A stretch of DNA of 64,000 nt from an uncultured Pirellulaceae bacterium (GTDB lineage Bacteria > Planctomycetota > Planctomycetia > Pirellulales > Pirellulaceae), in contig CALFUT010000001.1 of NCBI GenBank assembly GCA_937929805.1, forward strand, positions 124,001 through 188,000, in the 5' to 3' direction. Position 1 is the first letter of the stretch, and every line of letters starts with the position of its first letter. The position numbers and the translations under genes were made by a program. Positions 1 through 64,000 of the stretch are shown here, piece after piece. Below the pieces are notes generated by a model. The model did not search any database, was not told the DNA's origin, and saw only the letters and a program-made list of their open reading frames with translations.

Positions 1-344
1 ATTCAAATCGGTAATTTTTGGCCGAACGGATAACACGAATCACTTGCACAAAAAACACTAGGCTAACAGCAACGAAGGTTGCATCATCAACAAAACAAAC
101 ACGGTCGAGGCCGCATCTCTGCCTTTTGATTGGCAGAGACTCAGACCCTGAAGCCGGTAACACTTGGGATAAAACCTGTTCAATCCTTATCGGCATTCTT
201 CACCATCCGTGTTCAAGTCAGGTCACGAACTTCCCAAATTATAGGTTCCTGATCACGATTGAAAAAGCGAATTATTTTGTTCCAGAATTCACTCAAATAA
301 ACGTTGACAAACCCAAAGTAACGCCTACTTCGAAACGACTCGAA

Positions 345-371
345 AAAACCGGGGCGAAAAGCGCCGGTTTT
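345..371 (-). terminator. Rho-independent terminator of the CPBP protease gene
   Basis: An 11-bp stem with one mismatch (arms 345-355 and 361-371, five-base loop) is followed, on the minus strand, by a run of six T. The stop codon of the upstream protease gene (370-372) lies inside the stem, so translation and termination signals overlap. Bases 1-344 hold no gene I can support. Confidence 0.75.
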
Positions 372-1263
372 AAAGTTGCGTCAACAAGTCGTAAATAACG
401 TGCGATCCGACTGCAATTCCGAAGCCACGAAATAAAAATAAATTGCAGAAAACTATGCTGGCACCAAAGCGAAAAAGAAAACTGGACACCTCAAAATGGT
501 GGCCCGCCGGATTGAACAGCGAGTAATGCAACAACGCGAAAACAAGACTGCATAGAATCATTCCGCAAGTGATACCGATTTCGCGACTTCCACTCAACCA
601 AGTCCCCCAAGCAATCACCGGCAGCAAAAACAGGATCCGGAAAAATGTCTCCTCATAGATCCCACTCCCGAGGACACTGACACATGCCACCAGCCAATCG
701 CTATTGGTCGCGACAGCCCCGGCAGTAACCGCATCTGGCCGTGACACAGTTGCCAGAAAGTAGACGGCGTTGGCGGACCAGTAAAGAATCAATCCCAGCA
801 GACTACTTTCGACGAACATACCTGCCAACACGAATGGGTTGAAGCTCCAGCGATCATGGCGGCGATGGTGCCAAATCACCAAAATTGCCGTGATCACCAC
901 TGGCAGAATCACAACTTGCCCAACGCCCAATGGGCTGAATATTCCGCCAATCCATTGGTCGATTCCGGTTCGCACCGCGTCGTTTTCCAGCAGAACGGAG
1001 CACACTTCGTACAACATCACAAACGGCAAGACGAACGCCAAGCAAACAATCGGACGATGCGTTTGTTGATGGTAGTACGGAACCGGTTCGGTAGCCGTCG
1101 GTTGTGAGGGAACTTTTCGACGAGCTCGCAGTTTGGACTGCAACAGGTCAGCAATCGCTTGATGGTTTGTGGTCCCTGTCGATTCGCCGTTTTGATCCGA
1201 GCGCGGCTTCGCACCGGACGATTGCCGTTGTGAGCCGATTGGATTGGTAGCGCCGGAACTCAT
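370..1263 (-). CDS. CPBP family intramembrane metalloprotease
   Basis: Predicted multi-pass membrane protein of 297 residues in the CPBP/Abi (CAAX-processing-like) family, which cleaves or processes substrates within the membrane. The family signature is visible: a YEETFFR stretch (the E-E-x-x-x-R motif), followed by a helix with ALLHYSLFNPAGHHFE, then a C-terminal SHVIYDLL segment that supplies the last conserved His. The N-terminal 50 residues are polar and low complexity. An upstream TTG at 1383 is in frame, but I prefer the ATG at 1263; neither has a convincing Shine-Dalgarno, so the start is uncertain. It ends in a hairpin terminator that overlaps its stop codon. Substrate unknown. Confidence 0.85.
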   Translation of the reverse strand: MSSGATNPIGSQRQSSGAKPRSDQNGESTGTTNHQAIADLLQSKLRARRKVPSQPTATEPVPYYHQQTHRPIVCLAFVLPFVMLYEVCSVLLENDAVRTGIDQWIGGIFSPLGVGQVVILPVVITAILVIWHHRRHDRWSFNPFVLAGMFVESSLLGLILYWSANAVYFLATVSRPDAVTAGAVATNSDWLVACVSVLGSGIYEETFFRILFLLPVIAWGTWLSGSREIGITCGMILCSLVFALLHYSLFNPAGHHFEVSSFLFRFGASIVFCNLFLFRGFGIAVGSHVIYDLLTQL

Positions 1264-1631
1264 GGAGACGGGTCTAAGCGAAGGTTGAGCAGTAGAGATC
1301 GATCGTTCCTGCTGGGGCGGGCTTTCTCGATCGGAGGTTGGACAATCGTAGCGGGCATTGGCAACGGCTCCAACAGCGATCAACTTGTGACGAAGTGGCC
1401 GTTCTTTTTGCCAATGACTGGGGCGTTCCTGTGGTGTTGGATGGTGCTGTCATCGATTCTCAAACAGACTTGACAACGCGGTTCGCATTGGTCAATCCAG
1501 ACGTCGCCAGCACGTTGTTCTTCATGCTAAGCCCCACACCAAGCCCACAGACTGATCGCCCACGACTCTGCGGCCTCTCCGCCTCTGCGTTTCTGAAACG
1601 GTGAATCAAGAAGACATCGAGGACCAACGAA

Positions 1632-1747
1632 CTAGGCTTTGTCCCAAAAGTCAAGTTTCGGGAACATTTGTGTAGCCGGAGTCGCCAGGCTTCGGGAAAT
1701 CGACCGAACTCTGGCGAGTCCGGCTACGGTTTTGAGACAAAGCCTAG
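1632..1747. repeat. 116-bp nested palindromic repeat (TAGCCGGA-type)
   Basis: Outer arms 1632-1649 and 1730-1747 (starting CTAGGCTTTGTC) are inverted copies with one mismatch. Inner arms 1672-1688 and 1711-1727 (GTAGCCGGAGTCGCCAG and its near-complement) also differ at one position, and a third short TTCGG/CCGAA hairpin lies at the centre. It occupies the gap between the protease gene and ung (roughly 1264-1825), which otherwise holds no gene I can support. The structure resembles the palindromic intergenic repeats common in Rhodopirellula-like genomes. Confidence 0.8.
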
Positions 1748-1825
1748 GTTACGGAACCTACGACGCGCAACTGAAAAGAGACGACCACGAATTCCACGAA
1801 AAGCAACACTGATCAAGTTCACTTT

Positions 1826-2521
1826 TCATTCACCAACGGCAGCCCAGTCCACGGGAGCCTGCCCCAATTCCACCAACGCCGCATTCGTTTTCGAAAACGG
1901 ACGGCTGCCGAAAAAACCACGGTAGGCCGACAAGGGCGATGGATGAGGTGCCGCCAAAATGATGTGCCGGTCAGCGATCAGCGATGCTTTCGATTGAGCC
2001 GGCTTACCCCACAGCAAAAACACCACCGGCTGTTCTCGCTGGCTGAGTGTTTTGATCACGCAGTCGGTAAAATTTTCCCATCCGCGTTTCCGATGCGAGT
2101 TCGCCTCGCCCTCACGAACGGTCAGCACCGTGTTCAGCAACAAGACTCCCTGCCGCGCCCAAGATTCAAGGTTCCCTTGGGTCGGCTGATCGACAGAAAG
2201 ATCCGACTGAAGTTCCTTGTAAATATTCTTTAACGAGGGTGGCAATCGACATTCCGCTCGCACTGAAAAACTCAATCCGTGAGCCTGACCCGGCCCGTGA
2301 TAGGGATCCTGCCCAAGAATCACGGCTTTCACGTCGTGGTATCCAGTCAAACGAAACGCATTGAACACTTGGTCCGCCGATGGATAGACAGTGCTTGCCG
2401 TGCGTTCCTGCTGAACAAACTGCTGCAAAGCGACAAAGTCCGCAGCCATAAATGCCGGCTCCAAAAAAGGAGTCCAATCCGAATCGATCGGCCAGCCGGG
2501 TGGATAGGAACAATTTGACAT
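1826..2521 (-). CDS. ung: Uracil-DNA glycosylase, family 1
   Basis: Removes uracil from DNA by hydrolysing the N-glycosidic bond, the first step of base excision repair; cytoplasmic. The protein has the water-activating GQDPYHG motif (about residues 70-76, Asp72 catalytic) and the DNA-intercalation loop [13 protein letters not shown] with the conserved His, plus [13 protein letters not shown] chose the ATG at 2521 (231 residues, the usual family length); the longer open frame to 2587 would overlap recJ and adds a non-homologous N-terminus. It follows recJ by 34 bp on the same strand, so the two are probably a DNA-repair operon. Confidence 0.96.
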
Positions 2522-2555
2522 TCGGCTCGATAACGTGCGTACGTACCACCAAAAA

Positions 2556-4316
2556 CTACACCGGCGCAACTGCGGCTTCGCTAACACGGTAATCGATCAA
2601 GTGCATTTCAACACTGCGGCGGCCTCGGAATTCATTGATCACGGGGCGAAATACAATATCAAACGAAGTCTCGGTGTCCGACAGCGCTTCGGCCCATTCG
2701 CCTTTTCCAAACGCGACGGCTCGAATCTTGACCGAGTCTTGTTCCAACTGCACCGACAAATGGCGGTCATCGGAGCCCATCGTTTTCGCAGGAGCCGAAA
2801 GACGAACGCCCGACGCACACATCACCGGGCGAGGATTATCGGCACCGAAAGGAGCCAACTTTTCCATGTCGTTCATCATCCCAAGCGTCAACTGACCCAC
2901 GTAGGCCTCGGCATCGATATCTATCTCAGGCACCATCGGCCCGTTGCTCGTTTGCTCAAGCACTTGCTGGCAGAACTCTTCTCGGAACGCGTCCACCTGA
3001 TCCGTCTTGATCGAAAGACCGGCCGCCGCCGCATGACCGCCGAACTTGACCAAGTGATCTTGGCAATGACTTAGCGCCTCATGCAAGTTGACGCCGCACG
3101 ACGTGCGACATGAACCCACGCCGTCCCGGTTGCCGAGCGGATCGGTCGAGATGATCACTGTCGGACGATGATGTTGTGACGCCAGTCGTCCGGCGACGAT
3201 CCCAATCACTCCGAGGTGCCAATCGGATCCCGCTAACACCAACGCCGGTTCCGCTTCTGGGTCGAACTGTTCCTTAATCTGTTTGTTCGCCGCCCGGATG
3301 ATTTTTCGCTCGATGCTGTCACGATTTTTATTTAGTTGATCGATGTATTGAGCCAGAGCGACGGATCGCTCTTCGTTTTCGCACGTCAGCAACTCCACGC
3401 CCAACTGAGCCTGCCCCAAACGCCCAGCCGCGTTAAGGCGTGGGCCCAGAAAGAAACCGATGTCTTCTGCCGCCAGCTTGGGTTTCTTGTCAAGCTTGGC
3501 CAGCTTGACTAACTCGGTCAGCCCGGGGTTGGCGAAAGTTCGTAAGCAGTTCAAACCGTGGTGCACAATGATTCGGTTCTCATCCAGCAACGGGACCACA
3601 TCCGCCACCGTTCCAATCGCGGCCAGTGAACACGCACCAAACAAAAAGTTCCGCAGCTCTTCGGGCAACTTGGGAGAACCATGATGTTCTTGGCACAACG
3701 CCCAAGCCAACTTGAACGCGACACCGGCTCCACACAAACCCGCAAAAGGATAGTCGCCGCCGGGAAGTCCCGGGTGAACGATCGCATCGGCGGCGGGTAA
3801 AGTCGGACCGGGTAGGTGGTGATCCGTGACGACAACCTGCATGCCGTTTTGTTTGGCTTGATCCACTTGATCAACACTGGCGATGCCACAATCGACCGTC
3901 ACGATCAGCTCGGCTCCCCGGTTCTTCAGCTTGTCCAAACAATCCGAGTTCAAACCATAGCCGTCGCTCAGGCGGTTGGGGACGAAATAAGAAACGTCGC
4001 CGCTCAACAGCTTGATGCAACGATAAAGAATGGCCGTCGACGTCATTCCATCTGCGTCGTAGTCGCCGTAGATGAAGATTTTCTTCCCAGCCTTGATCGC
4101 CGCGTAAATAATCTCGACGGCATCAGTCACGCCCGGCAATTCCTGCGGCGGCCGCAAACCGGTCATCTTCAGATCCAGAAACGCGGCAACGTCGTCCGGA
4201 CCAGTAATTCCTCGCAGTGCCAAAATCTGCGCGATGACGGGCGAGACTCCTGAGTGTTGCTCGATCGACTGCACCAGCTGCGCGTCGTGAGCCTTGATCG
4301 TCCATCGCATCGCCAT
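2556..4316 (-). CDS. recJ: Single-stranded-DNA-specific exonuclease RecJ
   Basis: 5'-to-3' single-strand DNA exonuclease used in recombination (RecF pathway), mismatch and base excision repair. Its 586 residues match the family length. The DHH phosphoesterase core shows DYDADGMTS (motif I), VTVDCGIAS and VTDHHLPG (the DHH motif); the DHHA1 region shows [15 protein letters not shown] and [10 protein letters not shown], and an OB-type segment lies near the C-terminus. The ATG at 4316 is preceded by AAAGGA seven bases upstream; a GTG at 4352 is also in frame but has no such site. It is co-oriented with ung, 34 bp downstream. Confidence 0.96.
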
Positions 4317-4445
4317 TTTGCGTCCTTTCAAGATCCCTAGTGCATGTTGCACTTAACTATAGCGTCTGTGGCGTTGTGAAAACCGAGTTCAAAGCAGCGA
4401 AAAACCGCTAGCCTTAAACCGAATGCGCTCTAACTTCAAACCGCT

Positions 4446-5105
4446 ATGGTAAGAAATCGGCTGCCCGTCAGCAAGCGAACGCGAATCATGCGATACAATG
4501 TGACCGTGTTTCATACACGATTCAAAGCATCCGAAAACGAGATTGATGGAAAACCCGAGCGACCTCAACCCTTATCAGTCGCCCTGAACACTGCAGCCCC
4601 GCCTGCGCGGAGCGATGAAAAGTCGATGGGGAAGTTGGCAGATCGATCCGCCCGCGTGCTGGCATGGGTCGCTGATGGATTGCTCGTGTTTGCGGTTGTT
4701 ACTCTAGCGTTTTCCCCCATTCGTTCCGCCAACATATTTTACTCAGTCGAACAAACGTGGCTCGACGAATTGGCGACGGCCTTGCTTTGGATTTCGGCGC
4801 ACTATTTCATTCACGGATATTGGTTGGCAACACGCGGACAAACAATCGGCAAGATGCTGATGGGCATTCGAATTGAAGACCGTCAAACAGGCAATCTGGT
4901 TCCCATTTGGCGGTTAGTGCTCCTGCGAGATCTGCCCATCATGCTGCCGGCCTACCTACTTTCCATTTCAAGCAATCACGACCCAGTGGACGAAGGCCTT
5001 AGCATCTTGATCTATGTGGTCGACTTCATTTTTATCTTTACCGCCAGCAGGCGATGTTTTCACGACCGAATCGCCAATACAAAAGTCGTTCGGACTTGGG
5101 CGTAG
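4446..5105 (+). CDS. RDD family membrane protein
   Basis: A 219-residue protein whose last 160 residues form an RDD domain: an ADRSARVLAWVADGLL segment opens the first helix (ARVLAWVADG in place of R..AxxxD), TRGQTIGKMLMGIRI is the characteristic post-helix motif, and HDRIANTKVV closes the domain. Three membrane segments are visible. The polar first 60 residues have no recognisable domain; internal ATGs (4488, 4626) leave the start uncertain. RDD proteins are mostly of unknown function, some being implicated in ion transport. It is divergent from recJ and convergent with rpmG, sharing a bidirectional terminator. Confidence 0.8.
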   Translation: MVRNRLPVSKRTRIMRYNVTVFHTRFKASENEIDGKPERPQPLSVALNTAAPPARSDEKSMGKLADRSARVLAWVADGLLVFAVVTLAFSPIRSANIFYSVEQTWLDELATALLWISAHYFIHGYWLATRGQTIGKMLMGIRIEDRQTGNLVPIWRLVLLRDLPIMLPAYLLSISSNHDPVDEGLSILIYVVDFIFIFTASRRCFHDRIANTKVVRTWA

Positions 5106-5188
5106 TTGGTCTCGCACAGCAAGCCAAATGGCAGCTTGATTTTCAGCTTCCTTAATAAGAAAACGTTAGCCCAACGCACACCCACGAA

Positions 5189-5215
5189 AAAAGCTCGCGA
5201 CCAGCGCGAGCTTTT
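5189..5215. terminator. Bidirectional Rho-independent terminator
   Basis: A perfect 11-bp inverted repeat (5189-5199 and 5205-5215, five-base loop) with A-tract on one side and T-tract on the other can end transcription from both the RDD gene and the opposing rpmG. Confidence 0.85.
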
Positions 5216-5249
5216 GGGATCTTGATTGAAGTTTGCTCGAACGAGCGAC

Positions 5250-5414
5250 TTATTTTTTCTTTTCGTTGTGAACCGAGTGACGACGCAGCCGAGGCGAGTA
5301 CTTCTTCAGCTTCAACTTCTCTCCACCGGATTTGCGGCGGATCGTGTAGTTGTAATCACCCGTTTCTTCACAAACGAGATGAACGATTTCCAGTTTTTTC
5401 TTTGATTTTGCCAT
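5250..5414 (-). CDS. rpmG: 50S ribosomal protein L33 (bL33)
   Basis: A 54-residue, very basic protein read on the minus strand from ATG at 5414 (MAKSKKKLEIVHLVCEETG) to TAA at 5250. It matches bL33: a VHLVCEETGDYNYTIRRK strand pair, then KLKLKKYSPRLRRH, where other bacteria have KLELKKYCP..KKH. L33 is a component of the large ribosomal subunit near the E site. Only one Cys is present, so this is the zinc-free form. It is transcribed alone and ends at the strong hairpin 35 bp downstream. Confidence 0.93.
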   Translation of the reverse strand: MAKSKKKLEIVHLVCEETGDYNYTIRRKSGGEKLKLKKYSPRLRRHSVHNEKKK

Positions 5415-5624
5415 CGGAAGACCTCGATTTCACTCACGCAATAGAATGAATTTTGTAAATTTGGGCCCCGGATTGTAACAGCCCCCGAGGAATTACGGAA
5501 GCCGCAAAATCTGCTCAAAATCAAGCCTCAACGCGCAAGGTCCGGGAACTGCGCGGTTCAAGCCAATTCCCCACCTAGATCGGCGGCTATCAGCGCCACG
5601 TTGCCCAATGCCGGGTCAAATCCT

Positions 5625-6854
5625 TCAGACTTGCTCGGTACGGGTGGCACCGGCTTGGGTGCTAGGATTTACATCGGCAAGATCGGTCGAACAAGTATCT
5701 TTCTTTCCCAATTTTTCCATCGAAATGTACTTCGAAACGGGCGAAGGGCGGCCGTAGTAGAAACCCTGCCCAAGCTGGAAGCCCATTTCCACGAGGGTTT
5801 CGTGGCACTCGCGGGTCTCAACACCCTCTGCCAGCGTCTGAATCCCCAGACTGTTGACCAGATTCGCGAACAAGGCGACCAACTCCTGCCGACTGGCGGG
5901 CGCGTTTTCGATGTTCTTGGTTAGCTTCATATCAAACTTCAGATAATCTGGCCGCACTTCTCCAAGTTCGACCAAACGAGCTCGACCGACACCAAAATCG
6001 TCAAACGCAAGCTTGATCTCAAGATCGTTCAACACGGCTCGCAACTCGCCCATCATCGACAAATTGGTCGAAGCAGCTTCGTGGATCTCGAGGGTAATCA
6101 CTTGATCGGGAGCCGCGTTCCGTAAGTCGATCAATGATTGGTAAAGTTCCGGACGATCCAGTTCTTTCGGATGCGTGTTCACGAACAAGTTCGTGGATGC
6201 ACCAAAGGCGGTTCCGATCTCAACACCTCTCAAGCGAAATGCTTCGCTCAGCTGTGATTCCATATTCAACTGAGAAGCGGCCGCAAACATCTCGTGAGGT
6301 GACTGCAGACCGAACAACCGGCTACGCCCAAGAACCTCGTATCCGATTCGCTCTTGATTCTCCAGCGTAACGATTGGTTGAAAGTGAGGGTACAAACCAC
6401 CGTCGCTGATCAGCCGCTCGAATTGAATCATCGCAAGCGCTTGATCGCACACGTCCTCGTGGACGGTGTTGTACATGGTGTTGCCTTCGGCGCGATAACC
6501 AACACGAAAAACAAGCGTCGCTAAGTGAAGCAGATCGTTTTCTCGTAACGTGGTTTCGGTTTCGAGCTTTTCGCCATTAACGAATGTTCCGTTTGTACTT
6601 CCCAGCTCCCGCAGGATCAGGGAACCATCCGGCCCGGCAACGATTTCTGCGTGGGATTGTGAAATGCAACTTAGTGGCAGACACATGGACGAATCCTTCC
6701 GTCGCCCGATCGAAAACGGGAACGAATGGATATCGTACTCCCGAGTTGGCTCAGACTCTTCAATCTGACCGGACAGGAACCACACACCGGCCGGTTTTTC
6801 AACGGCAGGAGGTGCGGCTTCCGGGGTGGAGGTAAATGAGTTGCCTTTGCTCAT
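5625..6854 (-). CDS. FHA domain-EAL domain protein (putative c-di-GMP phosphodiesterase)
   Basis: A 409-residue cytoplasmic protein. Residues about 45-118 form an FHA domain with the phosphothreonine-reading residues: SIGRRKDS, SQSHAE and STNGTFVNG. Residues about 150-375 form an EAL domain: Glu173 in YEVLGR, Asn226 in LFVN, Glu256 in LEIHEA, Asp285-Asp286 in FDDFG, Lys306 in YLKFD, Glu343 in LAEGVE and Gln363 in GQGFYYGRP, so the metal- and base-binding set of active c-di-GMP phosphodiesterases appears complete although the EAL triplet itself reads EVL. No GGDEF or membrane segment. The plausible role is c-di-GMP hydrolysis gated by binding a phosphorylated partner. Divergent from the AAA+ gene. 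Confidence 0.88.
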   Translation of the reverse strand: MSKGNSFTSTPEAAPPAVEKPAGVWFLSGQIEESEPTREYDIHSFPFSIGRRKDSSMCLPLSCISQSHAEIVAGPDGSLILRELGSTNGTFVNGEKLETETTLRENDLLHLATLVFRVGYRAEGNTMYNTVHEDVCDQALAMIQFERLISDGGLYPHFQPIVTLENQERIGYEVLGRSRLFGLQSPHEMFAAASQLNMESQLSEAFRLRGVEIGTAFGASTNLFVNTHPKELDRPELYQSLIDLRNAAPDQVITLEIHEAASTNLSMMGELRAVLNDLEIKLAFDDFGVGRARLVELGEVRPDYLKFDMKLTKNIENAPASRQELVALFANLVNSLGIQTLAEGVETRECHETLVEMGFQLGQGFYYGRPSPVSKYISMEKLGKKDTCSTDLADVNPSTQAGATRTEQV

Positions 6855-7206
6855 AACTTAACAATCAACAATTGGAGTGAATTTTTGGGGTCAGCGGACC
6901 TGATCTCCGTCTAAAAGGTGGTTCGCCACTAATGGTTAGCTTTCAGGCAGTGCCAAGAGGCCCCTAAACTGGAAATTTGCACGGGTCTTCGGTCCGGTTA
7001 TACCGATCGTAACTCTGTCAATGGCTGCCACGGTCACAATGGACGATGGGTATCGCCGAAGGAACCATCTGACCGGACAGTGTCGTTCGAGTCGCGGATT
7101 TGTGCGTCAAAATGCCGAAACATAGGGGATGAGGGGCGAAATTTCCTACTCGCTCTTTTTGAATCCTTTTGTTAAGAATCCTTCTGCCCACCAACGGTCG
7201 CTGACC
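6855..7206. other. Divergent intergenic region
   Basis: About 350 bp between the FHA-EAL gene and the AAA+ gene must carry both promoters. I see no confident -35/-10 pair, repeat, or small gene in it. Confidence 0.5.
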
Positions 7207-8961
7207 ATGTCAACTGAAACTAGTTCTCAACTTGGCAGCAGCCTGTTGGCAACGATCATGGCGGACGAATCGTACCGCCCCTCAGAGCCAGCTTCACTCA
7301 AGGAGACAGGTTTACCGGTTTCACTGATCGAGTCGCTTTTGATCAAACGCCTCGCAGTCGTTGGAACCACCAGTGGTCGCCAACTGGCGAACGACCTGTG
7401 CCTTCCGTTCCCTACGTTAGAAGGTCTTTATCAAAACCTGAGAGCCCGCCAGATCATCGTCCACAGTGGCTCGGCTCCACTCAACGACTACAACTATGTA
7501 TTGACAGAAACCGGCCGCGACCGTGCGGCCGCTGCGACTCAGATCTGCTCGTACGTAGGCCCCGCGCCCGTGCCACTGATGGATTATGTCCTGAGTGCGG
7601 AAGCGCAAACGATTCGCGCCGAATCTCCGAAACGTAGCCAGTTGAAAGCGGCGTTCAAGGATATCTCGATCAATGAGAGCCTATTCGAAAGCCTTGGGCC
7701 GGCAATCAACTCAGGCGCCGGCTTGTTTCTTTACGGCGAACCTGGCAACGGGAAATCCACACTCGCCCAACGAATCACTCAGTGTTTCGGCCACGAAATT
7801 TGGGTTCCCTACGCGATCTTTGAAGATGGCCAGATCATCAAGTTCTTTGACGCGGCCTACCATCAAAGAGGCAACGACGATACTAATTCATTGCTGATCG
7901 ATGCTGCATTTGACAAACGATGGGTCAAGATCCGACGCCCTACGGTGGTCGTCGGTGGTGAACTGACGATGGATTCACTAGAGATCCGTCACGATCCCAA
8001 CAGCAATGTCAGTGAAGCTTCGTTGCAGATGAAAAGCAATTGCGGCTGTCTGCTGGTCGACGACTTCGGACGGCAACAGATTGAACCTCAGGAACTGCTC
8101 AATCGCTGGATCGTGCCATTGGAAGGTCGTATCGACTTTCTGACGCTGGCCTCCGGCAAGAAGATCCAAGTTCCGTTCGAACAGCTAATCATTTTTTCGA
8201 CGAACCTCGAGCCCGCCGATCTGGTTGATGAAGCGTTCCTGCGACGAATTCCCTACAAGATTGAAATCACCGACCCGACTCCCGAAGAATTCCACGATCT
8301 GTTTCAAATCTATTGCAACCGATTCGACTGCGAGTACCGGCCAGAGGTCGTCGACTATCTGCTTAGCACTCATTTTCTCGGTTGCGGACGCCGCTTGAGG
8401 CGATGCCACCCGCGGGATTTGCTGAATCAAATTCGGAATTTCTGCGTCTACAATGACTTGCAGATGGAGATTCGCCCCGAATATTTTGACCGGGTTGTTA
8501 AAAGCTATTTCACCGCCGTGTTGAATCAACCGGGAACGGCTGCCAACTCGGTCACGGCACCGCCACAACCACCCAGCAACAAGCCCGTCGCACCTGCGAG
8601 CATTGCGTCACCGCAAGCGCCGTCACCACAGCAGAGAACGCCACAGGCAATCGCGGCCGCAAAGCCCCCGGCACAACAACCGGCTGCGTCAACGAACCAC
8701 GCACCCGCAGCCCGGGTTACCAAGCCAGCTCAACCCAATCCAGCTCAAGCCAAGGCGATTGGAACTCCTCCGCAGCCGCAACGACCGGCGACGGTTCAGC
8801 AACAACCGCAAGTGGCCGCCGCCCAGCAAGTCCCCTCGCAACTGGCTCCCCGACAACCGGTTCCACCAACGCCCGAACCAGCGGTTCGAAAAACGATCAT
8901 TTCTTCACCGCCGGTCATTCCACCCTCGGCGCCCTCGGCGCCGCCGCAGCCGACTCGGTAG
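7207..8961 (+). CDS. AAA+ ATPase with winged-helix-like N-terminus and Pro/Gln/Ala-rich tail
   Basis: A 584-residue predicted cytoplasmic ATPase. Residues 1-130 resemble a winged-helix segment (SLIESLLIKRLAVVGTTSGR, LTETGRDRA). The AAA+ core has Walker A GEPGNGKST (about 177-185), Walker B CLLVDDFGR (about 280-288), a sensor-1 segment IIFSTNLEP and an Arg-finger stretch AFLRRIPYKIEI, then a helical lid. From about residue 440 the chain is low complexity, dominated by Pro, Gln and Ala, and probably disordered. I chose the ATG at 7207 because the longer frame from 7129 adds an unlikely hydrophobic leader. Substrate unknown; the family is widespread in planctomycetes. Confidence 0.8.
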   Translation: MSTETSSQLGSSLLATIMADESYRPSEPASLKETGLPVSLIESLLIKRLAVVGTTSGRQLANDLCLPFPTLEGLYQNLRARQIIVHSGSAPLNDYNYVLTETGRDRAAAATQICSYVGPAPVPLMDYVLSAEAQTIRAESPKRSQLKAAFKDISINESLFESLGPAINSGAGLFLYGEPGNGKSTLAQRITQCFGHEIWVPYAIFEDGQIIKFFDAAYHQRGNDDTNSLLIDAAFDKRWVKIRRPTVVVGGELTMDSLEIRHDPNSNVSEASLQMKSNCGCLLVDDFGRQQIEPQELLNRWIVPLEGRIDFLTLASGKKIQVPFEQLIIFSTNLEPADLVDEAFLRRIPYKIEITDPTPEEFHDLFQIYCNRFDCEYRPEVVDYLLSTHFLGCGRRLRRCHPRDLLNQIRNFCVYNDLQMEIRPEYFDRVVKSYFTAVLNQPGTAANSVTAPPQPPSNKPVAPASIASPQAPSPQQRTPQAIAAAKPPAQQPAASTNHAPAARVTKPAQPNPAQAKAIGTPPQPQRPATVQQQPQVAAAQQVPSQLAPRQPVPPTPEPAVRKTIISSPPVIPPSAPSAPPQPTR

Positions 8962-9053
8962 CCATCTATCGTCGTGTTACGCAACGAAGCTTGCGTGTGC
9001 ATGAACATGCAAGCGTTCACTAGATGCTACTTTTGAACGCAGAGGCAGCCTGA

Positions 9054-9707
9054 CTACCAAGGTGCTCGAACCGAGTAGATACCAAACTGATTGGTGCTTG
9101 ACGGGTAGTAGGGAGCACTCGGGTAAGCGCCGAAACCGGCTCCGTACGAGACGCCGCCGTAGCCTTGGCCAAACTGGTGATACAACGGCGTGCTGGTTGT
9201 TTGACCAACTCCCCAAGCATAGTTCGATCCATAGCTTGAATTCGCTGGCACCACCAAAGCTGTCGGAGTTCCCCATCGCCAATGCGAATTGCTTCCGTGC
9301 CACGGAGTCGCGGCGGCTTGTTGCTGCATCCATGCGTGCGTGTGTCCGGCGTCCAGCCCCGCATTGGTGTAAGGGTAAAAACGGTAAGGGCTGAAGGCAT
9401 CTTGGACGCCATACTTAACCGTTTCCCGAAACCGCAGATGACGTGTGGTCGTTGGCTGAATCATTCCTTCCACATCGCGAACCGAATTTTCAACGCCACC
9501 CCTCAAAGCCGTGTTCAAGGTAGGGCAATGTTCGCCGAGACCACCTCTCTGACGCCCAACGCAACCGCCCGGTCCACAGTCCACTGTCTCGACGCCAGCC
9601 GATTCCACAGACGCTGCACACGACGCGCATTGAGCCTGAACCGAGGTAGCCTGTGTCAGAAGACAGACACCAAAAGCAGCGACAAAAGTCAGAATCATTT
9701 TCTTCAT
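9054..9707 (-). CDS. Small secreted Tyr/Gly-rich protein
   Basis: A 217-residue exported protein starting MKKMILTFVAAFGVCLL with a predicted cleavage after SVQA. The mature chain starts Cys-rich (QCASCAASV, DCGPGGCVG) and continues into a Tyr/Gly/Trp-rich segment (YGSNYAWGVGQTT, GYGGVSYGAGFGAYPS). No catalytic motif is visible. It is immediately downstream (about 100 bp) of another small secreted Tyr-rich gene on the same strand. I recall similar proteins as conserved hypotheticals in planctomycetes, but cannot assign a function. Confidence 0.7.
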   Translation of the reverse strand: MKKMILTFVAAFGVCLLTQATSVQAQCASCAASVESAGVETVDCGPGGCVGRQRGGLGEHCPTLNTALRGGVENSVRDVEGMIQPTTTRHLRFRETVKYGVQDAFSPYRFYPYTNAGLDAGHTHAWMQQQAAATPWHGSNSHWRWGTPTALVVPANSSYGSNYAWGVGQTTSTPLYHQFGQGYGGVSYGAGFGAYPSAPYYPSSTNQFGIYSVRAPW

Positions 9708-9804
9708 TGGATTGAGTCCGTTTACGTTGTGGTTTCTGGGTACCGCCTTAAGCGAATACAGATCGATCGTTTCCGTCAGTGGTGCGAGAGTCGCACGCCG
9801 CGAA

Positions 9805-10317
9805 CTAGCGGCATCGGCCATGAGCACAATTTGCGGTCGCAGCCGCCCATTGTGCTTTCTTTTGTGCAACAGCCTGTTGAGCACAATTGCCATCAAGACA
9901 GTACTTACTGGCCTGAACCTTATACGCAAGTTTCGACAAACCGGCGCGAGTGAATGGCAACGGAGCGTAATGGCTCGCGCCGCTTTGCCAGACCACGCTT
10001 GTCTTATTCAACGATGCGCCGCTGCCGTAAAATGCTGTGCTGTAATCGTAGTTGTAGTAGTTACGCTTGTGAGGGTACATCATTTCGTGCGGCATCAACG
10101 CTTGGTAGGTGTACCAGCTGTTGCCAACATGAGGCGGCACGTAATGAGGGGCTGGATACATGCCGGCAGTCGACTGACTGGCTCCCGGAGCGGTCGCATA
10201 CTGACTGAACAGATGGTTCGGCAAGTTGCCTTGGCCGTATTGCTGGGCCAAAACTTCTCCTGCATCAAGGACCAAGAATGTGGCGAACGCGAAAACAGAT
10301 AGGGCACGAAGCATCAT
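9805..10317 (-). CDS. Small secreted Tyr-rich protein
   Basis: A 170-residue exported protein from the double-Met start at 10317 (MMLRALSVFAFATFLVLDAG) with a signal peptide ending near VLA-QQYGQ. The mature part is rich in Tyr, His and Pro (YPAPHYVPPHVGNSWYTYQ, RNYYNYDYSTAFYG) and ends in a short basic Cys-containing tail (YCLDGNC ... CAHGRCR). Function unknown; extracellular or envelope location is inferred from the signal peptide. It probably shares a transcript with the secreted protein gene downstream. A long in-frame extension to 10491 is not supported. Confidence 0.68.
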   Translation of the reverse strand: MMLRALSVFAFATFLVLDAGEVLAQQYGQGNLPNHLFSQYATAPGASQSTAGMYPAPHYVPPHVGNSWYTYQALMPHEMMYPHKRNYYNYDYSTAFYGSGASLNKTSVVWQSGASHYAPLPFTRAGLSKLAYKVQASKYCLDGNCAQQAVAQKKAQWAAATANCAHGRCR

Positions 10318-10604
10318 ATTGACTCCTGAAGGAAACTCGATCCCGTCCGCTCTTTCGCAGCGTGATCGTCTGTACAACTGAAACTTTCGGCCACGCAAGG
10401 ATATTCGTGACAGCCAAATCAGCCGCAACGGACAGCAGAATCCAACCTCGGCCCTCACAATCGGGCAATCGTCAAAATCGCCTGTGACCAAAACCGCCTG
10501 ATTGATATACTTTCGCCAGTTTCACTCTGGCTCCGGCGGCACAACGGGCATACCCAGCCTTTTGTCCTCAAACCAGCGGCTTCGCGGCAAAACTTGCCCC
10601 GCCA

Positions 10605-13232
10605 ATGGCTGACCAAAACGGAGCCAATACCGCACAACGAAAACAGCTCAACGAAAACCAAGAAATGGCGAAACGTCGCTCAACCAAGAAGAAATCAGCT
10701 GGCTCCCCCAGAAAATCGACCGCGTCGAACAGCAAACGGTCGCCCAGCAAATCAGCTCGGACGACCAAAAAAGGCACGCGGAAAAAGTCGCAACTTGACC
10801 TTGGGCTCGATGAAGACACCGACGAAATCCAAGCCGTTCCGCTACGCCTTGCCGCGCAAAAGCGATACCTGAACTACAGCCTGTCGGTCATCACCAGCCG
10901 AGCCCTCCCTGATGTGCGCGACGGGCTGAAGCCGGTTCAACGTCGAATCTTGTACACGATGAACCAGCAGAGCCTGACTTACACGGCCAAGTTCCGAAAA
11001 TCGGCGACCGTCGTCGGTCAAGTCATGGGTAACTATCACCCTCATGGTGACAGCAGTATTTATGACGCCATGGTCCGGCTGGCTCAACCGTTCGCCATGA
11101 GAATGCGATTGGTCGACGGCAATGGAAACTTTGGCTCGATCGATGCCGACAACGCAGCCGCCATGCGTTACACCGAGTGCCGGATGACTCGGATCAGCAC
11201 CGAAATGCTGGCCGACCTTGCAACTCGCACCGTCGCGTTCAAAGACAATTACGACGGCCGCTACCAAGAGCCCGTCGTTCTTCCCAGCCGAGTCCCCAAC
11301 TTGTTGGTCAACGGAGCCACCGGAATCGCGGTCGGCATGGCCACCAACATCCCGCCGCACAACTTGAAAGAAGTCTGCAACGCGCTGCTAAAGTTGCTAA
11401 AAGATCCCGAGATCAAAGACTATCAACTGGTCGCCAACGATGCCGTGCATGGCCCTGACTTTCCCACCGGCGGTCAGGTGATCAACACCAAAGAGGAACT
11501 GCGCGACATCTATCGCACCGGCCAAGGCCCGATCAAGCTGCGAGGAACCGGCAAGGTTGTCAAAGGGCCCAAAGGTTCTCGCGTGCTGCGAATCGATTCG
11601 ATTCCTTACAGCGTCGTCAAAGCCACATTGGTCGAACGAATTTCGGAATTGGTTTACAGCAGCAAGCTACCATTGGTCACCGAAGTCAAAGACTTGTCGA
11701 CCTCCAAGGAATTGCAGTCGGGCAAGGCGATCGAGGTCCACGACGACATCTGCATCGACCTGACGCTTAAGAAAGACGCGGACGAAAACAAAGTGCTCGC
11801 GTATCTTTACAAGCACACGCCACTGCAAACCAATTTCAACGTCAATCTGACGTGTCTGGTTCCCACGGAAAACCCCGAGGTTGGTCGTCCGGAGCGTTTG
11901 GGCTTGAAGGAAATCCTGTGGCATTTCTTGCACTTCCGTTTGGAAGTGGTCACCAAACGACTCGAAAACGAACTTGCGGCCCTCGAAAAGCGCCTGCACA
12001 TCCTGCAAGGTTTCGTCACCGTTTTCGACGCTCTGGACATCATCATCAAAATCATTCGCAAGTCGGATGGAAAAGCCGACGCGGCTCAAAAAATCATGAA
12101 ACGGTTCCCGGTCGGTAAGGGTAAAGATGGCTTGGACGCCGAACAAACCGATGCCATTCTGGAACTGAAGCTTTATCGACTTGCTCGTCTAGAAATCAAT
12201 CTGATCTTGGACGAACTGAAGGACAAAGAAAAACGCGCTCGGGCTATTCGCAAGTTGTTAAAAGAGGATGCCGACAGCGCTAACACCAACCAAGCTGGCC
12301 GTTGGAAAATTGTTCGCACGGAAATCGAATCTCTCGTCGCCGACTTCTGTAAAGACACGGCCTCCAAACGGCGAACTGCAATCACGTCCGACGTAGAAGA
12401 CGCCGAGTACACAGCCGAAGATTTCATCGTGGCCGAAGATTGCCACGTTCTGGTGACCAAAGATGGCTGGGTCAAACGCCAACGGCAGATCGCCGACCCC
12501 GCCAAAAGCCGAACTCGTCAGGGCGACAGCGTACTGGCCTGTGTCGCCGGCTCCACCCGAGCCACCATCGGATTCTTCAGTTCGCTTGGTGTCTGCTACA
12601 CCGCTCGCTTGGCTGACATTCCTGCGTCGACCGGTTTTGGCGAACCCGTTCAAAAACTATTCAAGCTGAAAGACGGAGAGAAAATTGTCTCGGTGCTTTC
12701 GTTCGACCAACGCGTCATCGGCAACATCGCCGACCCGAAAGACCCCGACTACTGTCCCGACATCCACGGATTGGCTGCCTCAAGTAACGGTTTCGCGTTC
12801 CGCTTTGGGCTCAGCTCATTCGCCGAACCCTCCACACGCAGCGGTCGCCGCTTCGGTCGCGTTTCCGCCGGGGCCTCCATCGTGGGCGTGTATCCGATCG
12901 ACGCCAACGAAACCATTCTAGCGATCTCGGAAAACTGTCGAGCCATGATCTGCCCAACCGAGGACATCAATTATCTTTCCGGGGCCGGCAAAGGTGTCAC
13001 GCTGATCAAGCTGGCCAAGGATGATCGACTGGTCGGCTTCAAACCGTCAGCCAGTGATCGCGACTTACTGTTGGTCGAAACCAATCGTGGTGCTCAGAAA
13101 ACGATTAGTACCGCCAAGTACAAAACAACTGGTCGCGGCGGCCGAGGCAACGAGATCCAGAAGAACGGCAAAATTGCCAAAATTGTCACGCCACCCATCG
13201 AGTCGCCCGAACCGTTGCCTGAGGAGGCGTGA
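10605..13232 (+). CDS. Type IIA DNA topoisomerase subunit A (GyrA/ParC family)
   Basis: An 875-residue breakage-reunion subunit. After a basic 75-residue N-terminal extension rich in Lys/Ser/Arg, the core begins [18 protein letters not shown]. The catalytic Tyr is Tyr189 ([10 protein letters not shown]), and the quinolone region [19 protein letters not shown] places Ser150 and Asp154 at the positions equivalent to E. coli Ser83/Asp87. A long coiled-coil region and a C-terminal beta-pinwheel (about 590-850) follow. I find no canonical QRRGGKG GyrA box; the nearest is GRGGRGNE near the very end, so whether this is gyrase or topoisomerase IV is open. An internal ATG at 10665 ([10 protein letters not shown]) is an alternative start. 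The partner B subunit is 800 bp downstream. Confidence 0.93.
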
Positions 13233-13367
13233 CAAATCCAGCCATCCAGAGGCTCAGGCAAGTGGCAGCATGGAACCCATCAAGAGTTAGCGAGATTATA
13301 TTGAGTTTCCAACATCCTTAAGGGTACCTTTAAACTTGCCATCTGCTTCAACTGCTAAAATGAACAC

Positions 13368-13955
13368 ATGATCAAATTTCAATACACTGGCGATGAACTC
13401 TACGCACGAATGGAGCGAGCTGTGGAAAAAGTAACGCAACGTCTAAGAAAAACGGTTGAAGTTATCGAAGGGGCCGAGATCCCTTATGCGGTCATTGGTG
13501 GCCATGCTGTCCGGGCGTGGGTGGCACAGGTCGACGAAGCCGCTGTTCGCAACACGCGCGATGTAGACATTTTGATTCGGCCAGCTGATTTGCCAGCACT
13601 GATTGAAGCGATGACATCGGCCGGCTTTCACCACCGACAAACCGCTGGCCTAGATATGTTTGTCGAGGAACCCAACGCGTCGGCTCGCGATGGCGTCCAT
13701 GTTTTATTGTGCGGCAAAATCGAGCGTTCAGGGGAACCGAATCCGGACGTTGAACCAAACACTCGGACTGACAACTTTCGCACGGTGGAACTACCCACCT
13801 TGGTACGCATGAAGCTAAACGCGTTTCGTGATAAAGATCGCGTTCATCTGCGAGACATGATTTCGCTGGGCATGATCGATGAAAGTTGGCCCTCGAAGTA
13901 TCCCGAAAAATTAAAACAGCGGCTGCAGGAATTGTTAGATGACCCTGATGGTTAG
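13368..13955 (+). CDS. Nucleotidyltransferase-fold protein (AbiEii/MNT-like)
   Basis: A 195-residue cytoplasmic protein with a minimal nucleotidyltransferase signature: IPYAVIGGHAVRAW followed by RNTRDVDILI (the GG and the D-x-D metal site) and a helix LIEAMTSAGF. The C-terminal half has TVELPTLVRMKLNAFRDKDRVHLRDM, typical of AbiEii/DUF6036-like proteins, some of which are toxins that modify tRNA or protein. No adjacent antitoxin gene is visible in the flanking 135 and 87 bp. It sits between the topoisomerase A and B genes in the same orientation, possibly co-transcribed. Substrate not assigned. Confidence 0.75.
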   Translation: MIKFQYTGDELYARMERAVEKVTQRLRKTVEVIEGAEIPYAVIGGHAVRAWVAQVDEAAVRNTRDVDILIRPADLPALIEAMTSAGFHHRQTAGLDMFVEEPNASARDGVHVLLCGKIERSGEPNPDVEPNTRTDNFRTVELPTLVRMKLNAFRDKDRVHLRDMISLGMIDESWPSKYPEKLKQRLQELLDDPDG

Positions 13956-14042
13956 CCATGGCATCTTACGCGCCGTCGGTTTTCGACCGCGTCACGTAAA
14001 CAGTTTCTTACTCGCCCCTTAGTTTCAATTCCGCATTCGAAA

Positions 14043-15953
14043 ATGGCTGTTACAAAATCCTACGGCGCTAAAGACATCGTTGCCCTTGAGGGCCTAGACC
14101 CGGTTCGAAAACGTCCCGGCATGTACATCGGCGGCGTTGGCATGGCGGGCTTGCACCACTTGGTCTGGGAAATCGTCGACAACAGTGTGGACGAAGCGAT
14201 GAACGGTCACGCGACCGAAATCACCGTCCAGCTTCATAAAGACGGCCACACCGTCACCGTGTCCGACAACGGTCGAGGCATCCCGGTCGACAAACACCCA
14301 AAAACGAAAAAGCCGGCATTAGAAATGGTGCTGACGATCCTGCACGCGGGTGGAAAATTCGAAGGCACGAACTACAAAACCGCTGGCGGCCTGCACGGTG
14401 TCGGTGCTTCGGTGGTCAACGCGTTGTCAAAGAAATTGGTCGCCGTCGTCCGTCGCGACGGAGCCCAATACCGGATGGAGTTCTCCAAAGGGATCGCTAA
14501 ATCAAAGCTACAAAAGCTGAAAGGGAAAATCCGAGGCACCGGCACCTCGATCACGTTTACTCCCGACCCAACGATCTTCCCAAAAACTAATTTCAATCCG
14601 GACACCATTCGAGCCCGCTTGGAAATTGCCAGCTTCCTCCATCGAGGCGTCAAGGTCACGTTCCAAGACGACGTCAACGGCAAGAAAGAAACGTTCCTCC
14701 ATGAGGAAGGCTTGGTCGACTTCCTTAAAAAGGTCATGAAGGACCGCAACGCTCGTCCCATTCACGACGCACCGTTTACCGAAGCTTGGGACGAAAAAGA
14801 ACGAGTCGAAATCGCACTCCAATGGACCGAAGCGACCGACGAACACGTCCGCAGCTACGTCAATGGAATCCCGACCGCCAACGGGGGAACCCACGAAAAC
14901 GGGTTTCGTGGCGGCCTGATCAAAGCAGTCCGCAACTATTTTGAAACGCACAACTTGATCCCGCGCGGGGTGAAAATCACGGCAGAAGACATCCGCGAAG
15001 GAATGGTTGCGATTGTCTCGGTCTTTATCTCCGACCCAGAGTTTCAAGGCCAGACCAAGGATCGCCTGAACAACGCCTACGTTCAAGGCGCGGTGGAGGG
15101 AACATTCCGCCCTGCCCTTGAACAATGGATGAACAACAATCGTAGCGTCGCCGACACCATCGTCGCCCGCATCATCGCCGCCGCCCGAGCCCGAGCCGCA
15201 TCCCGTGCGGCGTCGGCTGCCGTGTCGCGCAAGACTGGCGGAAAACGTTCGATGCTGCCGGGTAAACTGAGCGATTGCTTGAATAGTGGTCGAGGCAACA
15301 GCGAGCTTTTCATTGTCGAAGGTGACTCGGCGGGCGGAAGTGCCAAACAAGGACGCAACCGAAACTACCAAGCGATTCTGCCATTGCGTGGAAAGGTGCT
15401 CAACACCGAAAGCGCGACACTCAAGAAGATCATGGACAACAAGGAAATCCAAGATTTGGTCACCGCGATCGGATGCGGCATTGGTCCGAAGCTGAACGTC
15501 GCCCACATTCGCTACGACCGGATCATTCTGCTGGCGGATGCAGATTCCGATGGTCACCATATCACGACATTGCTGCTGACCTTTTTCTATCGTCACATGC
15601 CACAACTGATTGCCGACGGACGAATCTTCATCGCGCTGCCGCCGCTATACCGGATCGACATCGGTAAAGAAACCCATTGGGCAGCTGACGACGATGATCG
15701 CATTCGTATCTTGGCCGAGCACACCGGTCGAGCCAACCCGGAGATCATGCGATTCAAGGGATTGGGCGAGATGATGCCAAAAGTTCTATGGGAGACGACG
15801 CTCAACCCCGCCACGCGCCGTTTGCTACGAGTCGAAATCGACGACCAGCTGGAAACCGACCGCGTCATCAGCGACCTAATGGGCCGCGACGCCAGCGCCC
15901 GCTTCCGCTTCATCATGGACCGCGCCGAGGATGCTGAAGAAATTGATGTTTGA
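14043..15953 (+). CDS. Type IIA DNA topoisomerase subunit B (GyrB/ParE family)
   Basis: A 636-residue ATPase subunit that works with the A subunit upstream. The GHKL ATPase domain shows GLDPVRKRPGMYIG, EIVDNSVDEAMNG (the Mg-binding Asn), SDNGRGIPV and GGLHGVGASVVNALS; the transducer domain carries the QTKDRLNN loop; the TOPRIM domain shows IVEGDSAGGSAKQGR, PLRGKVLN and LADADSDGHHI. It ends shortly after RFRFIMDRAED. The TOPRIM linker is unusually Ala/Arg-rich (residues about 380-395). Length fits both GyrB and ParE without the enterobacterial GyrB insertion. The gene order A-NTase-B is not the usual B-A order. Confidence 0.94.
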   Translation: MAVTKSYGAKDIVALEGLDPVRKRPGMYIGGVGMAGLHHLVWEIVDNSVDEAMNGHATEITVQLHKDGHTVTVSDNGRGIPVDKHPKTKKPALEMVLTILHAGGKFEGTNYKTAGGLHGVGASVVNALSKKLVAVVRRDGAQYRMEFSKGIAKSKLQKLKGKIRGTGTSITFTPDPTIFPKTNFNPDTIRARLEIASFLHRGVKVTFQDDVNGKKETFLHEEGLVDFLKKVMKDRNARPIHDAPFTEAWDEKERVEIALQWTEATDEHVRSYVNGIPTANGGTHENGFRGGLIKAVRNYFETHNLIPRGVKITAEDIREGMVAIVSVFISDPEFQGQTKDRLNNAYVQGAVEGTFRPALEQWMNNNRSVADTIVARIIAAARARAASRAASAAVSRKTGGKRSMLPGKLSDCLNSGRGNSELFIVEGDSAGGSAKQGRNRNYQAILPLRGKVLNTESATLKKIMDNKEIQDLVTAIGCGIGPKLNVAHIRYDRIILLADADSDGHHITTLLLTFFYRHMPQLIADGRIFIALPPLYRIDIGKETHWAADDDDRIRILAEHTGRANPEIMRFKGLGEMMPKVLWETTLNPATRRLLRVEIDDQLETDRVISDLMGRDASARFRFIMDRAEDAEEIDV

Positions 15954-15999
15954 TGGCCTTACATGGCTCGCAAGCTACCATGGCAAGCTCTCAAAGGAT

Positions 16000-16065
16000 T
16001 AGCCACAGATCCACACAGATTTCGTGCGCGCCGTATCCGTGAAGATCTCTGAAAATCCGTGGCTA
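16000..16065. repeat. Dispersed palindromic repeat, ATCCGTGGCTA family, copy A
   Basis: Termini TAGCCACAGAT and ATCCGTGGCTA are inverted copies with one mismatch. Its right half (16035-16066) matches 18094-18125 at 30 of 32 positions by eye, so this is one copy of a two-member family in the window. It lies between the topoisomerase B gene and the sigma-kinase gene. Confidence 0.75.
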
Positions 16066-16131
16066 GGAACTTGCGCGTTAGACAATGGTCGATCTGTCTC
16101 TTCGCTGCTGAATCAACGTACTTGGCTGAGG

Positions 16132-17598
16132 CTACGTCGAGCTAACGCCGTCAAGGATTGATGTCAGCTGCGCGACCGATTTTGGGCGATCTGAAATTGC
16201 CTTCCGCAAAGCGGAAACCGCAACGTCGCGTATTGCTTTCTCCGCAGCAGAAGTTGCGGGGAGCGACTCAGCGTCAGGCTCATCAGCACTGATGGTATCG
16301 GCTATGGATGCGGCTAGGTTTCCTTTGTCATGCGGGGATCGATTCGCCAAGTACCAATACGCGAGACCCCCGATTGCGTAAACGTCCGTTGCCGCACCAA
16401 CGCAACCAAATGCTTCTGAGATTTGTTCGGGAGCTGCGAAACCTAGCGTGCCGCCCAAGACGGGAGCTGTCGTGTCGGCATCACCCCACGTGGTTCCGCC
16501 GACGCATCTTGAGAATCCAAAGTCCGTAATGAAAACTCGATCTGAGCGATCAATCAAGATGTTTGAAGGGGTTAGGTCCCCATGCGTGATTCCTTCACGG
16601 TGCACGCGTTCAAGTGCATCACAGATAGTCTGCAGGTATCTGACGAAAATCTTACTTGAAACATCTTGAATCTCCACAAGCGAGCGTCCGTCGATCCAAT
16701 CCATCAACACATAGGGACCACCTTGCGGTGACTCGCCCCAGCCAAGATATCGAATGATGGAAGGATGTTGAATTTTCACCGACTGTTCAATTTCACGAAG
16801 AAACGTTTGCTTCGCATCTGCATCCTGCCAGAACGCTTTCCGTAGAAACTTGACAGCCACCGTTTCGTTGACTGCCGATTGCATTGACGCTCGGTAAACC
16901 TTGCCGAATCCTCCCGCGCCAATCAATTGACCAAGGACGAATTGGTTGTAACCCACTTGTGGCAATAAATCCGAAACGAATTCGGTTTTGATCGGATCAA
17001 CAGAAGGCCTAAGCATCTCGTAAAGCCGGGCCTGCCGTCTCCTAACCGTCCTTTCGTCAACACCGGTGCGAGTTGCTATCTCCGCTTGCGTTTCGCAACA
17101 CAATAAACCTTCCATTACAGAACGCAATTCGGGCGAAAGTCTATCCTCTAACTCAGAGATCAATTCGCCCAGCATCTCGGTTGCTTCGCACTCAGGGCTC
17201 TCCACCGCGTTGTGAATCGCTTCATCAAAAGAGATATCTCGAACGTTGCCGCCTCGCTTTAGCGCCCCGCTTCTCTCGATTGAACGAAGCATCTTTCGCT
17301 TCGCAATCGTCGCCAGCAGATGCCACAACGAGACGGACTGGCTGAATTGAATTCGGCTTCTCCTAGCCGCTGTGAAAAAACTGCCTAGTGCTGACTGGAC
17401 AACGTCTTCCGGGGCGATACTTCCTCGAAATTTGTCGCTCAACCTCGACGCCACCAAGGCAACCATCCGCAGCGAGTAGCGATCGACAATGCAGGCAGCG
17501 GATTGTTCGTCGCCCGATTTCCATCTGTCAACCAGCTCGCTGTCCGAGAGATCCTCTAGATTTTTGAAAGAATTCGAGTTTTGTCTGTCCGGTTCCAA
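16132..17598 (-). CDS. ECF sigma factor fused to a Ser/Thr protein kinase
   Basis: One uninterrupted 488-residue chain with two modules. Residues about 18-110 are sigma region 2 (LSDSELVDRWKSGDEQ, IAPEDVVQSALGSFF) and 143-197 are region 4 with a helix-turn-helix (QAEIATRTGVDERTVRRRQ). Residues about 218-487 are a Hanks-type kinase: glycine loop LIGAGGFGKVYRA, Lys250 in VAVKF, catalytic THGDLTPSNIL (Asp341, Asn346, Gly instead of Arg before Asp), ITDFGFS (359-361), FAAPEQIS and ATDVYAIGG. No membrane or sensor segment. The start is a TTG at 17598; no upstream ATG is in frame. Expected role: transcription initiation controlled by its own kinase. Divergent from the ferredoxin gene. Confidence 0.92.
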   Translation of the reverse strand: MEPDRQNSNSFKNLEDLSDSELVDRWKSGDEQSAACIVDRYSLRMVALVASRLSDKFRGSIAPEDVVQSALGSFFTAARRSRIQFSQSVSLWHLLATIAKRKMLRSIERSGALKRGGNVRDISFDEAIHNAVESPECEATEMLGELISELEDRLSPELRSVMEGLLCCETQAEIATRTGVDERTVRRRQARLYEMLRPSVDPIKTEFVSDLLPQVGYNQFVLGQLIGAGGFGKVYRASMQSAVNETVAVKFLRKAFWQDADAKQTFLREIEQSVKIQHPSIIRYLGWGESPQGGPYVLMDWIDGRSLVEIQDVSSKIFVRYLQTICDALERVHREGITHGDLTPSNILIDRSDRVFITDFGFSRCVGGTTWGDADTTAPVLGGTLGFAAPEQISEAFGCVGAATDVYAIGGLAYWYLANRSPHDKGNLAASIADTISADEPDAESLPATSAAEKAIRDVAVSALRKAISDRPKSVAQLTSILDGVSST

Positions 17599-17655
17599 GA
17601 GTCGTTTCTCACTAGCAGTATGACAACGTCTTAGTTTAACTATGGAGAAGATGAT

Positions 17656-17922
17656 ATGACGATGGTTGTGACTCAGCCATGCTTTGGCTGCAAGGATAAA
17701 TCATGTTTGCCCGTTTGCCCAATGGATTGCTTTTACGAAGATGAGAACATGCTCTACATTCACCCAGACGACTGCATTGACTGCGAAGCCTGCGTCTCAG
17801 AGTGCCCCGTCGAAGCAATTTTTCATGAAGACGACGTGCCTGAAGAGTGGCAGCATTACATCGAGCTCAATGCGACGAAAGTGAAGGTGTGTGCTCCGGC
17901 GTCAGAGAAAACGGCTGATTAG
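17656..17922 (+). CDS. fdxA: Ferredoxin, 7Fe type
   Basis: An 88-residue electron carrier with a 3Fe-4S and a 4Fe-4S cluster. The Cys pattern is that of FdxA: CFGCKDKSCLPVCP (Cys9, Cys17, Cys21, with an extra Cys12) and CIDCEACVSECP, separated by the conserved MDCFYEDENMLYIHPDD. GGAG at 17644-17647 sits eight bases before the ATG. It is transcribed divergently from the sigma-kinase fusion with only about 57 bp between the two starts, so their promoters must overlap. Confidence 0.93.
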   Translation: MTMVVTQPCFGCKDKSCLPVCPMDCFYEDENMLYIHPDDCIDCEACVSECPVEAIFHEDDVPEEWQHYIELNATKVKVCAPASEKTAD

Positions 17923-18049
17923 CCGAAGGCTATGCGCCAACGATGTTGGACAGAGTTTAGTATGACAACCCAAGCTTTCACGTCCATTTGGCAAATCGCT
18001 ATGTTTCATTGTATGGATCGCACGCTTTTATTTTTCTGCCGTAGAGTTA

Positions 18050-18124
18050 CGGCCACGGATTCGCGCGGATTGACACGGATACATACGCACCAAATCCGTG
18101 TCGATCTCTGAAAATCCGTGGCTA
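18050..18124. repeat. Dispersed palindromic repeat, ATCCGTGGCTA family, copy B
   Basis: Termini CGGCCACGGAT and ATCCGTGGCTA are near-inverted copies, and an exact inner inverted pair GACACGGAT (18072-18080) / ATCCGTGTC (18094-18102) lies inside. The right half is shared with the copy at 16000-16065. It fills part of the roughly 290 bp between the ferredoxin and HAD genes, which holds no other feature I recognise. Confidence 0.78.
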
Positions 18125-18208
18125 GAAAATCTTCCTCGCACGGTGGCCTGAAAACTTTACGCACTGAGGCTCAGAAATTCAAAACACTTTCCACACCAAG
18201 AACGGTGA

Positions 18209-18871
18209 TCAGCAAAACCACTCAGCAAGTTCTGAAAGATGATTCACCACGCGCATCGATTCGATACCCGGATGCTGTTGAAGCTCGTTAGGCAACTCGG
18301 CCGGACCACCCGGTGCAAAGTAAAACACTTGCATGCCCGCGCGTGCCGCAGCTTCCAGCCCAGCCAATGAATCCTCGACGACTGCACAATGCTCAGGCGC
18401 GACACCGGCTTGGGCTGCCGGTTGCATGAATAAGTCAGGATCGGGTTTCCAAATCTCCCGATCGTAAGCGCTGAAGACAAGCTCTTCGGGAAAGAATTTC
18501 CGCAAGCCGCTGACTCGTAAGTTGATGGAAATTTTCTCACGAGGCGCGTTCGATGCCAGGAACATTGGTCGGGTGATCTTCTCCAACAATTCGACCGCGC
18601 CGTCGATCGGTTGAAGGTTCTGTTCCAACGCAATCGCCTGACGTTCACGAAAGGTTGAGACAAAGTTCTCCGGCATCGCTTGCCCTGACTGAGCCGCCAA
18701 GTGTTCGCCGATGCACGCAATGTTGCGCCCGGCAAACAAGTCCAGACAGTCGTGCTGACTAAGCGACACGCCCATTTCGGCAGCCAGCCCGATGATCACA
18801 TCATTGGTGATCGGTTCGCTATCAACCAACGTCCCGTCACAATCAAAAATAATCGCTTTGATGTCGCTCAT
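18209..18871 (-). CDS. HAD-superfamily hydrolase (phosphatase / phosphomutase-like)
   Basis: A 220-residue cytoplasmic HAD protein. Motif I is IIFDCDGTLVDSEP (nucleophile Asp10, acid Asp12), motif II is MFLASNAPREK, motif III the Lys in EIWKPDPDLF and motif IV VVEDSLAGLEAARAGM. The helical cap after motif I groups it with phosphoglycolate phosphatase, beta-phosphoglucomutase and sugar-phosphate phosphatases; the substrate cannot be told by eye. The ATG at 18871 begins right at the domain; the open frame extends a further 72 codons upstream without homology-like content. Confidence 0.88.
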   Translation of the reverse strand: MSDIKAIIFDCDGTLVDSEPITNDVIIGLAAEMGVSLSQHDCLDLFAGRNIACIGEHLAAQSGQAMPENFVSTFRERQAIALEQNLQPIDGAVELLEKITRPMFLASNAPREKISINLRVSGLRKFFPEELVFSAYDREIWKPDPDLFMQPAAQAGVAPEHCAVVEDSLAGLEAAARAGMQVFYFAPGGPAELPNELQQHPGIESMRVVNHLSELAEWFC

Positions 18872-19273
18872 GCTTTTTGTCGGTTGTCTGTCTTCGTGAA
18901 CACAAAACTTGGCCAGCTTCGGGTATGCATTTTGACAATTCTTCCAAAACTTGAGCATCCCTTCAAAAATTAGAATCCATGTGGCACGCTCCCGCCATGC
19001 GTAATCCAAAATTGCTCTCTCGCGACAAAGAGGGGGCGAAGTCTCCACGACGGGCGGCGACGTTTGGCCAATTTTCATCCCTCCCAATAAAGGCGCGTCT
19101 TGATTGCCGTACCGTCGAAAGATCCGATTATTTCGGCTACGATTTCAGGCCGAACCCTACTTCGTTACGGACCGGTAAAACAGGAATACGATCGAGACTT
19201 GCTGCGAGAATGCTCGTTCGAAGCGCAATCGTTTTCTTGGCGATGACAATTTTTCAACTGATTGGTTCAGCTC
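18872..19273. other. Divergent intergenic region
   Basis: About 400 bp between the HAD gene and the secreted protein gene. I see no repeat, RNA gene or clear promoter box; the open frames here are upstream extensions of the flanking genes. Confidence 0.4.
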
Positions 19274-20674
19274 ATGACCACTGCTTCATTCGCTCTTGTC
19301 GTTGTTCGCACTTTGATGTTCGGCGGCTTCGCTCTGTGCTGCTCAACCGGGACCGCCGGCTACGCGGAAGATCTGCTTGATCGTGAATCGGACTATATCG
19401 TCGATTGCTCTTACACCCAATGGGCTCGTAACAAAGACACTCACAACTGGGAGGCCGACGCCTACGGCTGCTTGAACAACGTCCGCCTTGCCGGGGACAC
19501 CGGGCCGGATTGGGTTGTACCGTCCGAGAATGCCGTCGCGATCATTGGGCTGATGCAAGCGACGAGGTTGCTTCGAGATGACGGACGCGAGGTTGAAGCG
19601 AAGGACGCCGTGGTCAAGGAGTTCTTTCAAAACTGGCTCAAATGGAAGCGTCAGCCGATCGTTGCCGATGGAGAAGACGCGGGCGGCGTTGTTGATCGAG
19701 TTTTCTACGACCAACAAGGCAAACGGACCAAACTGGGCGACGCCAATGCCGGTTCGACCGGGATCATGATGGTCGCGATGTACAAACGATACGAATTCTT
19801 GCGTGATACCAACCGACAAAACGAGGCCAACGAATGGTTGGCCAACAAGGACGCGTGGCGAATCATGCGTGATGGCTTCAAGTTTATCAAGAAAAACTAC
19901 AACCCAGCTCATAAGATGGTCCGATCCCGTGCCGGACAAAACGATCTCTGGCTGACCGACGCGACTCTCTGCGCCTGCGGTATCAAATGCTTTCACGAAT
20001 GGGCCAAAAAATCAGAACGATCACCGGAAGACTCCGACACATTGTTCAACAACATTCGCCAAGGCGTAGTCGCGATGAAGGACCTTGGCGACTGGAAAAA
20101 CTTCTATCGATACCGAGAAGCCGCGAAAGATTTTTCTCCCGGTTACGGTGATCGCGTTGATCAGATTTGTTTCCTGCCCTACGAAAGTGGGCTCCTGCCC
20201 GCCGATGACCGTTTCGCTCAAGAAATAAGCGACTGGTGGACCAACGGCTCAAAAGACAGTCCAAAAATGACTTTCCAAACCGAAGACCCAACAAACTGGC
20301 GCTACTACGGTACAAAGTGGAAGCACTTTTTTGCGGGCGATCCCGAAACGAACCATTATCTTTATCCCGGCCCTTCGCTGCAGTTGGCGAAAATGGAATG
20401 GCGGGTCGGAAAAGCGTCCAAACAGAAATCAATCTCTGAGCGAGCCAACCATCGTTACGCTTTTTCCAACAACAAGTCGTATTCGAATCTGTGGTTTGGG
20501 GCGTCCGGCGAATCCGAAGCGGGTGTGCCTAATGGAATCGTGGACTGGCGTGATGCGAACGATGCCAAGCGAACGGCTGCCAAGCATGAACGCTTCATCG
20601 ACACGAGTTCGTATTTGATTCAGGTAACCCTAATGGTGTTCTTTGATCGGGACACCTCGCACCTGCCGAATTAA
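19274..20674 (+). CDS. Secreted protein, possible six-hairpin (alpha/alpha-barrel) enzyme
   Basis: A 466-residue exported protein: an N-terminal hydrophobic leader (SFALVVVRTLMFGGFALCC) with cleavage near GYAE. The mature chain is dominated by amphipathic helices, with Trp/Tyr-rich loops (SYTQWARNKDTHNWEADAYG, YRYREAAKDFSPGYGDRVDQ, PTNWRYYGTKWKHFF) and an ENAVAIIGLMQATRLL helix, which is reminiscent of secreted glycoside hydrolases of the six-hairpin fold. I cannot identify a family or catalytic pair, so the enzyme assignment is a guess. I prefer the ATG at 19274 over the TTG at 19262. Confidence 0.6.
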   Translation: MTTASFALVVVRTLMFGGFALCCSTGTAGYAEDLLDRESDYIVDCSYTQWARNKDTHNWEADAYGCLNNVRLAGDTGPDWVVPSENAVAIIGLMQATRLLRDDGREVEAKDAVVKEFFQNWLKWKRQPIVADGEDAGGVVDRVFYDQQGKRTKLGDANAGSTGIMMVAMYKRYEFLRDTNRQNEANEWLANKDAWRIMRDGFKFIKKNYNPAHKMVRSRAGQNDLWLTDATLCACGIKCFHEWAKKSERSPEDSDTLFNNIRQGVVAMKDLGDWKNFYRYREAAKDFSPGYGDRVDQICFLPYESGLLPADDRFAQEISDWWTNGSKDSPKMTFQTEDPTNWRYYGTKWKHFFAGDPETNHYLYPGPSLQLAKMEWRVGKASKQKSISERANHRYAFSNNKSYSNLWFGASGESEAGVPNGIVDWRDANDAKRTAAKHERFIDTSSYLIQVTLMVFFDRDTSHLPN

Positions 20675-20862
20675 CGACTCGTGCATCACCCAAGTTCTAA
20701 CACCCACCGTAGTCTCTGTTCTTCTAATCGCAGTTTTGAACAGCAGATATTAGAGTTTTGTCGGTTGTTGACTATTTGCACTTCAAATTCCGACGGGATC
20801 AACACGATGGATAAACCTTTGCCTGATGACATCCCGTTGAACATGGCAATCCTGTCAAGGAA

Positions 20863-23625
20863 TCAGTCGTTCGTTTTCTCTGGCCGTGTTTCGGCCAGCC
20901 ATTGGTCGGTGCTCTGTGGATCGACGCTGCGGCACATGTCTTCCAACTGATTCGCAATGTCGGCCAGGTCATCTCGCCACACATCATGCTCAACATCCGG
21001 TGGACAGAGCTCCGCCATCTCGTCCAGCAGCAACACCAAGCGGAGCAGATGGCGGAAGACAATGCCTTCCTGTTTTTGCAGTTTGTTGCTGGTGATGTAT
21101 TTGTTGAAGTCTGTACCGTATTGCAGTGCTTCGCCCGCGACCCAAACAGGAGTGACTTTCACATCGTGTACGTCCGGAAAGTCATGCTGGAACAAACGCT
21201 GCAACTTGTAGGGCAGCGTCAGGATCGGAATCCAGTCGTCATCAAAGTAACTGCTGTTTTCTTCCTCGTCTTCGTCTTTGCCATATAACTCTTCCGCCGT
21301 CGCGAGCCCCAGCTTCAACAGTTGTGAATCGAGCCGCGTCGTTGCCAGCGGACCGGGCGGCAGGTACTCGGGCTGCGGAATCCGAATCGCCTTGCCCAGG
21401 GATCGCGACAGCTCCAAAATACTCTCAAAGGCCATCACTCGTTCGTTGCGATCGGCGATTCCCAAGTGCTTCATCAAAAAGACCGCGTACAGCGGATGAA
21501 CGCCTCGAAGTAACAACAGGTCGTCCATCGCTTCGGTGGGCGTGGCAGTGATCGGTTTGTATTGGAGTTTTTCGTCTTCCTCCAAATCCGGTTTCGCATT
21601 TTTCTTACTGGACCCGGCCGCCGTTTTCTCGGGCGGTAGCTTATTTTCCTTTTTCTGCCCAAGATCCAACATGCCGCCACCAAAAGTTAAGGTTGGAGCG
21701 GCGTCAGTTGATTCGGGCGGTGCGGAAATACTTGGGGCGGACGGAGCCTTCACCTCCCGGTGCTGAGCAGTTTTGGGGGCGGACGGAGCCTTCCCCTCCC
21801 CGTGTTGCGAAGCTTTAGGGTCGGGCTGAACATTCCCTTCCCGGCGTTCGTCAGGTGCGAGGGAGGGCGAGGCTCCGTCCGAGCCTAACGACGGCAATGT
21901 GCTGGCTCCTTCCAGTTCGCTTGCCGCTTCTTTTGGCTCCGGACCTACCAGTTCAATCGGCGGCTTCGGATCAAGCGTGATGTAACCGCCGCGCCACAGC
22001 GTGATCAACTGCCGGTTGAGAATCTTCTGAGCCGATTCTTGATCTTTCGGTTTTAACAAGCGACCGGCAATCAACTTGCGAATTCGCTCGACTTCGGACG
22101 ATGCATCGAGCATGTAAACTAGCAACCGCCACGGCAGCGGGCCGCGACTTGCAAGATCGGCCGACGGTGCCGCAACCAACTGATCGAATTGTTGCTGACT
22201 CCAATACTGCTGCCCCTCACGCCGTTTGGGCTGCTTCTTCTTGAGCGATTTCTTTGCCTTGCGTAGCCCCGGATCTTTGGTGTCCTCAGGGATTTGATCG
22301 TACTTCTCTTTCCAACGCAGAATTTTCACGTCGTCTTCATGGGGCAACGCGAACACATGTCCTTGGTCATCGAACTGAGGCCGTCCGGCTCGACCGAACA
22401 TCTGATGAGCCGACGCGACAGGAATGGTTTTCATCTTTCCGCGTGGCCCTTTGATCAACGTCGGCAGCACAACGCTTCGCGCGGGCAAGTTCAAACCGGC
22501 GGCCAAGGTTTCGGTGCAGACGCACACGCTAAGTAGTTTTTCAATGAACAACTCTTCAACGATCTGACGATAGCGAGGTAACACGCCCGCGTGGTGGACA
22601 CCGATGCCTCGGATCAGAATCTGTTTCAGCTTTGGACCCACGCCCTGCGACCAATCGTGCTCATCGAGCCGCGCCGACAGAAGTTTCTGCTGAGCCGAGT
22701 CGACACACTTTTTCCCTTTGAGCATTTCCGCCATCGTCCAACATTGCTCGCGGTTGAAACAGAACAGCAGCGCGGGCGTGTAGCGACTTTCTTCGGTGCC
22801 CTGCACCATTTTTTCGATCTGCTCGGGTAGCATTTCGTCCTCGACCCAATGGTAGGTTAGCGGAACCTTCCGCTCGGTGCCTTCGACCAGCTTCAAGCGG
22901 CGATTGTGAACTCGCGTTAACCATTGCACGAACTCCATGCTGTTGCCGACCGTGGCCGACAGCAGCAGCGTTTTGACTTCCGGCGGCAGCAAACCCAAGC
23001 TGAACTCCCACACGATGCCTCGTTCCGGATCGTTAAAACTATGGAACTCGTCCATCACGACAGCCCACGTATCGCGGAAGTCAAAGGCTTCGGTGTGCAA
23101 CAATCGGTTGAGCAAAATCTCGGCCACGACGACCAGAATCTTCGCCTGAGGATTCACTTTTCGATTGCCAGTAACCAGCCCGACATCGTCCGCACTGAAT
23201 CCCCATTGGACGGCTTTCTCCTGGAGCTCACGAAACTTCTGATCGGTCAGCGCGATCAAGGGCGTGGTGTAGTACGCCTGTTTGCCAAGTTGCAATGCCT
23301 CATACAACGCGGCTTCGGCGATCAGCGTTTTTCCGGTTCCGGTCGGAGCACAAACCAGCACGCCCTGTTCGTTTTCAAACCATGCAAACAGAGCTTCTTC
23401 TTGAACCGGATACGGGTCGAACTTCAGCAAGTCAAAATACTGCTGAGCGATCTCGTCACGGCGTGATTGTAAATCTTTCAAAATCGTCTCGACATCGATG
23501 TCAAAGTTTGCGGCTTGGCTGAAGTTGCGCGGCGCGTTTTGACCAATGTACCTTGCCAGCACCATACTTGCAGCGACGATTTGATCGATTTGCGATTTTT
23601 GAGCCCGTTCGGTGGAACTTGGCAT
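20863..23625 (-). CDS. Ski2-like DEAD/DEAH-box helicase
   Basis: A 920-residue superfamily 2 helicase. Walker A APTGTGKT (93-100), motif II VVMDEFHSF, a GLNLPARSVVLPT segment and motif VI MFGRAGRP identify the Ski2/Mtr4/Hel308-like group, which unwinds RNA or DNA with 3'-to-5' polarity. After the two RecA domains comes a basic segment (KAKKSLKKKQPKRREGQQYW) and a winged-helix/ratchet-like region, then a low-complexity linker at about residues 570-640 (repeated KAPSAP and QHGEG/QHREV), and an acidic helical C-terminus. The linker is encoded by GC-rich repeats found elsewhere in the window. The substrate is unknown. Confidence 0.88.
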   Translation of the reverse strand: MPSSTERAQKSQIDQIVAASMVLARYIGQNAPRNFSQAANFDIDVETILKDLQSRRDEIAQQYFDLLKFDPYPVQEEALFAWFENEQGVLVCAPTGTGKTLIAEAALYEALQLGKQAYYTTPLIALTDQKFRELQEKAVQWGFSADDVGLVTGNRKVNPQAKILVVVAEILLNRLLHTEAFDFRDTWAVVMDEFHSFNDPERGIVWEFSLGLLPPEVKTLLLSATVGNSMEFVQWLTRVHNRRLKLVEGTERKVPLTYHWVEDEMLPEQIEKMVQGTEESRYTPALLFCFNREQCWTMAEMLKGKKCVDSAQQKLLSARLDEHDWSQGVGPKLKQILIRGIGVHHAGVLPRYRQIVEELFIEKLLSVCVCTETLAAGLNLPARSVVLPTLIKGPRGKMKTIPVASAHQMFGRAGRPQFDDQGHVFALPHEDDVKILRWKEKYDQIPEDTKDPGLRKAKKSLKKKQPKRREGQQYWSQQQFDQLVAAPSADLASRGPLPWRLLVYMLDASSEVERIRKLIAGRLLKPKDQESAQKILNRQLITLWRGGYITLDPKPPIELVGPEPKEAASELEGASTLPSLGSDGASPSLAPDERREGNVQPDPKASQHGEGKAPSAPKTAQHREVKAPSAPSISAPPESTDAAPTLTFGGGMLDLGQKKENKLPPEKTAAGSSKKNAKPDLEEDEKLQYKPITATPTEAMDDLLLLRGVHPLYAVFLMKHLGIADRNERVMAFESILELSRSLGKAIRIPQPEYLPPGPLATTRLDSQLLKLGLATAEELYGKDEDEEENSSYFDDDWIPILTLPYKLQRLFQHDFPDVHDVKVTPVWVAGEALQYGTDFNKYITSNKLQKQEGIVFRHLLRLVLLLDEMAELCPPDVEHDVWRDDLADIANQLEDMCRSVDPQSTDQWLAETRPEKTND
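21734..21885. repeat. GC-rich 25-bp repeat cluster inside the helicase gene
   Basis: Two direct copies (21734-21758, 21776-21800; one difference) and one inverted copy (21861-21885; 21 of 25 matches) share the core CGGACGGAGCCT and end CCTCCC. The same unit pair occurs between the EF-hand and PSCyt genes (30283-30377). Here the copies are read in frame as helicase residues about 580-631, which are Pro/Ala/Ser-rich. Confidence 0.8.
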
Positions 23626-23686
23626 TGATGTTGCTCGTACAGCAAATCAGACAAACGTTTGGGCACGAACAACAAAGGAGTGAATC

Positions 23687-24010
23687 ATGTCCCGCAAGAA
23701 TCGTAAGAATGCACCGGCAAAGTCAAAACCAACACGACGTCGAAATCGCCGTAAGAAAAAGTCAAAGCTGTTTGCCGCGATTGTCATCGAACTGATCGCA
23801 GCTGTCGCACTTTTTAGCGCTGTTCGTTTCGCGAAAGACATCCGTGCATCGCAAGGGCCTGAACAAGCTCAGTCAACTCGAACAGATCCTGCTCCATCGA
23901 CAAGGACTTGGAACCAGTTTGCGGCCGCTTCTGAAACAGCAGAAACTTCTGCACCAAGGCCCGTATTCCGAATCTCTCAACTGGTTGGTTTCGCTCCGGA
24001 AGGCTCATAA
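23687..24010 (+). CDS. Small basic single-pass membrane protein
   Basis: A 107-residue hypothetical protein. The first 27 residues are very basic (MSRKNRKNAPAKSKPTRRRN then RKKKSK), followed by one hydrophobic helix (LFAAIVIELIAAVALFSAV) and a polar Ser/Thr-rich tail, suggesting an N-in membrane anchor. A clear AAAGGAG lies nine bases before the ATG, which supports translation. It is divergent from the helicase gene by about 60 bp. No domain recognised. Confidence 0.65.
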   Translation: MSRKNRKNAPAKSKPTRRRNRRKKKSKLFAAIVIELIAAVALFSAVRFAKDIRASQGPEQAQSTRTDPAPSTRTWNQFAAASETAETSAPRPVFRISQLVGFAPEGS

Positions 24011-24083
24011 GTTAGGATAACACGTCGACCGAGGCCGCCTCGCGTGCCCGAGCTATTTCGAATGTCGTTTGTTGGAAGTGAAA

Positions 24084-24458
24084 ATGTCTGACTGCCCACG
24101 CTGCCATCTGCCCATGACCGATGAGGTGTACGAAAACCAAACTGTCGAATTCTGCAATACGTGCTGGGGCCACTGGATAAACCCAACATCGTTCAAGAAA
24201 ATTCTTAATTCGGAAGTTTACGAGTTCACAAAATCGGACAAGGAATCGATCATCAAACGCTGGTCAGGAAACAACAGCACGATGATGAGAACCTCCGCCG
24301 ATATCAATTGCCCGGAATGCCGCGAAACGATGAAGCAGGTCCCATTTGCTCGCGGTTGCGGCGTCGTGGTCGACCGCTGTGAACAGCACGGCATCTGGCT
24401 GGATGGGGGCGAAATCAAGCGCATTCAGATTTATATTGATGAGTTGAAAGAGGATTAG
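24084..24458 (+). CDS. Double zinc-ribbon protein (zf-TFIIB-like)
   Basis: A 124-residue cytoplasmic protein with two zinc ribbons. The first is CPRCHLPM ... FCNTCWGHWI and the second CPECRETM ... DRCEQHGIWLDGGEI; the latter is the signature of zf-TFIIB-type proteins, in which Cys or His pairs bind one zinc and GIWLDGGE is conserved. The start at 24084 is chosen because GGAAG precedes it by five bases and the first ribbon begins at residue 3. Function unknown; such proteins are thought to bind nucleic acid or protein partners. Confidence 0.8.
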   Translation: MSDCPRCHLPMTDEVYENQTVEFCNTCWGHWINPTSFKKILNSEVYEFTKSDKESIIKRWSGNNSTMMRTSADINCPECRETMKQVPFARGCGVVVDRCEQHGIWLDGGEIKRIQIYIDELKED

Positions 24459-24528
24459 TGGCAGGCTGGGAAGCTGGTACCGTTGGGTCATCCACTATTC
24501 CAGCCTTCTCAGGAATTGAGAGAGTCAG

Positions 24529-25656
24529 ATGAATAAACTCACTATTGCCTCAGTTGCTGGTCTATGTCTCACATTGGCCGCATGGAGTTGCTGGTCTAGT
24601 GAAAGAACCCTTAAAAAGTTGGCTGTGGATAGTCCGAACATTACGTTTCGCTACTCGCTCCGACAACAGATAGCAACTGTAAGTATTGGAAGAAGCAGGC
24701 GGGACCTTGAGCGAACGTTGCCAGTTTTGCGTGGTTTGCGAGGCCTTCAGACTTTGCAACTTTGGGGTTTGGATCTGTCTGAAGAAGACATGCGTGCTAT
24801 TTCAAAGCTCAGAATCACCAAGTTGGACATCCATGGAGGCCAAATTGATAACTCAAGCCTACAGCCACTTGGCAATCTTCAAACTTTGGAGCACCTGCTG
24901 CTGGTCAAAGAGAAAGGCATTAATGACGAAGGTTTTGCTGGCTTGGGTGTTCTTGGCTCACTCAAAGAAATCGATGCCAGCTTTTCCAATATTACTGGTG
25001 CTTGTTTTGCTCAAGGGTTTGAACGGTTAGAAAAACTAAGATTAACCGGCTGCCCTATCGACAACAAAAGTCTTAAAGCTATCGCGAAGTTGCCGTCTTT
25101 ACGAACACTTGGACTTAGCCAAACTCAAGTTACCGGTGACGGCTTGGAAAATTTAGCAAGCCTTCACAACCTCGAACAAGTCGGCTTCCCTGACGAAATG
25201 CCACTTGAAAAGGTGCTTAAGGCAAGCCAAGCCCATTTGCGTTCAAAACGGAAGGCGCGAGATGCCGGATTAAAGGTTCCGGCCGATAACGTTTCACCTT
25301 TCCTCTACTACGAGCGAAAAGCGAATAGCGAGCTAATCAAGGCAAAACAAAAGGACAGAAACCTACCTCGAGCCGTGGCGAAGAAAGTGGCAAGGGCAGA
25401 GATGACAATCTTGTGGCTTGTTGGACGCGAACATGGCCCCAAGATATTCGACCAAGTAGACGCGCGTTTCGAGGCAGGCTCTTCGACGACCGACTACACC
25501 ACATCCACACGATCGCTTGCCGAAATCTTTGAAGAAGACTTTGCTGTGCCTGTGGATGCCTCTACAGGGTTTTCGGATGCGGTTAGAACCACAAAAAAAG
25601 TTAAGGAAGTAAAAACATACCTCAGTGGAAAGCTGTTTCCAGCGGGTGAAGATTGA
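24529..25656 (+). CDS. Leucine-rich repeat protein with N-terminal signal/anchor
   Basis: A 375-residue protein beginning with a hydrophobic leader (MNKLTIASVAGLCLTLAAW). Residues about 60-225 hold five or six leucine-rich repeats of 23-25 residues (LRGLQTLQLWGLDLSEEDM, LRITKLDIHGGQIDNSSL, LPSLRTLGLSQTQVTGDGL). The C-terminal 150 residues are Lys-rich and have no recognised domain. Codon use looks more AT-rich than the flanking genes, hinting at a different origin. Export to the periplasm or surface is inferred from the leader. It is followed by a frameshifted membrane-protein gene. Confidence 0.75.
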   Translation: MNKLTIASVAGLCLTLAAWSCWSSERTLKKLAVDSPNITFRYSLRQQIATVSIGRSRRDLERTLPVLRGLRGLQTLQLWGLDLSEEDMRAISKLRITKLDIHGGQIDNSSLQPLGNLQTLEHLLLVKEKGINDEGFAGLGVLGSLKEIDASFSNITGACFAQGFERLEKLRLTGCPIDNKSLKAIAKLPSLRTLGLSQTQVTGDGLENLASLHNLEQVGFPDEMPLEKVLKASQAHLRSKRKARDAGLKVPADNVSPFLYYERKANSELIKAKQKDRNLPRAVAKKVARAEMTILWLVGREHGPKIFDQVDARFEAGSSTTDYTTSTRSLAEIFEEDFAVPVDASTGFSDAVRTTKKVKEVKTYLSGKLFPAGED

Positions 25657-25707
25657 GAGCTAACCGTTTAGCGATTGCCGTGAAACCCCAATTGTGGAAT
25701 TGAATAG

Positions 25708-26045
25708 GTGAAGCATCAAACAGATGATGATTGGCTCCAAACGCCGATGAGTTATCGAACAAGGGCAACTTGGTGCATGGTCGCCCCGATGGCTGGATGG
25801 GCCCTGCTGACGGCTAGCCTAATCGTCGCCGATCAATTACACCGCGGTCACCTGAGGAAGGTTTCTTCTCGCTACAAGTGCTGTTATTTATCATCTATGT
25901 TTTATTCGCCAAGGTACCCCTGATGGTGTCCGTTGGCCTCGTCGTCGCGTTAGTCAAATGGCCCAATCGTTTCGTCGCTATGCTTACCGGGCTAACTTCA
26001 ATTGCGTTGTTCAGCTATGTGTTTTGGGGACGGTTGTATTGGTGA
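25708..26045 (+). pseudogene. Frameshifted small membrane protein gene
   Basis: The frame starting at GTG 25708 encodes a hydrophobic helix (WCMVAPMAGWALLTASLIVA) and then degenerates. A second frame, open from about 25820 to the TGA at 26045, encodes two to three further helices (LQVLLFIIYVLFAKVPLM, VSVGLVVALVKW, FVAMLTGLTSIALFSYVFW). Joined across roughly 25820-25860 they would give one protein of about 110 residues with four membrane segments. The frame change is what a one-base deletion would produce. Either a real pseudogene, a sequencing error, or programmed frameshifting; no slippery heptamer is evident. Confidence 0.6.
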
Positions 26046-26145
26046 ACTCGCGGTGCGTATGATTACTTGGACCTAGCTGGGTTTGTTGCGAGACACTCGC
26101 CTAATACAAGCACGCTGGCAACGCAAACCCTGTCAATCGAACCCG

Positions 26146-27528
26146 CTACGCCACAATCTCTTTCAACACATTTCCCGCCACATCAGTCAGGCGGAAATCG
26201 CGTCCGGCGTGGCGATACGTTAGCTGCTCATGGTTCAGGCCCATCAAATGCAAAATCGTGGCGTGCCAATCGTGCGTGTGACACTTGCCTTCGACCGCCG
26301 TGTGGCCGTGTTCATCAGTCGCACCGAAGCTGAAGCCGCCTTTCACGCCACCGCCCGCCATCCAAGACGTGTAGCCTTTGTTGTTATGGTCGCGGCCATT
26401 TCCGTTTTGAGCGTAAGGGGTCCGTCCAAATTCACCCGACCAGATCACGAGTGTTTCGTCCAGCATTTTTCGCTGCTTTAGATCCGCCAACAGACCGGCA
26501 ATCGGTCGATCAATCTGCTCACACAAACGCGGGATGGAAGTGTCCATGCCGCGATGAGTATCCCAGCCGTTGTGTGACACTTCAACAAAACGAACGCCAG
26601 ACTCGGACAGTCGGCGAGCCAACAAACATTTGCGGCCAAATTTGTCGGACTCGCTGCCATCGATTCCGTAAAGCTTCATCGTTTTTTCGCTTTCGCGAGA
26701 CATGTCCATCAGGTCCGGCATCTCGGATTGCATACGAAACGCCAACTCGTATGACTCGATCACGCCCTCAACCGCCGGCGCGTGCTTTTCACGCTTCAGC
26801 TTGGCCTTGTTCAGTTCCTGAATCAGATCAATCTGCTGCCGTTGTTGACGAGTGGACAACTGCGGATTCTTGATGTCCGGAACAACGCTGCCACCTCCTC
26901 CGCGACGCGCCGAACGGCCTCGCCGGTTTGAGCCAGAAAGTTTCGTTCCTTGGTAGACTGCCGGAAGAAACGAGCTGCCGTAGTGCTGAGCCGACCCGGA
27001 AGCGGGATCGATCGAGATGAAGCCCGGCATGCTCTCGTTTTCGGATCCCAAACCGTACAAGGTCCATGCTCCAAGCGAAGGTCGGACCAGTTGCGAGTTT
27101 CCGGTGTGCAACGCTGTCATGGCCAACGGATGGACGGGTCGATCGGTATGCATGCCCCGCAACAAACAAAGCTCATCTGCCATCGAGCCGATTTTGGGTA
27201 ACAGTTCTGAAATCCACAGGCCCGATTTTCCTTGCTGTTTGAATTCCCACGGGCTGGCGAGCAACGAACCGCGAAACTGTCCGGTCTTGCCATTGTCGCG
27301 TTTAAGTGCCGGTTTGTAGTCGAATGTGTCCACGTGAGAAGGACCGCCCCGCATGCAAAGAAAGATGACCCGTTTCGCTTTGGCGGGAAAGTGAGCAACC
27401 TTCGGCGCGAGGGGATTGGCTTCTTTCGCCGAAGCGGCAGCCGCCAACGATGAAAACGCAAGGTACCCGAATCCGGACGACACGGTTTTCAGTAAGTCAC
27501 GGCGCGTGATCGAAAACAGATCTGACAT
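26146..27528 (-). CDS. DUF1501 family protein (Tat-exported)
   Basis: A 460-residue member of DUF1501, an alkaline-phosphatase/sulfatase-superfamily-like family abundant in planctomycetes and usually paired with PSCyt/DUF1549/DUF1553 genes, as here. The N-terminus has a twin-arginine signal (SITRRDLLKTVSSGFGYLAF). Family stretches include VIFLCMRGGPSHVDTFDYKP, SGEFGRTPYAQNGNGRDH and GFSFGATDEHGHTAVEGK. GGAG six bases upstream supports the ATG at 27528 rather than the TTG at 27540. It follows the PSCyt gene by 88 bp and is probably co-transcribed with it. Substrate unknown. Confidence 0.9.
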   Translation of the reverse strand: MSDLFSITRRDLLKTVSSGFGYLAFSSLAAAASAKEANPLAPKVAHFPAKAKRVIFLCMRGGPSHVDTFDYKPALKRDNGKTGQFRGSLLASPWEFKQQGKSGLWISELLPKIGSMADELCLLRGMHTDRPVHPLAMTALHTGNSQLVRPSLGAWTLYGLGSENESMPGFISIDPASGSAQHYGSSFLPAVYQGTKLSGSNRRGRSARRGGGGSVVPDIKNPQLSTRQQRQQIDLIQELNKAKLKREKHAPAVEGVIESYELAFRMQSEMPDLMDMSRESEKTMKLYGIDGSESDKFGRKCLLARRLSESGVRFVEVSHNGWDTHRGMDTSIPRLCEQIDRPIAGLLADLKQRKMLDETLVIWSGEFGRTPYAQNGNGRDHNNKGYTSWMAGGGVKGGFSFGATDEHGHTAVEGKCHTHDWHATILHLMGLNHEQLTYRHAGRDFRLTDVAGNVLKEIVA

Positions 27529-27616
27529 GATCGACTCCAAATAAACTTAACTCGTATGGACGTGACTGTCCTCAATTGCATGCTCACCTTTGCGTGACGC
27601 ATGATGGCTTAAATCG

Positions 27617-30232
27617 CTAACGCGTGTAACGGAACTCGGCCGACGCGAACAACGCTTGGCAAAACATAGACAGCTGCTTTTCTATTGGCTCATTTCGCAT
27701 CGTCGTGCAAAAATTACGCGCCACCCGAAGCTCTTTGCGATCTGCCGGGCGACCGTAAATTGACTCGAACGCCAATTGCAGTTTGTCGGAGATGGATTTC
27801 GCTTCTGGAGCTGACGCGATTTTTTTCGCGAGTGATTTTGATTGTTCGATCACGAGAGGATTGTTCAGAAAGTACAATCCTTGATCGGGTGTGTTGGATT
27901 CTTCGCGCTCACCCACCGGACGATTCGGGTCCGCAAAGTCCAAAACATTCATCGCTCGCGTCACTTGATCCCGAAGAATGGGCAAGTAAATACTGCGATG
28001 GTTAGAACGCACATCGAAGCGAACCTGCTTCAGCCGGACCGACTTACTATCAGCTTCGCTGCCTCGACGCCGTCGCTCGCTGCGGTTCTTCATCGACTCA
28101 CTGGCCATGTCTGGCGACGAGCCCGTGTTCAAGGCACCTTCGCGAACGATCGCCGGTCCGGCGTCGGCAACCAAAGACCGTTGAGGTCGATTTTGATCAA
28201 GCTGCCCACCCATGGCCAACATACAATCACGAATGACTTCCGCTTCTAGGCGTCGTGGCTGATGTCGCCACAACAACTGGTTGTCTGGATCGGCCAGATA
28301 GTTTGCTTCGTCATACTCAGAACTGAGCCGATAAACGCGAGAGGTCGCGATCTCACGGATTAATTTTTTGACACTCCAGCCATTCTGAACAAACTGACTG
28401 GCCAAGTAGTCGAGCAACTCCGGATGAGTCGGCGTGGCTCCCGTCGAACCAAAGTTGTTGGTGCTAGTAACAATGCCTTGCCCAAGCAGGTAGCCCCAGA
28501 CTCGATTCGCCATCACGCGAGCAGTCAGAGGATGCTTTGGGTCCGTCAACCATTGGGCCAACTCGCGGCGGCCTGAAGAATTTTCTGGAAGTGACACGGG
28601 CTGATCGGTCAAGACTTGCGGGAAGCCTCGCGGAATCACGTCGGCCGGTTTGTCAAATTCTCCTCGAACCAACAAACGCGTGTCTTCGATCGTATCGGAA
28701 TCTTGAACTCCCATCGCCAGCGCCAGCGGAGTGCCGTCTTCTGCGTATGAGTTAATTTTTGCTCGCAGAAAACCAGCCAACCCCGAAGCACGAGCAACCG
28801 ACAACACGGTTTTCATGGGCTCCATCTTATTGGATTTTTCTTGGTTCCCCTGTCGGCGAGCACGAAGCGCTTCCGCGAGACTCGATTCGGCGTCAGCGAG
28901 CTGATCCTTGAGGGATTGAAGCTGATCCGTTGAGATGGCGGGTTCATACGATTTGGAATCACGCGAGGGTAACGTAATCAGGCTGGTCGGCCGGCGGTTT
29001 TGCTGACTTTTGAGCGTTCCATAATAAGTATCCGTGCTTTGAAAAATACCCGCCAGTGCGTAGTAATCAGCCTGAGGAATCGGATCGAATTTGTGGTCGT
29101 GACATCGCGCACAAGCAACGGAGACTCCCAGCACAACGCTGCCCAGCACATCAATCTGCTCATCCACTAGATCAAGGTCGAATTGCCGACCATTCCGTTC
29201 GGTCAATGTTTTGGTGCCGATCGCAAGGAATCCAGTCGCAACCAAATTCTCTGACCACTGGTCTTTCGCGTCAGGACCGCGACCAATCGGCAACAGGTCG
29301 CCCGCAATCTGTTGACGCAGAAATTCATCGTACGGTCGGTCGTCGTTGAACGAGTCGATCACGTAGTCACGATATCGCCACGCGTGGGGATACGTCATAT
29401 TCACTTCTTTGCCGGATGATTCCGCGTAGCGAGCAACGTCCAACCAATGACGCCCCCAGCGTTCGCCAAAAGATTCACTTGCCAGCAGAGAATCGACTAA
29501 GTACTCGATCGCGTGCTCCGAATTGGATTCGTACTTCTCAAGAAACCTTTTGCGTAGCGAATCGCTGGCAGGCAACCCGGTCAAGTCTAAGGCCAACCGA
29601 CGCAAAAGCGTCAAGGGATCCGCATCCACAGCGGGCTGGATTCCTTCTTCTTGGAATTTTGCCAAAACGAATCGGTCGATGGTTGAGGCCGCCCAGTCTG
29701 ATGCATCCACCGTTGGCGGCTCCGGTTCCTGGACCGATACAAATGACCAAAACTCGCGTCCACGTTCGATATCTTTGGTGGAAATTTCAGATTGAACTTC
29801 CTGAATCTCCAACTCGCGAGGGTCAAACGCTCCATTTTCAACCCAAGTCCGGAAGTCGCGAACGATATTGGCTGAAAGTTTTCCGCCGGGCGGCATCCGA
29901 TAGTCTTCGTACTCCAGCGAGCTGATGATCAGACTCTCGTCTAGCGAACCCGGGACGACCGCCGGTCCGGAATCACCTCCGGCGTGAGAAGATTCTCGCG
30001 TGTCTAAGAGCAAACCACCACGTGCTTGCCCCGACTGAGAGCTATGGCAGCCGTAACATTCGCGAACCAACACCGGCCGAATTTTGGTTTCGAAAAATTT
30101 CGCTTGGTCTTCTTCCGACATCGTTTGCGCCGCAAGCTGACTGGTAACCAAACCACCACTGGAAGCGATCACCGCAATCAGCAGCTGAAGCACAGAGCGA
30201 AAGGTCAAGCTTTGGGTAGTTCGGATGGTCAT
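27617..30232 (-). CDS. PSCyt1 / DUF1549 / DUF1553 planctomycete cytochrome-type protein
   Basis: An 871-residue exported protein. After a signal segment, residues about 50-115 form the PSCyt1 (planctomycete cytochrome C-like) domain with a c-type heme motif CYGCH (59-63) and YRMPPGGKL. The central DUF1549 has FVLAKFQEEGIQP and RWGRHWLDVARYAES, and DUF1553 lies in the C-terminal third (LTARVMANRVWGYLLGQGIV, QPRRLEAEVIRDCMLA, LNNPLVIEQSKSLAKKI). The ATG at 30232 is preferred; the frame upstream to 30331 runs through a repeat and encodes no signal peptide. Predicted periplasmic; the biochemical role of these proteins is not established. Confidence 0.9.
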   Translation of the reverse strand: MTIRTTQSLTFRSVLQLLIAVIASSGGLVTSQLAAQTMSEEDQAKFFETKIRPVLVRECYGCHSSQSGQARGGLLLDTRESSHAGGDSGPAVVPGSLDESLIISSLEYEDYRMPPGGKLSANIVRDFRTWVENGAFDPRELEIQEVQSEISTKDIERGREFWSFVSVQEPEPPTVDASDWAASTIDRFVLAKFQEEGIQPAVDADPLTLLRRLALDLTGLPASDSLRKRFLEKYESNSEHAIEYLVDSLLASESFGERWGRHWLDVARYAESSGKEVNMTYPHAWRYRDYVIDSFNDDRPYDEFLRQQIAGDLLPIGRGPDAKDQWSENLVATGFLAIGTKTLTERNGRQFDLDLVDEQIDVLGSVVLGVSVACARCHDHKFDPIPQADYYALAGIFQSTDTYYGTLKSQQNRRPTSLITLPSRDSKSYEPAISTDQLQSLKDQLADAESSLAEALRARRQGNQEKSNKMEPMKTVLSVARASGLAGFLRAKINSYAEDGTPLALAMGVQDSDTIEDTRLLVRGEFDKPADVIPRGFPQVLTDQPVSLPENSSGRRELAQWLTDPKHPLTARVMANRVWGYLLGQGIVTSTNNFGSTGATPTHPELLDYLASQFVQNGWSVKKLIREIATSRVYRLSSEYDEANYLADPDNQLLWRHQPRRLEAEVIRDCMLAMGGQLDQNRPQRSLVADAGPAIVREGALNTGSSPDMASESMKNRSERRRRGSEADSKSVRLKQVRFDVRSNHRSIYLPILRDQVTRAMNVLDFADPNRPVGEREESNTPDQGLYFLNNPLVIEQSKSLAKKIASAPEAKSISDKLQLAFESIYGRPADRKELRVARNFCTTMRNEPIEKQLSMFCQALFASAEFRYTR

Positions 30233-30282
30233 CGTCACAATCTCTCGTTCAGTGAATTTTGGTTGGACAGTGGTCGTGTCGC

Positions 30283-30377
30283 AGGAGGGCGAGGATCCGC
30301 CCGAGCCGTGCCAAGCAAGAAGCTCAACCATCCAAGCGGGGCGTTAAACCGAGGGGGGGACGGAGCCTTCCCCTCCC
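30283..30377. repeat. GC-rich palindromic repeat (CGGACGGAGCCT family)
   Basis: An inverted unit at 30283-30307 and a direct unit at 30353-30377 form the arms of an imperfect palindrome of about 95 bp between the EF-hand and PSCyt genes. The direct unit differs from the helicase copy at 21776-21800 at one position. Confidence 0.8.
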
Positions 30378-30398
30378 GAGCACCGACTTCGGCTGACT

Positions 30399-31136
30399 TT
30401 AAAGCTCGAAGTCGACTGGTGGCAACTTTGGCTCGATTGGTTTCTGGCCGTCGCCACGATTGCGTTTGCCTTTGCTTTGACTTTTCTCACCACGCTTCTG
30501 CCGCATCGTTTCCATTGCGGTTTTCAGCTCGGCAAGTTCAACAAACCCGTCGGCGTTGGCATCCATTTTTGAGAAGTTCTTCTTGAATCGATCGGGGGCT
30601 TCTTCGAGGGAAATTTTTTCGTCACCGTCCTTATCCATTCGCTGAAGCAACTTGGTAGGATCCATGCTTCGCTTCCCTTTCTCTCCGTCGCCGCGTTCAC
30701 GCTTATCAGGACCGCCACGTTCATCTTTTTCCTTGCCCTTGCCCTTGCCTTTACCCTTTGCTTTGCCCTTGCCTTTGCCTTTGCCTTCACCATTCCGCTC
30801 ACCTTTTCCTTGCCGACTTTCGAAAGCGGTTGTGAGCTCGTCGGCGGACACAAAGCCATCTCCGTTGATATCAACTTTTTCGAATCGCTTTTGCATTCGC
30901 TCTGGCAATTCAGTAACGGCGAGACTTCCATCACCATCGGTATCAAACCGTTCAATCAACATTTCCGGGCTCGGGCGACGACGCCGTTTCTCGGCGTCAC
31001 CTTTTCGCTTGCCTCGCTCGGCACGCTGGCTATTGTTTTGATCGCTTTTCTCAGGTCGCTGAGCCTGCGACGTTTGAGCGAACAAGAACGTCACGGCAAC
31101 GATGCCAGCTATCAGTAGAATGGATTTGTTTTTCAT
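30399..31136 (-). CDS. Secreted EF-hand protein with Lys/Gly repeat
   Basis: A 245-residue exported protein (signal peptide MKNKSILLIAGIVAVTFLFA, cleavage near SQAQ). Four EF-hand loops are visible: DTDGDGSLAVTE, DINGDGFVSADE, DKDGDEKISLEE and DANADGFVELAE, in two pairs separated by a low-complexity Lys-Gly tract of alternating GK/KG units and an acidic-basic linker. AAGGA seven bases upstream fixes the ATG at 31136. It is upstream of, and co-oriented with, the PSCyt and DUF1501 genes, a common planctomycete trio; calcium-dependent assembly is a reasonable inference. Confidence 0.85.
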   Translation of the reverse strand: MKNKSILLIAGIVAVTFLFAQTSQAQRPEKSDQNNSQRAERGKRKGDAEKRRRRPSPEMLIERFDTDGDGSLAVTELPERMQKRFEKVDINGDGFVSADELTTAFESRQGKGERNGEGKGKGKGKAKGKGKGKGKEKDERGGPDKRERGDGEKGKRSMDPTKLLQRMDKDGDEKISLEEAPDRFKKNFSKMDANADGFVELAELKTAMETMRQKRGEKSQSKGKRNRGDGQKPIEPKLPPVDFEL

Positions 31137-31300
31137 TTGATTTTCCTTCACGTTTGGATTCTACGTACCTGACCTTTTGTCAATTATGTGCCACGATTCC
31201 ATGGTCGGTCATCCATATCTGACACGCATTTCTTTATTTGTAAGGACGCAAAAAAGCCGTATCCCCTCATCTTTAGCTGCTGCCGACGCAATCAAGAACC

Positions 31301-31306
31301 TATAAT
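31301..31306 (+). promoter_or_regulatory. Candidate -10 box, possibly leaderless mRNA
   Basis: A perfect TATAAT lies eight bases before the ATG of the ECF sigma gene (31315). If used, transcription would start at or within one or two bases of the start codon. No Shine-Dalgarno precedes the ATG, which fits a leaderless message. There is no good TTGACA at the expected spacing. Confidence 0.4.
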
Positions 31307-31314
31307 ATAGCGTT

Positions 31315-31977
31315 ATGAATGACCCGAATTCCCAGCGTGAACTTGCAGATGACAGCACAATCGAACAAGCATTGCGCGAGCGGGGCGACGAAGCTTTGGC
31401 AGAACATTTTTCGGCTTTTCAGCCTCGCTTGAAGCAGATTATTCGGTTTCGAATGGATCGCCGGCTGGCAGCGAGGGTATCGGAATCGGATGTCATTCAA
31501 GAAACATACGTGCGAGCCGCGAAACGGATTGATCACTTTCTGGAACAACCCGACCTGCCGTTTTTTGTTTGGTTGCGGCTGGAAGTTCAGCAAAAACTTC
31601 ACGAACTGCATCGATTTCATCTGGGTGCTGCCAAACGAGATGCTCGAGCCGAAGTGAATTTCGGTTCGTCCAACCAGAACCACGGTCAGACCTCAATGTG
31701 CCTCGCTCATCATTTGGCGGCACAAATTACGTCCCCAAGCTTGGTCGTTCAGCGTGAAGAACAGTTGGAGTTCCTCAAACGGGCGTTGGATGAGATGAAC
31801 GAAACCGATCGCGAAGTCATCGCGTTGCGGCACTTCGAGGAGTTGTCGAATGTCGAGACTGCCAAGGTGCTTGGTCTGCAACCGTCCGCAGCCAGCAAAC
31901 GGTACCTACGAGCACTCAAACGAGTGGGTGAAATCATGAAAGAAGCACAGCAGTTCGATGAACCGGCCGGCCAGTAA
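31315..31977 (+). CDS. ECF-type RNA polymerase sigma factor
   Basis: A 220-residue sigma-70 family ECF factor. Region 2 spans about residues 28-105 (LKQIIRFRMDRRLAARVSES then DVIQETYVRAAKRI, FVWLRLEVQQKLHELHR), and region 4 about 160-210 (EMNETDREVIALRHFEELSN then VETAKVLGLQPSAASKRYLR). Its C-terminus overlaps the start of the kinase gene, so the two are translationally linked. In planctomycetes such ECFs are typically partnered with a neighbouring Hanks kinase that is thought to activate them by phosphorylation. Confidence 0.93.
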   Translation: MNDPNSQRELADDSTIEQALRERGDEALAEHFSAFQPRLKQIIRFRMDRRLAARVSESDVIQETYVRAAKRIDHFLEQPDLPFFVWLRLEVQQKLHELHRFHLGAAKRDARAEVNFGSSNQNHGQTSMCLAHHLAAQITSPSLVVQREEQLEFLKRALDEMNETDREVIALRHFEELSNVETAKVLGLQPSAASKRYLRALKRVGEIMKEAQQFDEPAGQ

Positions 31978-33859
31978 TCAAGAAATGCCTGACGAGGCTC
32001 ATGACGAAGCGTCCGAGCAACTGCTTGACTCGATCGTCGATGACTTCACGCGTCAGATCCGCGCCGGGCAGAACCCGCAAGTCGCAGACTTCCAAAAACG
32101 TTACCCTCAGCTGCATTGCCAATTGGGTGAATTGCTTGGTTCAGTCGCGGCGATTGAAGGTTTGAAATCCACTGCGGTTGACTCAACGGCGTCGTTTGAT
32201 CGAACTAAGTTTCCGATGCCCGAAACAATCGGCGAATACAATGTCTTATCTGAGCTGGGACGTGGTGGCATGGGAGTCGTCTACCTAGGCAAGCATCAAA
32301 CGTTGGGCCGTCAGGTTGCGATTAAAGTTCTGCCGCCCTCGTTGGCGTCGTCGGAAGATCGCGTTGATCGCTTTCAGGGTGAAGCACAGGCCGCTGCTCG
32401 ATTGCATCACACTCATATCGTCGGCGTGTTTGGCGTCGGACAGAATGAATCGTTTCACTACTACGTCATGGATTATGTCGCTGGTCGAGGACTGGACGAG
32501 TTGATTGGTGAACGAAAAACGAGGCGCAAGTCTTCCGATTCCGATTCTGCGTCGAGTGATCAGCCAAAAACCGCATCCAATCGTTCTGATCAAGCTCATT
32601 TTCGCTGGGCGGCGCGGGTTGGTGCGGACCTTGCCGATGCTTTGGCCTACGCGCATGGGCAAGGTGTTTTTCATCGTGATCTGAAGCCTTCGAATTTTTT
32701 GCTTGGAGACGACGGAGTCGTCAGGATTACCGATTTTGGTCTCGCAAAATATTCGGACAGCGATGTCCACCTAACGAAAACTGGCGATCTGATTGGAACG
32801 CCTCAATACCTTGCACCCGAGTCGCTCAAAGGTCAGTACGACGCGCAAAGCGAGGTCTATTGTCTTGGCTTGACGATTTACGAGCTGATCGCGTCGCAAC
32901 CGGCCTTCGCTGGCGGCAGTCCGGCTGAAGTGCTAAACAAGATCACGACCACTCGCCCGAGCCCGCTTCGCAAACTGAACGCAAAAATCCCAACTGACCT
33001 GTCGACTGTCATCGAGAAAGCGGTCTCGCAGGAACCCGAATCGCGATACCGTGATGCAAAAGCATTTCGAGACGACCTACTGGCGTTTCGCGAAGGTCGA
33101 GCCATCTCGGCGCGGCGTGCGTCGACGTGGCAGCACGCGAAACGGTGGGCTCGATCCAATCCGCTGGCGGCAAGCCTATCGGGTTTGAGTTTGGCTTTAC
33201 TGACGCTGGTTGCCGTCGTGACCTCGATTGGCTACTGGTCGACCAATGATGCGTTGGGCAAGCTGCAAGAGCAAACGGAACTTCTACAGCATCAGAAGGC
33301 GCTTCTACACGAACAGCAGACCGCGACCGCCGAAGCGCTTGAGCAGGCGATCGAGAATAAGAATGAGGCGATCGAAAATGAGAGGAAGACCGCCGAAGGG
33401 ATCGCGCTGGCTGAAAAAAATGTGGCGATCACCATGGAAGTATTCGACGAAATGTTCCGGAAGGTGGCGACGCAAGAGGCGTGGGAGATTGATGGGTTCA
33501 ACGAACTGACTGGGTTTGAGATGTCGTTGACCGATGCCGATGCAGAGTTTCTGGACAAACTGCTGACCTTCTACCGTCAATTTGCAGAACAGAATGCCGA
33601 CAACGTTGACCTAGCCGCCGAGCTCGCGCGGTCCTACCGTCGCATGGGGAACATCTACCAGCTGATCAAGCAGCCGGCCGAGGCCATCAACGCGTACCGC
33701 GAGGCCGTTAGTTTGTACCAATGGGTCTCGCTGGCCGATCCGGATTCTGGCGACGCTCAACTGGCCGCGTTTGAAGCCAATGAGGAACTCTCTAGGCTGT
33801 TGGAACAGCAAGAATCGTCATCTGCGGCAGTCGGCCCAAGCCGCGACTTGGATCGGTAA
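31958..33859 (+). CDS. Membrane Ser/Thr protein kinase with coiled coil and TPR-like tail
   Basis: A 633-residue Hanks-type kinase. After an 85-residue N-terminus, the kinase domain (about 93-380) shows LGRGGMGVVYLG, Lys123 in AIKVL, catalytic FHRDLKPSNFLL (Asp241), ITDFGLA (259-261) and YLAPESL, with a Ser-rich insertion at about 188-210. One membrane helix follows (about 403-426), then a Gln/Glu-rich coiled coil and TPR-like helices (about 545-630) predicted to be outside the membrane. The start at 31958 overlaps the sigma gene by 20 bp; the ATG at 31985 would remove the overlap. Presumed role: sense an extracytoplasmic cue and control the partner sigma factor. Confidence 0.93.
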   Translation: MNRPASNQEMPDEAHDEASEQLLDSIVDDFTRQIRAGQNPQVADFQKRYPQLHCQLGELLGSVAAIEGLKSTAVDSTASFDRTKFPMPETIGEYNVLSELGRGGMGVVYLGKHQTLGRQVAIKVLPPSLASSEDRVDRFQGEAQAAARLHHTHIVGVFGVGQNESFHYYVMDYVAGRGLDELIGERKTRRKSSDSDSASSDQPKTASNRSDQAHFRWAARVGADLADALAYAHGQGVFHRDLKPSNFLLGDDGVVRITDFGLAKYSDSDVHLTKTGDLIGTPQYLAPESLKGQYDAQSEVYCLGLTIYELIASQPAFAGGSPAEVLNKITTTRPSPLRKLNAKIPTDLSTVIEKAVSQEPESRYRDAKAFRDDLLAFREGRAISARRASTWQHAKRWARSNPLAASLSGLSLALLTLVAVVTSIGYWSTNDALGKLQEQTELLQHQKALLHEQQTATAEALEQAIENKNEAIENERKTAEGIALAEKNVAITMEVFDEMFRKVATQEAWEIDGFNELTGFEMSLTDADAEFLDKLLTFYRQFAEQNADNVDLAAELARSYRRMGNIYQLIKQPAEAINAYREAVSLYQWVSLADPDSGDAQLAAFEANEELSRLLEQQESSSAAVGPSRDLDR

Positions 33860-33861
33860 GA

Positions 33862-33941
33862 AGTGTCGGACAATTGTCCCAATTGTTGGCAAGTCTGGGC
33901 TGGCTTCGCCAGCACAACAATTGGAACAATTGTCCGACACT
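33862..33941. repeat. 80-bp near-perfect palindromic repeat (AGTGTCGGACAATTGT)
   Basis: Arms 33862-33887 and 33916-33941 (26 bp) match at 25 positions when inverted; the loop contains a second hairpin GCTGGC-TTC-GCCAGC (33899-33913). It begins a few bases after the kinase stop codon and abuts a terminator. Likely a mobile or regulatory palindromic repeat family. Confidence 0.8.
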
Positions 33942-33962
33942 GCTCGCGACGCGAGCTTTTTT
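33942..33962 (+). terminator. Rho-independent terminator of the sigma-kinase operon
   Basis: Stem GCTCGCG / CGCGAGC with a one-base apex is followed by six T, directly after the palindromic repeat. Confidence 0.8.
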
Positions 33963-33974
33963 ACTGGCACCAAA

Positions 33975-34002
33975 AAAAGCCGCGTCAAATGACGCGGCTT
34001 TT
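33975..34002. terminator. Bidirectional terminator between sigma-kinase operon and rpoD
   Basis: A perfect 13-bp inverted repeat (33975-33987, 33990-34002) flanked by A and T tracts. It serves the minus-strand rpoD, whose stop codon is about 40 bp away, and can back up the operon on the plus strand. Confidence 0.85.
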
Positions 34003-34043
34003 GGTTTCTATATTCTTGTGACGATGCCACAGTGGTCGCTTGG

Positions 34044-35621
34044 TCAGTCGAGGAAGCCGACCAGTTCTTGGCTGCGGCTTGGTTGCTGCAGCTTGCGAAC
34101 GGCCTTCGCTTCAATCTGACGAATACGCTCACGAGTCACTTTGAAAATGTGACCGACCTCTTCCAAGGTGTAGCTGTAGCCATCACCCAGCCCGTAACGA
34201 AGCTTGATGATTTCACGCTCGCGATAACTGAGCGTCTTCAGCACGTCTTGAATGCGACCGCGAAGCATCTCCTGAGCCGCACCGATCGACGGGTTTTCCG
34301 CCTCGCCGTCGGGCAGCAAGTCACCAAAGTGGCTGTCCTCGCTATTTCCAACCGGACGATCCAAGCTAATCGGATAACGGCTCATCGCCAACACGCGACG
34401 GGCTTCGTCAACCGTTGTCTCGCTGCGTCGAGCCACTTCTTCAAGCGATGGTTCGCGACCAAGCTCCTGTAGTAGCTGCCGTGAAACCGAGCGAACGCGT
34501 GACATGGTCTCGACCATGTGAACTGGAATTCGAATCGTTCGACTCTGGTCAGCAACCGCACGAGTGATCGCCTGACGAATCCACCAAGTGGCGTAAGTGC
34601 AGAACTTGAATCCGCGACGGTACTCGAACTTGTCGACCGCTCGCATCAAGCCAGCGTTGCCTTCCTGAATCAGATCCAAGAAGCTCAGGCCACGGTTGCG
34701 ATACTTCTTGGCGATCGAAACCACCAAGCGAAGGTTACCTTCAGACAGCTCACGCTTCGCCTTTTGGTATTTGGTGTAGGTGGAACGCAACGTTTTGACT
34801 CGCTGACGCAAGCTTTTGGGCGATTCCTGCACTGCGAGAAGAATGCGACGCATTTCCGCGATCCAAGGCTCACGTTCGGCAGCCGGCTTGCCAGCTTTCT
34901 TGTGCTTTTGAATTTTCGCAGACAGCTTGTCGACGCGATCACTGAAGTCTTCGACCACTCGGATCAAGGATTCGATTCTCTGAGTCCGCAAACCAAGTTC
35001 CTCGATCAGGCGGACTGCCCGACGGCGACGGCGAGACAGGTTTTGCCACGCTTTGCGGCGCTTGGCCTTGGATTGAGTTTTCGAATACGCCAATAGGAAA
35101 TCGTGACGGTTGCGTTTCAGCAACACCGACAGCGTTTCCAAGTTGTGAGGGATTCGGCCAAGAATCTGCTCTTTCTCTAGGCGGTCGGTCACCGACACCT
35201 GAACGGTCCGATCAAACGGTAGTTCGCCGTGATGGACTCGGACGAGCGTTTTAAACGCGACCTTCAGCACATAATCGCACTCCAACAAGTGCGTTCGGAA
35301 CGCACGCCGGGTGTCTTCGATGTCCTTGGCAAGCGTGATTTCCTCTTGCCGAGTGAGCAGTGGGATCTCACCCATCTGAGTCAGGTACATTCGCACCGGA
35401 TCATCGGACCAAGTTTCCGCTTCATCGACTCCCGATCGAACCTCTTCGGCCTCGTCGGTGGTAGAAGCTTTCGCATCCGTCGTGCTGGCAGCAACCCCAT
35501 CGGTTGAATCGTCTGCCGGAGCAACTTCGGCTCCACCTGCCACCACGTCCTCGAAACCCTGCGGGGTAACTCGTGTCCGTGTTGCTTCACTATCAAAATC
35601 TTCGAGCAATGTGTCGTACAA
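34044..35621 (-). CDS. rpoD: RNA polymerase primary sigma factor
   Basis: A 525-residue group 1 sigma factor that directs RNA polymerase to housekeeping promoters. An acidic N-terminal 65 residues is followed by region 1.2 ([20 protein letters not shown]), region 2 ([19 protein letters not shown], then [20 protein letters not shown]), region 3 and region 4 ([33 protein letters not shown]). The start is TTG at 35621: AGGAG (35630-35634) lies eight bases upstream and no ATG is in frame nearby. A TTG start on an essential gene may limit its translation. Monocistronic, with a strong terminator downstream. Confidence 0.96.
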
Positions 35622-36910
35622 CCTTGATACTCCTACGCCAGAAATCGTTTAAGAAACTAAGGACCAAACTCTACCACCACTTAGGGGTCACCGAAGCAGT
35701 AGCCGATATTTGGAAAAATATTACAGTTAGCGAACCCATTCCATGCAAACCATAATCAACACCCCCGTGCAGATCGAGATGCACCGTTCGCGTGGTGCAC
35801 CGGCTTGTACGTTCAAAACCATCCAACCGTTCACAAAGGCCGTAGAAAACCACCAACCCAGCGTGAAATGTCAGATAAGACCTCCGTGGAACACTTGAAC
35901 AGACACGATCAACGATTGCGTTTGTCTAATAACAACTAGCAACAACGCCCCAAGCCAACGGGACGAACCTGCCACGCAATATTCCGTTTTATCCTGCCAT
36001 CTTCCGTGGACTCCGCTCCAACAGCCCTGTCACGAAGTCAAAAATCGCCTTTTAGGAAATTCGCATCCTACTGCTGACATGGAAATCAGCGCCGCCAAAA
36101 TCGCTTCAAACATGGCTCAACAAATAAGGCGAGAGCATACGGCGGGCAACGGTTGCCACGCGGCTTTCGTACTGGGCTGTGGAAACAGCTTGAGCGTTGA
36201 ATGCGATCAGTCTGAATTTTACCTCGGGCCTTGCCCCGGTCCAGTCAGAAAATCCGTTTCACTCCGGTTTTATCCAGCATCAAGTGGAAAATCGCCTTTG
36301 CCGAAACGTTGCCGGTAGGGAGCATTAAAACGAACGGGCTGGCATCGAAATTGCTGTCGGTGTGGTCGCAACCGCCAAGGTTCACCCTGCGAGACCAGCG
36401 GCATTGCCTCTAGGGTCGCTGAATCCACCGAGAATCGACTTGAAGGATACCATCCGATCGTCAAGCTTTTTTGATTCTTCCGCTGAAGAAGCATCCGCGT
36501 TACTCAAACGGCTCTGCTGCCCCAGCAACCAGAAAAAGCTCGCCCAATGAAGTTCGCGAAAACTGGATTCGTTCCCCGGTAACAGCTCACAACAGTCGCC
36601 AGTAAAATGCTGTCACTTACGTCGGACACTATCTCGGCCGAAAATCAGTGGGGATGGGCGAAAATTCAGCAAGTTTTCGCGGTGCATTGCTAAGAGGCCA
36701 GAACCGCGTTGCCACCCCAGAATCAATGACTCGCCACCAGCGTTTGGCGACATCAGCATTGAACAGCCGGCAATCATTGGCGTAAAAACCATAGGCTTGA
36801 GCCACTTAGTCCTGCGAACGTCAGGAGAACCAAACGCCAGAACAACCTATACTGAACAACTCCAATCAACTGATTATTCAAGTCACACCGCGAAACCAAT
36901 CACTCCTGCC
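35622..36910. other. 1.3 kb stretch without a supportable gene
   Basis: The largest gene-free interval in the window, between rpoD and the zinc-ribbon membrane protein. Its open frames are short, lack Shine-Dalgarno sites and have no domain-like composition. I searched for RNase P, tmRNA, SRP RNA, 6S RNA and tRNA hallmarks and found none. It must carry the rpoD promoter; a leader RNA or undetected sRNA is possible. Confidence 0.5.
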
Positions 36911-37447
36911 ATGCCGATTCATTACTTGCTGCCTTGCATTGGCTGCGATTATCAATTTCAGCTGACGACAAGTCAGGCAGGACAACCGCTAGATTGCCCT
37001 CAATGTGGCACCGCGATCGATGTTCCGAAGCTGGGAACGCTGAAACGGCTGCCGATCAGCGATGATTCGTCACCGGATACAACGGCATCGAACAGCGGCG
37101 ACATAGGCTGGAAGCGTTACGTCTTTGCGATTGGTCTGATCACGGCGGTTGTGGCAGGTCTCGCAGGTGTGGCCCTGTATTGGTATAGCCAATCTTTGTT
37201 CACTCCCGTGGATATTGACGGTCACATCGCGATGGTGGAGCACGATATCGATCAGTTCTCGGCAGGTGAGCTATGGCATGTCTGGCATCAGCAAGACTTG
37301 GAGGATGGCTTGGGCGAATGGGTCGAGCCAAAGTACATGGGCTACAACATTCAGTCCAACCACTTGAAGAATTTCTCGTACGGCTTGTTGGGCCTAGCGG
37401 CGTTGGGAGTCCTGACGCTGCTGTCGTCATTCGCGATGAAGCGTTAA
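36911..37447 (+). CDS. Zinc-ribbon membrane protein of unknown function
   Basis: A 178-residue protein from ATG 36911. The N-terminus is a small zinc ribbon (LPCIGCDYQFQLT ... LDCPQCGTAIDVP), followed by a polar linker, one membrane helix (YVFAIGLITAVVAGLAGVAL), an acidic His/Trp-containing extracytoplasmic segment and a second membrane helix near the end (LLGLAALGVLTLLSSFA). The open frame extends upstream with a TTG at 36797 but that part reads like non-coding sequence. No known role. It converges on the kinase gene with only 34 bp between. Confidence 0.72.
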   Translation: MPIHYLLPCIGCDYQFQLTTSQAGQPLDCPQCGTAIDVPKLGTLKRLPISDDSSPDTTASNSGDIGWKRYVFAIGLITAVVAGLAGVALYWYSQSLFTPVDIDGHIAMVEHDIDQFSAGELWHVWHQQDLEDGLGEWVEPKYMGYNIQSNHLKNFSYGLLGLAALGVLTLLSSFAMKR

Positions 37448-37481
37448 GCGGAGGACAGAAAGCAGAAAGCAATCGGCAACT

Positions 37482-38996
37482 CTACGCACTGGGCAATTCG
37501 ATGCCCAAGACTTTCCTCAGCGCGATCTGCACGTGAGTGAACTTAACGGGCATGCACAGAACTTGATGCTTGTCGCCGATCAAGTCGTGATTGACGTGCC
37601 GCTGTAGCTTTTCCGTGACAATCATCAAGGACGGAACGTGCTTGGACTCGGAATCCGCCGCGAAGTTGTAACACGCCTGCATTGCTTCCCGGCCCAACCC
37701 CACGCAACCGAAAATAACACAACCCTTGGCGTCGTCTTCATCCTCGCCGGCGCTCATGTCCATGAACCGATCAAGGCCTCGCCCGGGATCGTTGGTGATC
37801 AACACGCGATAACCAAGCTCTTTCAGTTTGTTACGCAAAACGTCCTGTAGCTTCGTGTTGGATTCGATCAGCATGATCGTGTAGCCACGTCCTTCCTCCT
37901 TGAGCAGCATCTGTTTTTCGTACTCGGCCGCCGCTTTTTCGGACGCTTCGGCATCATACTTCTTCACGTTGCCGGACTTGATCGATTCGATCACCGCTTC
38001 TGCTTCCTTTTGAGCAAGCGCGGGTGTTTGGATCCGCTTTTTTGGATCCAGCTCCATCAGTCGATTCACAAAAATCACCAATCGATCGGGCAAATCGGGG
38101 TCGTGTACGGTGATCGGAACAATATCCGTGAAGCGTTGGGAAGCCACTCGCCGCATTCGTTCACGAGTTTCTTCCAGCGGTGGGATGCCGGTTACCATTT
38201 CGTAAAGCATACAACCTAAAAAGAATAAGTCGCTTCGTTTATCGTCCCGTTTCGCACCCGAAACTTTTTCAAGCGTTGCGTAGTCGATACTGCGAGGTGC
38301 CTTGCCGCCGCCCTTGTCTGAGTCATCGCCACCAATCGCCAAGCCAAAGTCAACCAGTTTCGCTTGGCCTTTTGCAGACAGCAGAACGTTGGACAACTTC
38401 AAATCGCGATGCGTAATTTTTCGTTCAAACGCGTAAGCCAACCCCGCCGCGATGTCACGAGTAATCGAAAGCGAGCGCAGGTGGGAAATTTTTCGATGAG
38501 CCTTAAAGTAATCCCGCAGGTTTTGGCCTTCGACAAAGTCCATCACCATGTAGACCCGTTTCTTGTACTCATCGACTTCGTAGATCGGCGTGATGTTTGG
38601 ATGCCGAAGCTGCATGACCATATCGGCTTCACGCATAAAAGCCTCACGAGTCTGTTCGTCGTCACTGTGACGGACTCGCAAAACCTTGACGGCTTTGACG
38701 TCCTTGGTTTCTGTGTGCACGGCTCGGTAAACTCGTGCAAATGTGCCGGCCCCGATGAAGTAAAGAATCTTCCACTTGCCAAAGAAGTATCCTTGGATCT
38801 CGCCCTTGGCCAGTCGTTCGATCTGCCAATTGGTCAGCAGTTCCTTGCGCATGAGGATGCTGATGAAGTCTTCGTAGGTGGCGATGTCAGGACCGCCGGC
38901 CTCATTGATCGCCAGTTGGACTTCGTTGATCGTCAGCAACCCGCACTCGTGAGCCCGCTTTCCCAACTGTTCTGCTGAAACTGAAACTTCGCTCAT
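37482..38996 (-). CDS. Ser/Thr protein kinase with degenerate receiver domain
   Basis: A 504-residue soluble protein. Residues about 10-65 form a small helical domain, 74-345 a Hanks-type kinase: FIGAGTFARVYRA, Lys104 in AVKVL, catalytic THRDLKLSNVLL (Asp198), VDFGLAI (216-218); the activation-segment APE motif is not recognisable (the region reads SIDYATLEKVSG). Residues about 375-500 resemble a CheY-like receiver (YTIMLIESNTKLQDVLRNKL, SLMIVTEKLQ, LCMPVKF with the Lys), but the phosphoacceptor strand reads GCVIFGCVG, lacking the Asp, so it is a pseudo-receiver. AGGA precedes the ATG closely. No membrane helix. Cytoplasmic signalling role inferred. Confidence 0.88.
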   Translation of the reverse strand: MSEVSVSAEQLGKRAHECGLLTINEVQLAINEAGGPDIATYEDFISILMRKELLTNWQIERLAKGEIQGYFFGKWKILYFIGAGTFARVYRAVHTETKDVKAVKVLRVRHSDDEQTREAFMREADMVMQLRHPNITPIYEVDEYKKRVYMVMDFVEGQNLRDYFKAHRKISHLRSLSITRDIAAGLAYAFERKITHRDLKLSNVLLSAKGQAKLVDFGLAIGGDDSDKGGGKAPRSIDYATLEKVSGAKRDDKRSDLFFLGCMLYEMVTGIPPLEETRERMRRVASQRFTDIVPITVHDPDLPDRLVIFVNRLMELDPKKRIQTPALAQKEAEAVIESIKSGNVKKYDAEASEKAAAEYEKQMLLKEEGRGYTIMLIESNTKLQDVLRNKLKELGYRVLITNDPGRGLDRFMDMSAGEDEDDAKGCVIFGCVGLGREAMQACYNFAADSESKHVPSLMIVTEKLQRHVNHDLIGDKHQVLCMPVKFTHVQIALRKVLGIELPSA

Positions 38997-39201
38997 GACT
39001 TCCTAGGTGGGATCGTGGGTGTCGATCAAGGGACTCTCGTTTCATCTTATTCTAATCGACTGAGGGTCTCAACAGATTGTTGCGTCCACATTCGAATTGG
39101 TGCAAATTTGATGCTGAGGCGGCATTTGAAACGGCAGCAACACAACCGAACGCCAACAGCCGGCATCGGCCAGCAATCGTGAACTTGCCTGAAACGAAGA
39201 A

Positions 39202-39230
39202 AAGCCAGCCCAAAAAACAAGGGCTGGCTT
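39202..39230 (-). terminator. Rho-independent terminator
   Basis: Perfect 10-bp stem (39202-39211, 39221-39230; A-rich nine-base loop) followed on the minus strand by TTTTC. It lies about 140 bp downstream of the small gene at 39368-39718. The rest of 38997-39367 holds nothing I can support. Confidence 0.75.
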
Positions 39231-39367
39231 CATGTTCACAAGATTCCTGGCGGTCATACCGCAGCGACTGATACCAGAAATGACTTGCGTCTCTTGGGGC
39301 GATCCGTGTTTCACCAGTGGCGAATCACGTCGTTCAGGCAAAGGGGGTCGTAGTCTTAATGAACAAA

Positions 39368-39718
39368 TTACAATTCGTCGTCGAGCGTACTCTTGTAGGC
39401 GTCTCGCTCACGCCGTGTGGCTTCCAAGTCGAACATCATGTACTTCATGTCCATTCGCAGTTGGCTCAAAGCCTCTTGGATTAGGTTGAGAATTCGACGT
39501 CGGCGACGAGTGTACTCAACCACTCGTTTCAATGGAGCTTGAAGGTTGCCCCGGTGCTCAGCCGGCAAGTCATTGACTGCCGAAATCAAATCGTTCAAAT
39601 CGAGTGGCAGTTGGTCGGAGTCAACTTTCACGTTGCGGTTTGATTTCAAATCCATGATGTGTCCTGATTCAATCGAGAAGTTTAGTCGTCGGAGTGCTTT
39701 GGTTTCGTTGTCCGACAT
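39368..39718 (-). CDS. Small coiled-coil protein of unknown function
   Basis: A 116-residue protein with a basic central segment (LKRVVEYTRRRRRILNLIQE) and a C-terminal helix rich in Met, Arg and Glu (LRMDMKYMMFDLEATRRERD), predicted to form a coiled coil and probably to self-associate or bind nucleic acid. No domain recognised. It stands alone between the kinase gene and the large secreted protein gene, has its own terminator downstream and sits in a region of otherwise low feature density. I recall similar short proteins as conserved hypotheticals in planctomycetes. Confidence 0.6.
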   Translation of the reverse strand: MSDNETKALRRLNFSIESGHIMDLKSNRNVKVDSDQLPLDLNDLISAVNDLPAEHRGNLQAPLKRVVEYTRRRRRILNLIQEALSQLRMDMKYMMFDLEATRRERDAYKSTLDDEL

Positions 39719-40002
39719 TTACGCAGAAGCGGTGCCAAACGACTGGAATTCTTGCCGGTTGATCCACAAACGCTTTGCTAGCAATGATTTAACGCAAAAA
39801 CGACCGCTGTTGCCGAAATGAAGCGTGTTGCAAAAGCTCCACACCGAATGATGTGGTAATCTGTAGGGAATAGTGATAAAAGTCACTCGAATCGGCCCTG
39901 CCGCGACTTTCACGCCCATGTTGTACTTTCGAAACGCTGTTTCAAGGACGTGTGTTGCATTGTCAACAAGATGGCCGCCACGATGCCTAAACACCTCATG
40001 AA

Positions 40003-42819
40003 ATGAAGCCAACATTTCAAATTCGTAGCCAACCATCAATGCGCCCCTCCAAGCGCCCTTCGAATCACCGGCACCTGATCCCGCATTGGGCTACCTTCGC
40101 GGTCACGCTCGCTTGCGTGTTCGTATTGGCCTCCAGCACCGCGACCGCTCAGTTCCTCGAGACGTTCGAGAAATCCACGCCCTCTTGGCAACGGCATGAA
40201 TCCGACTGCCATGTTCCTAATCAGCATTGGAAACAGACCCGAGCCAACGAAGTCGAACTACGCAATCGATTTGAGAAGATCGAGTTCCAGTGTGGCCCCG
40301 GCACTCGGCTAATGGTTGCCCACCCGGTACCGCCCGCGATGGTGATCTCCGACCTAAAGCCCTCTGTCCGGATCAAGGCTTCCCGTGAGGGCGTCCAAAT
40401 GTGGATTCAAGTGGTTCTGCCACACGTCCCTTCTCCCGACGGCAGCGGCCCACTAAAGACGCTGCTGCTGGGACCGGCTTACGATCAAGTCGGCGACTGG
40501 CAGACTCTTCAAGTCGATGGCAAAACGCATAACCTGCAAACACAACTGACCGAACACCTTTGGTTACTTCGCAACAAGCTGGGCAACGAAAAGCAAGACA
40601 TTCAGGCACGAGACGCCTACGTGGACGCGGTTCTTTTGAACTTGCATTGCGGGGTGGGCAAAACGATCGTTCAGATCGATGACTTAAAAGTTGACGGCAC
40701 CGTTGACGCGAACAAAGTCGCTGAGAAAGTGCGGACTCATGGAACGCTCACGTCCCAACCGCCAGAGAAAGTGGATGACTCAAGCATTGAGTTGGCCGCG
40801 ATGAACCGACCGATCGAAAAACAACCTTCTCTGGTCACTCGCGACGGCACCGTTCTGTTGGTCAAGAAGAAACCGTTTTTCCCTCGCATCATCGAACATC
40901 AAGGCGAGCCATTCGATTTCTTGAACGCGATTGGCTTCAACACGATCGAACTGAGGCAAACCGCCACCGAGGCCCAACTGGAAGAAGCGCGGCGATTGGG
41001 AATGTGGATCGTCTGCCCTCCCCCGCCTTCGATCGGCCTGACCTCGATTTCATTCCGTTACGATCGAGTCCTCGCGTGGTCGGTGGGCCGAAACCTGACG
41101 GGTCGAAACCTAGAAACCATTCATCAAAAAGTTCGCGAGATCCGCCAGTCGGACCAACGTGAAGGCCGCCCCATCGTCGCCAACGCCAGCTCGCACTGGA
41201 ACGTGATCTCGCAAACGGCCGACATCCTTTCAATCGGACTTAAGCCGCTAGGCACAAGCTTTATCGCCAGTCGGTACAGCGATTGGATCAACGAACGCAG
41301 CCAAGCGATCGCCAACAGCAAGCCTGTCTGGGTGGACCTGCAAACGCAACTGTCGCAGGCCCAGCTTGATCAGATTTCGGCGATCTCCACACAAGTGCCA
41401 CCTACTCCGGTCGAACCGCAGCAGTTGAAATTTTTGGCATATGAAGCGATTGCCGGAGGCGCACGCGGCCTCAGATTCACGTCGCGATCTCGTCTGGACG
41501 CACCCGACCCTGCGACTCAACTTCGCGCGATGACCATCGAGTGGCTCAATGGGCACTTGGATATCATCCAACCGTGGGTGGTCGGCGGAGCCGTACTTGG
41601 TGAGCTACCGCTGGCTGACGATTCTTTAGAAGTGACGGCGTTGCAAACCAATCGATCAAGATTGCTGTTGGTGCAACGACCGACTCACCACGAACAATTC
41701 TGGGCGGGCGACGTTCCTCTGGCACCTGTGGCGTTCGAAGATTCTTCGACCACGTTCACCGACCGGGCTTGGCAGATCACCGAAACTGGCCTGCAGCCAC
41801 TGTCGCATCAACGCAACCCAGCGGGTAACTTGATTCGCATCGAAGCCTGCCCGTACTCGTCCGCAGTGATTCTGACTCAGGACCCGCTGGTCGTCAGCCA
41901 AGTCAATCAATCGTTTCAACGTCCGGGGAAGCAGAGCCTATTCAATCTGCACATGGAAATATCACGTCAATGGCTGGCGATGATGCAACTCATCGACCGC
42001 CAGATGACCTTGATGGGGCACAGCGTTCCTGCCGCCAGCAGTTCGCTCAACGAAACGATCAACACGTTTCGCACGGTTGATTCACTGGTGTCGAAAAACA
42101 GCAACCCAACGGCGCTCAAGCACCTCCATCAAGCCGATCAACATTTGGCGTTTGTGCGACGCGAGTTCATGGCTCCGCCACTGGGTTCGTTTCAATCCAA
42201 GACGTCGTCACCGTTCATGTCGCACTGCAGTTTGATTCCGTTGCATTGGGAGTTAGCGTTGCGGCTCTCGGATTCGAAGTGGAAGCCGAATGGCTTGGCG
42301 GGCGGTGATTTTGAGAACTTACAACACATGATGGCGGCCGGGTGGGAAAACCATCGGCTCGACAGCACGCAGTTTGCGACCAAAGTTGAGTTGACTGAAA
42401 ACGCACAAGTGGACGGCCGTTATGGTTGCCGCCTAGCCGTCGATCTGAAACCGGGAACGACGACCATCAGCGGCCCGATCGAATCGCCACCGTTGTGGAT
42501 CGCGACGCCGCCCGTTTCGGTCAAAGCCGGTCAGCTGATCCGAATTCACGGCTGGGTCAACGTCCCGCAAACAATCGCCGCCAACCAAGACGGACTGACG
42601 ATTATGGATTCGTTGTCCGGCGAAGAGTTAATGGAACGAATCCCGGTCACCGATGGCTGGCAGGAGTTCACGCTATATCGCTCGGTCGCCGCGAACACGG
42701 ATCTGAGAATCACGTTCTCTCTGACGGGGCTCGGCCAAGCCATGTTGGACGAAGTCACTGTCCGCGCCATCGACCTTCCTCCCGTGCAGCGTGAAGCCCG
42801 GCAGGCCAGCAAGCCATAG
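40003..42819 (+). CDS. Large secreted protein, TIM-barrel/carbohydrate-binding-like
   Basis: A 938-residue exported protein; a hydrophobic segment (WATFAVTLACVFVLASSTA) ends in an Ala-Gln cleavage-like site near residue 50. The middle (about 290-560) reads like a TIM-barrel: FFPRIIEHQGEPFDFLNAIG, NTIELRQTATEAQLEEARRL, YEAIAGGARGLRFTSRSRL. The last 150 residues (GGDFENLQHMMAAGWENHR ... LTIMDSLSG) look like a beta-sandwich carbohydrate-binding module with a DEVTVRAI ending. The N-terminal 230 residues also look beta-rich. I cannot name a glycoside hydrolase family or catalytic acids. An alternative ATG is at 40039. It converges with the giant surface protein gene, 50 bp away. Confidence 0.68.
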   Translation: MKPTFQIRSQPSMRPSKRPSNHRHLIPHWATFAVTLACVFVLASSTATAQFLETFEKSTPSWQRHESDCHVPNQHWKQTRANEVELRNRFEKIEFQCGPGTRLMVAHPVPPAMVISDLKPSVRIKASREGVQMWIQVVLPHVPSPDGSGPLKTLLLGPAYDQVGDWQTLQVDGKTHNLQTQLTEHLWLLRNKLGNEKQDIQARDAYVDAVLLNLHCGVGKTIVQIDDLKVDGTVDANKVAEKVRTHGTLTSQPPEKVDDSSIELAAMNRPIEKQPSLVTRDGTVLLVKKKPFFPRIIEHQGEPFDFLNAIGFNTIELRQTATEAQLEEARRLGMWIVCPPPPSIGLTSISFRYDRVLAWSVGRNLTGRNLETIHQKVREIRQSDQREGRPIVANASSHWNVISQTADILSIGLKPLGTSFIASRYSDWINERSQAIANSKPVWVDLQTQLSQAQLDQISAISTQVPPTPVEPQQLKFLAYEAIAGGARGLRFTSRSRLDAPDPATQLRAMTIEWLNGHLDIIQPWVVGGAVLGELPLADDSLEVTALQTNRSRLLLVQRPTHHEQFWAGDVPLAPVAFEDSSTTFTDRAWQITETGLQPLSHQRNPAGNLIRIEACPYSSAVILTQDPLVVSQVNQSFQRPGKQSLFNLHMEISRQWLAMMQLIDRQMTLMGHSVPAASSSLNETINTFRTVDSLVSKNSNPTALKHLHQADQHLAFVRREFMAPPLGSFQSKTSSPFMSHCSLIPLHWELALRLSDSKWKPNGLAGGDFENLQHMMAAGWENHRLDSTQFATKVELTENAQVDGRYGCRLAVDLKPGTTTISGPIESPPLWIATPPVSVKAGQLIRIHGWVNVPQTIAANQDGLTIMDSLSGEELMERIPVTDGWQEFTLYRSVAANTDLRITFSLTGLGQAMLDEVTVRAIDLPPVQREARQASKP

Positions 42820-42869
42820 CCCTAACGCCAAGCTCAAGCCCCAAGTAAAACCGCCGCTGCGCGGCATTT

Positions 42870-45800
42870 CTACGTCACGATTGTCGAGACCGGCAGTGAA
42901 AGCTCGGAACTGTTGCCTTGGTCATCCGTTGCCGTCGCCACAAGATTCACTTGCTGGAATGCTCCGGAGATATCGACGCCGGTGAACGTAACCGTTTTTA
43001 AGCCAAGTGCATAATCCGATGCCGTGTACGTATCTGAGCCAACGTAATAAGCGTCCTGCCCCGTCAAGCCGCTCAGAAAGAACTCGGTGGTCAATGCGTA
43101 GCTGGCGTTGGCCGGATCCGAATCAACCAAATAAGTAACGGTGATATCCGCGATGGAAGAATCCGTTGGGTTCAGGACGACGGTGACTCCTAGCTCAACC
43201 ACAGGGCTATTCTGAAGCTGGTTCGGACCGGAATCAGCATCACCCGGATCGTTGATTGTCGTCGCGCTGCCCGGCAAGTCGATCCCCACCGCATTGGCAT
43301 GGAGTCGGTTTTCACTGAACGTGTTCCCACTACCTCCGCTGGCCGTCAATCGAATGGCAGCAACATCACTGTAGGCAATAAAGTTCTGGACAATTTCGTT
43401 GTTCGCAGCACCTTGCAAAAACTGAACTCCTCTGCTGAGCCCTCGATCCTGAACGCCCGTGTTAAAAGTTCCAAGCGTATTGTTTTGGACAAGATTCCCG
43501 GTTGCCGCGATGCCACTTAAACTGATCCCCGTCACGGCACCATTACCTGCAACGCCAGTATCACCCTCACCGGCGATGAAATTTCCATCTGAAGGATCCG
43601 GGCCACCAATGGTATTGTTTGGAGACAGTACGTTCACCCCGTTGGCTCCGCCCTGGAAGACAGCAAATCCAGATCCAAATCCGATTCGATTTCGCGTCAA
43701 AGTGTTTTCGGTCGTCGTGGCACCTTGGATAATGATCTGGCTAGATGGGTTCGCCGCCACAAAGTTATTGACGACCGTTGTGCCATTGGCTCCAGCTCGA
43801 ATAAAGACCCCGGTCGATCCATTGCCCAGTGCAACAGAACCAGTCACATCAAGTCCAATGATATTTCGCTCGACGTTGGTCCCGGAACTATTGGTCGCGA
43901 TCGAGACTCCCGCTCCGCCATTGCCGGAAATAATATTTCGGTCTGCCAACCGGGTGCCACCGATCGAATTGTTGTCTGCATTGCTAACCAAGACCCCAAA
44001 GGCACTGTTTCCAACGCCCTGAACACCTGTGGAGTCCGTTCCAATAAAGTTGCCGAAGACATCATTGTCGGTCGCCTGTGAGCCACTGATCACGATGCCT
44101 GAGCGGTCATTTCCGGATACCGTGTTGTTGACAATCAGGTTGCCTCCCGAAAGGACTTGGACCCCAAAAACTTCATTTCCGTCAGCGACTTCATCTAGCC
44201 CGATGCCAATGCGGTTGTCGCGAAGCTCATTTCCTTGGACGCCCGTTCCAACAATTTGAACACCACTACCTTGATTCCCGGTAATCACTGAGGTCCTGAT
44301 TCGACTGTTGGTCGCATTACTGAGCCGAGCGCCGGCGCCTGAGTTGTCGTACAGTTGGACGTTCTCGATTCTGACATCGTCTGCATTGCGAACCTCGATC
44401 CCATCGCTCGAGAACCCAGTAATTCCAATCGATAGAACTTGGGCACGATCCCCCGTGATCAGCAAGCCATCGGCAGAACCGGCAACAATCGCTGTGCCAT
44501 CGATCACGACGGAGGCTCCAGTTTGCGTGCTACCGTCGATAACAATTCTCTTGATCAATCCGGGCAGAGCAGATGTCGGCTGAATCACATACTCCACGCC
44601 GGTTCCATCCATAATGTCGAATGAAAGAGTACTCGTCGCGGCGGCACCCGCCGCATTAGCTTGCATGATCGCAGCCCGCAACGACGTATTACCGTCTTCA
44701 TCCAATGCCAAACCATCGGTCAGATCGACATCAGGTTTGTCACCGACCGTGTTAATCGTGAATGCGTGATTAACTTGCGGATCAAAAAGGAAGTCCAATC
44801 GGTCGATGTCTCCCGAATTCAATCCTAACAACAGAATCTGATCGCCTTGGAAAGCCAGCGTGACTCCATCAACTCCGTCGGTGATCGTTAGGTCGTCGAC
44901 CGATGTCAGCCCAAAGTTTCCACGAAAATCAATCTTCTCAGTGCCGTTGTTTGCGAAGTCAACGATCGTATCGCTGCCCCAACCTACGCTGAACTCGAAC
45001 CGATCGTTTCCGCCTCCACCCACGAACTGGTTCGCATTTTCATCTCCAGACAAAGTATCGACAAAGCTGGTACCTTCGATGTTCTCGATACTGACATAGG
45101 AATCACCTACCGCGATTCCTCCATTAGGTGAGGAACCGTCCAAGTAAACTCTTACCCCGCTCGTTGCATCAGCGTAGGAGGCCGTATCGACCCCTGCTCC
45201 ACCGTTAAGCAGATCGGCACCGAGTCCACCTTGCAAAACGTCATGGCCATCGCCACCGAAGAGACTGTCGTTCCCGCCTCGGCCCGCAAGGAAATCGTTG
45301 CCACCTTGTCCATCCAGATGATCTATGCCAGCTCTACCTAGCACGGTGTCATCGTAGCTGGAGGCAATGTACTGTTGAATGTTTAAGAACGTGTCACCCG
45401 CAGCGTCCCCTGTGTTCGCTGACCCGTCATCTAAGTTCAACAGAATCGCTCCGGTCGCCGTCTCATAACTGACCCGATCGATCCCCGGTCCACCGTTGAT
45501 CGCATCAGCACCAGCGCCTCCGATGAGCAAATCGTTGCCGTTGCCGCCATTCAGAACGTCGTCTCCGCCGTTGCCTTGCAGCGTGTCATTCTCAGCCCCT
45601 CCGTCGATCAAGTTGTTCGCAGAGTCGCCTCTTAGATCGTCAGCGTGGTCAGAACCGATAATGTTTTCAATCAATGAGTGACTATCACCAATCGCCCAGT
45701 CACCCGCGTTTTGGCTCGCGTTTTGCAAATCTACCGTGACCGCATTCGGAGCACCTTGGTAAGTCACAAAGTCGACGCCGTCGCCACCTTCGTGCGAGTC

Positions 45801-48800
45801 GTTTCCTAAGCCCGCTCTGAACTCGTCGTTGCCGGTCCCACCGTCGAGCGTATCGTTGCCATCGCCACCGGTAATGATGTCGTCGTTTGCACCGCCGAAG
45901 ATCGTATCATCGCCACCCTCACCACGCAGTTCGTCATTGCCATCGTCACCATGAAGTTCATCATTGCCAATGCCGCCATTAATGGTATCCATACCAACAC
46001 CACCAAAGATCGTGTCAGCACCTCCATCACCGCGCAGGATATCATCCTCCTCGTTGCCGTGGATCTCATCATCGTCGCTGCCGCCGTTGATCGTATCCAC
46101 ACCAAGACCACCTAGCAGCGTGTCGTTGCCGGTCGCGCCAATCAGCGTATCATCGCCCTCGCCTCCGTAGATCGTGTCATCGCCGCCATCGCCACGCAGT
46201 TCGTCATCGCCGTCATCGCCATGGATTTCATCATCTCCAATGCCGCCGTTAATGGTATCCACCCCAGCACCACCGAAGATCGTGTCAGCGCCGCCGTCGC
46301 CACGCAATTCGTCGTCACCTCCTTCGCCATGGATTTCATCATCGTCAAGGCCGCCATTGATCGTATCGATACCCATGCCGCCGTAGATCACGTCATTGCC
46401 GCCATCACCACGAAGAGTATCCCTATCATCACCGCCGTAGATTTCATCGGCACCGCTGCCGCCATTAATCGTGTCTACGCCCGACCCGCCCTCGATCGTG
46501 TCATTTCCACCACCGCCCTGAAGGGTATCATCACCGCCTTCACCATCGATCACGTCTGAGCGATCGGTGCCGCCGAAATTGTCGTTGCCCGACGTGCCAT
46601 CAATTGAGTTCGTGTCGGGATCACCTGGCAGCTGGATGGAATTGTTGGAGACGAAGACTGGAGTCTGGTTGACGAAGTAGTCAACGAACGTGTTGTTGGA
46701 CAACGAGAAAGTCGAAACGGAGCCATTGACGCCGATGTGATCCGCGTAGACCCCTGCAGAAAGCTCTCGTCCGAGCGTTTCAAATACACTGTTCTCAACG
46801 ACAGCACCTTCAACTTGCTGAATGAAGACGTCGGACAAAATGACAGGGATATTATTTGAGTCCAACAAAAGAGCTTCGTTGCGACCGGCATTTGTGCTCA
46901 TGCCTCCATCAAGCGTAAGATTCTGAGCACGATAGGTCTCGGCGATCTGTGTCGAAACGTTCACGCCGGGAGTGATGACTTCCAATGTCTCACCGACTGC
47001 GAACTGATTGAGCGCTGTGTCCGTCACCCAGATTCGATTGTCGAAAACACCTGTTACTCTCGCTATCGTACCTGAGACCACACCCCGCACTTGCTGATCA
47101 ACCGCAAATCCCGCTTCGCTTGCCAAGTCGATCGCTTGCCCACTTCCGCCAAGATTGAATGAATGAGCATCAGCGTTGTCGACCGTAATATTTGTCAGCG
47201 CCACATTGCGTGAGCCCCACGAAACTGTAAACCCGTTCTCGCCGCCGTTCAGCGATGTGACATTTGTCGCCGTGGCGTTGTACACGCCTTGAAGCGTAAT
47301 CTGATCCGCGGTGAATCCGTTACTGGAAGCATGCGAACCACCGACTTTCCCACCGGCGCCGTCTGGCTGACCTCCATCCACCAAGACGTTATCAATGGTT
47401 ACTCCTTCCACCCAAAGCCCATTGACGCCCGGTCGATTGGTAACAAGTAGTGGAAAGTCGACATCCGTCGAATGCGGGTCGGTAATCTCAAGATTTTCAA
47501 TCGTAATGTTGGTCGCCGCAACGGTTGCTGACGAACCGATAAAAACGCCGTCTTGCCAGCCAACAATCTTTAGCTTGTTCGGATTCGTCGCAGTTGTGTC
47601 TGTATTTCCAATCCGAAATCCGTTCGGCCGAGTCGCGTAAACTCCCCGGAACGCATTGCCGTTCAAGTCCAACGTCCCAGCACCCGTCAGACCCGAATTA
47701 CTGGTGGAAGTGAACCTAATCGCGCCGGGTTCGGAAACGGGATCGAGCAACTGATCCAACGTCAGGGTGGCACCGGCTTCGATGTTCAAAACAATGTCGT
47801 CCGCCGCGTGGATGACCTCGGAAAACGTCGTGCTCACGGGAACATTGACGACACCTGAAACGGCCGTGACATTGTTGGCCAAGTAGTCGGACAGAAGATC
47901 AAACGCAAGATTGATCTCGCTTCCAATCGCAACATCAAGCGTGGCAATCCCGTTGGTTTCCGTAATACCACCGCTGGTGATCGCCTGTAGCGGTGGAGCG
48001 TCCTGCACGAAAGTAAGGTTTTCATTTTCGGAAATGGATTGACCTGATACCGTTGTGTTTAAATTTCCTATCAACGCAAACGCATCGGTCAAAAGGTCAA
48101 CAGCACCGTCACCATCAAAATCTCCGCTTTCCCAAGTAGCCTCCGAAGCCGTACCTAGGTTTCCAACCAACGTGAACGCATCGTTCAGCAAGTCAACCTC
48201 GCCGTCGAGGTTCGTGTCCCCCGAAAGCGCGACATAAATTTGTTGATCAAAAGACGAGTCGACTAGCACAGCCGATCCGTCAACTGATTCAATCTGAGCC
48301 TCGTTCAGCGACAGCGTGTAGTATCCAGCGGGCAGGTCGGCAACCGAGGAAAAATCCCACGTTGCGGTGTGAGTTTGTTCGTTGTAATCGAATGTGACTC
48401 CACCCGATGAAATCGCCGTTCCCTCTTGGCTGTCATTCCCAACAGACAGCGCGTCAGCAGCCACGTTCACTGGCTGAGTGAACGTTACGGATACGGAACT
48501 CAACTGATCTGGTCGATCAAGCGCCTGAATCTGGTCAATCGCCAATCCGTCCCGTTGCCACGATTGCACCAATGGGCCAGCAGCAAGCGAACTGTGTTGG
48601 CTCTGCACCTCGACCGTTTGAATCGGTTCATTTGCCAGCGGCGTGCTGCTATCGAACCCGACCGAAGCCAGCAGTTGGCGATTCTCCAACGCACCGTATT
48701 GCTGCGATTGAAGCGAAGGCCGCCGCCTAACGTCTCGTTGCCCGTCTCGCTTGAGCCGTCGCCAAAAGTTCGCCCACAGCGTTCGGTAGCCAAGAGCCGA

Positions 48801-48836
48801 TTGAGTATTCTTCCAAGTCGCGATTAACTTCTTCAC
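42870..48836 (-). CDS. Giant RTX / beta-helix surface protein with LEPR-XLL-like N-terminus
   Basis: A 1988-residue exported protein. The N-terminus has a Trp/Arg-rich leader ending in YGALENRQLLASV, an LEPR-XLL-like motif used by planctomycete giant proteins. Then come a dockerin-like pair (GDTNLDGEVDLLNDAF, DFDGDGAVDLLTDAF), a beta-helix region, about 500 residues of RTX calcium-binding nonapeptides (GGxGxDxxx; about 755-1280), a CSLREA-like segment (FTINTVGDKPDVDLTDG then TSLRAAIMQANA), and a second beta-helix. The start is GTG 48836, eight bases after GGAGG (48845-48849), not the TTG at 48851. Expected to be an adhesin or matrix protein. Confidence 0.87.
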   Translation of the reverse strand: MKKLIATWKNTQSALGYRTLWANFWRRLKRDGQRDVRRRPSLQSQQYGALENRQLLASVGFDSSTPLANEPIQTVEVQSQHSSLAAGPLVQSWQRDGLAIDQIQALDRPDQLSSVSVTFTQPVNVAADALSVGNDSQEGTAISSGGVTFDYNEQTHTATWDFSSVADLPAGYYTLSLNEAQIESVDGSAVLVDSSFDQQIYVALSGDTNLDGEVDLLNDAFTLVGNLGTASEATWESGDFDGDGAVDLLTDAFALIGNLNTTVSGQSISENENLTFVQDAPPLQAITSGGITETNGIATLDVAIGSEINLAFDLLSDYLANNVTAVSGVVNVPVSTTFSEVIHAADDIVLNIEAGATLTLDQLLDPVSEPGAIRFTSTSNSGLTGAGTLDLNGNAFRGVYATRPNGFRIGNTDTTATNPNKLKIVGWQDGVFIGSSATVAATNITIENLEITDPHSTDVDFPLLVTNRPGVNGLWVEGVTIDNVLVDGGQPDGAGGKVGGSHASSNGFTADQITLQGVYNATATNVTSLNGGENGFTVSWGSRNVALTNITVDNADAHSFNLGGSGQAIDLASEAGFAVDQQVRGVVSGTIARVTGVFDNRIWVTDTALNQFAVGETLEVITPGVNVSTQIAETYRAQNLTLDGGMSTNAGRNEALLLDSNNIPVILSDVFIQQVEGAVVENSVFETLGRELSAGVYADHIGVNGSVSTFSLSNNTFVDYFVNQTPVFVSNNSIQLPGDPDTNSIDGTSGNDNFGGTDRSDVIDGEGGDDTLQGGGGNDTIEGGSGVDTINGGSGADEIYGGDDRDTLRGDGGNDVIYGGMGIDTINGGLDDDEIHGEGGDDELRGDGGADTIFGGAGVDTINGGIGDDEIHGDDGDDELRGDGGDDTIYGGEGDDTLIGATGNDTLLGGLGVDTINGGSDDDEIHGNEEDDILRGDGGADTIFGGVGMDTINGGIGNDELHGDDGNDELRGEGGDDTIFGGANDDIITGGDGNDTLDGGTGNDEFRAGLGNDSHEGGDGVDFVTYQGAPNAVTVDLQNASQNAGDWAIGDSHSLIENIIGSDHADDLRGDSANNLIDGGAENDTLQGNGGDDVLNGGNGNDLLIGGAGADAINGGPGIDRVSYETATGAILLNLDDGSANTGDAAGDTFLNIQQYIASSYDDTVLGRAGIDHLDGQGGNDFLAGRGGNDSLFGGDGHDVLQGGLGADLLNGGAGVDTASYADATSGVRVYLDGSSPNGGIAVGDSYVSIENIEGTSFVDTLSGDENANQFVGGGGNDRFEFSVGWGSDTIVDFANNGTEKIDFRGNFGLTSVDDLTITDGVDGVTLAFQGDQILLLGLNSGDIDRLDFLFDPQVNHAFTINTVGDKPDVDLTDGLALDEDGNTSLRAAIMQANAAGAAATSTLSFDIMDGTGVEYVIQPTSALPGLIKRIVIDGSTQTGASVVIDGTAIVAGSADGLLITGDRAQVLSIGITGFSSDGIEVRNADDVRIENVQLYDNSGAGARLSNATNSRIRTSVITGNQGSGVQIVGTGVQGNELRDNRIGIGLDEVADGNEVFGVQVLSGGNLIVNNTVSGNDRSGIVISGSQATDNDVFGNFIGTDSTGVQGVGNSAFGVLVSNADNNSIGGTRLADRNIISGNGGAGVSIATNSSGTNVERNIIGLDVTGSVALGNGSTGVFIRAGANGTTVVNNFVAANPSSQIIIQGATTTENTLTRNRIGFGSGFAVFQGGANGVNVLSPNNTIGGPDPSDGNFIAGEGDTGVAGNGAVTGISLSGIAATGNLVQNNTLGTFNTGVQDRGLSRGVQFLQGAANNEIVQNFIAYSDVAAIRLTASGGSGNTFSENRLHANAVGIDLPGSATTINDPGDADSGPNQLQNSPVVELGVTVVLNPTDSSIADITVTYLVDSDPANASYALTTEFFLSGLTGQDAYYVGSDTYTASDYALGLKTVTFTGVDISGAFQQVNLVATATDDQGNSSELSLPVSTIVT
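45897..46490 (-). repeat. Tandem 36-residue (108-nt) super-repeat within the RTX block
   Basis: Five copies of a four-nonapeptide unit (GG-x-GVDTIN, GG-x-x-DDEIH, G-x-x-x-DDELR, GDGG-x-DTIF/Y) plus one half-unit (18 residues) in the middle make exactly 5.5 x 108 = 594 bp. This points to recent duplication of whole 108-nt blocks rather than of single nonapeptides. Confidence 0.8.
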
Positions 48837-49478
48837 GCCAAACGCCTCCAATGTGCCAACTTCAAAGTGTCAGTGGTTCACCGCATTGAAATCGCGCCCC
48901 AATCTCAAGGAAGCGATTGCAACGACACGCTGGAGTGCCTCGCTTCGCATATCTGCGTTGCCTTCTGATCCACTCCATCAACACTAACAGATCACAACAG
49001 GAAAAAATACGTTAGACGGCGGTAGCGTGGGGGAAATATCGTTGCGCCGAGGCAACTTTTTACTTATCGAGCGGTAGTCATTCCGATGAAAGTGGCAACG
49101 GTTTATCGCCCGGAAGAGTTTTCACCACCCCCAGTTTGGGGGCGCCAACAGCCCCCAACTGCCGGATATAACGATCGCTTGCAACGATTCTAGCAATCGC
49201 AATGATTGCAACAGCGCGCTGCTTCGGTCATCGCGGCACAAGTCGGGGCGTAATGGTTCTGTCATACGTTAGACGCGAGCTTGTCTCAGCATTTATGAAT
49301 GGTTTCTTGGTCAGCTTGGTTGGCGTATGAACTTCAAAACCCACCGGGAGCATCCCACGGCTGAAGGCACCAATGTCAAGCACTGGCTTGCAAACGGCGC
49401 GTCAAGAAACTCAAAGGTTGGGACCGAACCAGTTGTGCGATACTTGGTCAGTTCCAATGGAATTGCTTTTTCACCATT
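48837..49478. other. Upstream region of the giant protein gene with a GC-rich hairpin
   Basis: About 640 bp without a supportable gene. It contains an inverted repeat AGTTTGGGGGC (49133-49143) / GCCCCCAACT (49151-49160) and nearby short AT-rich direct elements (GCAATCGCAATGATTGCAAC). These could be regulatory, or the terminator of the lyase gene that ends at 49479. A plus-strand open frame (49327-49815) overlaps the lyase and is rejected. Confidence 0.4.
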
Positions 49479-50924
49479 TCATTCGCTGGACTGTTTCCGC
49501 CAAGTTGGACCGGTCGTTTCCTCACTGACGAGGGGGCGGAATGGAGTGTCTGGTTGGTCACATCCCACGGCGGGTAAGTCCGGACGCGGGAGACGGTCGA
49601 TATCCCATTTCAACTTAGATTCCGATTCGGCGGCGAGTCGCTTGTCCGTTTTTGGTCTCATCAAACCATCCTCAGCCCGCTTCAGCGTCACTCGTTCGTA
49701 TCGACAATTAAGCGGCCGATCCGATTCGAATTCTGTTCGTTCTTTGCGGCACACGTTCTCGCGGAATGAAATTCCGGACAAATCGACTGGATCAACCAGC
49801 ACCTCACGCTTGTGAGGCACAAACAGGTTGAACGCCACCGTGCTTTCCTTGGGTGCAACGACTCGATCTTTGCTGCCCGCCCCCACGCCAATTCGCACTG
49901 GCTGCTCGCAATCGATCACCGTGTTATGAACCACCAACGCATCGACCACCGGTGCGTAGCCATTCAGGGGAGAATTTCGAATGCCAGAACTGATGGCGAT
50001 CGCCGCTAAAGCCGAATCACCACGCAGTTTCTCAAAATAGTTGTTGATCACTTTGTGTTCCCGACCAATGATGCGAACACCACCCGTATCGGCTTTGCCT
50101 TTGCCCAGAAAAACATTCCCGTCGACCAAACAGCGATGCCCATGACGCAGCGTCAAAGAACCCGCACATCGTTCAAAAACATTATTGCGGTAAATGTTCC
50201 CGCACGACTTGTTGGAAATCACTTCGACCTCGCCATCGCATTCTTGGAACAAGTTATCTTTGACCACGGTCAAACTGTCGTTCTCTGACACAGCGCTCGT
50301 TCCGATGCGAATCGTCTCGCCACCGTTGGTTCCCAGTTCCGGGCGAGCCCCAAAATGGTTGTGGTCCAACTGATGACGGCCCGGCTCTTTGGTGACCCAC
50401 ACGACGACCGTCGCGCCTTCGTTGGTTTTGCCAGCAAAGTAACAGTGATCGACTCGATGTTCGGCTCCATGAATGGAAAGCCAACGTGTTTTCTGATCGT
50501 CAGGCAGTTTGTTTACTTGCTCAAACACACAATCGGTCAAGCGGCAATGATGCGCGATTGACTTTGTCCCCGCGCGAAACTCGACGGCATCCATCAGCCC
50601 GTACATGTCGCGAAAAACCAAGCCCGAAACCACAACGTATTGCCCAGAGAAACTAAACTGAGACTTGCCGGTGAAAATGACTTCGCCCGGGGCCTCCGCT
50701 TTCACAAAGATTGGCTTCTCAAGCGTGCCCGACAAATCCTCCAGCCGAATCACCGCATCTTTCCACGTGCCGTTTCGCAATAGGATCGTGTCCCCAGCTC
50801 GGACTCGTTTCAAAATCTTCTCCAGATCGCTGCTGGGTTTGATGCGATGCACTTTGGCATTGGCAAGTGCCGGGCCAACGACGATCCACAGTAGCGTCAC
50901 GATTGTTATTGCCGCAAGTTTCAT
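49479..50924 (-). CDS. Family 6 polysaccharide lyase (alginate lyase / chondroitinase B-like)
   Basis: A 481-residue exported enzyme with a signal peptide (MKLAAITIVTLLWIVVG) and a right-handed beta-helix of PL6 type. The catalytic region is preserved: EVISNKSCGNIYRNNVF (Lys of the NKS motif) and SLTLRHGHRCLVDGN (Arg in LRHGH), plus ETIRIGTSAVS (calcium-site area). PL6 enzymes cleave alginate or dermatan/chondroitin by beta-elimination; which one cannot be decided by eye. AGGA six bases upstream supports ATG 50924. It follows manA by 47 bp in one operon. Confidence 0.88.
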   Translation of the reverse strand: MKLAAITIVTLLWIVVGPALANAKVHRIKPSSDLEKILKRVRAGDTILLRNGTWKDAVIRLEDLSGTLEKPIFVKAEAPGEVIFTGKSQFSFSGQYVVVSGLVFRDMYGLMDAVEFRAGTKSIAHHCRLTDCVFEQVNKLPDDQKTRWLSIHGAEHRVDHCYFAGKTNEGATVVVWVTKEPGRHQLDHNHFGARPELGTNGGETIRIGTSAVSENDSLTVVKDNLFQECDGEVEVISNKSCGNIYRNNVFERCAGSLTLRHGHRCLVDGNVFLGKGKADTGGVRIIGREHKVINNYFEKLRGDSALAAIAISSGIRNSPLNGYAPVVDALVVHNTVIDCEQPVRIGVGAGSKDRVVAPKESTVAFNLFVPHKREVLVDPVDLSGISFRENVCRKERTEFESDRPLNCRYERVTLKRAEDGLMRPKTDKRLAAESESKLKWDIDRLPRPDLPAVGCDQPDTPFRPLVSEETTGPTWRKQSSE

Positions 50925-50971
50925 GGGGCGTCCTAGCGCATGAGTTTGTCGTTTGCTGATCGGGTTCCCAT

Positions 50972-52057
50972 TCATGACGCTGCCGGCGGAAAGCATTCAA
51001 GAATTTGCACTTCGTGGTCCGCTTCAATGGTATACGGCCCTAAGCCGGCGGGGCAGAAGAATTTGTCCAACGTATTAAGCTTCACTTCACTGGACTCGGT
51101 TTTGATGACACACGTTCCCTCAACAACCACACCAGTGAAGAAACCATCTTCCTGACGAGTCAACTTCCCATTGAGCACCGTCTTCTTGACTTGAAATCGA
51201 GGCGTCGTTTCGGGGCCAATCAAGTGATATCGATGAGCCGTTTCGTGATACGTTGCCTCCAACTGCGGAGCAAACATGTAATCGCTGCGAACCACGGATT
51301 CGGGCATGGGCTGCAAATCAAAAATGTCCATGCAAAAGTCGAGACCTCGATTCATAAAACGAGCCGATTCGGGCAGCGTGTACCCGGCTCTTTCAAACTC
51401 AAACCGAACCACCAAGTCCGACGGCTCCATGATCTCCACCATAAAGATCCCCTCGCCGATCGCGTGCGGAACGCCGCCGGGGATAAAAAGCACATCGCCC
51501 GGTTTGACTCGGATCTTGTCAAAGCAACCAAGGATCGCTTCCAAGTTTTGATCTTCGATCCATGATCGAAATAATTCGCGATTCGGCGGGCGTTGAAACC
51601 CAAGGTAGACATAGGGATCGGTGACATCATCGCGAACACTCAGAATGTAGTACGCTTCGGCTTTGCCTGAATTTGAATTAAGGTGCTGCTTGGCGAACTC
51701 GGCGGTCGGATGAGCCTGAAGCTGAAGCCGGACCGCGGCATCGAGCAACTTGATCAGAACCATCGGTTGCTGGCCAAATTTTGCGACATGTTGGGCTCCA
51801 AGGAAATAACTCGGATCCTGCGCGATCAAGTCGGGCAGCAACAGCTCTTGCCCGTCGACCACTACCGGCGAAATTCCTTCGTGCTCGTTGGTCGAATCGG
51901 GATTCGAGGCCGCCGTCACCGAAGCGATCCAATCTTCGGGAAAATGGCTGTCTTCTGGATCGGCTTTTCCGACGAGCCGATCAAGCAGCTTGCCACCTTG
52001 GTAACTGCGCCAGACTCGGTTTTGAGGCAGGCTGAAAATTTTGTTCTTGTACTGCAT
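50972..52057 (-). CDS. manA: Mannose-6-phosphate isomerase, class I
   Basis: A 361-residue cupin enzyme interconverting mannose-6-phosphate and fructose-6-phosphate with zinc. The signature stretches are LQLQAHPT (zinc-binding Gln/His), GKAEAYYIL (zinc-binding Glu), and IPGGVPHAIGEG (His), with RFEFERAGYTL and the C-terminal beta-domain. Length is typical. It lies between the Nramp-like transporter gene (52 bp upstream) and the PL6 gene (47 bp downstream), suggesting that the operon handles a mannose- or mannuronate-related sugar. Confidence 0.93.
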   Translation of the reverse strand: MQYKNKIFSLPQNRVWRSYQGGKLLDRLVGKADPEDSHFPEDWIASVTAASNPDSTNEHEGISPVVVDGQELLLPDLIAQDPSYFLGAQHVAKFGQQPMVLIKLLDAAVRLQLQAHPTAEFAKQHLNSNSGKAEAYYILSVRDDVTDPYVYLGFQRPPNRELFRSWIEDQNLEAILGCFDKIRVKPGDVLFIPGGVPHAIGEGIFMVEIMEPSDLVVRFEFERAGYTLPESARFMNRGLDFCMDIFDLQPMPESVVRSDYMFAPQLEATYHETAHRYHLIGPETTPRFQVKKTVLNGKLTRQEDGFFTGVVVEGTCVIKTESSEVKLNTLDKFFCPAGLGPYTIEADHEVQILECFPPAAS

Positions 52058-52108
52058 GTCGTCTCTGTTCGATCCTGCTTGATGTTGTCGATCCCTCTGG
52101 TTCGCAAG

Positions 52109-53395
52109 TTATGAAGCAAACAATTCCGCGGCTCGTCCCCAGACGCCTTGAATGGCTGTTGCCGAATTGAAAACGGCAAGCAACAAAATTGCGACAAGAA
52201 TCAAATTGGCCCTCAGTTTGTTTGCATGCTCTTTCATTAGATCTTTTCGATTGGCAAGGTACAAAATACAACCGATCGTCATCGGCAACAGCACCGAACT
52301 GAGCGCTTGAGAAACAATCATGACCATCACCGGTCGACCCCCAAAAACCGGCACCACCAAACCCAACAGCGAAATCAAAAACACGATCACGCGGTACCGT
52401 GGCAATGTCATTTCGCGTGCCGAATCGTTGTAGTCACACAGCAGCCAAGGCAGCATCAATACGTTAGGAAACTGAGAAGAAACACCCGCCGCAACGATTC
52501 CAAGTGTGAAGATTGCGGTCGCCAGCTTTCCCGCCAACGGTTCAAGCAGCGTAATCATCTCGGAGGCTTGTGAGAGCCCTTCTCCAGCCAAGTAAAGCGT
52601 CGCCGCAGCCGCTGCCATGATCGATGTGCTGATCACAAACATCAACGAAGCTGAAACGATCGCATCGTTGCGTTGCTGCTTGAGGTCTTCAATCGTCCAA
52701 CCGGCTTCCTTGACCAGCGTCGTTCGAATGATGAACAATCCAGAGAACACCGTGGTTCCCACCATCGAAGCAATCACCAGAAACGGACCTTTGCCTGCAT
52801 CGGCCGGAACGTTTGGCAGGTTGGGGATCATGCCTTTGATGATTTCTGCCGGCGGCGGCATCATGATGAAAAAGTTGGCCAGAAAACAGGCTGCCATCAC
52901 AGCGACGATAACCGCCAGACTTCTTTCAAAGAACTGAGTATTGCCGTTCCAGAAAATGAAGTAGACCAGCGCCGAAAAGAACGCGGCAAACCAAACCGGC
53001 GCGATGCCCTCGGCGACAAACGACTTGGACCATTCGCAACAAACATCTGCCACGATCCCCATCACGCCCATCACGCTGCCGCAAACGGCGGCTGTTAGTG
53101 CCACGATAAAAAAGATGCCCACGGCCGGGTGGATATGCTTGCGAAACGCCTGAAGTGCCGTCTGGCCGGTGACTAACGTGAACTTGCCATAGATCACGAT
53201 CATGAAATATGTTGCAACACACGAGGCCGCGATCGTCCACAGCAGAGACATTCCATATGTGGCCCCGGCTGCGGCCATCGCTGTGACACTGCCCGTGCCA
53301 ATATTGAACCCCAGCAAAAAAATCCCGGGCAGGAATAGGCTGAGCGTTTTCGCGAATCGGCTTCTGGGCGAATGATCGGTCGTCAAATCTGTCAC
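52109..53395 (-). CDS. Nramp (SLC11)-like transporter lacking canonical metal motifs
   Basis: A 428-residue membrane protein with about 11 hydrophobic helices that follows the Nramp fold in order and spacing: FLLGFNIGTGSVTAMAAAGA at the first helix, where Nramps have DPGN, and VIASMVGTTVFSGLFI at helix 6, where they have MPHN. Both metal-binding motifs are changed, so transport of Mn/Fe is doubtful; another ion or an organic solute is possible. The start is a GTG at 53395 with GGGAG ten bases upstream. First gene of a probable operon with manA and the PL6 lyase. Confidence 0.8.
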   Translation of the reverse strand: MTDLTTDHSPRSRFAKTLSLFLPGIFLLGFNIGTGSVTAMAAAGATYGMSLLWTIAASCVATYFMIVIYGKFTLVTGQTALQAFRKHIHPAVGIFFIVALTAAVCGSVMGVMGIVADVCCEWSKSFVAEGIAPVWFAAFFSALVYFIFWNGNTQFFERSLAVIVAVMAACFLANFFIMMPPPAEIIKGMIPNLPNVPADAGKGPFLVIASMVGTTVFSGLFIIRTTLVKEAGWTIEDLKQQRNDAIVSASLMFVISTSIMAAAAATLYLAGEGLSQASEMITLLEPLAGKLATAIFTLGIVAAGVSSQFPNVLMLPWLLCDYNDSAREMTLPRYRVIVFLISLLGLVVPVFGGRPVMVMIVSQALSSVLLPMTIGCILYLANRKDLMKEHANKLRANLILVAILLLAVFNSATAIQGVWGRAAELFAS

Positions 53396-53480
53396 CGTGA
53401 GTTGTCTCCCTCATCCTTCAAAAACAGCAAACATTTAGGGGTGACTTCGGTCGCTCAATGCTTAGCTTTGCTTGCCACCG

Positions 53481-53738
53481 CTACCTAGAAAGAAGTCGAT
53501 CGTACTCGTCGTGCGAACCAATCCAAAACCAGAGACAACCATACTCACGGTCAACTGCGAGTGCACGGTAGCTGAGCCCAACTCGAACTGACTTGAATGA
53601 GCCGACTTTTTTGAAATGCAAAGATGGGTGATCCGGATCTTCCTTGAGCAATGAAAAATTCTTGTCCGCCAAGTCACGAATTTCGCTAGGCAATCGATGA
53701 TAACATTTCCAAAATTTGGAAGTGGTTTTGTGAATCAC
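53481..53738 (-). CDS. RelE/ParE-like toxin of a type II toxin-antitoxin pair
   Basis: An 85-residue basic protein with the RelE/ParE fold outline: FWKCYHRLPSEIRDLADKNF (helical hairpin), SVRVGLSYRALAVDREY (the strand where RelE/ParE toxins carry V-G-x-x-Y-R), and a C-terminal WIGSHDEYDRLL, which matches the H-x-x-Y ending of this group. Such toxins cleave mRNA on the ribosome or poison gyrase. It starts at a GTG that overlaps the antitoxin stop codon by four bases (GTGA), typical of coupled toxin-antitoxin translation. Confidence 0.8.
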   Translation of the reverse strand: MIHKTTSKFWKCYHRLPSEIRDLADKNFSLLKEDPDHPSLHFKKVGSFKSVRVGLSYRALAVDREYGCLWFWIGSHDEYDRLLSR

Positions 53739-53932
53739 AGCGATGTCGCTCGCCCAGCATCATCTTCCGCGATAGCTTCGGCTGCCAGATGGTCGAGACG
53801 TCCGGCAGCGGCGTCTTCCTCAATCTGCTTGTCCCACAAATCACTGTCTAGTTGTTTGACCCACTGAATGAATTTGGCCAACTGATCTGGTGGAAGTTGG
53901 GACACTTGTTTCTCAAGTTCTATGAGCGTCAT
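53735..53932 (-). CDS. Antitoxin of the RelE/ParE-like pair
   Basis: A 65-residue acidic protein (MTLIELEKQVSQLPPDQLAK) with a helical N-terminus and the tail LDSDLWDKQIEEDAAAGRLD then AEAIAEDDAGRA, which is characteristic of antitoxins paired with this toxin group. It precedes and overlaps the toxin gene. The open frame upstream to 54007 adds 25 residues without antitoxin character. No DNA-binding ribbon-helix-helix is clear, so autoregulation is uncertain. Confidence 0.78.
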   Translation of the reverse strand: MTLIELEKQVSQLPPDQLAKFIQWVKQLDSDLWDKQIEEDAAAGRLDHLAAEAIAEDDAGRATSL

Positions 53933-54140
53933 CTCACTACCCGTGGCTTTTTTAGCGGAAACCCTATTCGTCTGATCAATTGTACGCCAAACAGTCGGGA
54001 CAGCCAACGAATGAACTTAGGCAGACCGCTGAAAATCGGGATTATGATTCACCCATCTTTAAGTGACCCAATCGTCCGGCACGGGCCTAGGTAAGATTTT
54101 CTCAAGCGAATGCAAACCAGATAGAGCAAACATTTATGCA

Positions 54141-54902
54141 CTACGCGCTGTAAACACCGCCGTTGATATCCAGCGTTGCACCGGTGATAAAACCGTCGTA
54201 CTCCGATGCCAGAAAAACGACCGGCCGCGCCACGTCGTCCGGGTCTCCCGCTCGACCCAACGGAATCCCGGCAACGGTATTGTCGGCCGACTCTTTCGTC
54301 GTGTGCGTGTTATGAAAACGAGTCCCCAGAATCAACCCCGGCGCGACGGCGTTGACTCGCACGCCTCGATCCGCCAACTCACTGGCCAGCGACCGAGTCC
54401 AAGTAAGCGTGGCACCCTTCGCGGTTGAATAAGCCAACGATCCGGCATGACCACCTTTGCGGCCGGCCAATGAGGCAAGGTTGACGATGCTGCTTTGGGC
54501 GTTCGCAGTCAAATGAGGCACGCACTCGCGAGTTACCAACATCATCGAAGTCAGGTTGACGTTCATCACCGTCTCCCAGAATCCAACCTCGATCTCCTCA
54601 ATCCGTCGACGACCAATCAAGTCGCCCACGTTGTTGATCAAGATATCAACGCCGCCCAAAAAGTCCGCAGCCGATTGCACGAACGACTTGACCGCGTTCT
54701 CGTCAGTCAAGTCCGCTTGAAAGGCTTGAGCCTTCAAGCCCCTCCCGGCCGCTTCGGCCACCACACCATCGGCTCCCTCGCGGCTGGTGTGATAGTGAAT
54801 CGCGACGCTGCATTGCTCGGCAAGCAGGCTCTGCACAATCGCAAGCCCCAACCCTTGCCCACCACCGGTGACAATGACTCGTTTCCCAGAAAGCTTTCCC
54901 AT
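54141..54902 (-). CDS. SDR family oxidoreductase
   Basis: A 253-residue classical short-chain dehydrogenase/reductase: cofactor motif TGGGQGLGLAI, ILINNVGDLIG, catalytic Ser near IVNLASLAG, Tyr-x-x-x-Lys as YSTAKGA, and C-terminal GATLDINGGVY. The absence of a basic residue just after the glycine motif leaves NAD(H) or NADP(H) preference open. It is divergent from a TRAP transporter; in marine uronate clusters an SDR in this position often reduces 4-deoxy-5-hexoseulose uronate (DehR) or a related keto-sugar acid, but the substrate here is inference. Confidence 0.9.
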   Translation of the reverse strand: MGKLSGKRVIVTGGGQGLGLAIVQSLLAEQCSVAIHYHTSREGADGVVAEAAGRGLKAQAFQADLTDENAVKSFVQSAADFLGGVDILINNVGDLIGRRRIEEIEVGFWETVMNVNLTSMMLVTRECVPHLTANAQSSIVNLASLAGRKGGHAGSLAYSTAKGATLTWTRSLASELADRGVRVNAVAPGLILGTRFHNTHTTKESADNTVAGIPLGRAGDPDDVARPVVFLASEYDGFITGATLDINGGVYSA

Positions 54903-55077
54903 GATTCAGGCTCCAGACATCAGGTTTCAGGATGCAGGCAAATAACTTCAAATTGCATTCCGCATTCCGCATCGGAAGATTCTGACCCAAACTCTCTTGA
55001 GTGAACAGGGAACGAACGCGTCATCACCCAGCAGCGCGCAACGATACGCCGTTCACGTTATGATAGTTTGTTGAACC

Positions 55078-56106
55078 ATGAGCAAAACAACTTCCATCTT
55101 CATCAGTGGCTTTCTGATCGGCGTGCTCGCGACGACGGTTGGATTCTCTTTCCTGCGTCGTTACCAAGCTTCCAACGGCGACTCCAGCAACACCGCCCGC
55201 ATGGTACTGAAACTGGCGCACTCGTTGGACGTCGCTCATCCGGCCCACCAAGCTTTGGAGCACATGAAACGCCAACTGGAAACGTTGTCCGGTGGCGAGA
55301 TGACGATCGACATCTACCCGAGTTCCGTGCTCGGTTCGGAAACGCAATGCATCGAGCAACTACAAAACGGCTCGCTTTCCATGACCCGCACTTCGGCAGC
55401 CGTGGTCGAGAATTTCGTCCCCGAGATGGCCGTGTTCGGCTTGCCCTACGTGTTCCGTGACCAGCAACATTTTCACACCGTGCTCGATGGTGAGATCGGT
55501 CAGCGGTTGCTTGTTGAAGGTGAATCCAAATTCATTCGAGGCCTTTGCTACCACGACTCTGGCAGCCGAAACTTCTACGGCAAGTTCCCCGTGCGGACGC
55601 CGGACGACCTGAACGATCGCAAAATCCGTGTGATGAACAGTTCGACGGCGATCAACATGGTCGAAGCGATGGGTGCCGCGCCGACACCGATCTCACCCGG
55701 CGAACTCTATTCGGCTCTTTCGCAGGGAATTGTCGACGGAGCAGAAAACAACCTGCCGACCTTCGCGCACTCCCGGCACTACGAGGTCTGCAAACATTTT
55801 TCGCTTGACGGTCACACCCGCATCCCCGCCATGGTTTTGATCAGTACCAAAACTTGGAACGGGCTCTCGGATCAACAGCAGCAGTGGTTGCAAACCGCTG
55901 CCACGGAATCATCCACCGTGCAGCGAGAGCTTTGGGCCGACGCGACTCAGGAAGCCAGACAAATCGTCGAAGACGCAGGTGTAACGATCCACGATGTTGA
56001 TTTGCAAACCTTCGCAAAAAAGGTGCAGCCTATGCTGGATGTCGTGGCGGACGAGAAAGTGAAGGCCACGCTCGCCGCGATCCAGAAAGTTGGGTCCGAT
56101 GAGTGA
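55078..56106 (+). CDS. dctP: TRAP transporter substrate-binding protein, DctP family
   Basis: A 342-residue periplasmic solute-binding protein with an N-terminal signal or anchor helix (SIFISGFLIGVLATTVGFSF). Family stretches include LKLAHSLDVAHPAHQALEHM, GSETQCIEQLQNGSLSMTRT, the substrate-carboxylate-binding Arg in RKIRVMNSSTAINMVEAMG, and PGELYSALSQGIVDGAENN. DctP proteins bind carboxylate solutes, including uronates and oligouronates. It is the first gene of a tightly coupled dctPQM operon, with the dctQ start codon eight bases inside its end. Confidence 0.95.
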   Translation: MSKTTSIFISGFLIGVLATTVGFSFLRRYQASNGDSSNTARMVLKLAHSLDVAHPAHQALEHMKRQLETLSGGEMTIDIYPSSVLGSETQCIEQLQNGSLSMTRTSAAVVENFVPEMAVFGLPYVFRDQQHFHTVLDGEIGQRLLVEGESKFIRGLCYHDSGSRNFYGKFPVRTPDDLNDRKIRVMNSSTAINMVEAMGAAPTPISPGELYSALSQGIVDGAENNLPTFAHSRHYEVCKHFSLDGHTRIPAMVLISTKTWNGLSDQQQQWLQTAATESSTVQRELWADATQEARQIVEDAGVTIHDVDLQTFAKKVQPMLDVVADEKVKATLAAIQKVGSDE

Positions 56107-56779
56107 TCTTGGCGAAGCGAACGCGAAGGATACCGCATCCACTGACAAGCCATCCACCGAAACCACGGGCCATGCGTTCGCCCGAGCGCTTCGGCCGGTT
56201 AATGCGATCCTCATTCGAGTTCTCGAACTCCTCGCGATGGTCGCCGCAGCAGCACTGGTGCTGGACGTTGTGTGGGGCGTGGTCACCCGAGCCATGCCGG
56301 GCGGGCAAGCGAAGTGGACCGAAGAGCTGGCTCGATTCCTGCTGATTTGGGTCTCGATGCTGGGTGGAGCCTTGGCGTTTCGGCGACGCGAGCACTTGGG
56401 CATCGACTTTTTGGTTACTTCGATGCACTCGGATGTTGGCTCCGGCCTGCGAGCCTTCAAGCAAGGCATCGTCTGCTTGACCGCCGCAGCCGTCTTTCTT
56501 TACGGAGGCGTTCGCATCGTGTCCGACGCATTGATCGCTCAGCAAACCACTCCCGCGCTGGGCTGGAGAATGGGCTATGTCTACGCCGCAGTACCACTCG
56601 CCGGTGCATTCATTCTGCTGTTTTCCCTTGAAGAGATGTTCAGTCCAAACCGTGGCTCGACTTCGGTCAGCCCGAACCAACAAGATCACTTGATTGACGG
56701 CGTTATGGGTGCGAACGCAAAGCCCGGCTCCTCAGCAGACAACTTTTCAGTGCCCCGACCTCCCCACGAGGAAGCCTGA
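56099..56779 (+). CDS. dctQ: TRAP transporter small permease, DctQ family
   Basis: A 226-residue membrane protein with four helices: the DctQ core begins LLAMVAAAALVLDVVWGVV and includes WTEELARFLLIWVSMLGGAL, AFRRREHLGIDFLV and a last helix AAVPLAGAFILLFSLEEMF. The WTEE/AFRRREHLGID segment is the family signature. Polar extensions at both ends carry no domain. The ATG at 56099 overlaps dctP, and the stop overlaps the dctM start (TGATG), so all three are translationally coupled. Confidence 0.93.
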   Translation: MSDLGEANAKDTASTDKPSTETTGHAFARALRPVNAILIRVLELLAMVAAAALVLDVVWGVVTRAMPGGQAKWTEELARFLLIWVSMLGGALAFRRREHLGIDFLVTSMHSDVGSGLRAFKQGIVCLTAAAVFLYGGVRIVSDALIAQQTTPALGWRMGYVYAAVPLAGAFILLFSLEEMFSPNRGSTSVSPNQQDHLIDGVMGANAKPGSSADNFSVPRPPHEEA

Positions 56780-58284
56780 TGCTGGAAGTCGCAGTTATTT
56801 TGGTCGTCGCGTTCACCGTGATGATGATGCTGGACGTTCCGATCGCGATTGCCATCATCCTGTCGGCATTCCTTGCGATCGCCGCCGAAGGTTCATCCGA
56901 CCCCGGCGTCGTGTTAGCATTCAACCTAGCAAACGGCATCAACAGTTTCGCGTTGCTGGCGATTCCATTCTTCATCCTATCGGGAAACTTGATGGGACGC
57001 GGCGGCCTAGCCCGACGATTGATCGACTTCACCAGCATGATGGTCGGTAGCGTTCCGGGCGGCTTGAGCTACGTAAACACGCTGACCTGCATGCTATTCG
57101 GTTCCATTTCTGGATCGTCAGCTGCGGCGGTTTCATCGGTCGGCGGGTTCATGATTCCTGAAATGAACCGCAAAGGTTACGACCGCGATTTCAACGTTGC
57201 CGTCACAACCACGGCTGCAACCACGGGCCTAATGATTCCGCCCAGCAACGTGATGATCGTGTACTCGGTCGCCGCGGGTTCGGTTTCGATCGCCGCAATG
57301 TTCATGGCCGGTTTCATTCCAGGCATTCTGACCGGGTTGTGCATCATGTTGGCCGCCGCCGGTGTCTCGCTGGCGAAAGGTTTTCGCGGCGAAGAGATTG
57401 AAATCCCATCTTGGAAACGGTTCACCGCCTTTGGTCTGATCGCGGCCTGCATCGCCACGGTCGCACTATCGATTTCTCGCTGGAACACGACGGTGTTTGA
57501 GCTGCCAAATGCCAATTATCAAGTGACCTTGTCGGCCATTTTCGCCCTAGCGATTCTAGCAGCGTGCCTAGTCTGCTTTGAAACTTTCCGCCGCGCTTTT
57601 CTGACGTTGCTGATGGTGGTGATTGTGATCGGAGGAATTCTCGCCGGCATCTTCACCGCGACCGAAGCCGCCGCGATCTCGGTCGTTTACGCGTTTCTGT
57701 TGTCAGTGGTTCTTTACCAACAAATTCGCATCGCTGACCTTCCCGAAATCTTGCTGGAAACTTGCGTGACTTCGGCGGTCGTCATGTTGCTGGTCGCGTC
57801 GAGTGCGGGGCTTAGTTGGATCATGACGCTGGCCAATATTCCACAAACCGTTAGTGCCTTGCTGCTGGCGATGTCGGATAACCCAATCGTGATTCTAATC
57901 GCGATCAATTTGCTGTTGATCTGCGTGGGAACGTTCATGGACATGACGCCCGCCATTTTGATTTTCACCCCGATCTTTCTACCCGTCGTGCAGGAGCTGG
58001 GCATGCACCCAATTCATTTTGGCATGATGTTGATCGCCAATCTTTCGATCGGTCTGTGTACGCCGCCGGTCGGAACGTGTCTGTTCATTGGTTGCAAGGT
58101 CGGCGAAACCACGATCGCGAACGTCGTCCGCCCCATGTTCCCGTTTTACGTCGCAATGCTCGTCGCGCTGGCGATCATCACTTACGTTCCGAGCACTTCC
58201 ATGTGGTTGCCAGTTCAAACGGGACAAGTGAAGGCCGAAGAAGTGGAACAGTTCGAGTTTTTGAAAGTTCAGGCGGAACCGTGA
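56779..58284 (+). CDS. dctM: TRAP transporter large permease, DctM family
   Basis: A 501-residue multi-spanning permease that couples substrate import to the sodium gradient. Signature stretches are NSFALLAIPFFILSGNLMGR, SVPGGLSYVNTLTCMLFGSI, SGSSAAAVSSVGGFMIPEMN, TTGLMIPPSNVMIVYSVAAG and GTFMDMTPAILIFTPIFLPV, with PIHFGMMLIANLSIGLCTPP near the end. A 60-residue insertion in the middle has a hydrophobic start. It is the last gene of the operon; the 259 bp after it hold no gene. Confidence 0.95.
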   Translation: MLEVAVILVVAFTVMMMLDVPIAIAIILSAFLAIAAEGSSDPGVVLAFNLANGINSFALLAIPFFILSGNLMGRGGLARRLIDFTSMMVGSVPGGLSYVNTLTCMLFGSISGSSAAAVSSVGGFMIPEMNRKGYDRDFNVAVTTTAATTGLMIPPSNVMIVYSVAAGSVSIAAMFMAGFIPGILTGLCIMLAAAGVSLAKGFRGEEIEIPSWKRFTAFGLIAACIATVALSISRWNTTVFELPNANYQVTLSAIFALAILAACLVCFETFRRAFLTLLMVVIVIGGILAGIFTATEAAAISVVYAFLLSVVLYQQIRIADLPEILLETCVTSAVVMLLVASSAGLSWIMTLANIPQTVSALLLAMSDNPIVILIAINLLLICVGTFMDMTPAILIFTPIFLPVVQELGMHPIHFGMMLIANLSIGLCTPPVGTCLFIGCKVGETTIANVVRPMFPFYVAMLVALAIITYVPSTSMWLPVQTGQVKAEEVEQFEFLKVQAEP

Positions 58285-58543
58285 TAACGGGCCCCAATGA
58301 CCGGGAGTCACCCAACCGTCGCCGATCGCGCATAAAAAACGGCCATAGTGCCACGGTTTCGATGCTTCGCAGCAAATAGACAGAGATCACTGAAAGCTGA
58401 ATACCGCTGCTCCCAAGGCCTCATCTACTACAATTTCGGCACGGGTGGCCTCACGTTTCTCTGTTTCTTACCGCGACCGCGCTCAGCACTTGGCGGGGCA
58501 TTTGGCTCAACGAAGCCGCCCGAAGAATATCCAGCCGCGAGCA

Positions 58544-60427
58544 CTATTGTTTCTTGGCTTTTTGAGCCTCCAGCCAAGCGGCGTGTTCGGCTCTGTGTTG
58601 CGTCATCTGATCCTCTGAAAACTGTTCTTTCACATTGGCCCGGATGGTCGCGTCGAGCTTCAACGTCCGCGCCTCGATCTTGGCAAAGCGACCAAGGTAC
58701 TCTTGGGCTGAAATCTGATTCTGCAACACCAACAACTTGCTCAAATCTTCGCGAATCTGCCGGTGCTGCTCCCAGAAGGAATCAACAATCGCCAACAACG
58801 CCCTCTTTTCCTCTCCAAGCTCGATGATCGATTTGTACGGATTCAAAACCAGTGCCGAAAAATCAGCACGATTCTTCATCAAAAGTCGCGAGTACTGTTT
58901 TTGGTTTCCGTGTTCATCGATTTCAAACTGCCGCCTCGGCTGGATGACTCCAAGCGATTCGTCTGCTTGAACCTGTTGCTGAAGCGACTCAGAATCTGTT
59001 TCGGAATCTGTTTCGCCTACGCAATACACCCATTCGTCATTACGGTAAAACAACTGGTCGTCTGCAATTGCACAACATGACAACGTATCGGACGCGTCCG
59101 TGTCCAACAAATTCGCGGACACCACCTTGAAGTCTTTGTTGGGGTCGATCACAGCGATTCCGTTGCCGGGTGCCGAAACGTAGAAGTAGTCCTTGGTCTT
59201 GACCATCGAGCTAAAGACACGGCCCGAACATTTCACACGACGCTTGATTCCTGGCTTACCCGACTTCATATCAAACTGTTGCAGGATAGAGTTTTCGCCG
59301 ACGACGTATATCTTGCCGTCATACAGAATGGGACTGGGCACGTTGGCGACAACCGGCGAATCCCACAGCCGATGCGTGTTGGTCACGTCTCCGTTCCCAC
59401 CGAGACGTACGGCGATCAACCGCGACTGCTTCCCGCCCGAACACCACGCGATATCGTCTTGCACAAGCGGGTGCGAAATCACGTAGTCCTGAATTCCTTT
59501 GCAGTGCCACAACTCTGTTCCAGTGAGCGGATCGATGCCGCTGATTCGATGATTCTGATTGAAAACCAGTTCGTCACGTCCCTCGGACGATTTGCCCAGC
59601 ACTGGCATCGACCACGTGCGATCAACACCCTCTTGTCCAGGACCATCGTAGACCCAACGGCCTTCTCCCGTTCGTTTGTCGAACGACAGCAAACGTTTGT
59701 TCTCGATACTTGCATTAATTATTAGCAGGTCTTGGTAAACCATGGGGGACGCCGACGAACCGAAGTTGTCACTCAACGCACCTACGTCCGCCTGCCACAA
59801 CAAGGTTCCCGCCAGATCGAATGCGTACAGCCCGGACACCCCAAAGCTCACGTAAATTCGTTCGCCATCGCAATACGGCGTGCTCGATGCCGATCCGTGG
59901 CGGAGGTAGTTCTCTGACGGTTTTTGCGCAGCCGAGCTACCGCGAACCGTTCGCTGCCAAACCTGAGCGCCAGTTTTCCGATCCAAACAGATCACGTGCA
60001 ACCTTAGCGCCGATTTATTACCCGCGTTACCTGCCTGCAATCCGCAACCAGAATAGGCTGTGATAAAAACGCGATCGCGCCAAATCACGGGCATCGAAGC
60101 GCCACGACCGAACAACCTAGTTTTCCATTTTAGATTCTCGGTGTTGCTCCACTTCGTCGGAACTTTCGCTTCAGGAGCGTGACCGCTACCGTCGGGACCG
60201 CGGAACTGGCTCCAACAACCGTCCACCGAAGCCCCAACCGTTGGCGTCTCCTCTTGGCCCAACTCGGTGGTCAAAACGTCGCTCGAAACTGCACTCTCTT
60301 TGCCACCAACAGGAATCTGCGACGGCCCTTCGCACGCGACGATCAGTACAACAAGGCTCATCACAAGGCTCAGCCAGCAAAGAGCGCTGGTGAGCAAGGA
60401 TTCGAGCCTCCGTTTTTTCTCATTCAT
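58544..60427 (-). CDS. PQQ-like beta-propeller lipoprotein
   Basis: A 627-residue exported lipoprotein: signal LSLVMSLVVLIVAC with lipobox IVAC (Cys32). The body has WSQFRGPDGSGHAPEAKVP, the planctomycete quinoprotein-like motif, then repeated blades ending in Asp/Gly and Trp (GAQVWQRTV, AGTLLWQADV, TGEGRWVYDG, TGTELWHCKG, KIYVVGENSIL). The last 130 residues are helical and acidic-basic (ESLQQQVQADESLGVI, EDQMTQHRAEHAAWLEAQKA). PQQ binding or alcohol-dehydrogenase activity is not established for this group; many act as scaffolds. It is divergent from the DUF1592 gene with about 160 bp between, so they share a promoter region. Confidence 0.85.
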   Translation of the reverse strand: MNEKKRRLESLLTSALCWLSLVMSLVVLIVACEGPSQIPVGGKESAVSSDVLTTELGQEETPTVGASVDGCWSQFRGPDGSGHAPEAKVPTKWSNTENLKWKTRLFGRGASMPVIWRDRVFITAYSGCGLQAGNAGNKSALRLHVICLDRKTGAQVWQRTVRGSSAAQKPSENYLRHGSASSTPYCDGERIYVSFGVSGLYAFDLAGTLLWQADVGALSDNFGSSASPMVYQDLLIINASIENKRLLSFDKRTGEGRWVYDGPGQEGVDRTWSMPVLGKSSEGRDELVFNQNHRISGIDPLTGTELWHCKGIQDYVISHPLVQDDIAWCSGGKQSRLIAVRLGGNGDVTNTHRLWDSPVVANVPSPILYDGKIYVVGENSILQQFDMKSGKPGIKRRVKCSGRVFSSMVKTKDYFYVSAPGNGIAVIDPNKDFKVVSANLLDTDASDTLSCCAIADDQLFYRNDEWVYCVGETDSETDSESLQQQVQADESLGVIQPRRQFEIDEHGNQKQYSRLLMKNRADFSALVLNPYKSIIELGEEKRALLAIVDSFWEQHRQIREDLSKLLVLQNQISAQEYLGRFAKIEARTLKLDATIRANVKEQFSEDQMTQHRAEHAAWLEAQKAKKQ

Positions 60428-60591
60428 CGGTTAGTCGCATTAAACTGGTATAGTTCAAAATGGTTGAGCCAAGTTAAGCTCATCGTGTTAAGCATGTCAA
60501 AACGATCGTATTCTCAAATCAAAAATAACGTTTGTCCGAAACCGTTTCCAGATCGCTTCAATCACAGCCGTCTTGGCGGATCCCATTCCCC

Positions 60592-63273
60592 ATGCACTTG
60601 ACTAATACAAAAACATGGCGAAAGCGTTTCTACTTGCTAGGCGGTTTACTCCTAAGCCTACTTGCCGGGTGCGGCACCTCAGAACTCGATAACACTTCAC
60701 CACACAAATCAGACACGGATCGATCGACCACTTGGTCCAGCGATCAGTCCCCAGATCCGTCGGAACGCACGTCAACCAACGATCCATCTGATTCGCCTGC
60801 TAAGAACGGGATGACACCTCCAACGAATTTTTATGACCTACCATTGGCCGTCATCCCTCCGCTGAAACATCCCAAAAAGTCCATACCGGATCAGCAACTG
60901 CGCGAGCGAACGGCCACCGCCTTGCTTGCGAACGAGGGCGACATGCTAGTGCGGCCAAACGTGGTGTTGCAGGGCATTTCGGACTTACTCGACGACGACC
61001 AGCTAATAGACGCGATACTCGTCAGCCGGCGTTACACCGACCAACTAAAAGAGCTTCGCCGCCAACGAGCTCTAGTGCTCGAGAACGCCGGCTCGGAATC
61101 CGGCTCCCCAAAGGCCGAGTTGCGGAAAATAAGGATCAAAATCCTCGACTTGATTTCTCAAGCGAAAACGAAACTGTTGTCCGATGTACTCACCGAAGAA
61201 CAACGTCGAATCTTTGAACAGCGTTACCCTAGTTCGAAAATCATCGAAAAGGTAGAACCGCCGCAAGATCAACTAGATCCAGATCCGACCTCGCTCACCG
61301 CCGCGCCGACACTTACTATTATCAATCAACTCTGTAGCAAGTGCCATCGAGGAACCGAGGCGGAGGGCGACTTCCGATTATCGGAATTGAGAGACACCAC
61401 CAAAGCATCAAGCCAAGCTAGATGGCAGCAAGTCGTGGAAGCAATCGACGACCAATACATGCCTCCAGCCGACCACCCTCAACCCAACGAGCAACAGAAG
61501 GAAATCATACGCACGTGGGCGACAACCCATGCTGCGGCCCGGCGCGTCATACCTGCCGTGCGACGCATGAATCACACCGAGTACGAAAACACGATTCGTG
61601 ACTTGCTACAAACCGGTCGCGATGCCTTCAGCAGCCCGACACACATCCTAAAATTGGACGAGTACTTCGACCCGGCCAGCGGAAAGATGCCTCGTTACGT
61701 TTTCGCCGTCTCTCATTTCGCATACTCTGACCGCTCGCGGCCCGAATTGCTGGACGTTTCCACGCCGCCCATCGACAAAGCAGCCGAGCATGGCTACGCC
61801 AACGACGCGGAATCACTCAAGTTTTCGCCACTGCTATTGGAGAAATACCTGCAACTGGGAAACGAAATTGTCCACAGCAGTACGCTGCAGGTAGTTAGCC
61901 GACAGTGGCAAGAGCTATTTGTGCCACCACCCCAGCAAGCCGACCAAGTGCTCGCCGAAGCACGCAATCGGTTGGCCAAATTTCTTACTAGAGCGTTTCG
62001 TCGGCCCGTTCGCACCACTGAACTAGACGCGTTCACAAAACTTTTTGAGTCGCATTGGGCCGTCGAAAAAGACTTTACTAAATCAATGCGAAACGTGGCA
62101 GCCGCCGTATTGGCATCGCCCGAATTCCTGTTCTTGTTTCAACCTTCTGACCAGTCTCTGACGCGTGCTCAACGACGCAGTTATGAAAATGCTTCGCGAC
62201 TGTCGTACTTCTTGTGGGCATCAATGCCAGACGACCGCCTGCTTGAAATTGCGGCGCAAGGCAAACTTGTTGCTCCGAGACAACTACGCGAGCAAACACA
62301 GCGAATGCTGCGAGACAAAAAAGCCAAATCGTTGGCAACCGATTTCGGCATGCAATGGCTGAAAGTCAACCGCTTGAACACGTCTCAACCCGACTTGGAC
62401 AAGTATAAAAGTTTCTTCGGGCGCAAGATCCAACCGATCGGTGTATCGATGATGATCGAACAGCTACTGCTGTTTGAAACCATTCTGGTCGAAAACCGCA
62501 GCATCTTGGATTTCATCGACGCGGACTTCATGTACCTGAATCACGATCTCCTATTTTGGTACCGTCTCAACCATCAACAGCATTTGGGCTTCATGCCGGA
62601 AAACGAAAGTTTTTCTGATTTCTATCGAGTTCAACTTCCAACCCCTCACGTTCGCGGCGGCGTAATCACGTCAGGCGCTACGCTCGTCTTAACCTCCACG
62701 TCAACTCGTACCAGTCCCGTGTTTCGTGGAGCTTGGCTAGCAGAAACGATCTTTAATCGCCCACCGCCGCCACCGCCGCCCAACGTCCCGGCACTAGAGG
62801 ATGTCAAGTCAACCGATACGACTAAACTTTCCATCCGTCAGCGGTTGAAACTGCATCGCAAAGACCCCAATTGTGCCAGCTGCCACGCGAAGATTGATCC
62901 GCTGGGCTTTGCCCTTGAATCGTTTGATCCCGTCGGCCAAACGCGACGAACTTACGACGATGGCACCCCAATCGACACCGCAACCACTTACAATGGCAAT
63001 CCCATCCCCAACGCATATGGACTGAAGAAGCACATCCTCCGAAATCCGCAAACGTTCGTCAAAGCGTTCGTCGAACACATGCTACGCTACGCCCTAAATC
63101 GAAAACTAGTGCTCGCCGATGGGCCTGATGTAAACCGCATTACGCAAGCGGTCATCGCTGACGACTACCGACTGCGGACCGTTATCGAACAAATTGTGAT
63201 TAGCGACGCATTTCGAGCCGGGGAAAAAATGTTTCCCAATTCTCACAACCAAGATCCCCAACCCGCGCAATAA
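60592..63273 (+). CDS. DUF1587/DUF1592/DUF1588/DUF1585 protein (planctomycete multidomain lipoprotein)
   Basis: An 893-residue exported protein. The start MHLTNTKTWRKRFYLLGG with LLSLLAGC is a lipoprotein signal (Cys near residue 27). It carries c-type-like CxxCH motifs (LCSKCHRGTEAEG and CASCHAKIDPLG), DUF1587 (RRMNHTEYENTIRDLLQTG), a DUF1592-type middle (AAVLASPEFLFLFQPSDQ, ASRLSYFLWASMPDDRLLE) and DUF1588/DUF1585 regions (RVQLPTPHVRGGVITSGATL, CHAKIDPLGFALESFDPVG, TYDDGTPIDTA). An upstream frame start at 60532 is not preferred because the lipobox signal begins at 60592. It is followed by the DUF1552 gene three bases later. Confidence 0.9.
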   Translation: MHLTNTKTWRKRFYLLGGLLLSLLAGCGTSELDNTSPHKSDTDRSTTWSSDQSPDPSERTSTNDPSDSPAKNGMTPPTNFYDLPLAVIPPLKHPKKSIPDQQLRERTATALLANEGDMLVRPNVVLQGISDLLDDDQLIDAILVSRRYTDQLKELRRQRALVLENAGSESGSPKAELRKIRIKILDLISQAKTKLLSDVLTEEQRRIFEQRYPSSKIIEKVEPPQDQLDPDPTSLTAAPTLTIINQLCSKCHRGTEAEGDFRLSELRDTTKASSQARWQQVVEAIDDQYMPPADHPQPNEQQKEIIRTWATTHAAARRVIPAVRRMNHTEYENTIRDLLQTGRDAFSSPTHILKLDEYFDPASGKMPRYVFAVSHFAYSDRSRPELLDVSTPPIDKAAEHGYANDAESLKFSPLLLEKYLQLGNEIVHSSTLQVVSRQWQELFVPPPQQADQVLAEARNRLAKFLTRAFRRPVRTTELDAFTKLFESHWAVEKDFTKSMRNVAAAVLASPEFLFLFQPSDQSLTRAQRRSYENASRLSYFLWASMPDDRLLEIAAQGKLVAPRQLREQTQRMLRDKKAKSLATDFGMQWLKVNRLNTSQPDLDKYKSFFGRKIQPIGVSMMIEQLLLFETILVENRSILDFIDADFMYLNHDLLFWYRLNHQQHLGFMPENESFSDFYRVQLPTPHVRGGVITSGATLVLTSTSTRTSPVFRGAWLAETIFNRPPPPPPPNVPALEDVKSTDTTKLSIRQRLKLHRKDPNCASCHAKIDPLGFALESFDPVGQTRRTYDDGTPIDTATTYNGNPIPNAYGLKKHILRNPQTFVKAFVEHMLRYALNRKLVLADGPDVNRITQAVIADDYRLRTVIEQIVISDAFRAGEKMFPNSHNQDPQPAQ

Positions 63274-63276
63274 GAC

Positions 63277-64000
63277 ATGACACTTTCTCGAAGAACAATC
63301 CTCCGAGGCGTTGGTACCGCAATCGCATTGCCGTGGCTGGACGCAATGGCTAATCCGACTCGACTGATCGCCAGTACGACAAGCGACACCGTTGCCAAAG
63401 AGATACCGAAACGGGTCGCGTTCGCCTACATCCCAAACGGGGTGATCGGCAGTAAATGGTTCCCCACCCAAACGGGACGCGGTTTCGATTTGCCGTCCAG
63501 TCTACAACCACTCACAAAACTCCGTGATGAACTCACCATTATCAGCGGCTTAGACCGCACTTACGCTGCTGGCTCCGACCCTCACGCCCAATGCGGATCC
63601 TGCTGGATGACATCGGCCGCACACGTCGAAGGCCTGAACCCTATCAGCCGCACACTCGATCAAATCCTAGCGGCCAGCCAACAAGGCAAAACTACCTTTC
63701 CCTCAATCGAGCTAAGCTGCAACAGCTTCACCGATCGTCGCGAACCGAAAAGTTTCGATGCGATTTCGTGGTACGGGCCGGGACACGAAGCAAGGTCCGA
63801 GAAAAACCCAATTCAAGTGTTCCGCCGATTGTTTGGACACACGACTGGCGTCAATCAAAGTGTTCTGGACACGATCTCCGGTCAAGCGAGATCGCTCAAG
63901 TCTCAGATCGGACACCACGACAAACATCGCATCAATGAATACTTGGAAGCCGTTCGAGCGATTGAGCAACGGGTTCAGTTTCAAGCACAAGACAAGATCC
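63277..64000 (+). CDS. DUF1552 family protein, 3' end beyond the window
   Basis: The first 241 codons of a Tat-exported DUF1552 protein (RRTILRGVGTAIALPWLDAM gives the twin-Arg signal). Family stretches visible are RVAFAYIPNGVIGSKWFP, LTIISGLDRTYAAG and RTLDQILAASQQGKTTFPS. DUF1552 proteins are regularly encoded directly after DUF1592-family proteins, as here with three bases between the stop and the ATG. The reading frame is open to the last base. Confidence 0.85.
   Translation, partial: MTLSRRTILRGVGTAIALPWLDAMANPTRLIASTTSDTVAKEIPKRVAFAYIPNGVIGSKWFPTQTGRGFDLPSSLQPLTKLRDELTIISGLDRTYAAGSDPHAQCGSCWMTSAAHVEGLNPISRTLDQILAASQQGKTTFPSIELSCNSFTDRREPKSFDAISWYGPGHEARSEKNPIQVFRRLFGHTTGVNQSVLDTISGQARSLKSQIGHHDKHRINEYLEAVRAIEQRVQFQAQDKI

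Follow-up and report, generated by a model that had tools for sequence, protein, structure and literature searches.

Can an ECF sigma factor and the kinase that acts on it be one and the same polypeptide, and which gene would such a protein control? The question is raised by a gene in a stretch of 64,000 nucleotides from an uncultured Pirellulaceae bacterium (the window), for which an earlier note, made from the letters alone, had proposed a single 488-residue frame carrying sigma regions 2 and 4 followed by a kinase. Profile matches bear out this domain order: Pfam Sigma70_ECF (PF07638) covers residues 20–189 (59.3 bits, cut-off 21.1) and Pkinase (PF00069) residues 222–473 (119.8 bits, cut-off 31.7). 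The interval given for the frame, 16132..17598, was right; the strand, which had been left unstated, is minus, and the opposite (plus) strand of this interval is full of stops. The features of the locus are listed in Table 1.

Table 1. Coordinates of the sigma-kinase gene, its divergent neighbour and the DNA between them (positions in the window)
Feature	Position	Strand	Remarks
Sigma-kinase gene	17598..16132	minus	488 aa; start codon TTG (17598), stop codon 16132-16134
Sigma2 domain, residues 15-116	17251..17556	minus	PF07638; helices in model, pLDDT mostly >90
Ser69, proposed phosphosite	17392..17394	minus	sits where canonical QE has its acid in sigma2.2
Ser73, second candidate site	17380..17382	minus	one helix turn past Ser69
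Sigma4 domain, residues 137-196	17011..17190	minus	within PF07638 match; helices in model
Sigma-kinase linker, residues 197-215	16954..17010	minus	poorly conserved
Hanks-type kinase domain, residues 216-486	16141..16953	minus	PF00069; PknB top Foldseek match
Kinase catalytic sites	Lys250 16849-16851, Asp341 16576-16578, DFG 16516-16524	minus	
Candidate bipartite element TGTCCGGTT-N10-TTTCTCAC	17586..17612	plus	points to ferredoxin gene; overlaps sigma-kinase start codon
FdxA-like ferredoxin gene, 88 aa	17656..17922	plus	divergent; 57 bases from sigma-kinase gene

The TTG lies at the same position in 14 of the first 20 close relatives (L001 to L049), and other start codons are required in L037 and L045–L049. 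Sigma2 and sigma4 are present without sigma3, as expected of an ECF protein, both in the PF07638 match and in the two helical domains of the structural model; PF08281 alone on sigma4 scores 20.8 bits, under its cut-off of 25.7. The sigma half is thus an ECF sigma factor (group IV sigma-70), with predicted binding to core RNA polymerase and to a promoter. It is the top scorer among the 11 Sigma70_ECF matches in the window's own genome, in a frame of 522 residues (306 for the next longest match). The AlphaFold2 model, built from 40 fused relatives, has a mean pLDDT of 86.6 and a pTM of 0.61. It shows helical domains at about 15–116 and 137–196 and linkers that are loose, and residues 216–486 form strands and helices in a kinase-like order. 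The linker between sigma and kinase is 13–43 aa long in the 40 members of alignment A1, and pLDDT is low at residues 199–205. The top PDB match of the model in Foldseek is PknB of M. tuberculosis; among the 50 and 60 matches listed, respectively, Foldseek and a PDB profile search gave nothing but kinases, which leaves the sigma half without a structural match of its own among them. The maximum 19-residue Kyte-Doolittle mean is 1.19, giving no membrane segment in the sigma-kinase, which, by its sequence, is a soluble single chain without membrane or sensor segment, as had been claimed. The contrast drawn in the earlier note with the pair at 31315–33859 of the window also stands: that locus has a separate sigma ORF and a kinase with a strongly hydrophobic segment (2.26, residue 403). 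It is an ordinary separate sigma/kinase pair, the sigma2.2 region of which retains the acidic QE.

Residue inspection showed Lys250, Asp341 and DFG to be present in the kinase, as had been reported, and the window protein also keeps Glu269, the rest of His339-Gly340-Asp341, Asn346, the DFG at 359–361, the APE Glu391 and the alphaF Asp. Across 56 fused members, the catalytic Lys, the HxD Asp and the Asn are found in 56/56 and the DFG Asp in 55/56, the one gap being the stop-interrupted L047, the kinase frame of which continues past the interrupting stop; the APE Glu and alphaF Asp are absent from L011, L012 and L047 only. The middle residue of HxD is Gly in 44/56, Cys in 11/56 and Ala in 1/56, and the activation segment is weakly conserved. 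Both observations agree with, but do not prove, the suggestion of the earlier note that a kinase with HGD in place of HRD may be independent of activation-loop phosphorylation. The catalytic-loop Lys of HRDLKxxN is replaced by Thr343 in the window protein, and this position is occupied by T in 34, K in 18, S in 2, C in 1 and R in 1 of the 56 members. This Lys is also missing from tyrosine kinases and Bud32, and its loss is therefore not decisive. The loop of the window protein reads HGDLTPxN, and similar loops occur in Bud32/KEOPS kinases; Bud32 models match the window protein weakly. The kinase half can be assigned to the Hanks-type Ser/Thr kinases, with phosphotransfer as its predicted activity.

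The same two-domain order, which the earlier note had suggested looking for in other planctomycetes, was found in 56 distinct fused sequences from Planctomycetia (75 ORFs before identical copies were dropped), a count that takes in the contig-cut L080 and L090 and the stop-interrupted L047. In a sample of 396 genomes of the order (E <= 1e-40), 36 genomes gave matches, spanning both halves in 33 and the kinase only in 3; within those 33, G107 has a stop between the halves and G351 a stop inside the kinase. Relatives with 43–56% identity over most of their length came from 21 places in 19 other genomes of this sample, and one further such relative came from a phylum sample of 392 genomes (E <= 1e-35). 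The phylum sample contributed eight additional fused members, from a second family of Planctomycetia, and contained no fusion outside this class, three genomes of other classes matching in the kinase only. A scan of the named GTDB collection with two peptide patterns (best 80 of 214 kept, 78 loci returned) yielded 26 close relatives (L072–L097) from Stieleria, Roseiconus, Roseimaritima, Rhodopirellula (class Planctomycetia, order Pirellulales), Neorhodopirellula and Pirellula-like MAGs. L080, L090, L092 and L097 reach contig ends, L096 is split over two frames, and a stop precedes DFG in L082. The 52 more distant loci among the best 80 of 214 (L098–L149) held kinases or separate genes only. 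The fused architecture is, thus, seen only in Planctomycetia among the genomes sampled and the best 80 of 214 in the GTDB scan; more distant or foreign fusions may exist, because the searches were limited to these samples and to two peptide patterns.

The sigma tree groups 23 fused and 3 split members in a single clade, apart from 69 other ECFs (SH-aLRT 97). The phylogeny proposed in the earlier note as a check thus placed the fused members together, with nearest relatives that include kinase-adjacent sigmas carrying Ser. In the kinase tree (midpoint root), the fused halves and two split kinases form one clade of 27 rows (SH-aLRT 88); four of these rows bear the label 'other' but are fused members listed under a different locus name. 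Since each half forms a single clade, the sigma and kinase halves share a history. The split loci L010 and L015, with separate overlapping sigma and kinase ORFs, are the same kind of locus. A stop lies between the halves in L051, and an in-frame stop lies just before DFG in L047 and L082, which are core-identical and probably come from one organism; the interruptions in L047, L082, L051 and L096 could be due to decay, sequencing error or natural splitting. Two sigma-kinase loci are present in Rhodopirellula sp. JC639 (L079, L089), G339 (contig 1) and G242.

The earlier note had missed not only the strand and the replacement of the catalytic-loop Lys by Thr or Ser in 36/56 members, but also the divergent ferredoxin gene and the element between the two genes. 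A divergent homolog of this ferredoxin lies less than 500 bases from the start of the sigma domain in 55/56 distinct fused loci, with 47–75% identity (the window's own ferredoxin excluded). The exception is L090, in which the contig end leaves only 15 bases upstream. The ferredoxin is also found at the split or interrupted loci L010, L015 and L051, and no homolog of it was found at 64 other ECF loci of six genomes (stretches of mostly 7.5 kb, with two overlapping pairs among the 64). A comparison of 27 loci (the window and the 26 named ones) gave the ferredoxin in 25, the other two being cut on that side, and no other neighbour cluster in more than 9/27, out-of-frame overlapping ORFs apart. 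In Rhodopirellula sp. JC639, the ferredoxin is present at both sigma-kinase loci, suggesting that the two genes were duplicated as a unit. That the fused sigma-kinase and the ferredoxin beside it make up a conserved unit is established. By eye, gyrA-like and gyrB-like genes surround a nucleotidyltransferase-like ORF just before the sigma-kinase (10605–15953 of the window); these genes did not cluster with ORFs of the 26 named loci.

The ferredoxin fits the FdxA pattern C-x2-C-x4-C-x3-CP ... C-x2-C-x2-C-x3-CP, which we take to be that of 7Fe ferredoxins of the FdxA and Azotobacter FdI type. It resembles the FdxA-type proteins in its eight cluster cysteines (C9, 12, 17, 21, 40, 43, 46 and 50), kept in 46/46 sigma-kinase-linked ferredoxins examined, but differs from them in being a paralog tied to a sigma-kinase and in missing the NCBIfam FdxA equivalog cut-offs (99.1 bits of 125, 97.1 of 135). 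Another ferredoxin of FdxA-like kind is encoded on a different contig of the window's genome. Among 30 genomes chosen for having no detected fused gene (one of which, G044, has a split pair), 29 carry an FdxA-like gene, and in 17 a stand-alone sigma gene adjoins it divergently; the sigma2.2 of these 17 sigmas is mostly acidic, and no kinase was present within the stretch fetched. This stand-alone ECF-like sigma (EDLxAxxF-like motif) with an FdxA-like gene (L253–L269, L285–L287, L289, L292–L294) is a second sigma/ferredoxin pairing, occurring in many genomes of the order and a few of the class. The stand-alone sigma is also present in 10/16 fusion-bearing genomes (E <= 1e-48), and for 7/10 the flank fetched includes a ferredoxin gene. 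A ferredoxin tree (85 columns, weak deep branches) separates the sigma-kinase-linked ferredoxins from all others with 2 label changes, suggesting that they are largely a separate set.

A two-block search upstream of 35 sigma-kinase-linked ferredoxin genes recovered TGTCC[GA] preceded by an AT-rich block. Its EM score of 177, against 67–70 for three shuffled sets, is inflated by the relatedness of the sequences, by the fewer restarts with which the shuffled sets were run, and by overlap with the ribosome-binding site and start of the sigma-kinase gene. A second block follows TGTCCG at a near-fixed distance. In the close group it resembles TTTCTCAC; roughly a dozen of the distant members have, by eye, a form like [AT]CG[GAC]AT[GT], and in L004, L006–L008 and L061–L064 the block is weak or absent. 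CGGACA is retained despite a different frame (L011, L012) or a stop within it (L037), and the element therefore seems to be held as DNA. In ten genomes, the close-group pattern matched 19 places with up to two mismatches. All 11 matches with 0–1 mismatch fell at sigma-kinase loci, as expected of a pattern derived from such loci, and G339 has the element at both of its loci; matches elsewhere, all with two mismatches, numbered 8, against 7 for the reversed control. The scan thus gave no excess of further targets over the reversed control in these ten genomes at up to two mismatches. A simple consensus scan found no sigma-70-like site toward the ferredoxin in the window, and the ferredoxins linked to stand-alone sigmas have instead a TTGACA...TAnnAT-like pair upstream (21 sequences). 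The element is, thus, a candidate promoter that does not appear to be sigma-70-like.

The residue proposed to connect the two halves of the protein is in sigma2.2. Position 69 is occupied by S in 52, T in 1, D in 1 and E in 1 of the 55 aligned fused members (the 56th, L090, has no letters here), and position 73 by S in 50, A in 2, C in 1, E in 1 and T in 1. The two acidic residues at position 69 belong to L011 (Glu) and L012 (Asp) only, both of which have a kinase lacking its C-lobe; L011 and L012 are sisters, so the correlation of acid and short kinase probably reflects one event. In these loci (L011, 1465–2739; L012, 501–1697) the kinase stops about 30–40 residues past DFG. A frameshift was rejected as the cause, the fetched loci having no C-lobe in any frame. 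The short kinases may be active, though atypical, and by impression their tails may be those of a Bud32-like short kinase. Ser69 is retained in L047 (core identical to L082) despite the stop inside its kinase. The sigma2.2 motif is APED in the window protein; in the family, the first place is D in 42/55 and the fourth D/E in 48/55. As most members keep these other acids, the sigma may have activity even when unphosphorylated.

The distribution of residues at position 69 was compared in 72 ECF matches from six genomes, two of which had no letters at this position and were dropped. Ser was found in 4/4 fused proteins, 7/37 with a downstream kinase and 2/28 without a kinase, and Asp/Glu in 0/4, 22/37 and 21/28, respectively (20/27 for the last group without L187 2–346, which duplicates a kinase-adjacent gene and is cut by the locus edge). 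The single ECF with an upstream kinase has Glu. Ser at position 69 is a trait of one ECF superclade, in which 2/5 members without a neighbouring kinase carry it too; the kinase-linked cases of Ser fall in this superclade, that of the fused family, and descent thus explains part of the link between Ser and kinase. Among six phylogenetically independent pairs on supported branches, those in which Ser69 and kinase linkage went the same way numbered only 0.9 on average.

EcfP and EcfK are activated via phosphorylation of sigma2.2 by separate kinases, EcfK being phosphorylated in the sigma2-sigma4 loop too (PMC8999054, PMC13147305, PMC8103513). According to these papers, reviews and a 2026 study, kinase-controlled ECFs have lost the sigma2.2 charge and regain it by phosphorylation, with Thr as phospho-acceptor in ECF43 and Ser in ECF59/60; in other groups the acids are kept and a Ser/Thr lies within the motif or near it (PMC8103513, PMC8999054, PMC13147305). 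ECF61, ECF62 and ECF217 are also listed as phosphorylation groups (PMC8999054). In ECF43, DAED is described as replaced by uncharged residues with the phospho-Thr (STTA/QTTA). The sigma-kinase resembles the ECF43 systems (EcfP/PknT, EcfK/PknS) in combining an ECF with a Hanks-type kinase and in having a putative acceptor in or beside the acidic sigma2.2 motif. It differs from them in being one soluble chain, whereas the ECF43 kinase is encoded by a separate adjacent gene, in placing a Ser where QE has its E, not a Thr within DxxD, in mostly keeping the DxxD acids, and in having a ferredoxin as constant neighbour. Two defining features of ECF43, the uncharged DAED position and the separate kinase gene, fail here, and the protein is therefore not filed in this group. 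Among the planctomycete STPK-associated ECFs, ECF59 and old ECF60 carry Ser; the nearest relatives in the sigma tree include kinase-adjacent sigmas with Ser at the same place, but in these relatives the sigma and kinase genes are separate and the loci lack the ferredoxin. Other domains are fused to an ECF in one chain in ECF41, ECF42, ECF57, ECF238 and planctomycete ECF-WD40 proteins; their extensions are SnoaL_2, TPR, WD40 or a metal-binding tail, whereas that of the window protein is a full kinase. A survey of 307 kinase architectures in Planctomycetota cites ECF-WD40 proteins; 'Sigma70' is absent from its main text, and its supplementary tables might list the architecture (PMC11032199). In the literature searched, mostly papers outside subscription, no description of a sigma-kinase fusion or of a ferredoxin-linked sigma-kinase was recognised. 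ECF activation by kinases encoded by separate genes is already known in a few bacteria, and the single-chain, ferredoxin-linked form is new to this literature.

In the best-supported reading, the sigma is switched on at Ser69 by the kinase fused to it and then reads the ferredoxin element, working in the manner of the EcfP/PknT systems; we regard this proposal, made by comparison of sequences, as about equally likely to be right or wrong. The sigma part would be idle or weak, because Ser69 replaces the sigma2.2 acid that touches the RNA polymerase clamp. The active kinase would phosphorylate Ser69, and perhaps Ser73, in the same molecule or a partner molecule, and the phosphate on Ser69 would restore the charge, allowing the sigma to bind RNA polymerase. 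The bound sigma would then read the non-sigma-70 element, leading to transcription of the ferredoxin gene. The input would be cytoplasmic; iron-sulfur or redox state is the likeliest, and the ferredoxin itself might report it, so closing a feedback loop; that the ferredoxin also acts as a sensor is a further guess. The earlier note had offered a cytoplasmic signal or self-phosphorylation. The second is favoured, because position 69 is Ser/Thr in 53/55 members and acidic only in the C-lobe-less sisters L011 and L012, and the two options can hold together. The complete version, in which an autophosphorylating sigma has one strong target, the ferredoxin, and the ferredoxin sets kinase activity as a membrane-free redox or iron-sulfur switch across Planctomycetia, is possible but tentative.

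The kinase domain might instead be a C-terminal lid, with binding of ATP, a ligand or the ferredoxin freeing the sigma without phosphate transfer. Single-chain regulation of ECFs by C-terminal extensions (SnoaL_2, TPR) is known (PMC8999054, PMC8103513), and the change of the catalytic-loop Lys to Thr/Ser in 36/56, together with the weakly conserved activation segment, would suit a lid. A mere lid would not need the remaining catalytic residues, which are near-universal, and leaves the Ser/Thr at position 69 unexplained; we consider this explanation unlikely. A sensorless kinase can have its target in a different chain, and bacterial STPKs often have several targets. The kinase could act chiefly on proteins other than its sigma (RNA polymerase, a further regulator or the ferredoxin), with the sigma bringing it to the promoter. 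This seems quite unlikely given the target-like residue in the fused sigma half (S in 52 and T in 1 of 55) and the ferredoxin as sole widely conserved neighbour in the 27 loci compared.

The ferredoxin gene could also be a passive neighbour with a role of its own, the sigma-kinase running a distant regulon. FdxA-like genes in 29/30 genomes with no detected fused gene, with a divergently adjoining stand-alone sigma in 17/30, are consistent with this, but the linked ferredoxins largely form a set apart (2 label changes) and have an upstream element of their own, which has no excess elsewhere in ten genomes, and other neighbours are not widely conserved; such independence is improbable. That the frame yields two separate proteins could be argued from the stop between the halves in L051 and the separate ORFs of L010 and L015. 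A joining error, named in the earlier note as what would overturn its claim, was rejected, as the same fused frame occurs in 56 distinct sequences across many assemblies, several of them single-contig genomes, and either version of this explanation is hardly credible. The preferred reading remains activation of the sigma by its own kinase at Ser69.

If the complete version holds, Planctomycetia would possess a redox or iron-sulfur switch made of two genes, independent of the membrane and passed on together. As both parts are in one chain, a single purified protein is enough to test for action of the kinase on the sigma attached to it. Within the family, members with Ser and an intact kinase contrast naturally with those that have Asp/Glu and a cut-down kinase. 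The ferredoxin, as constant partner, is a concrete candidate for the output, and perhaps the input, of planctomycete sigma-kinase signalling.
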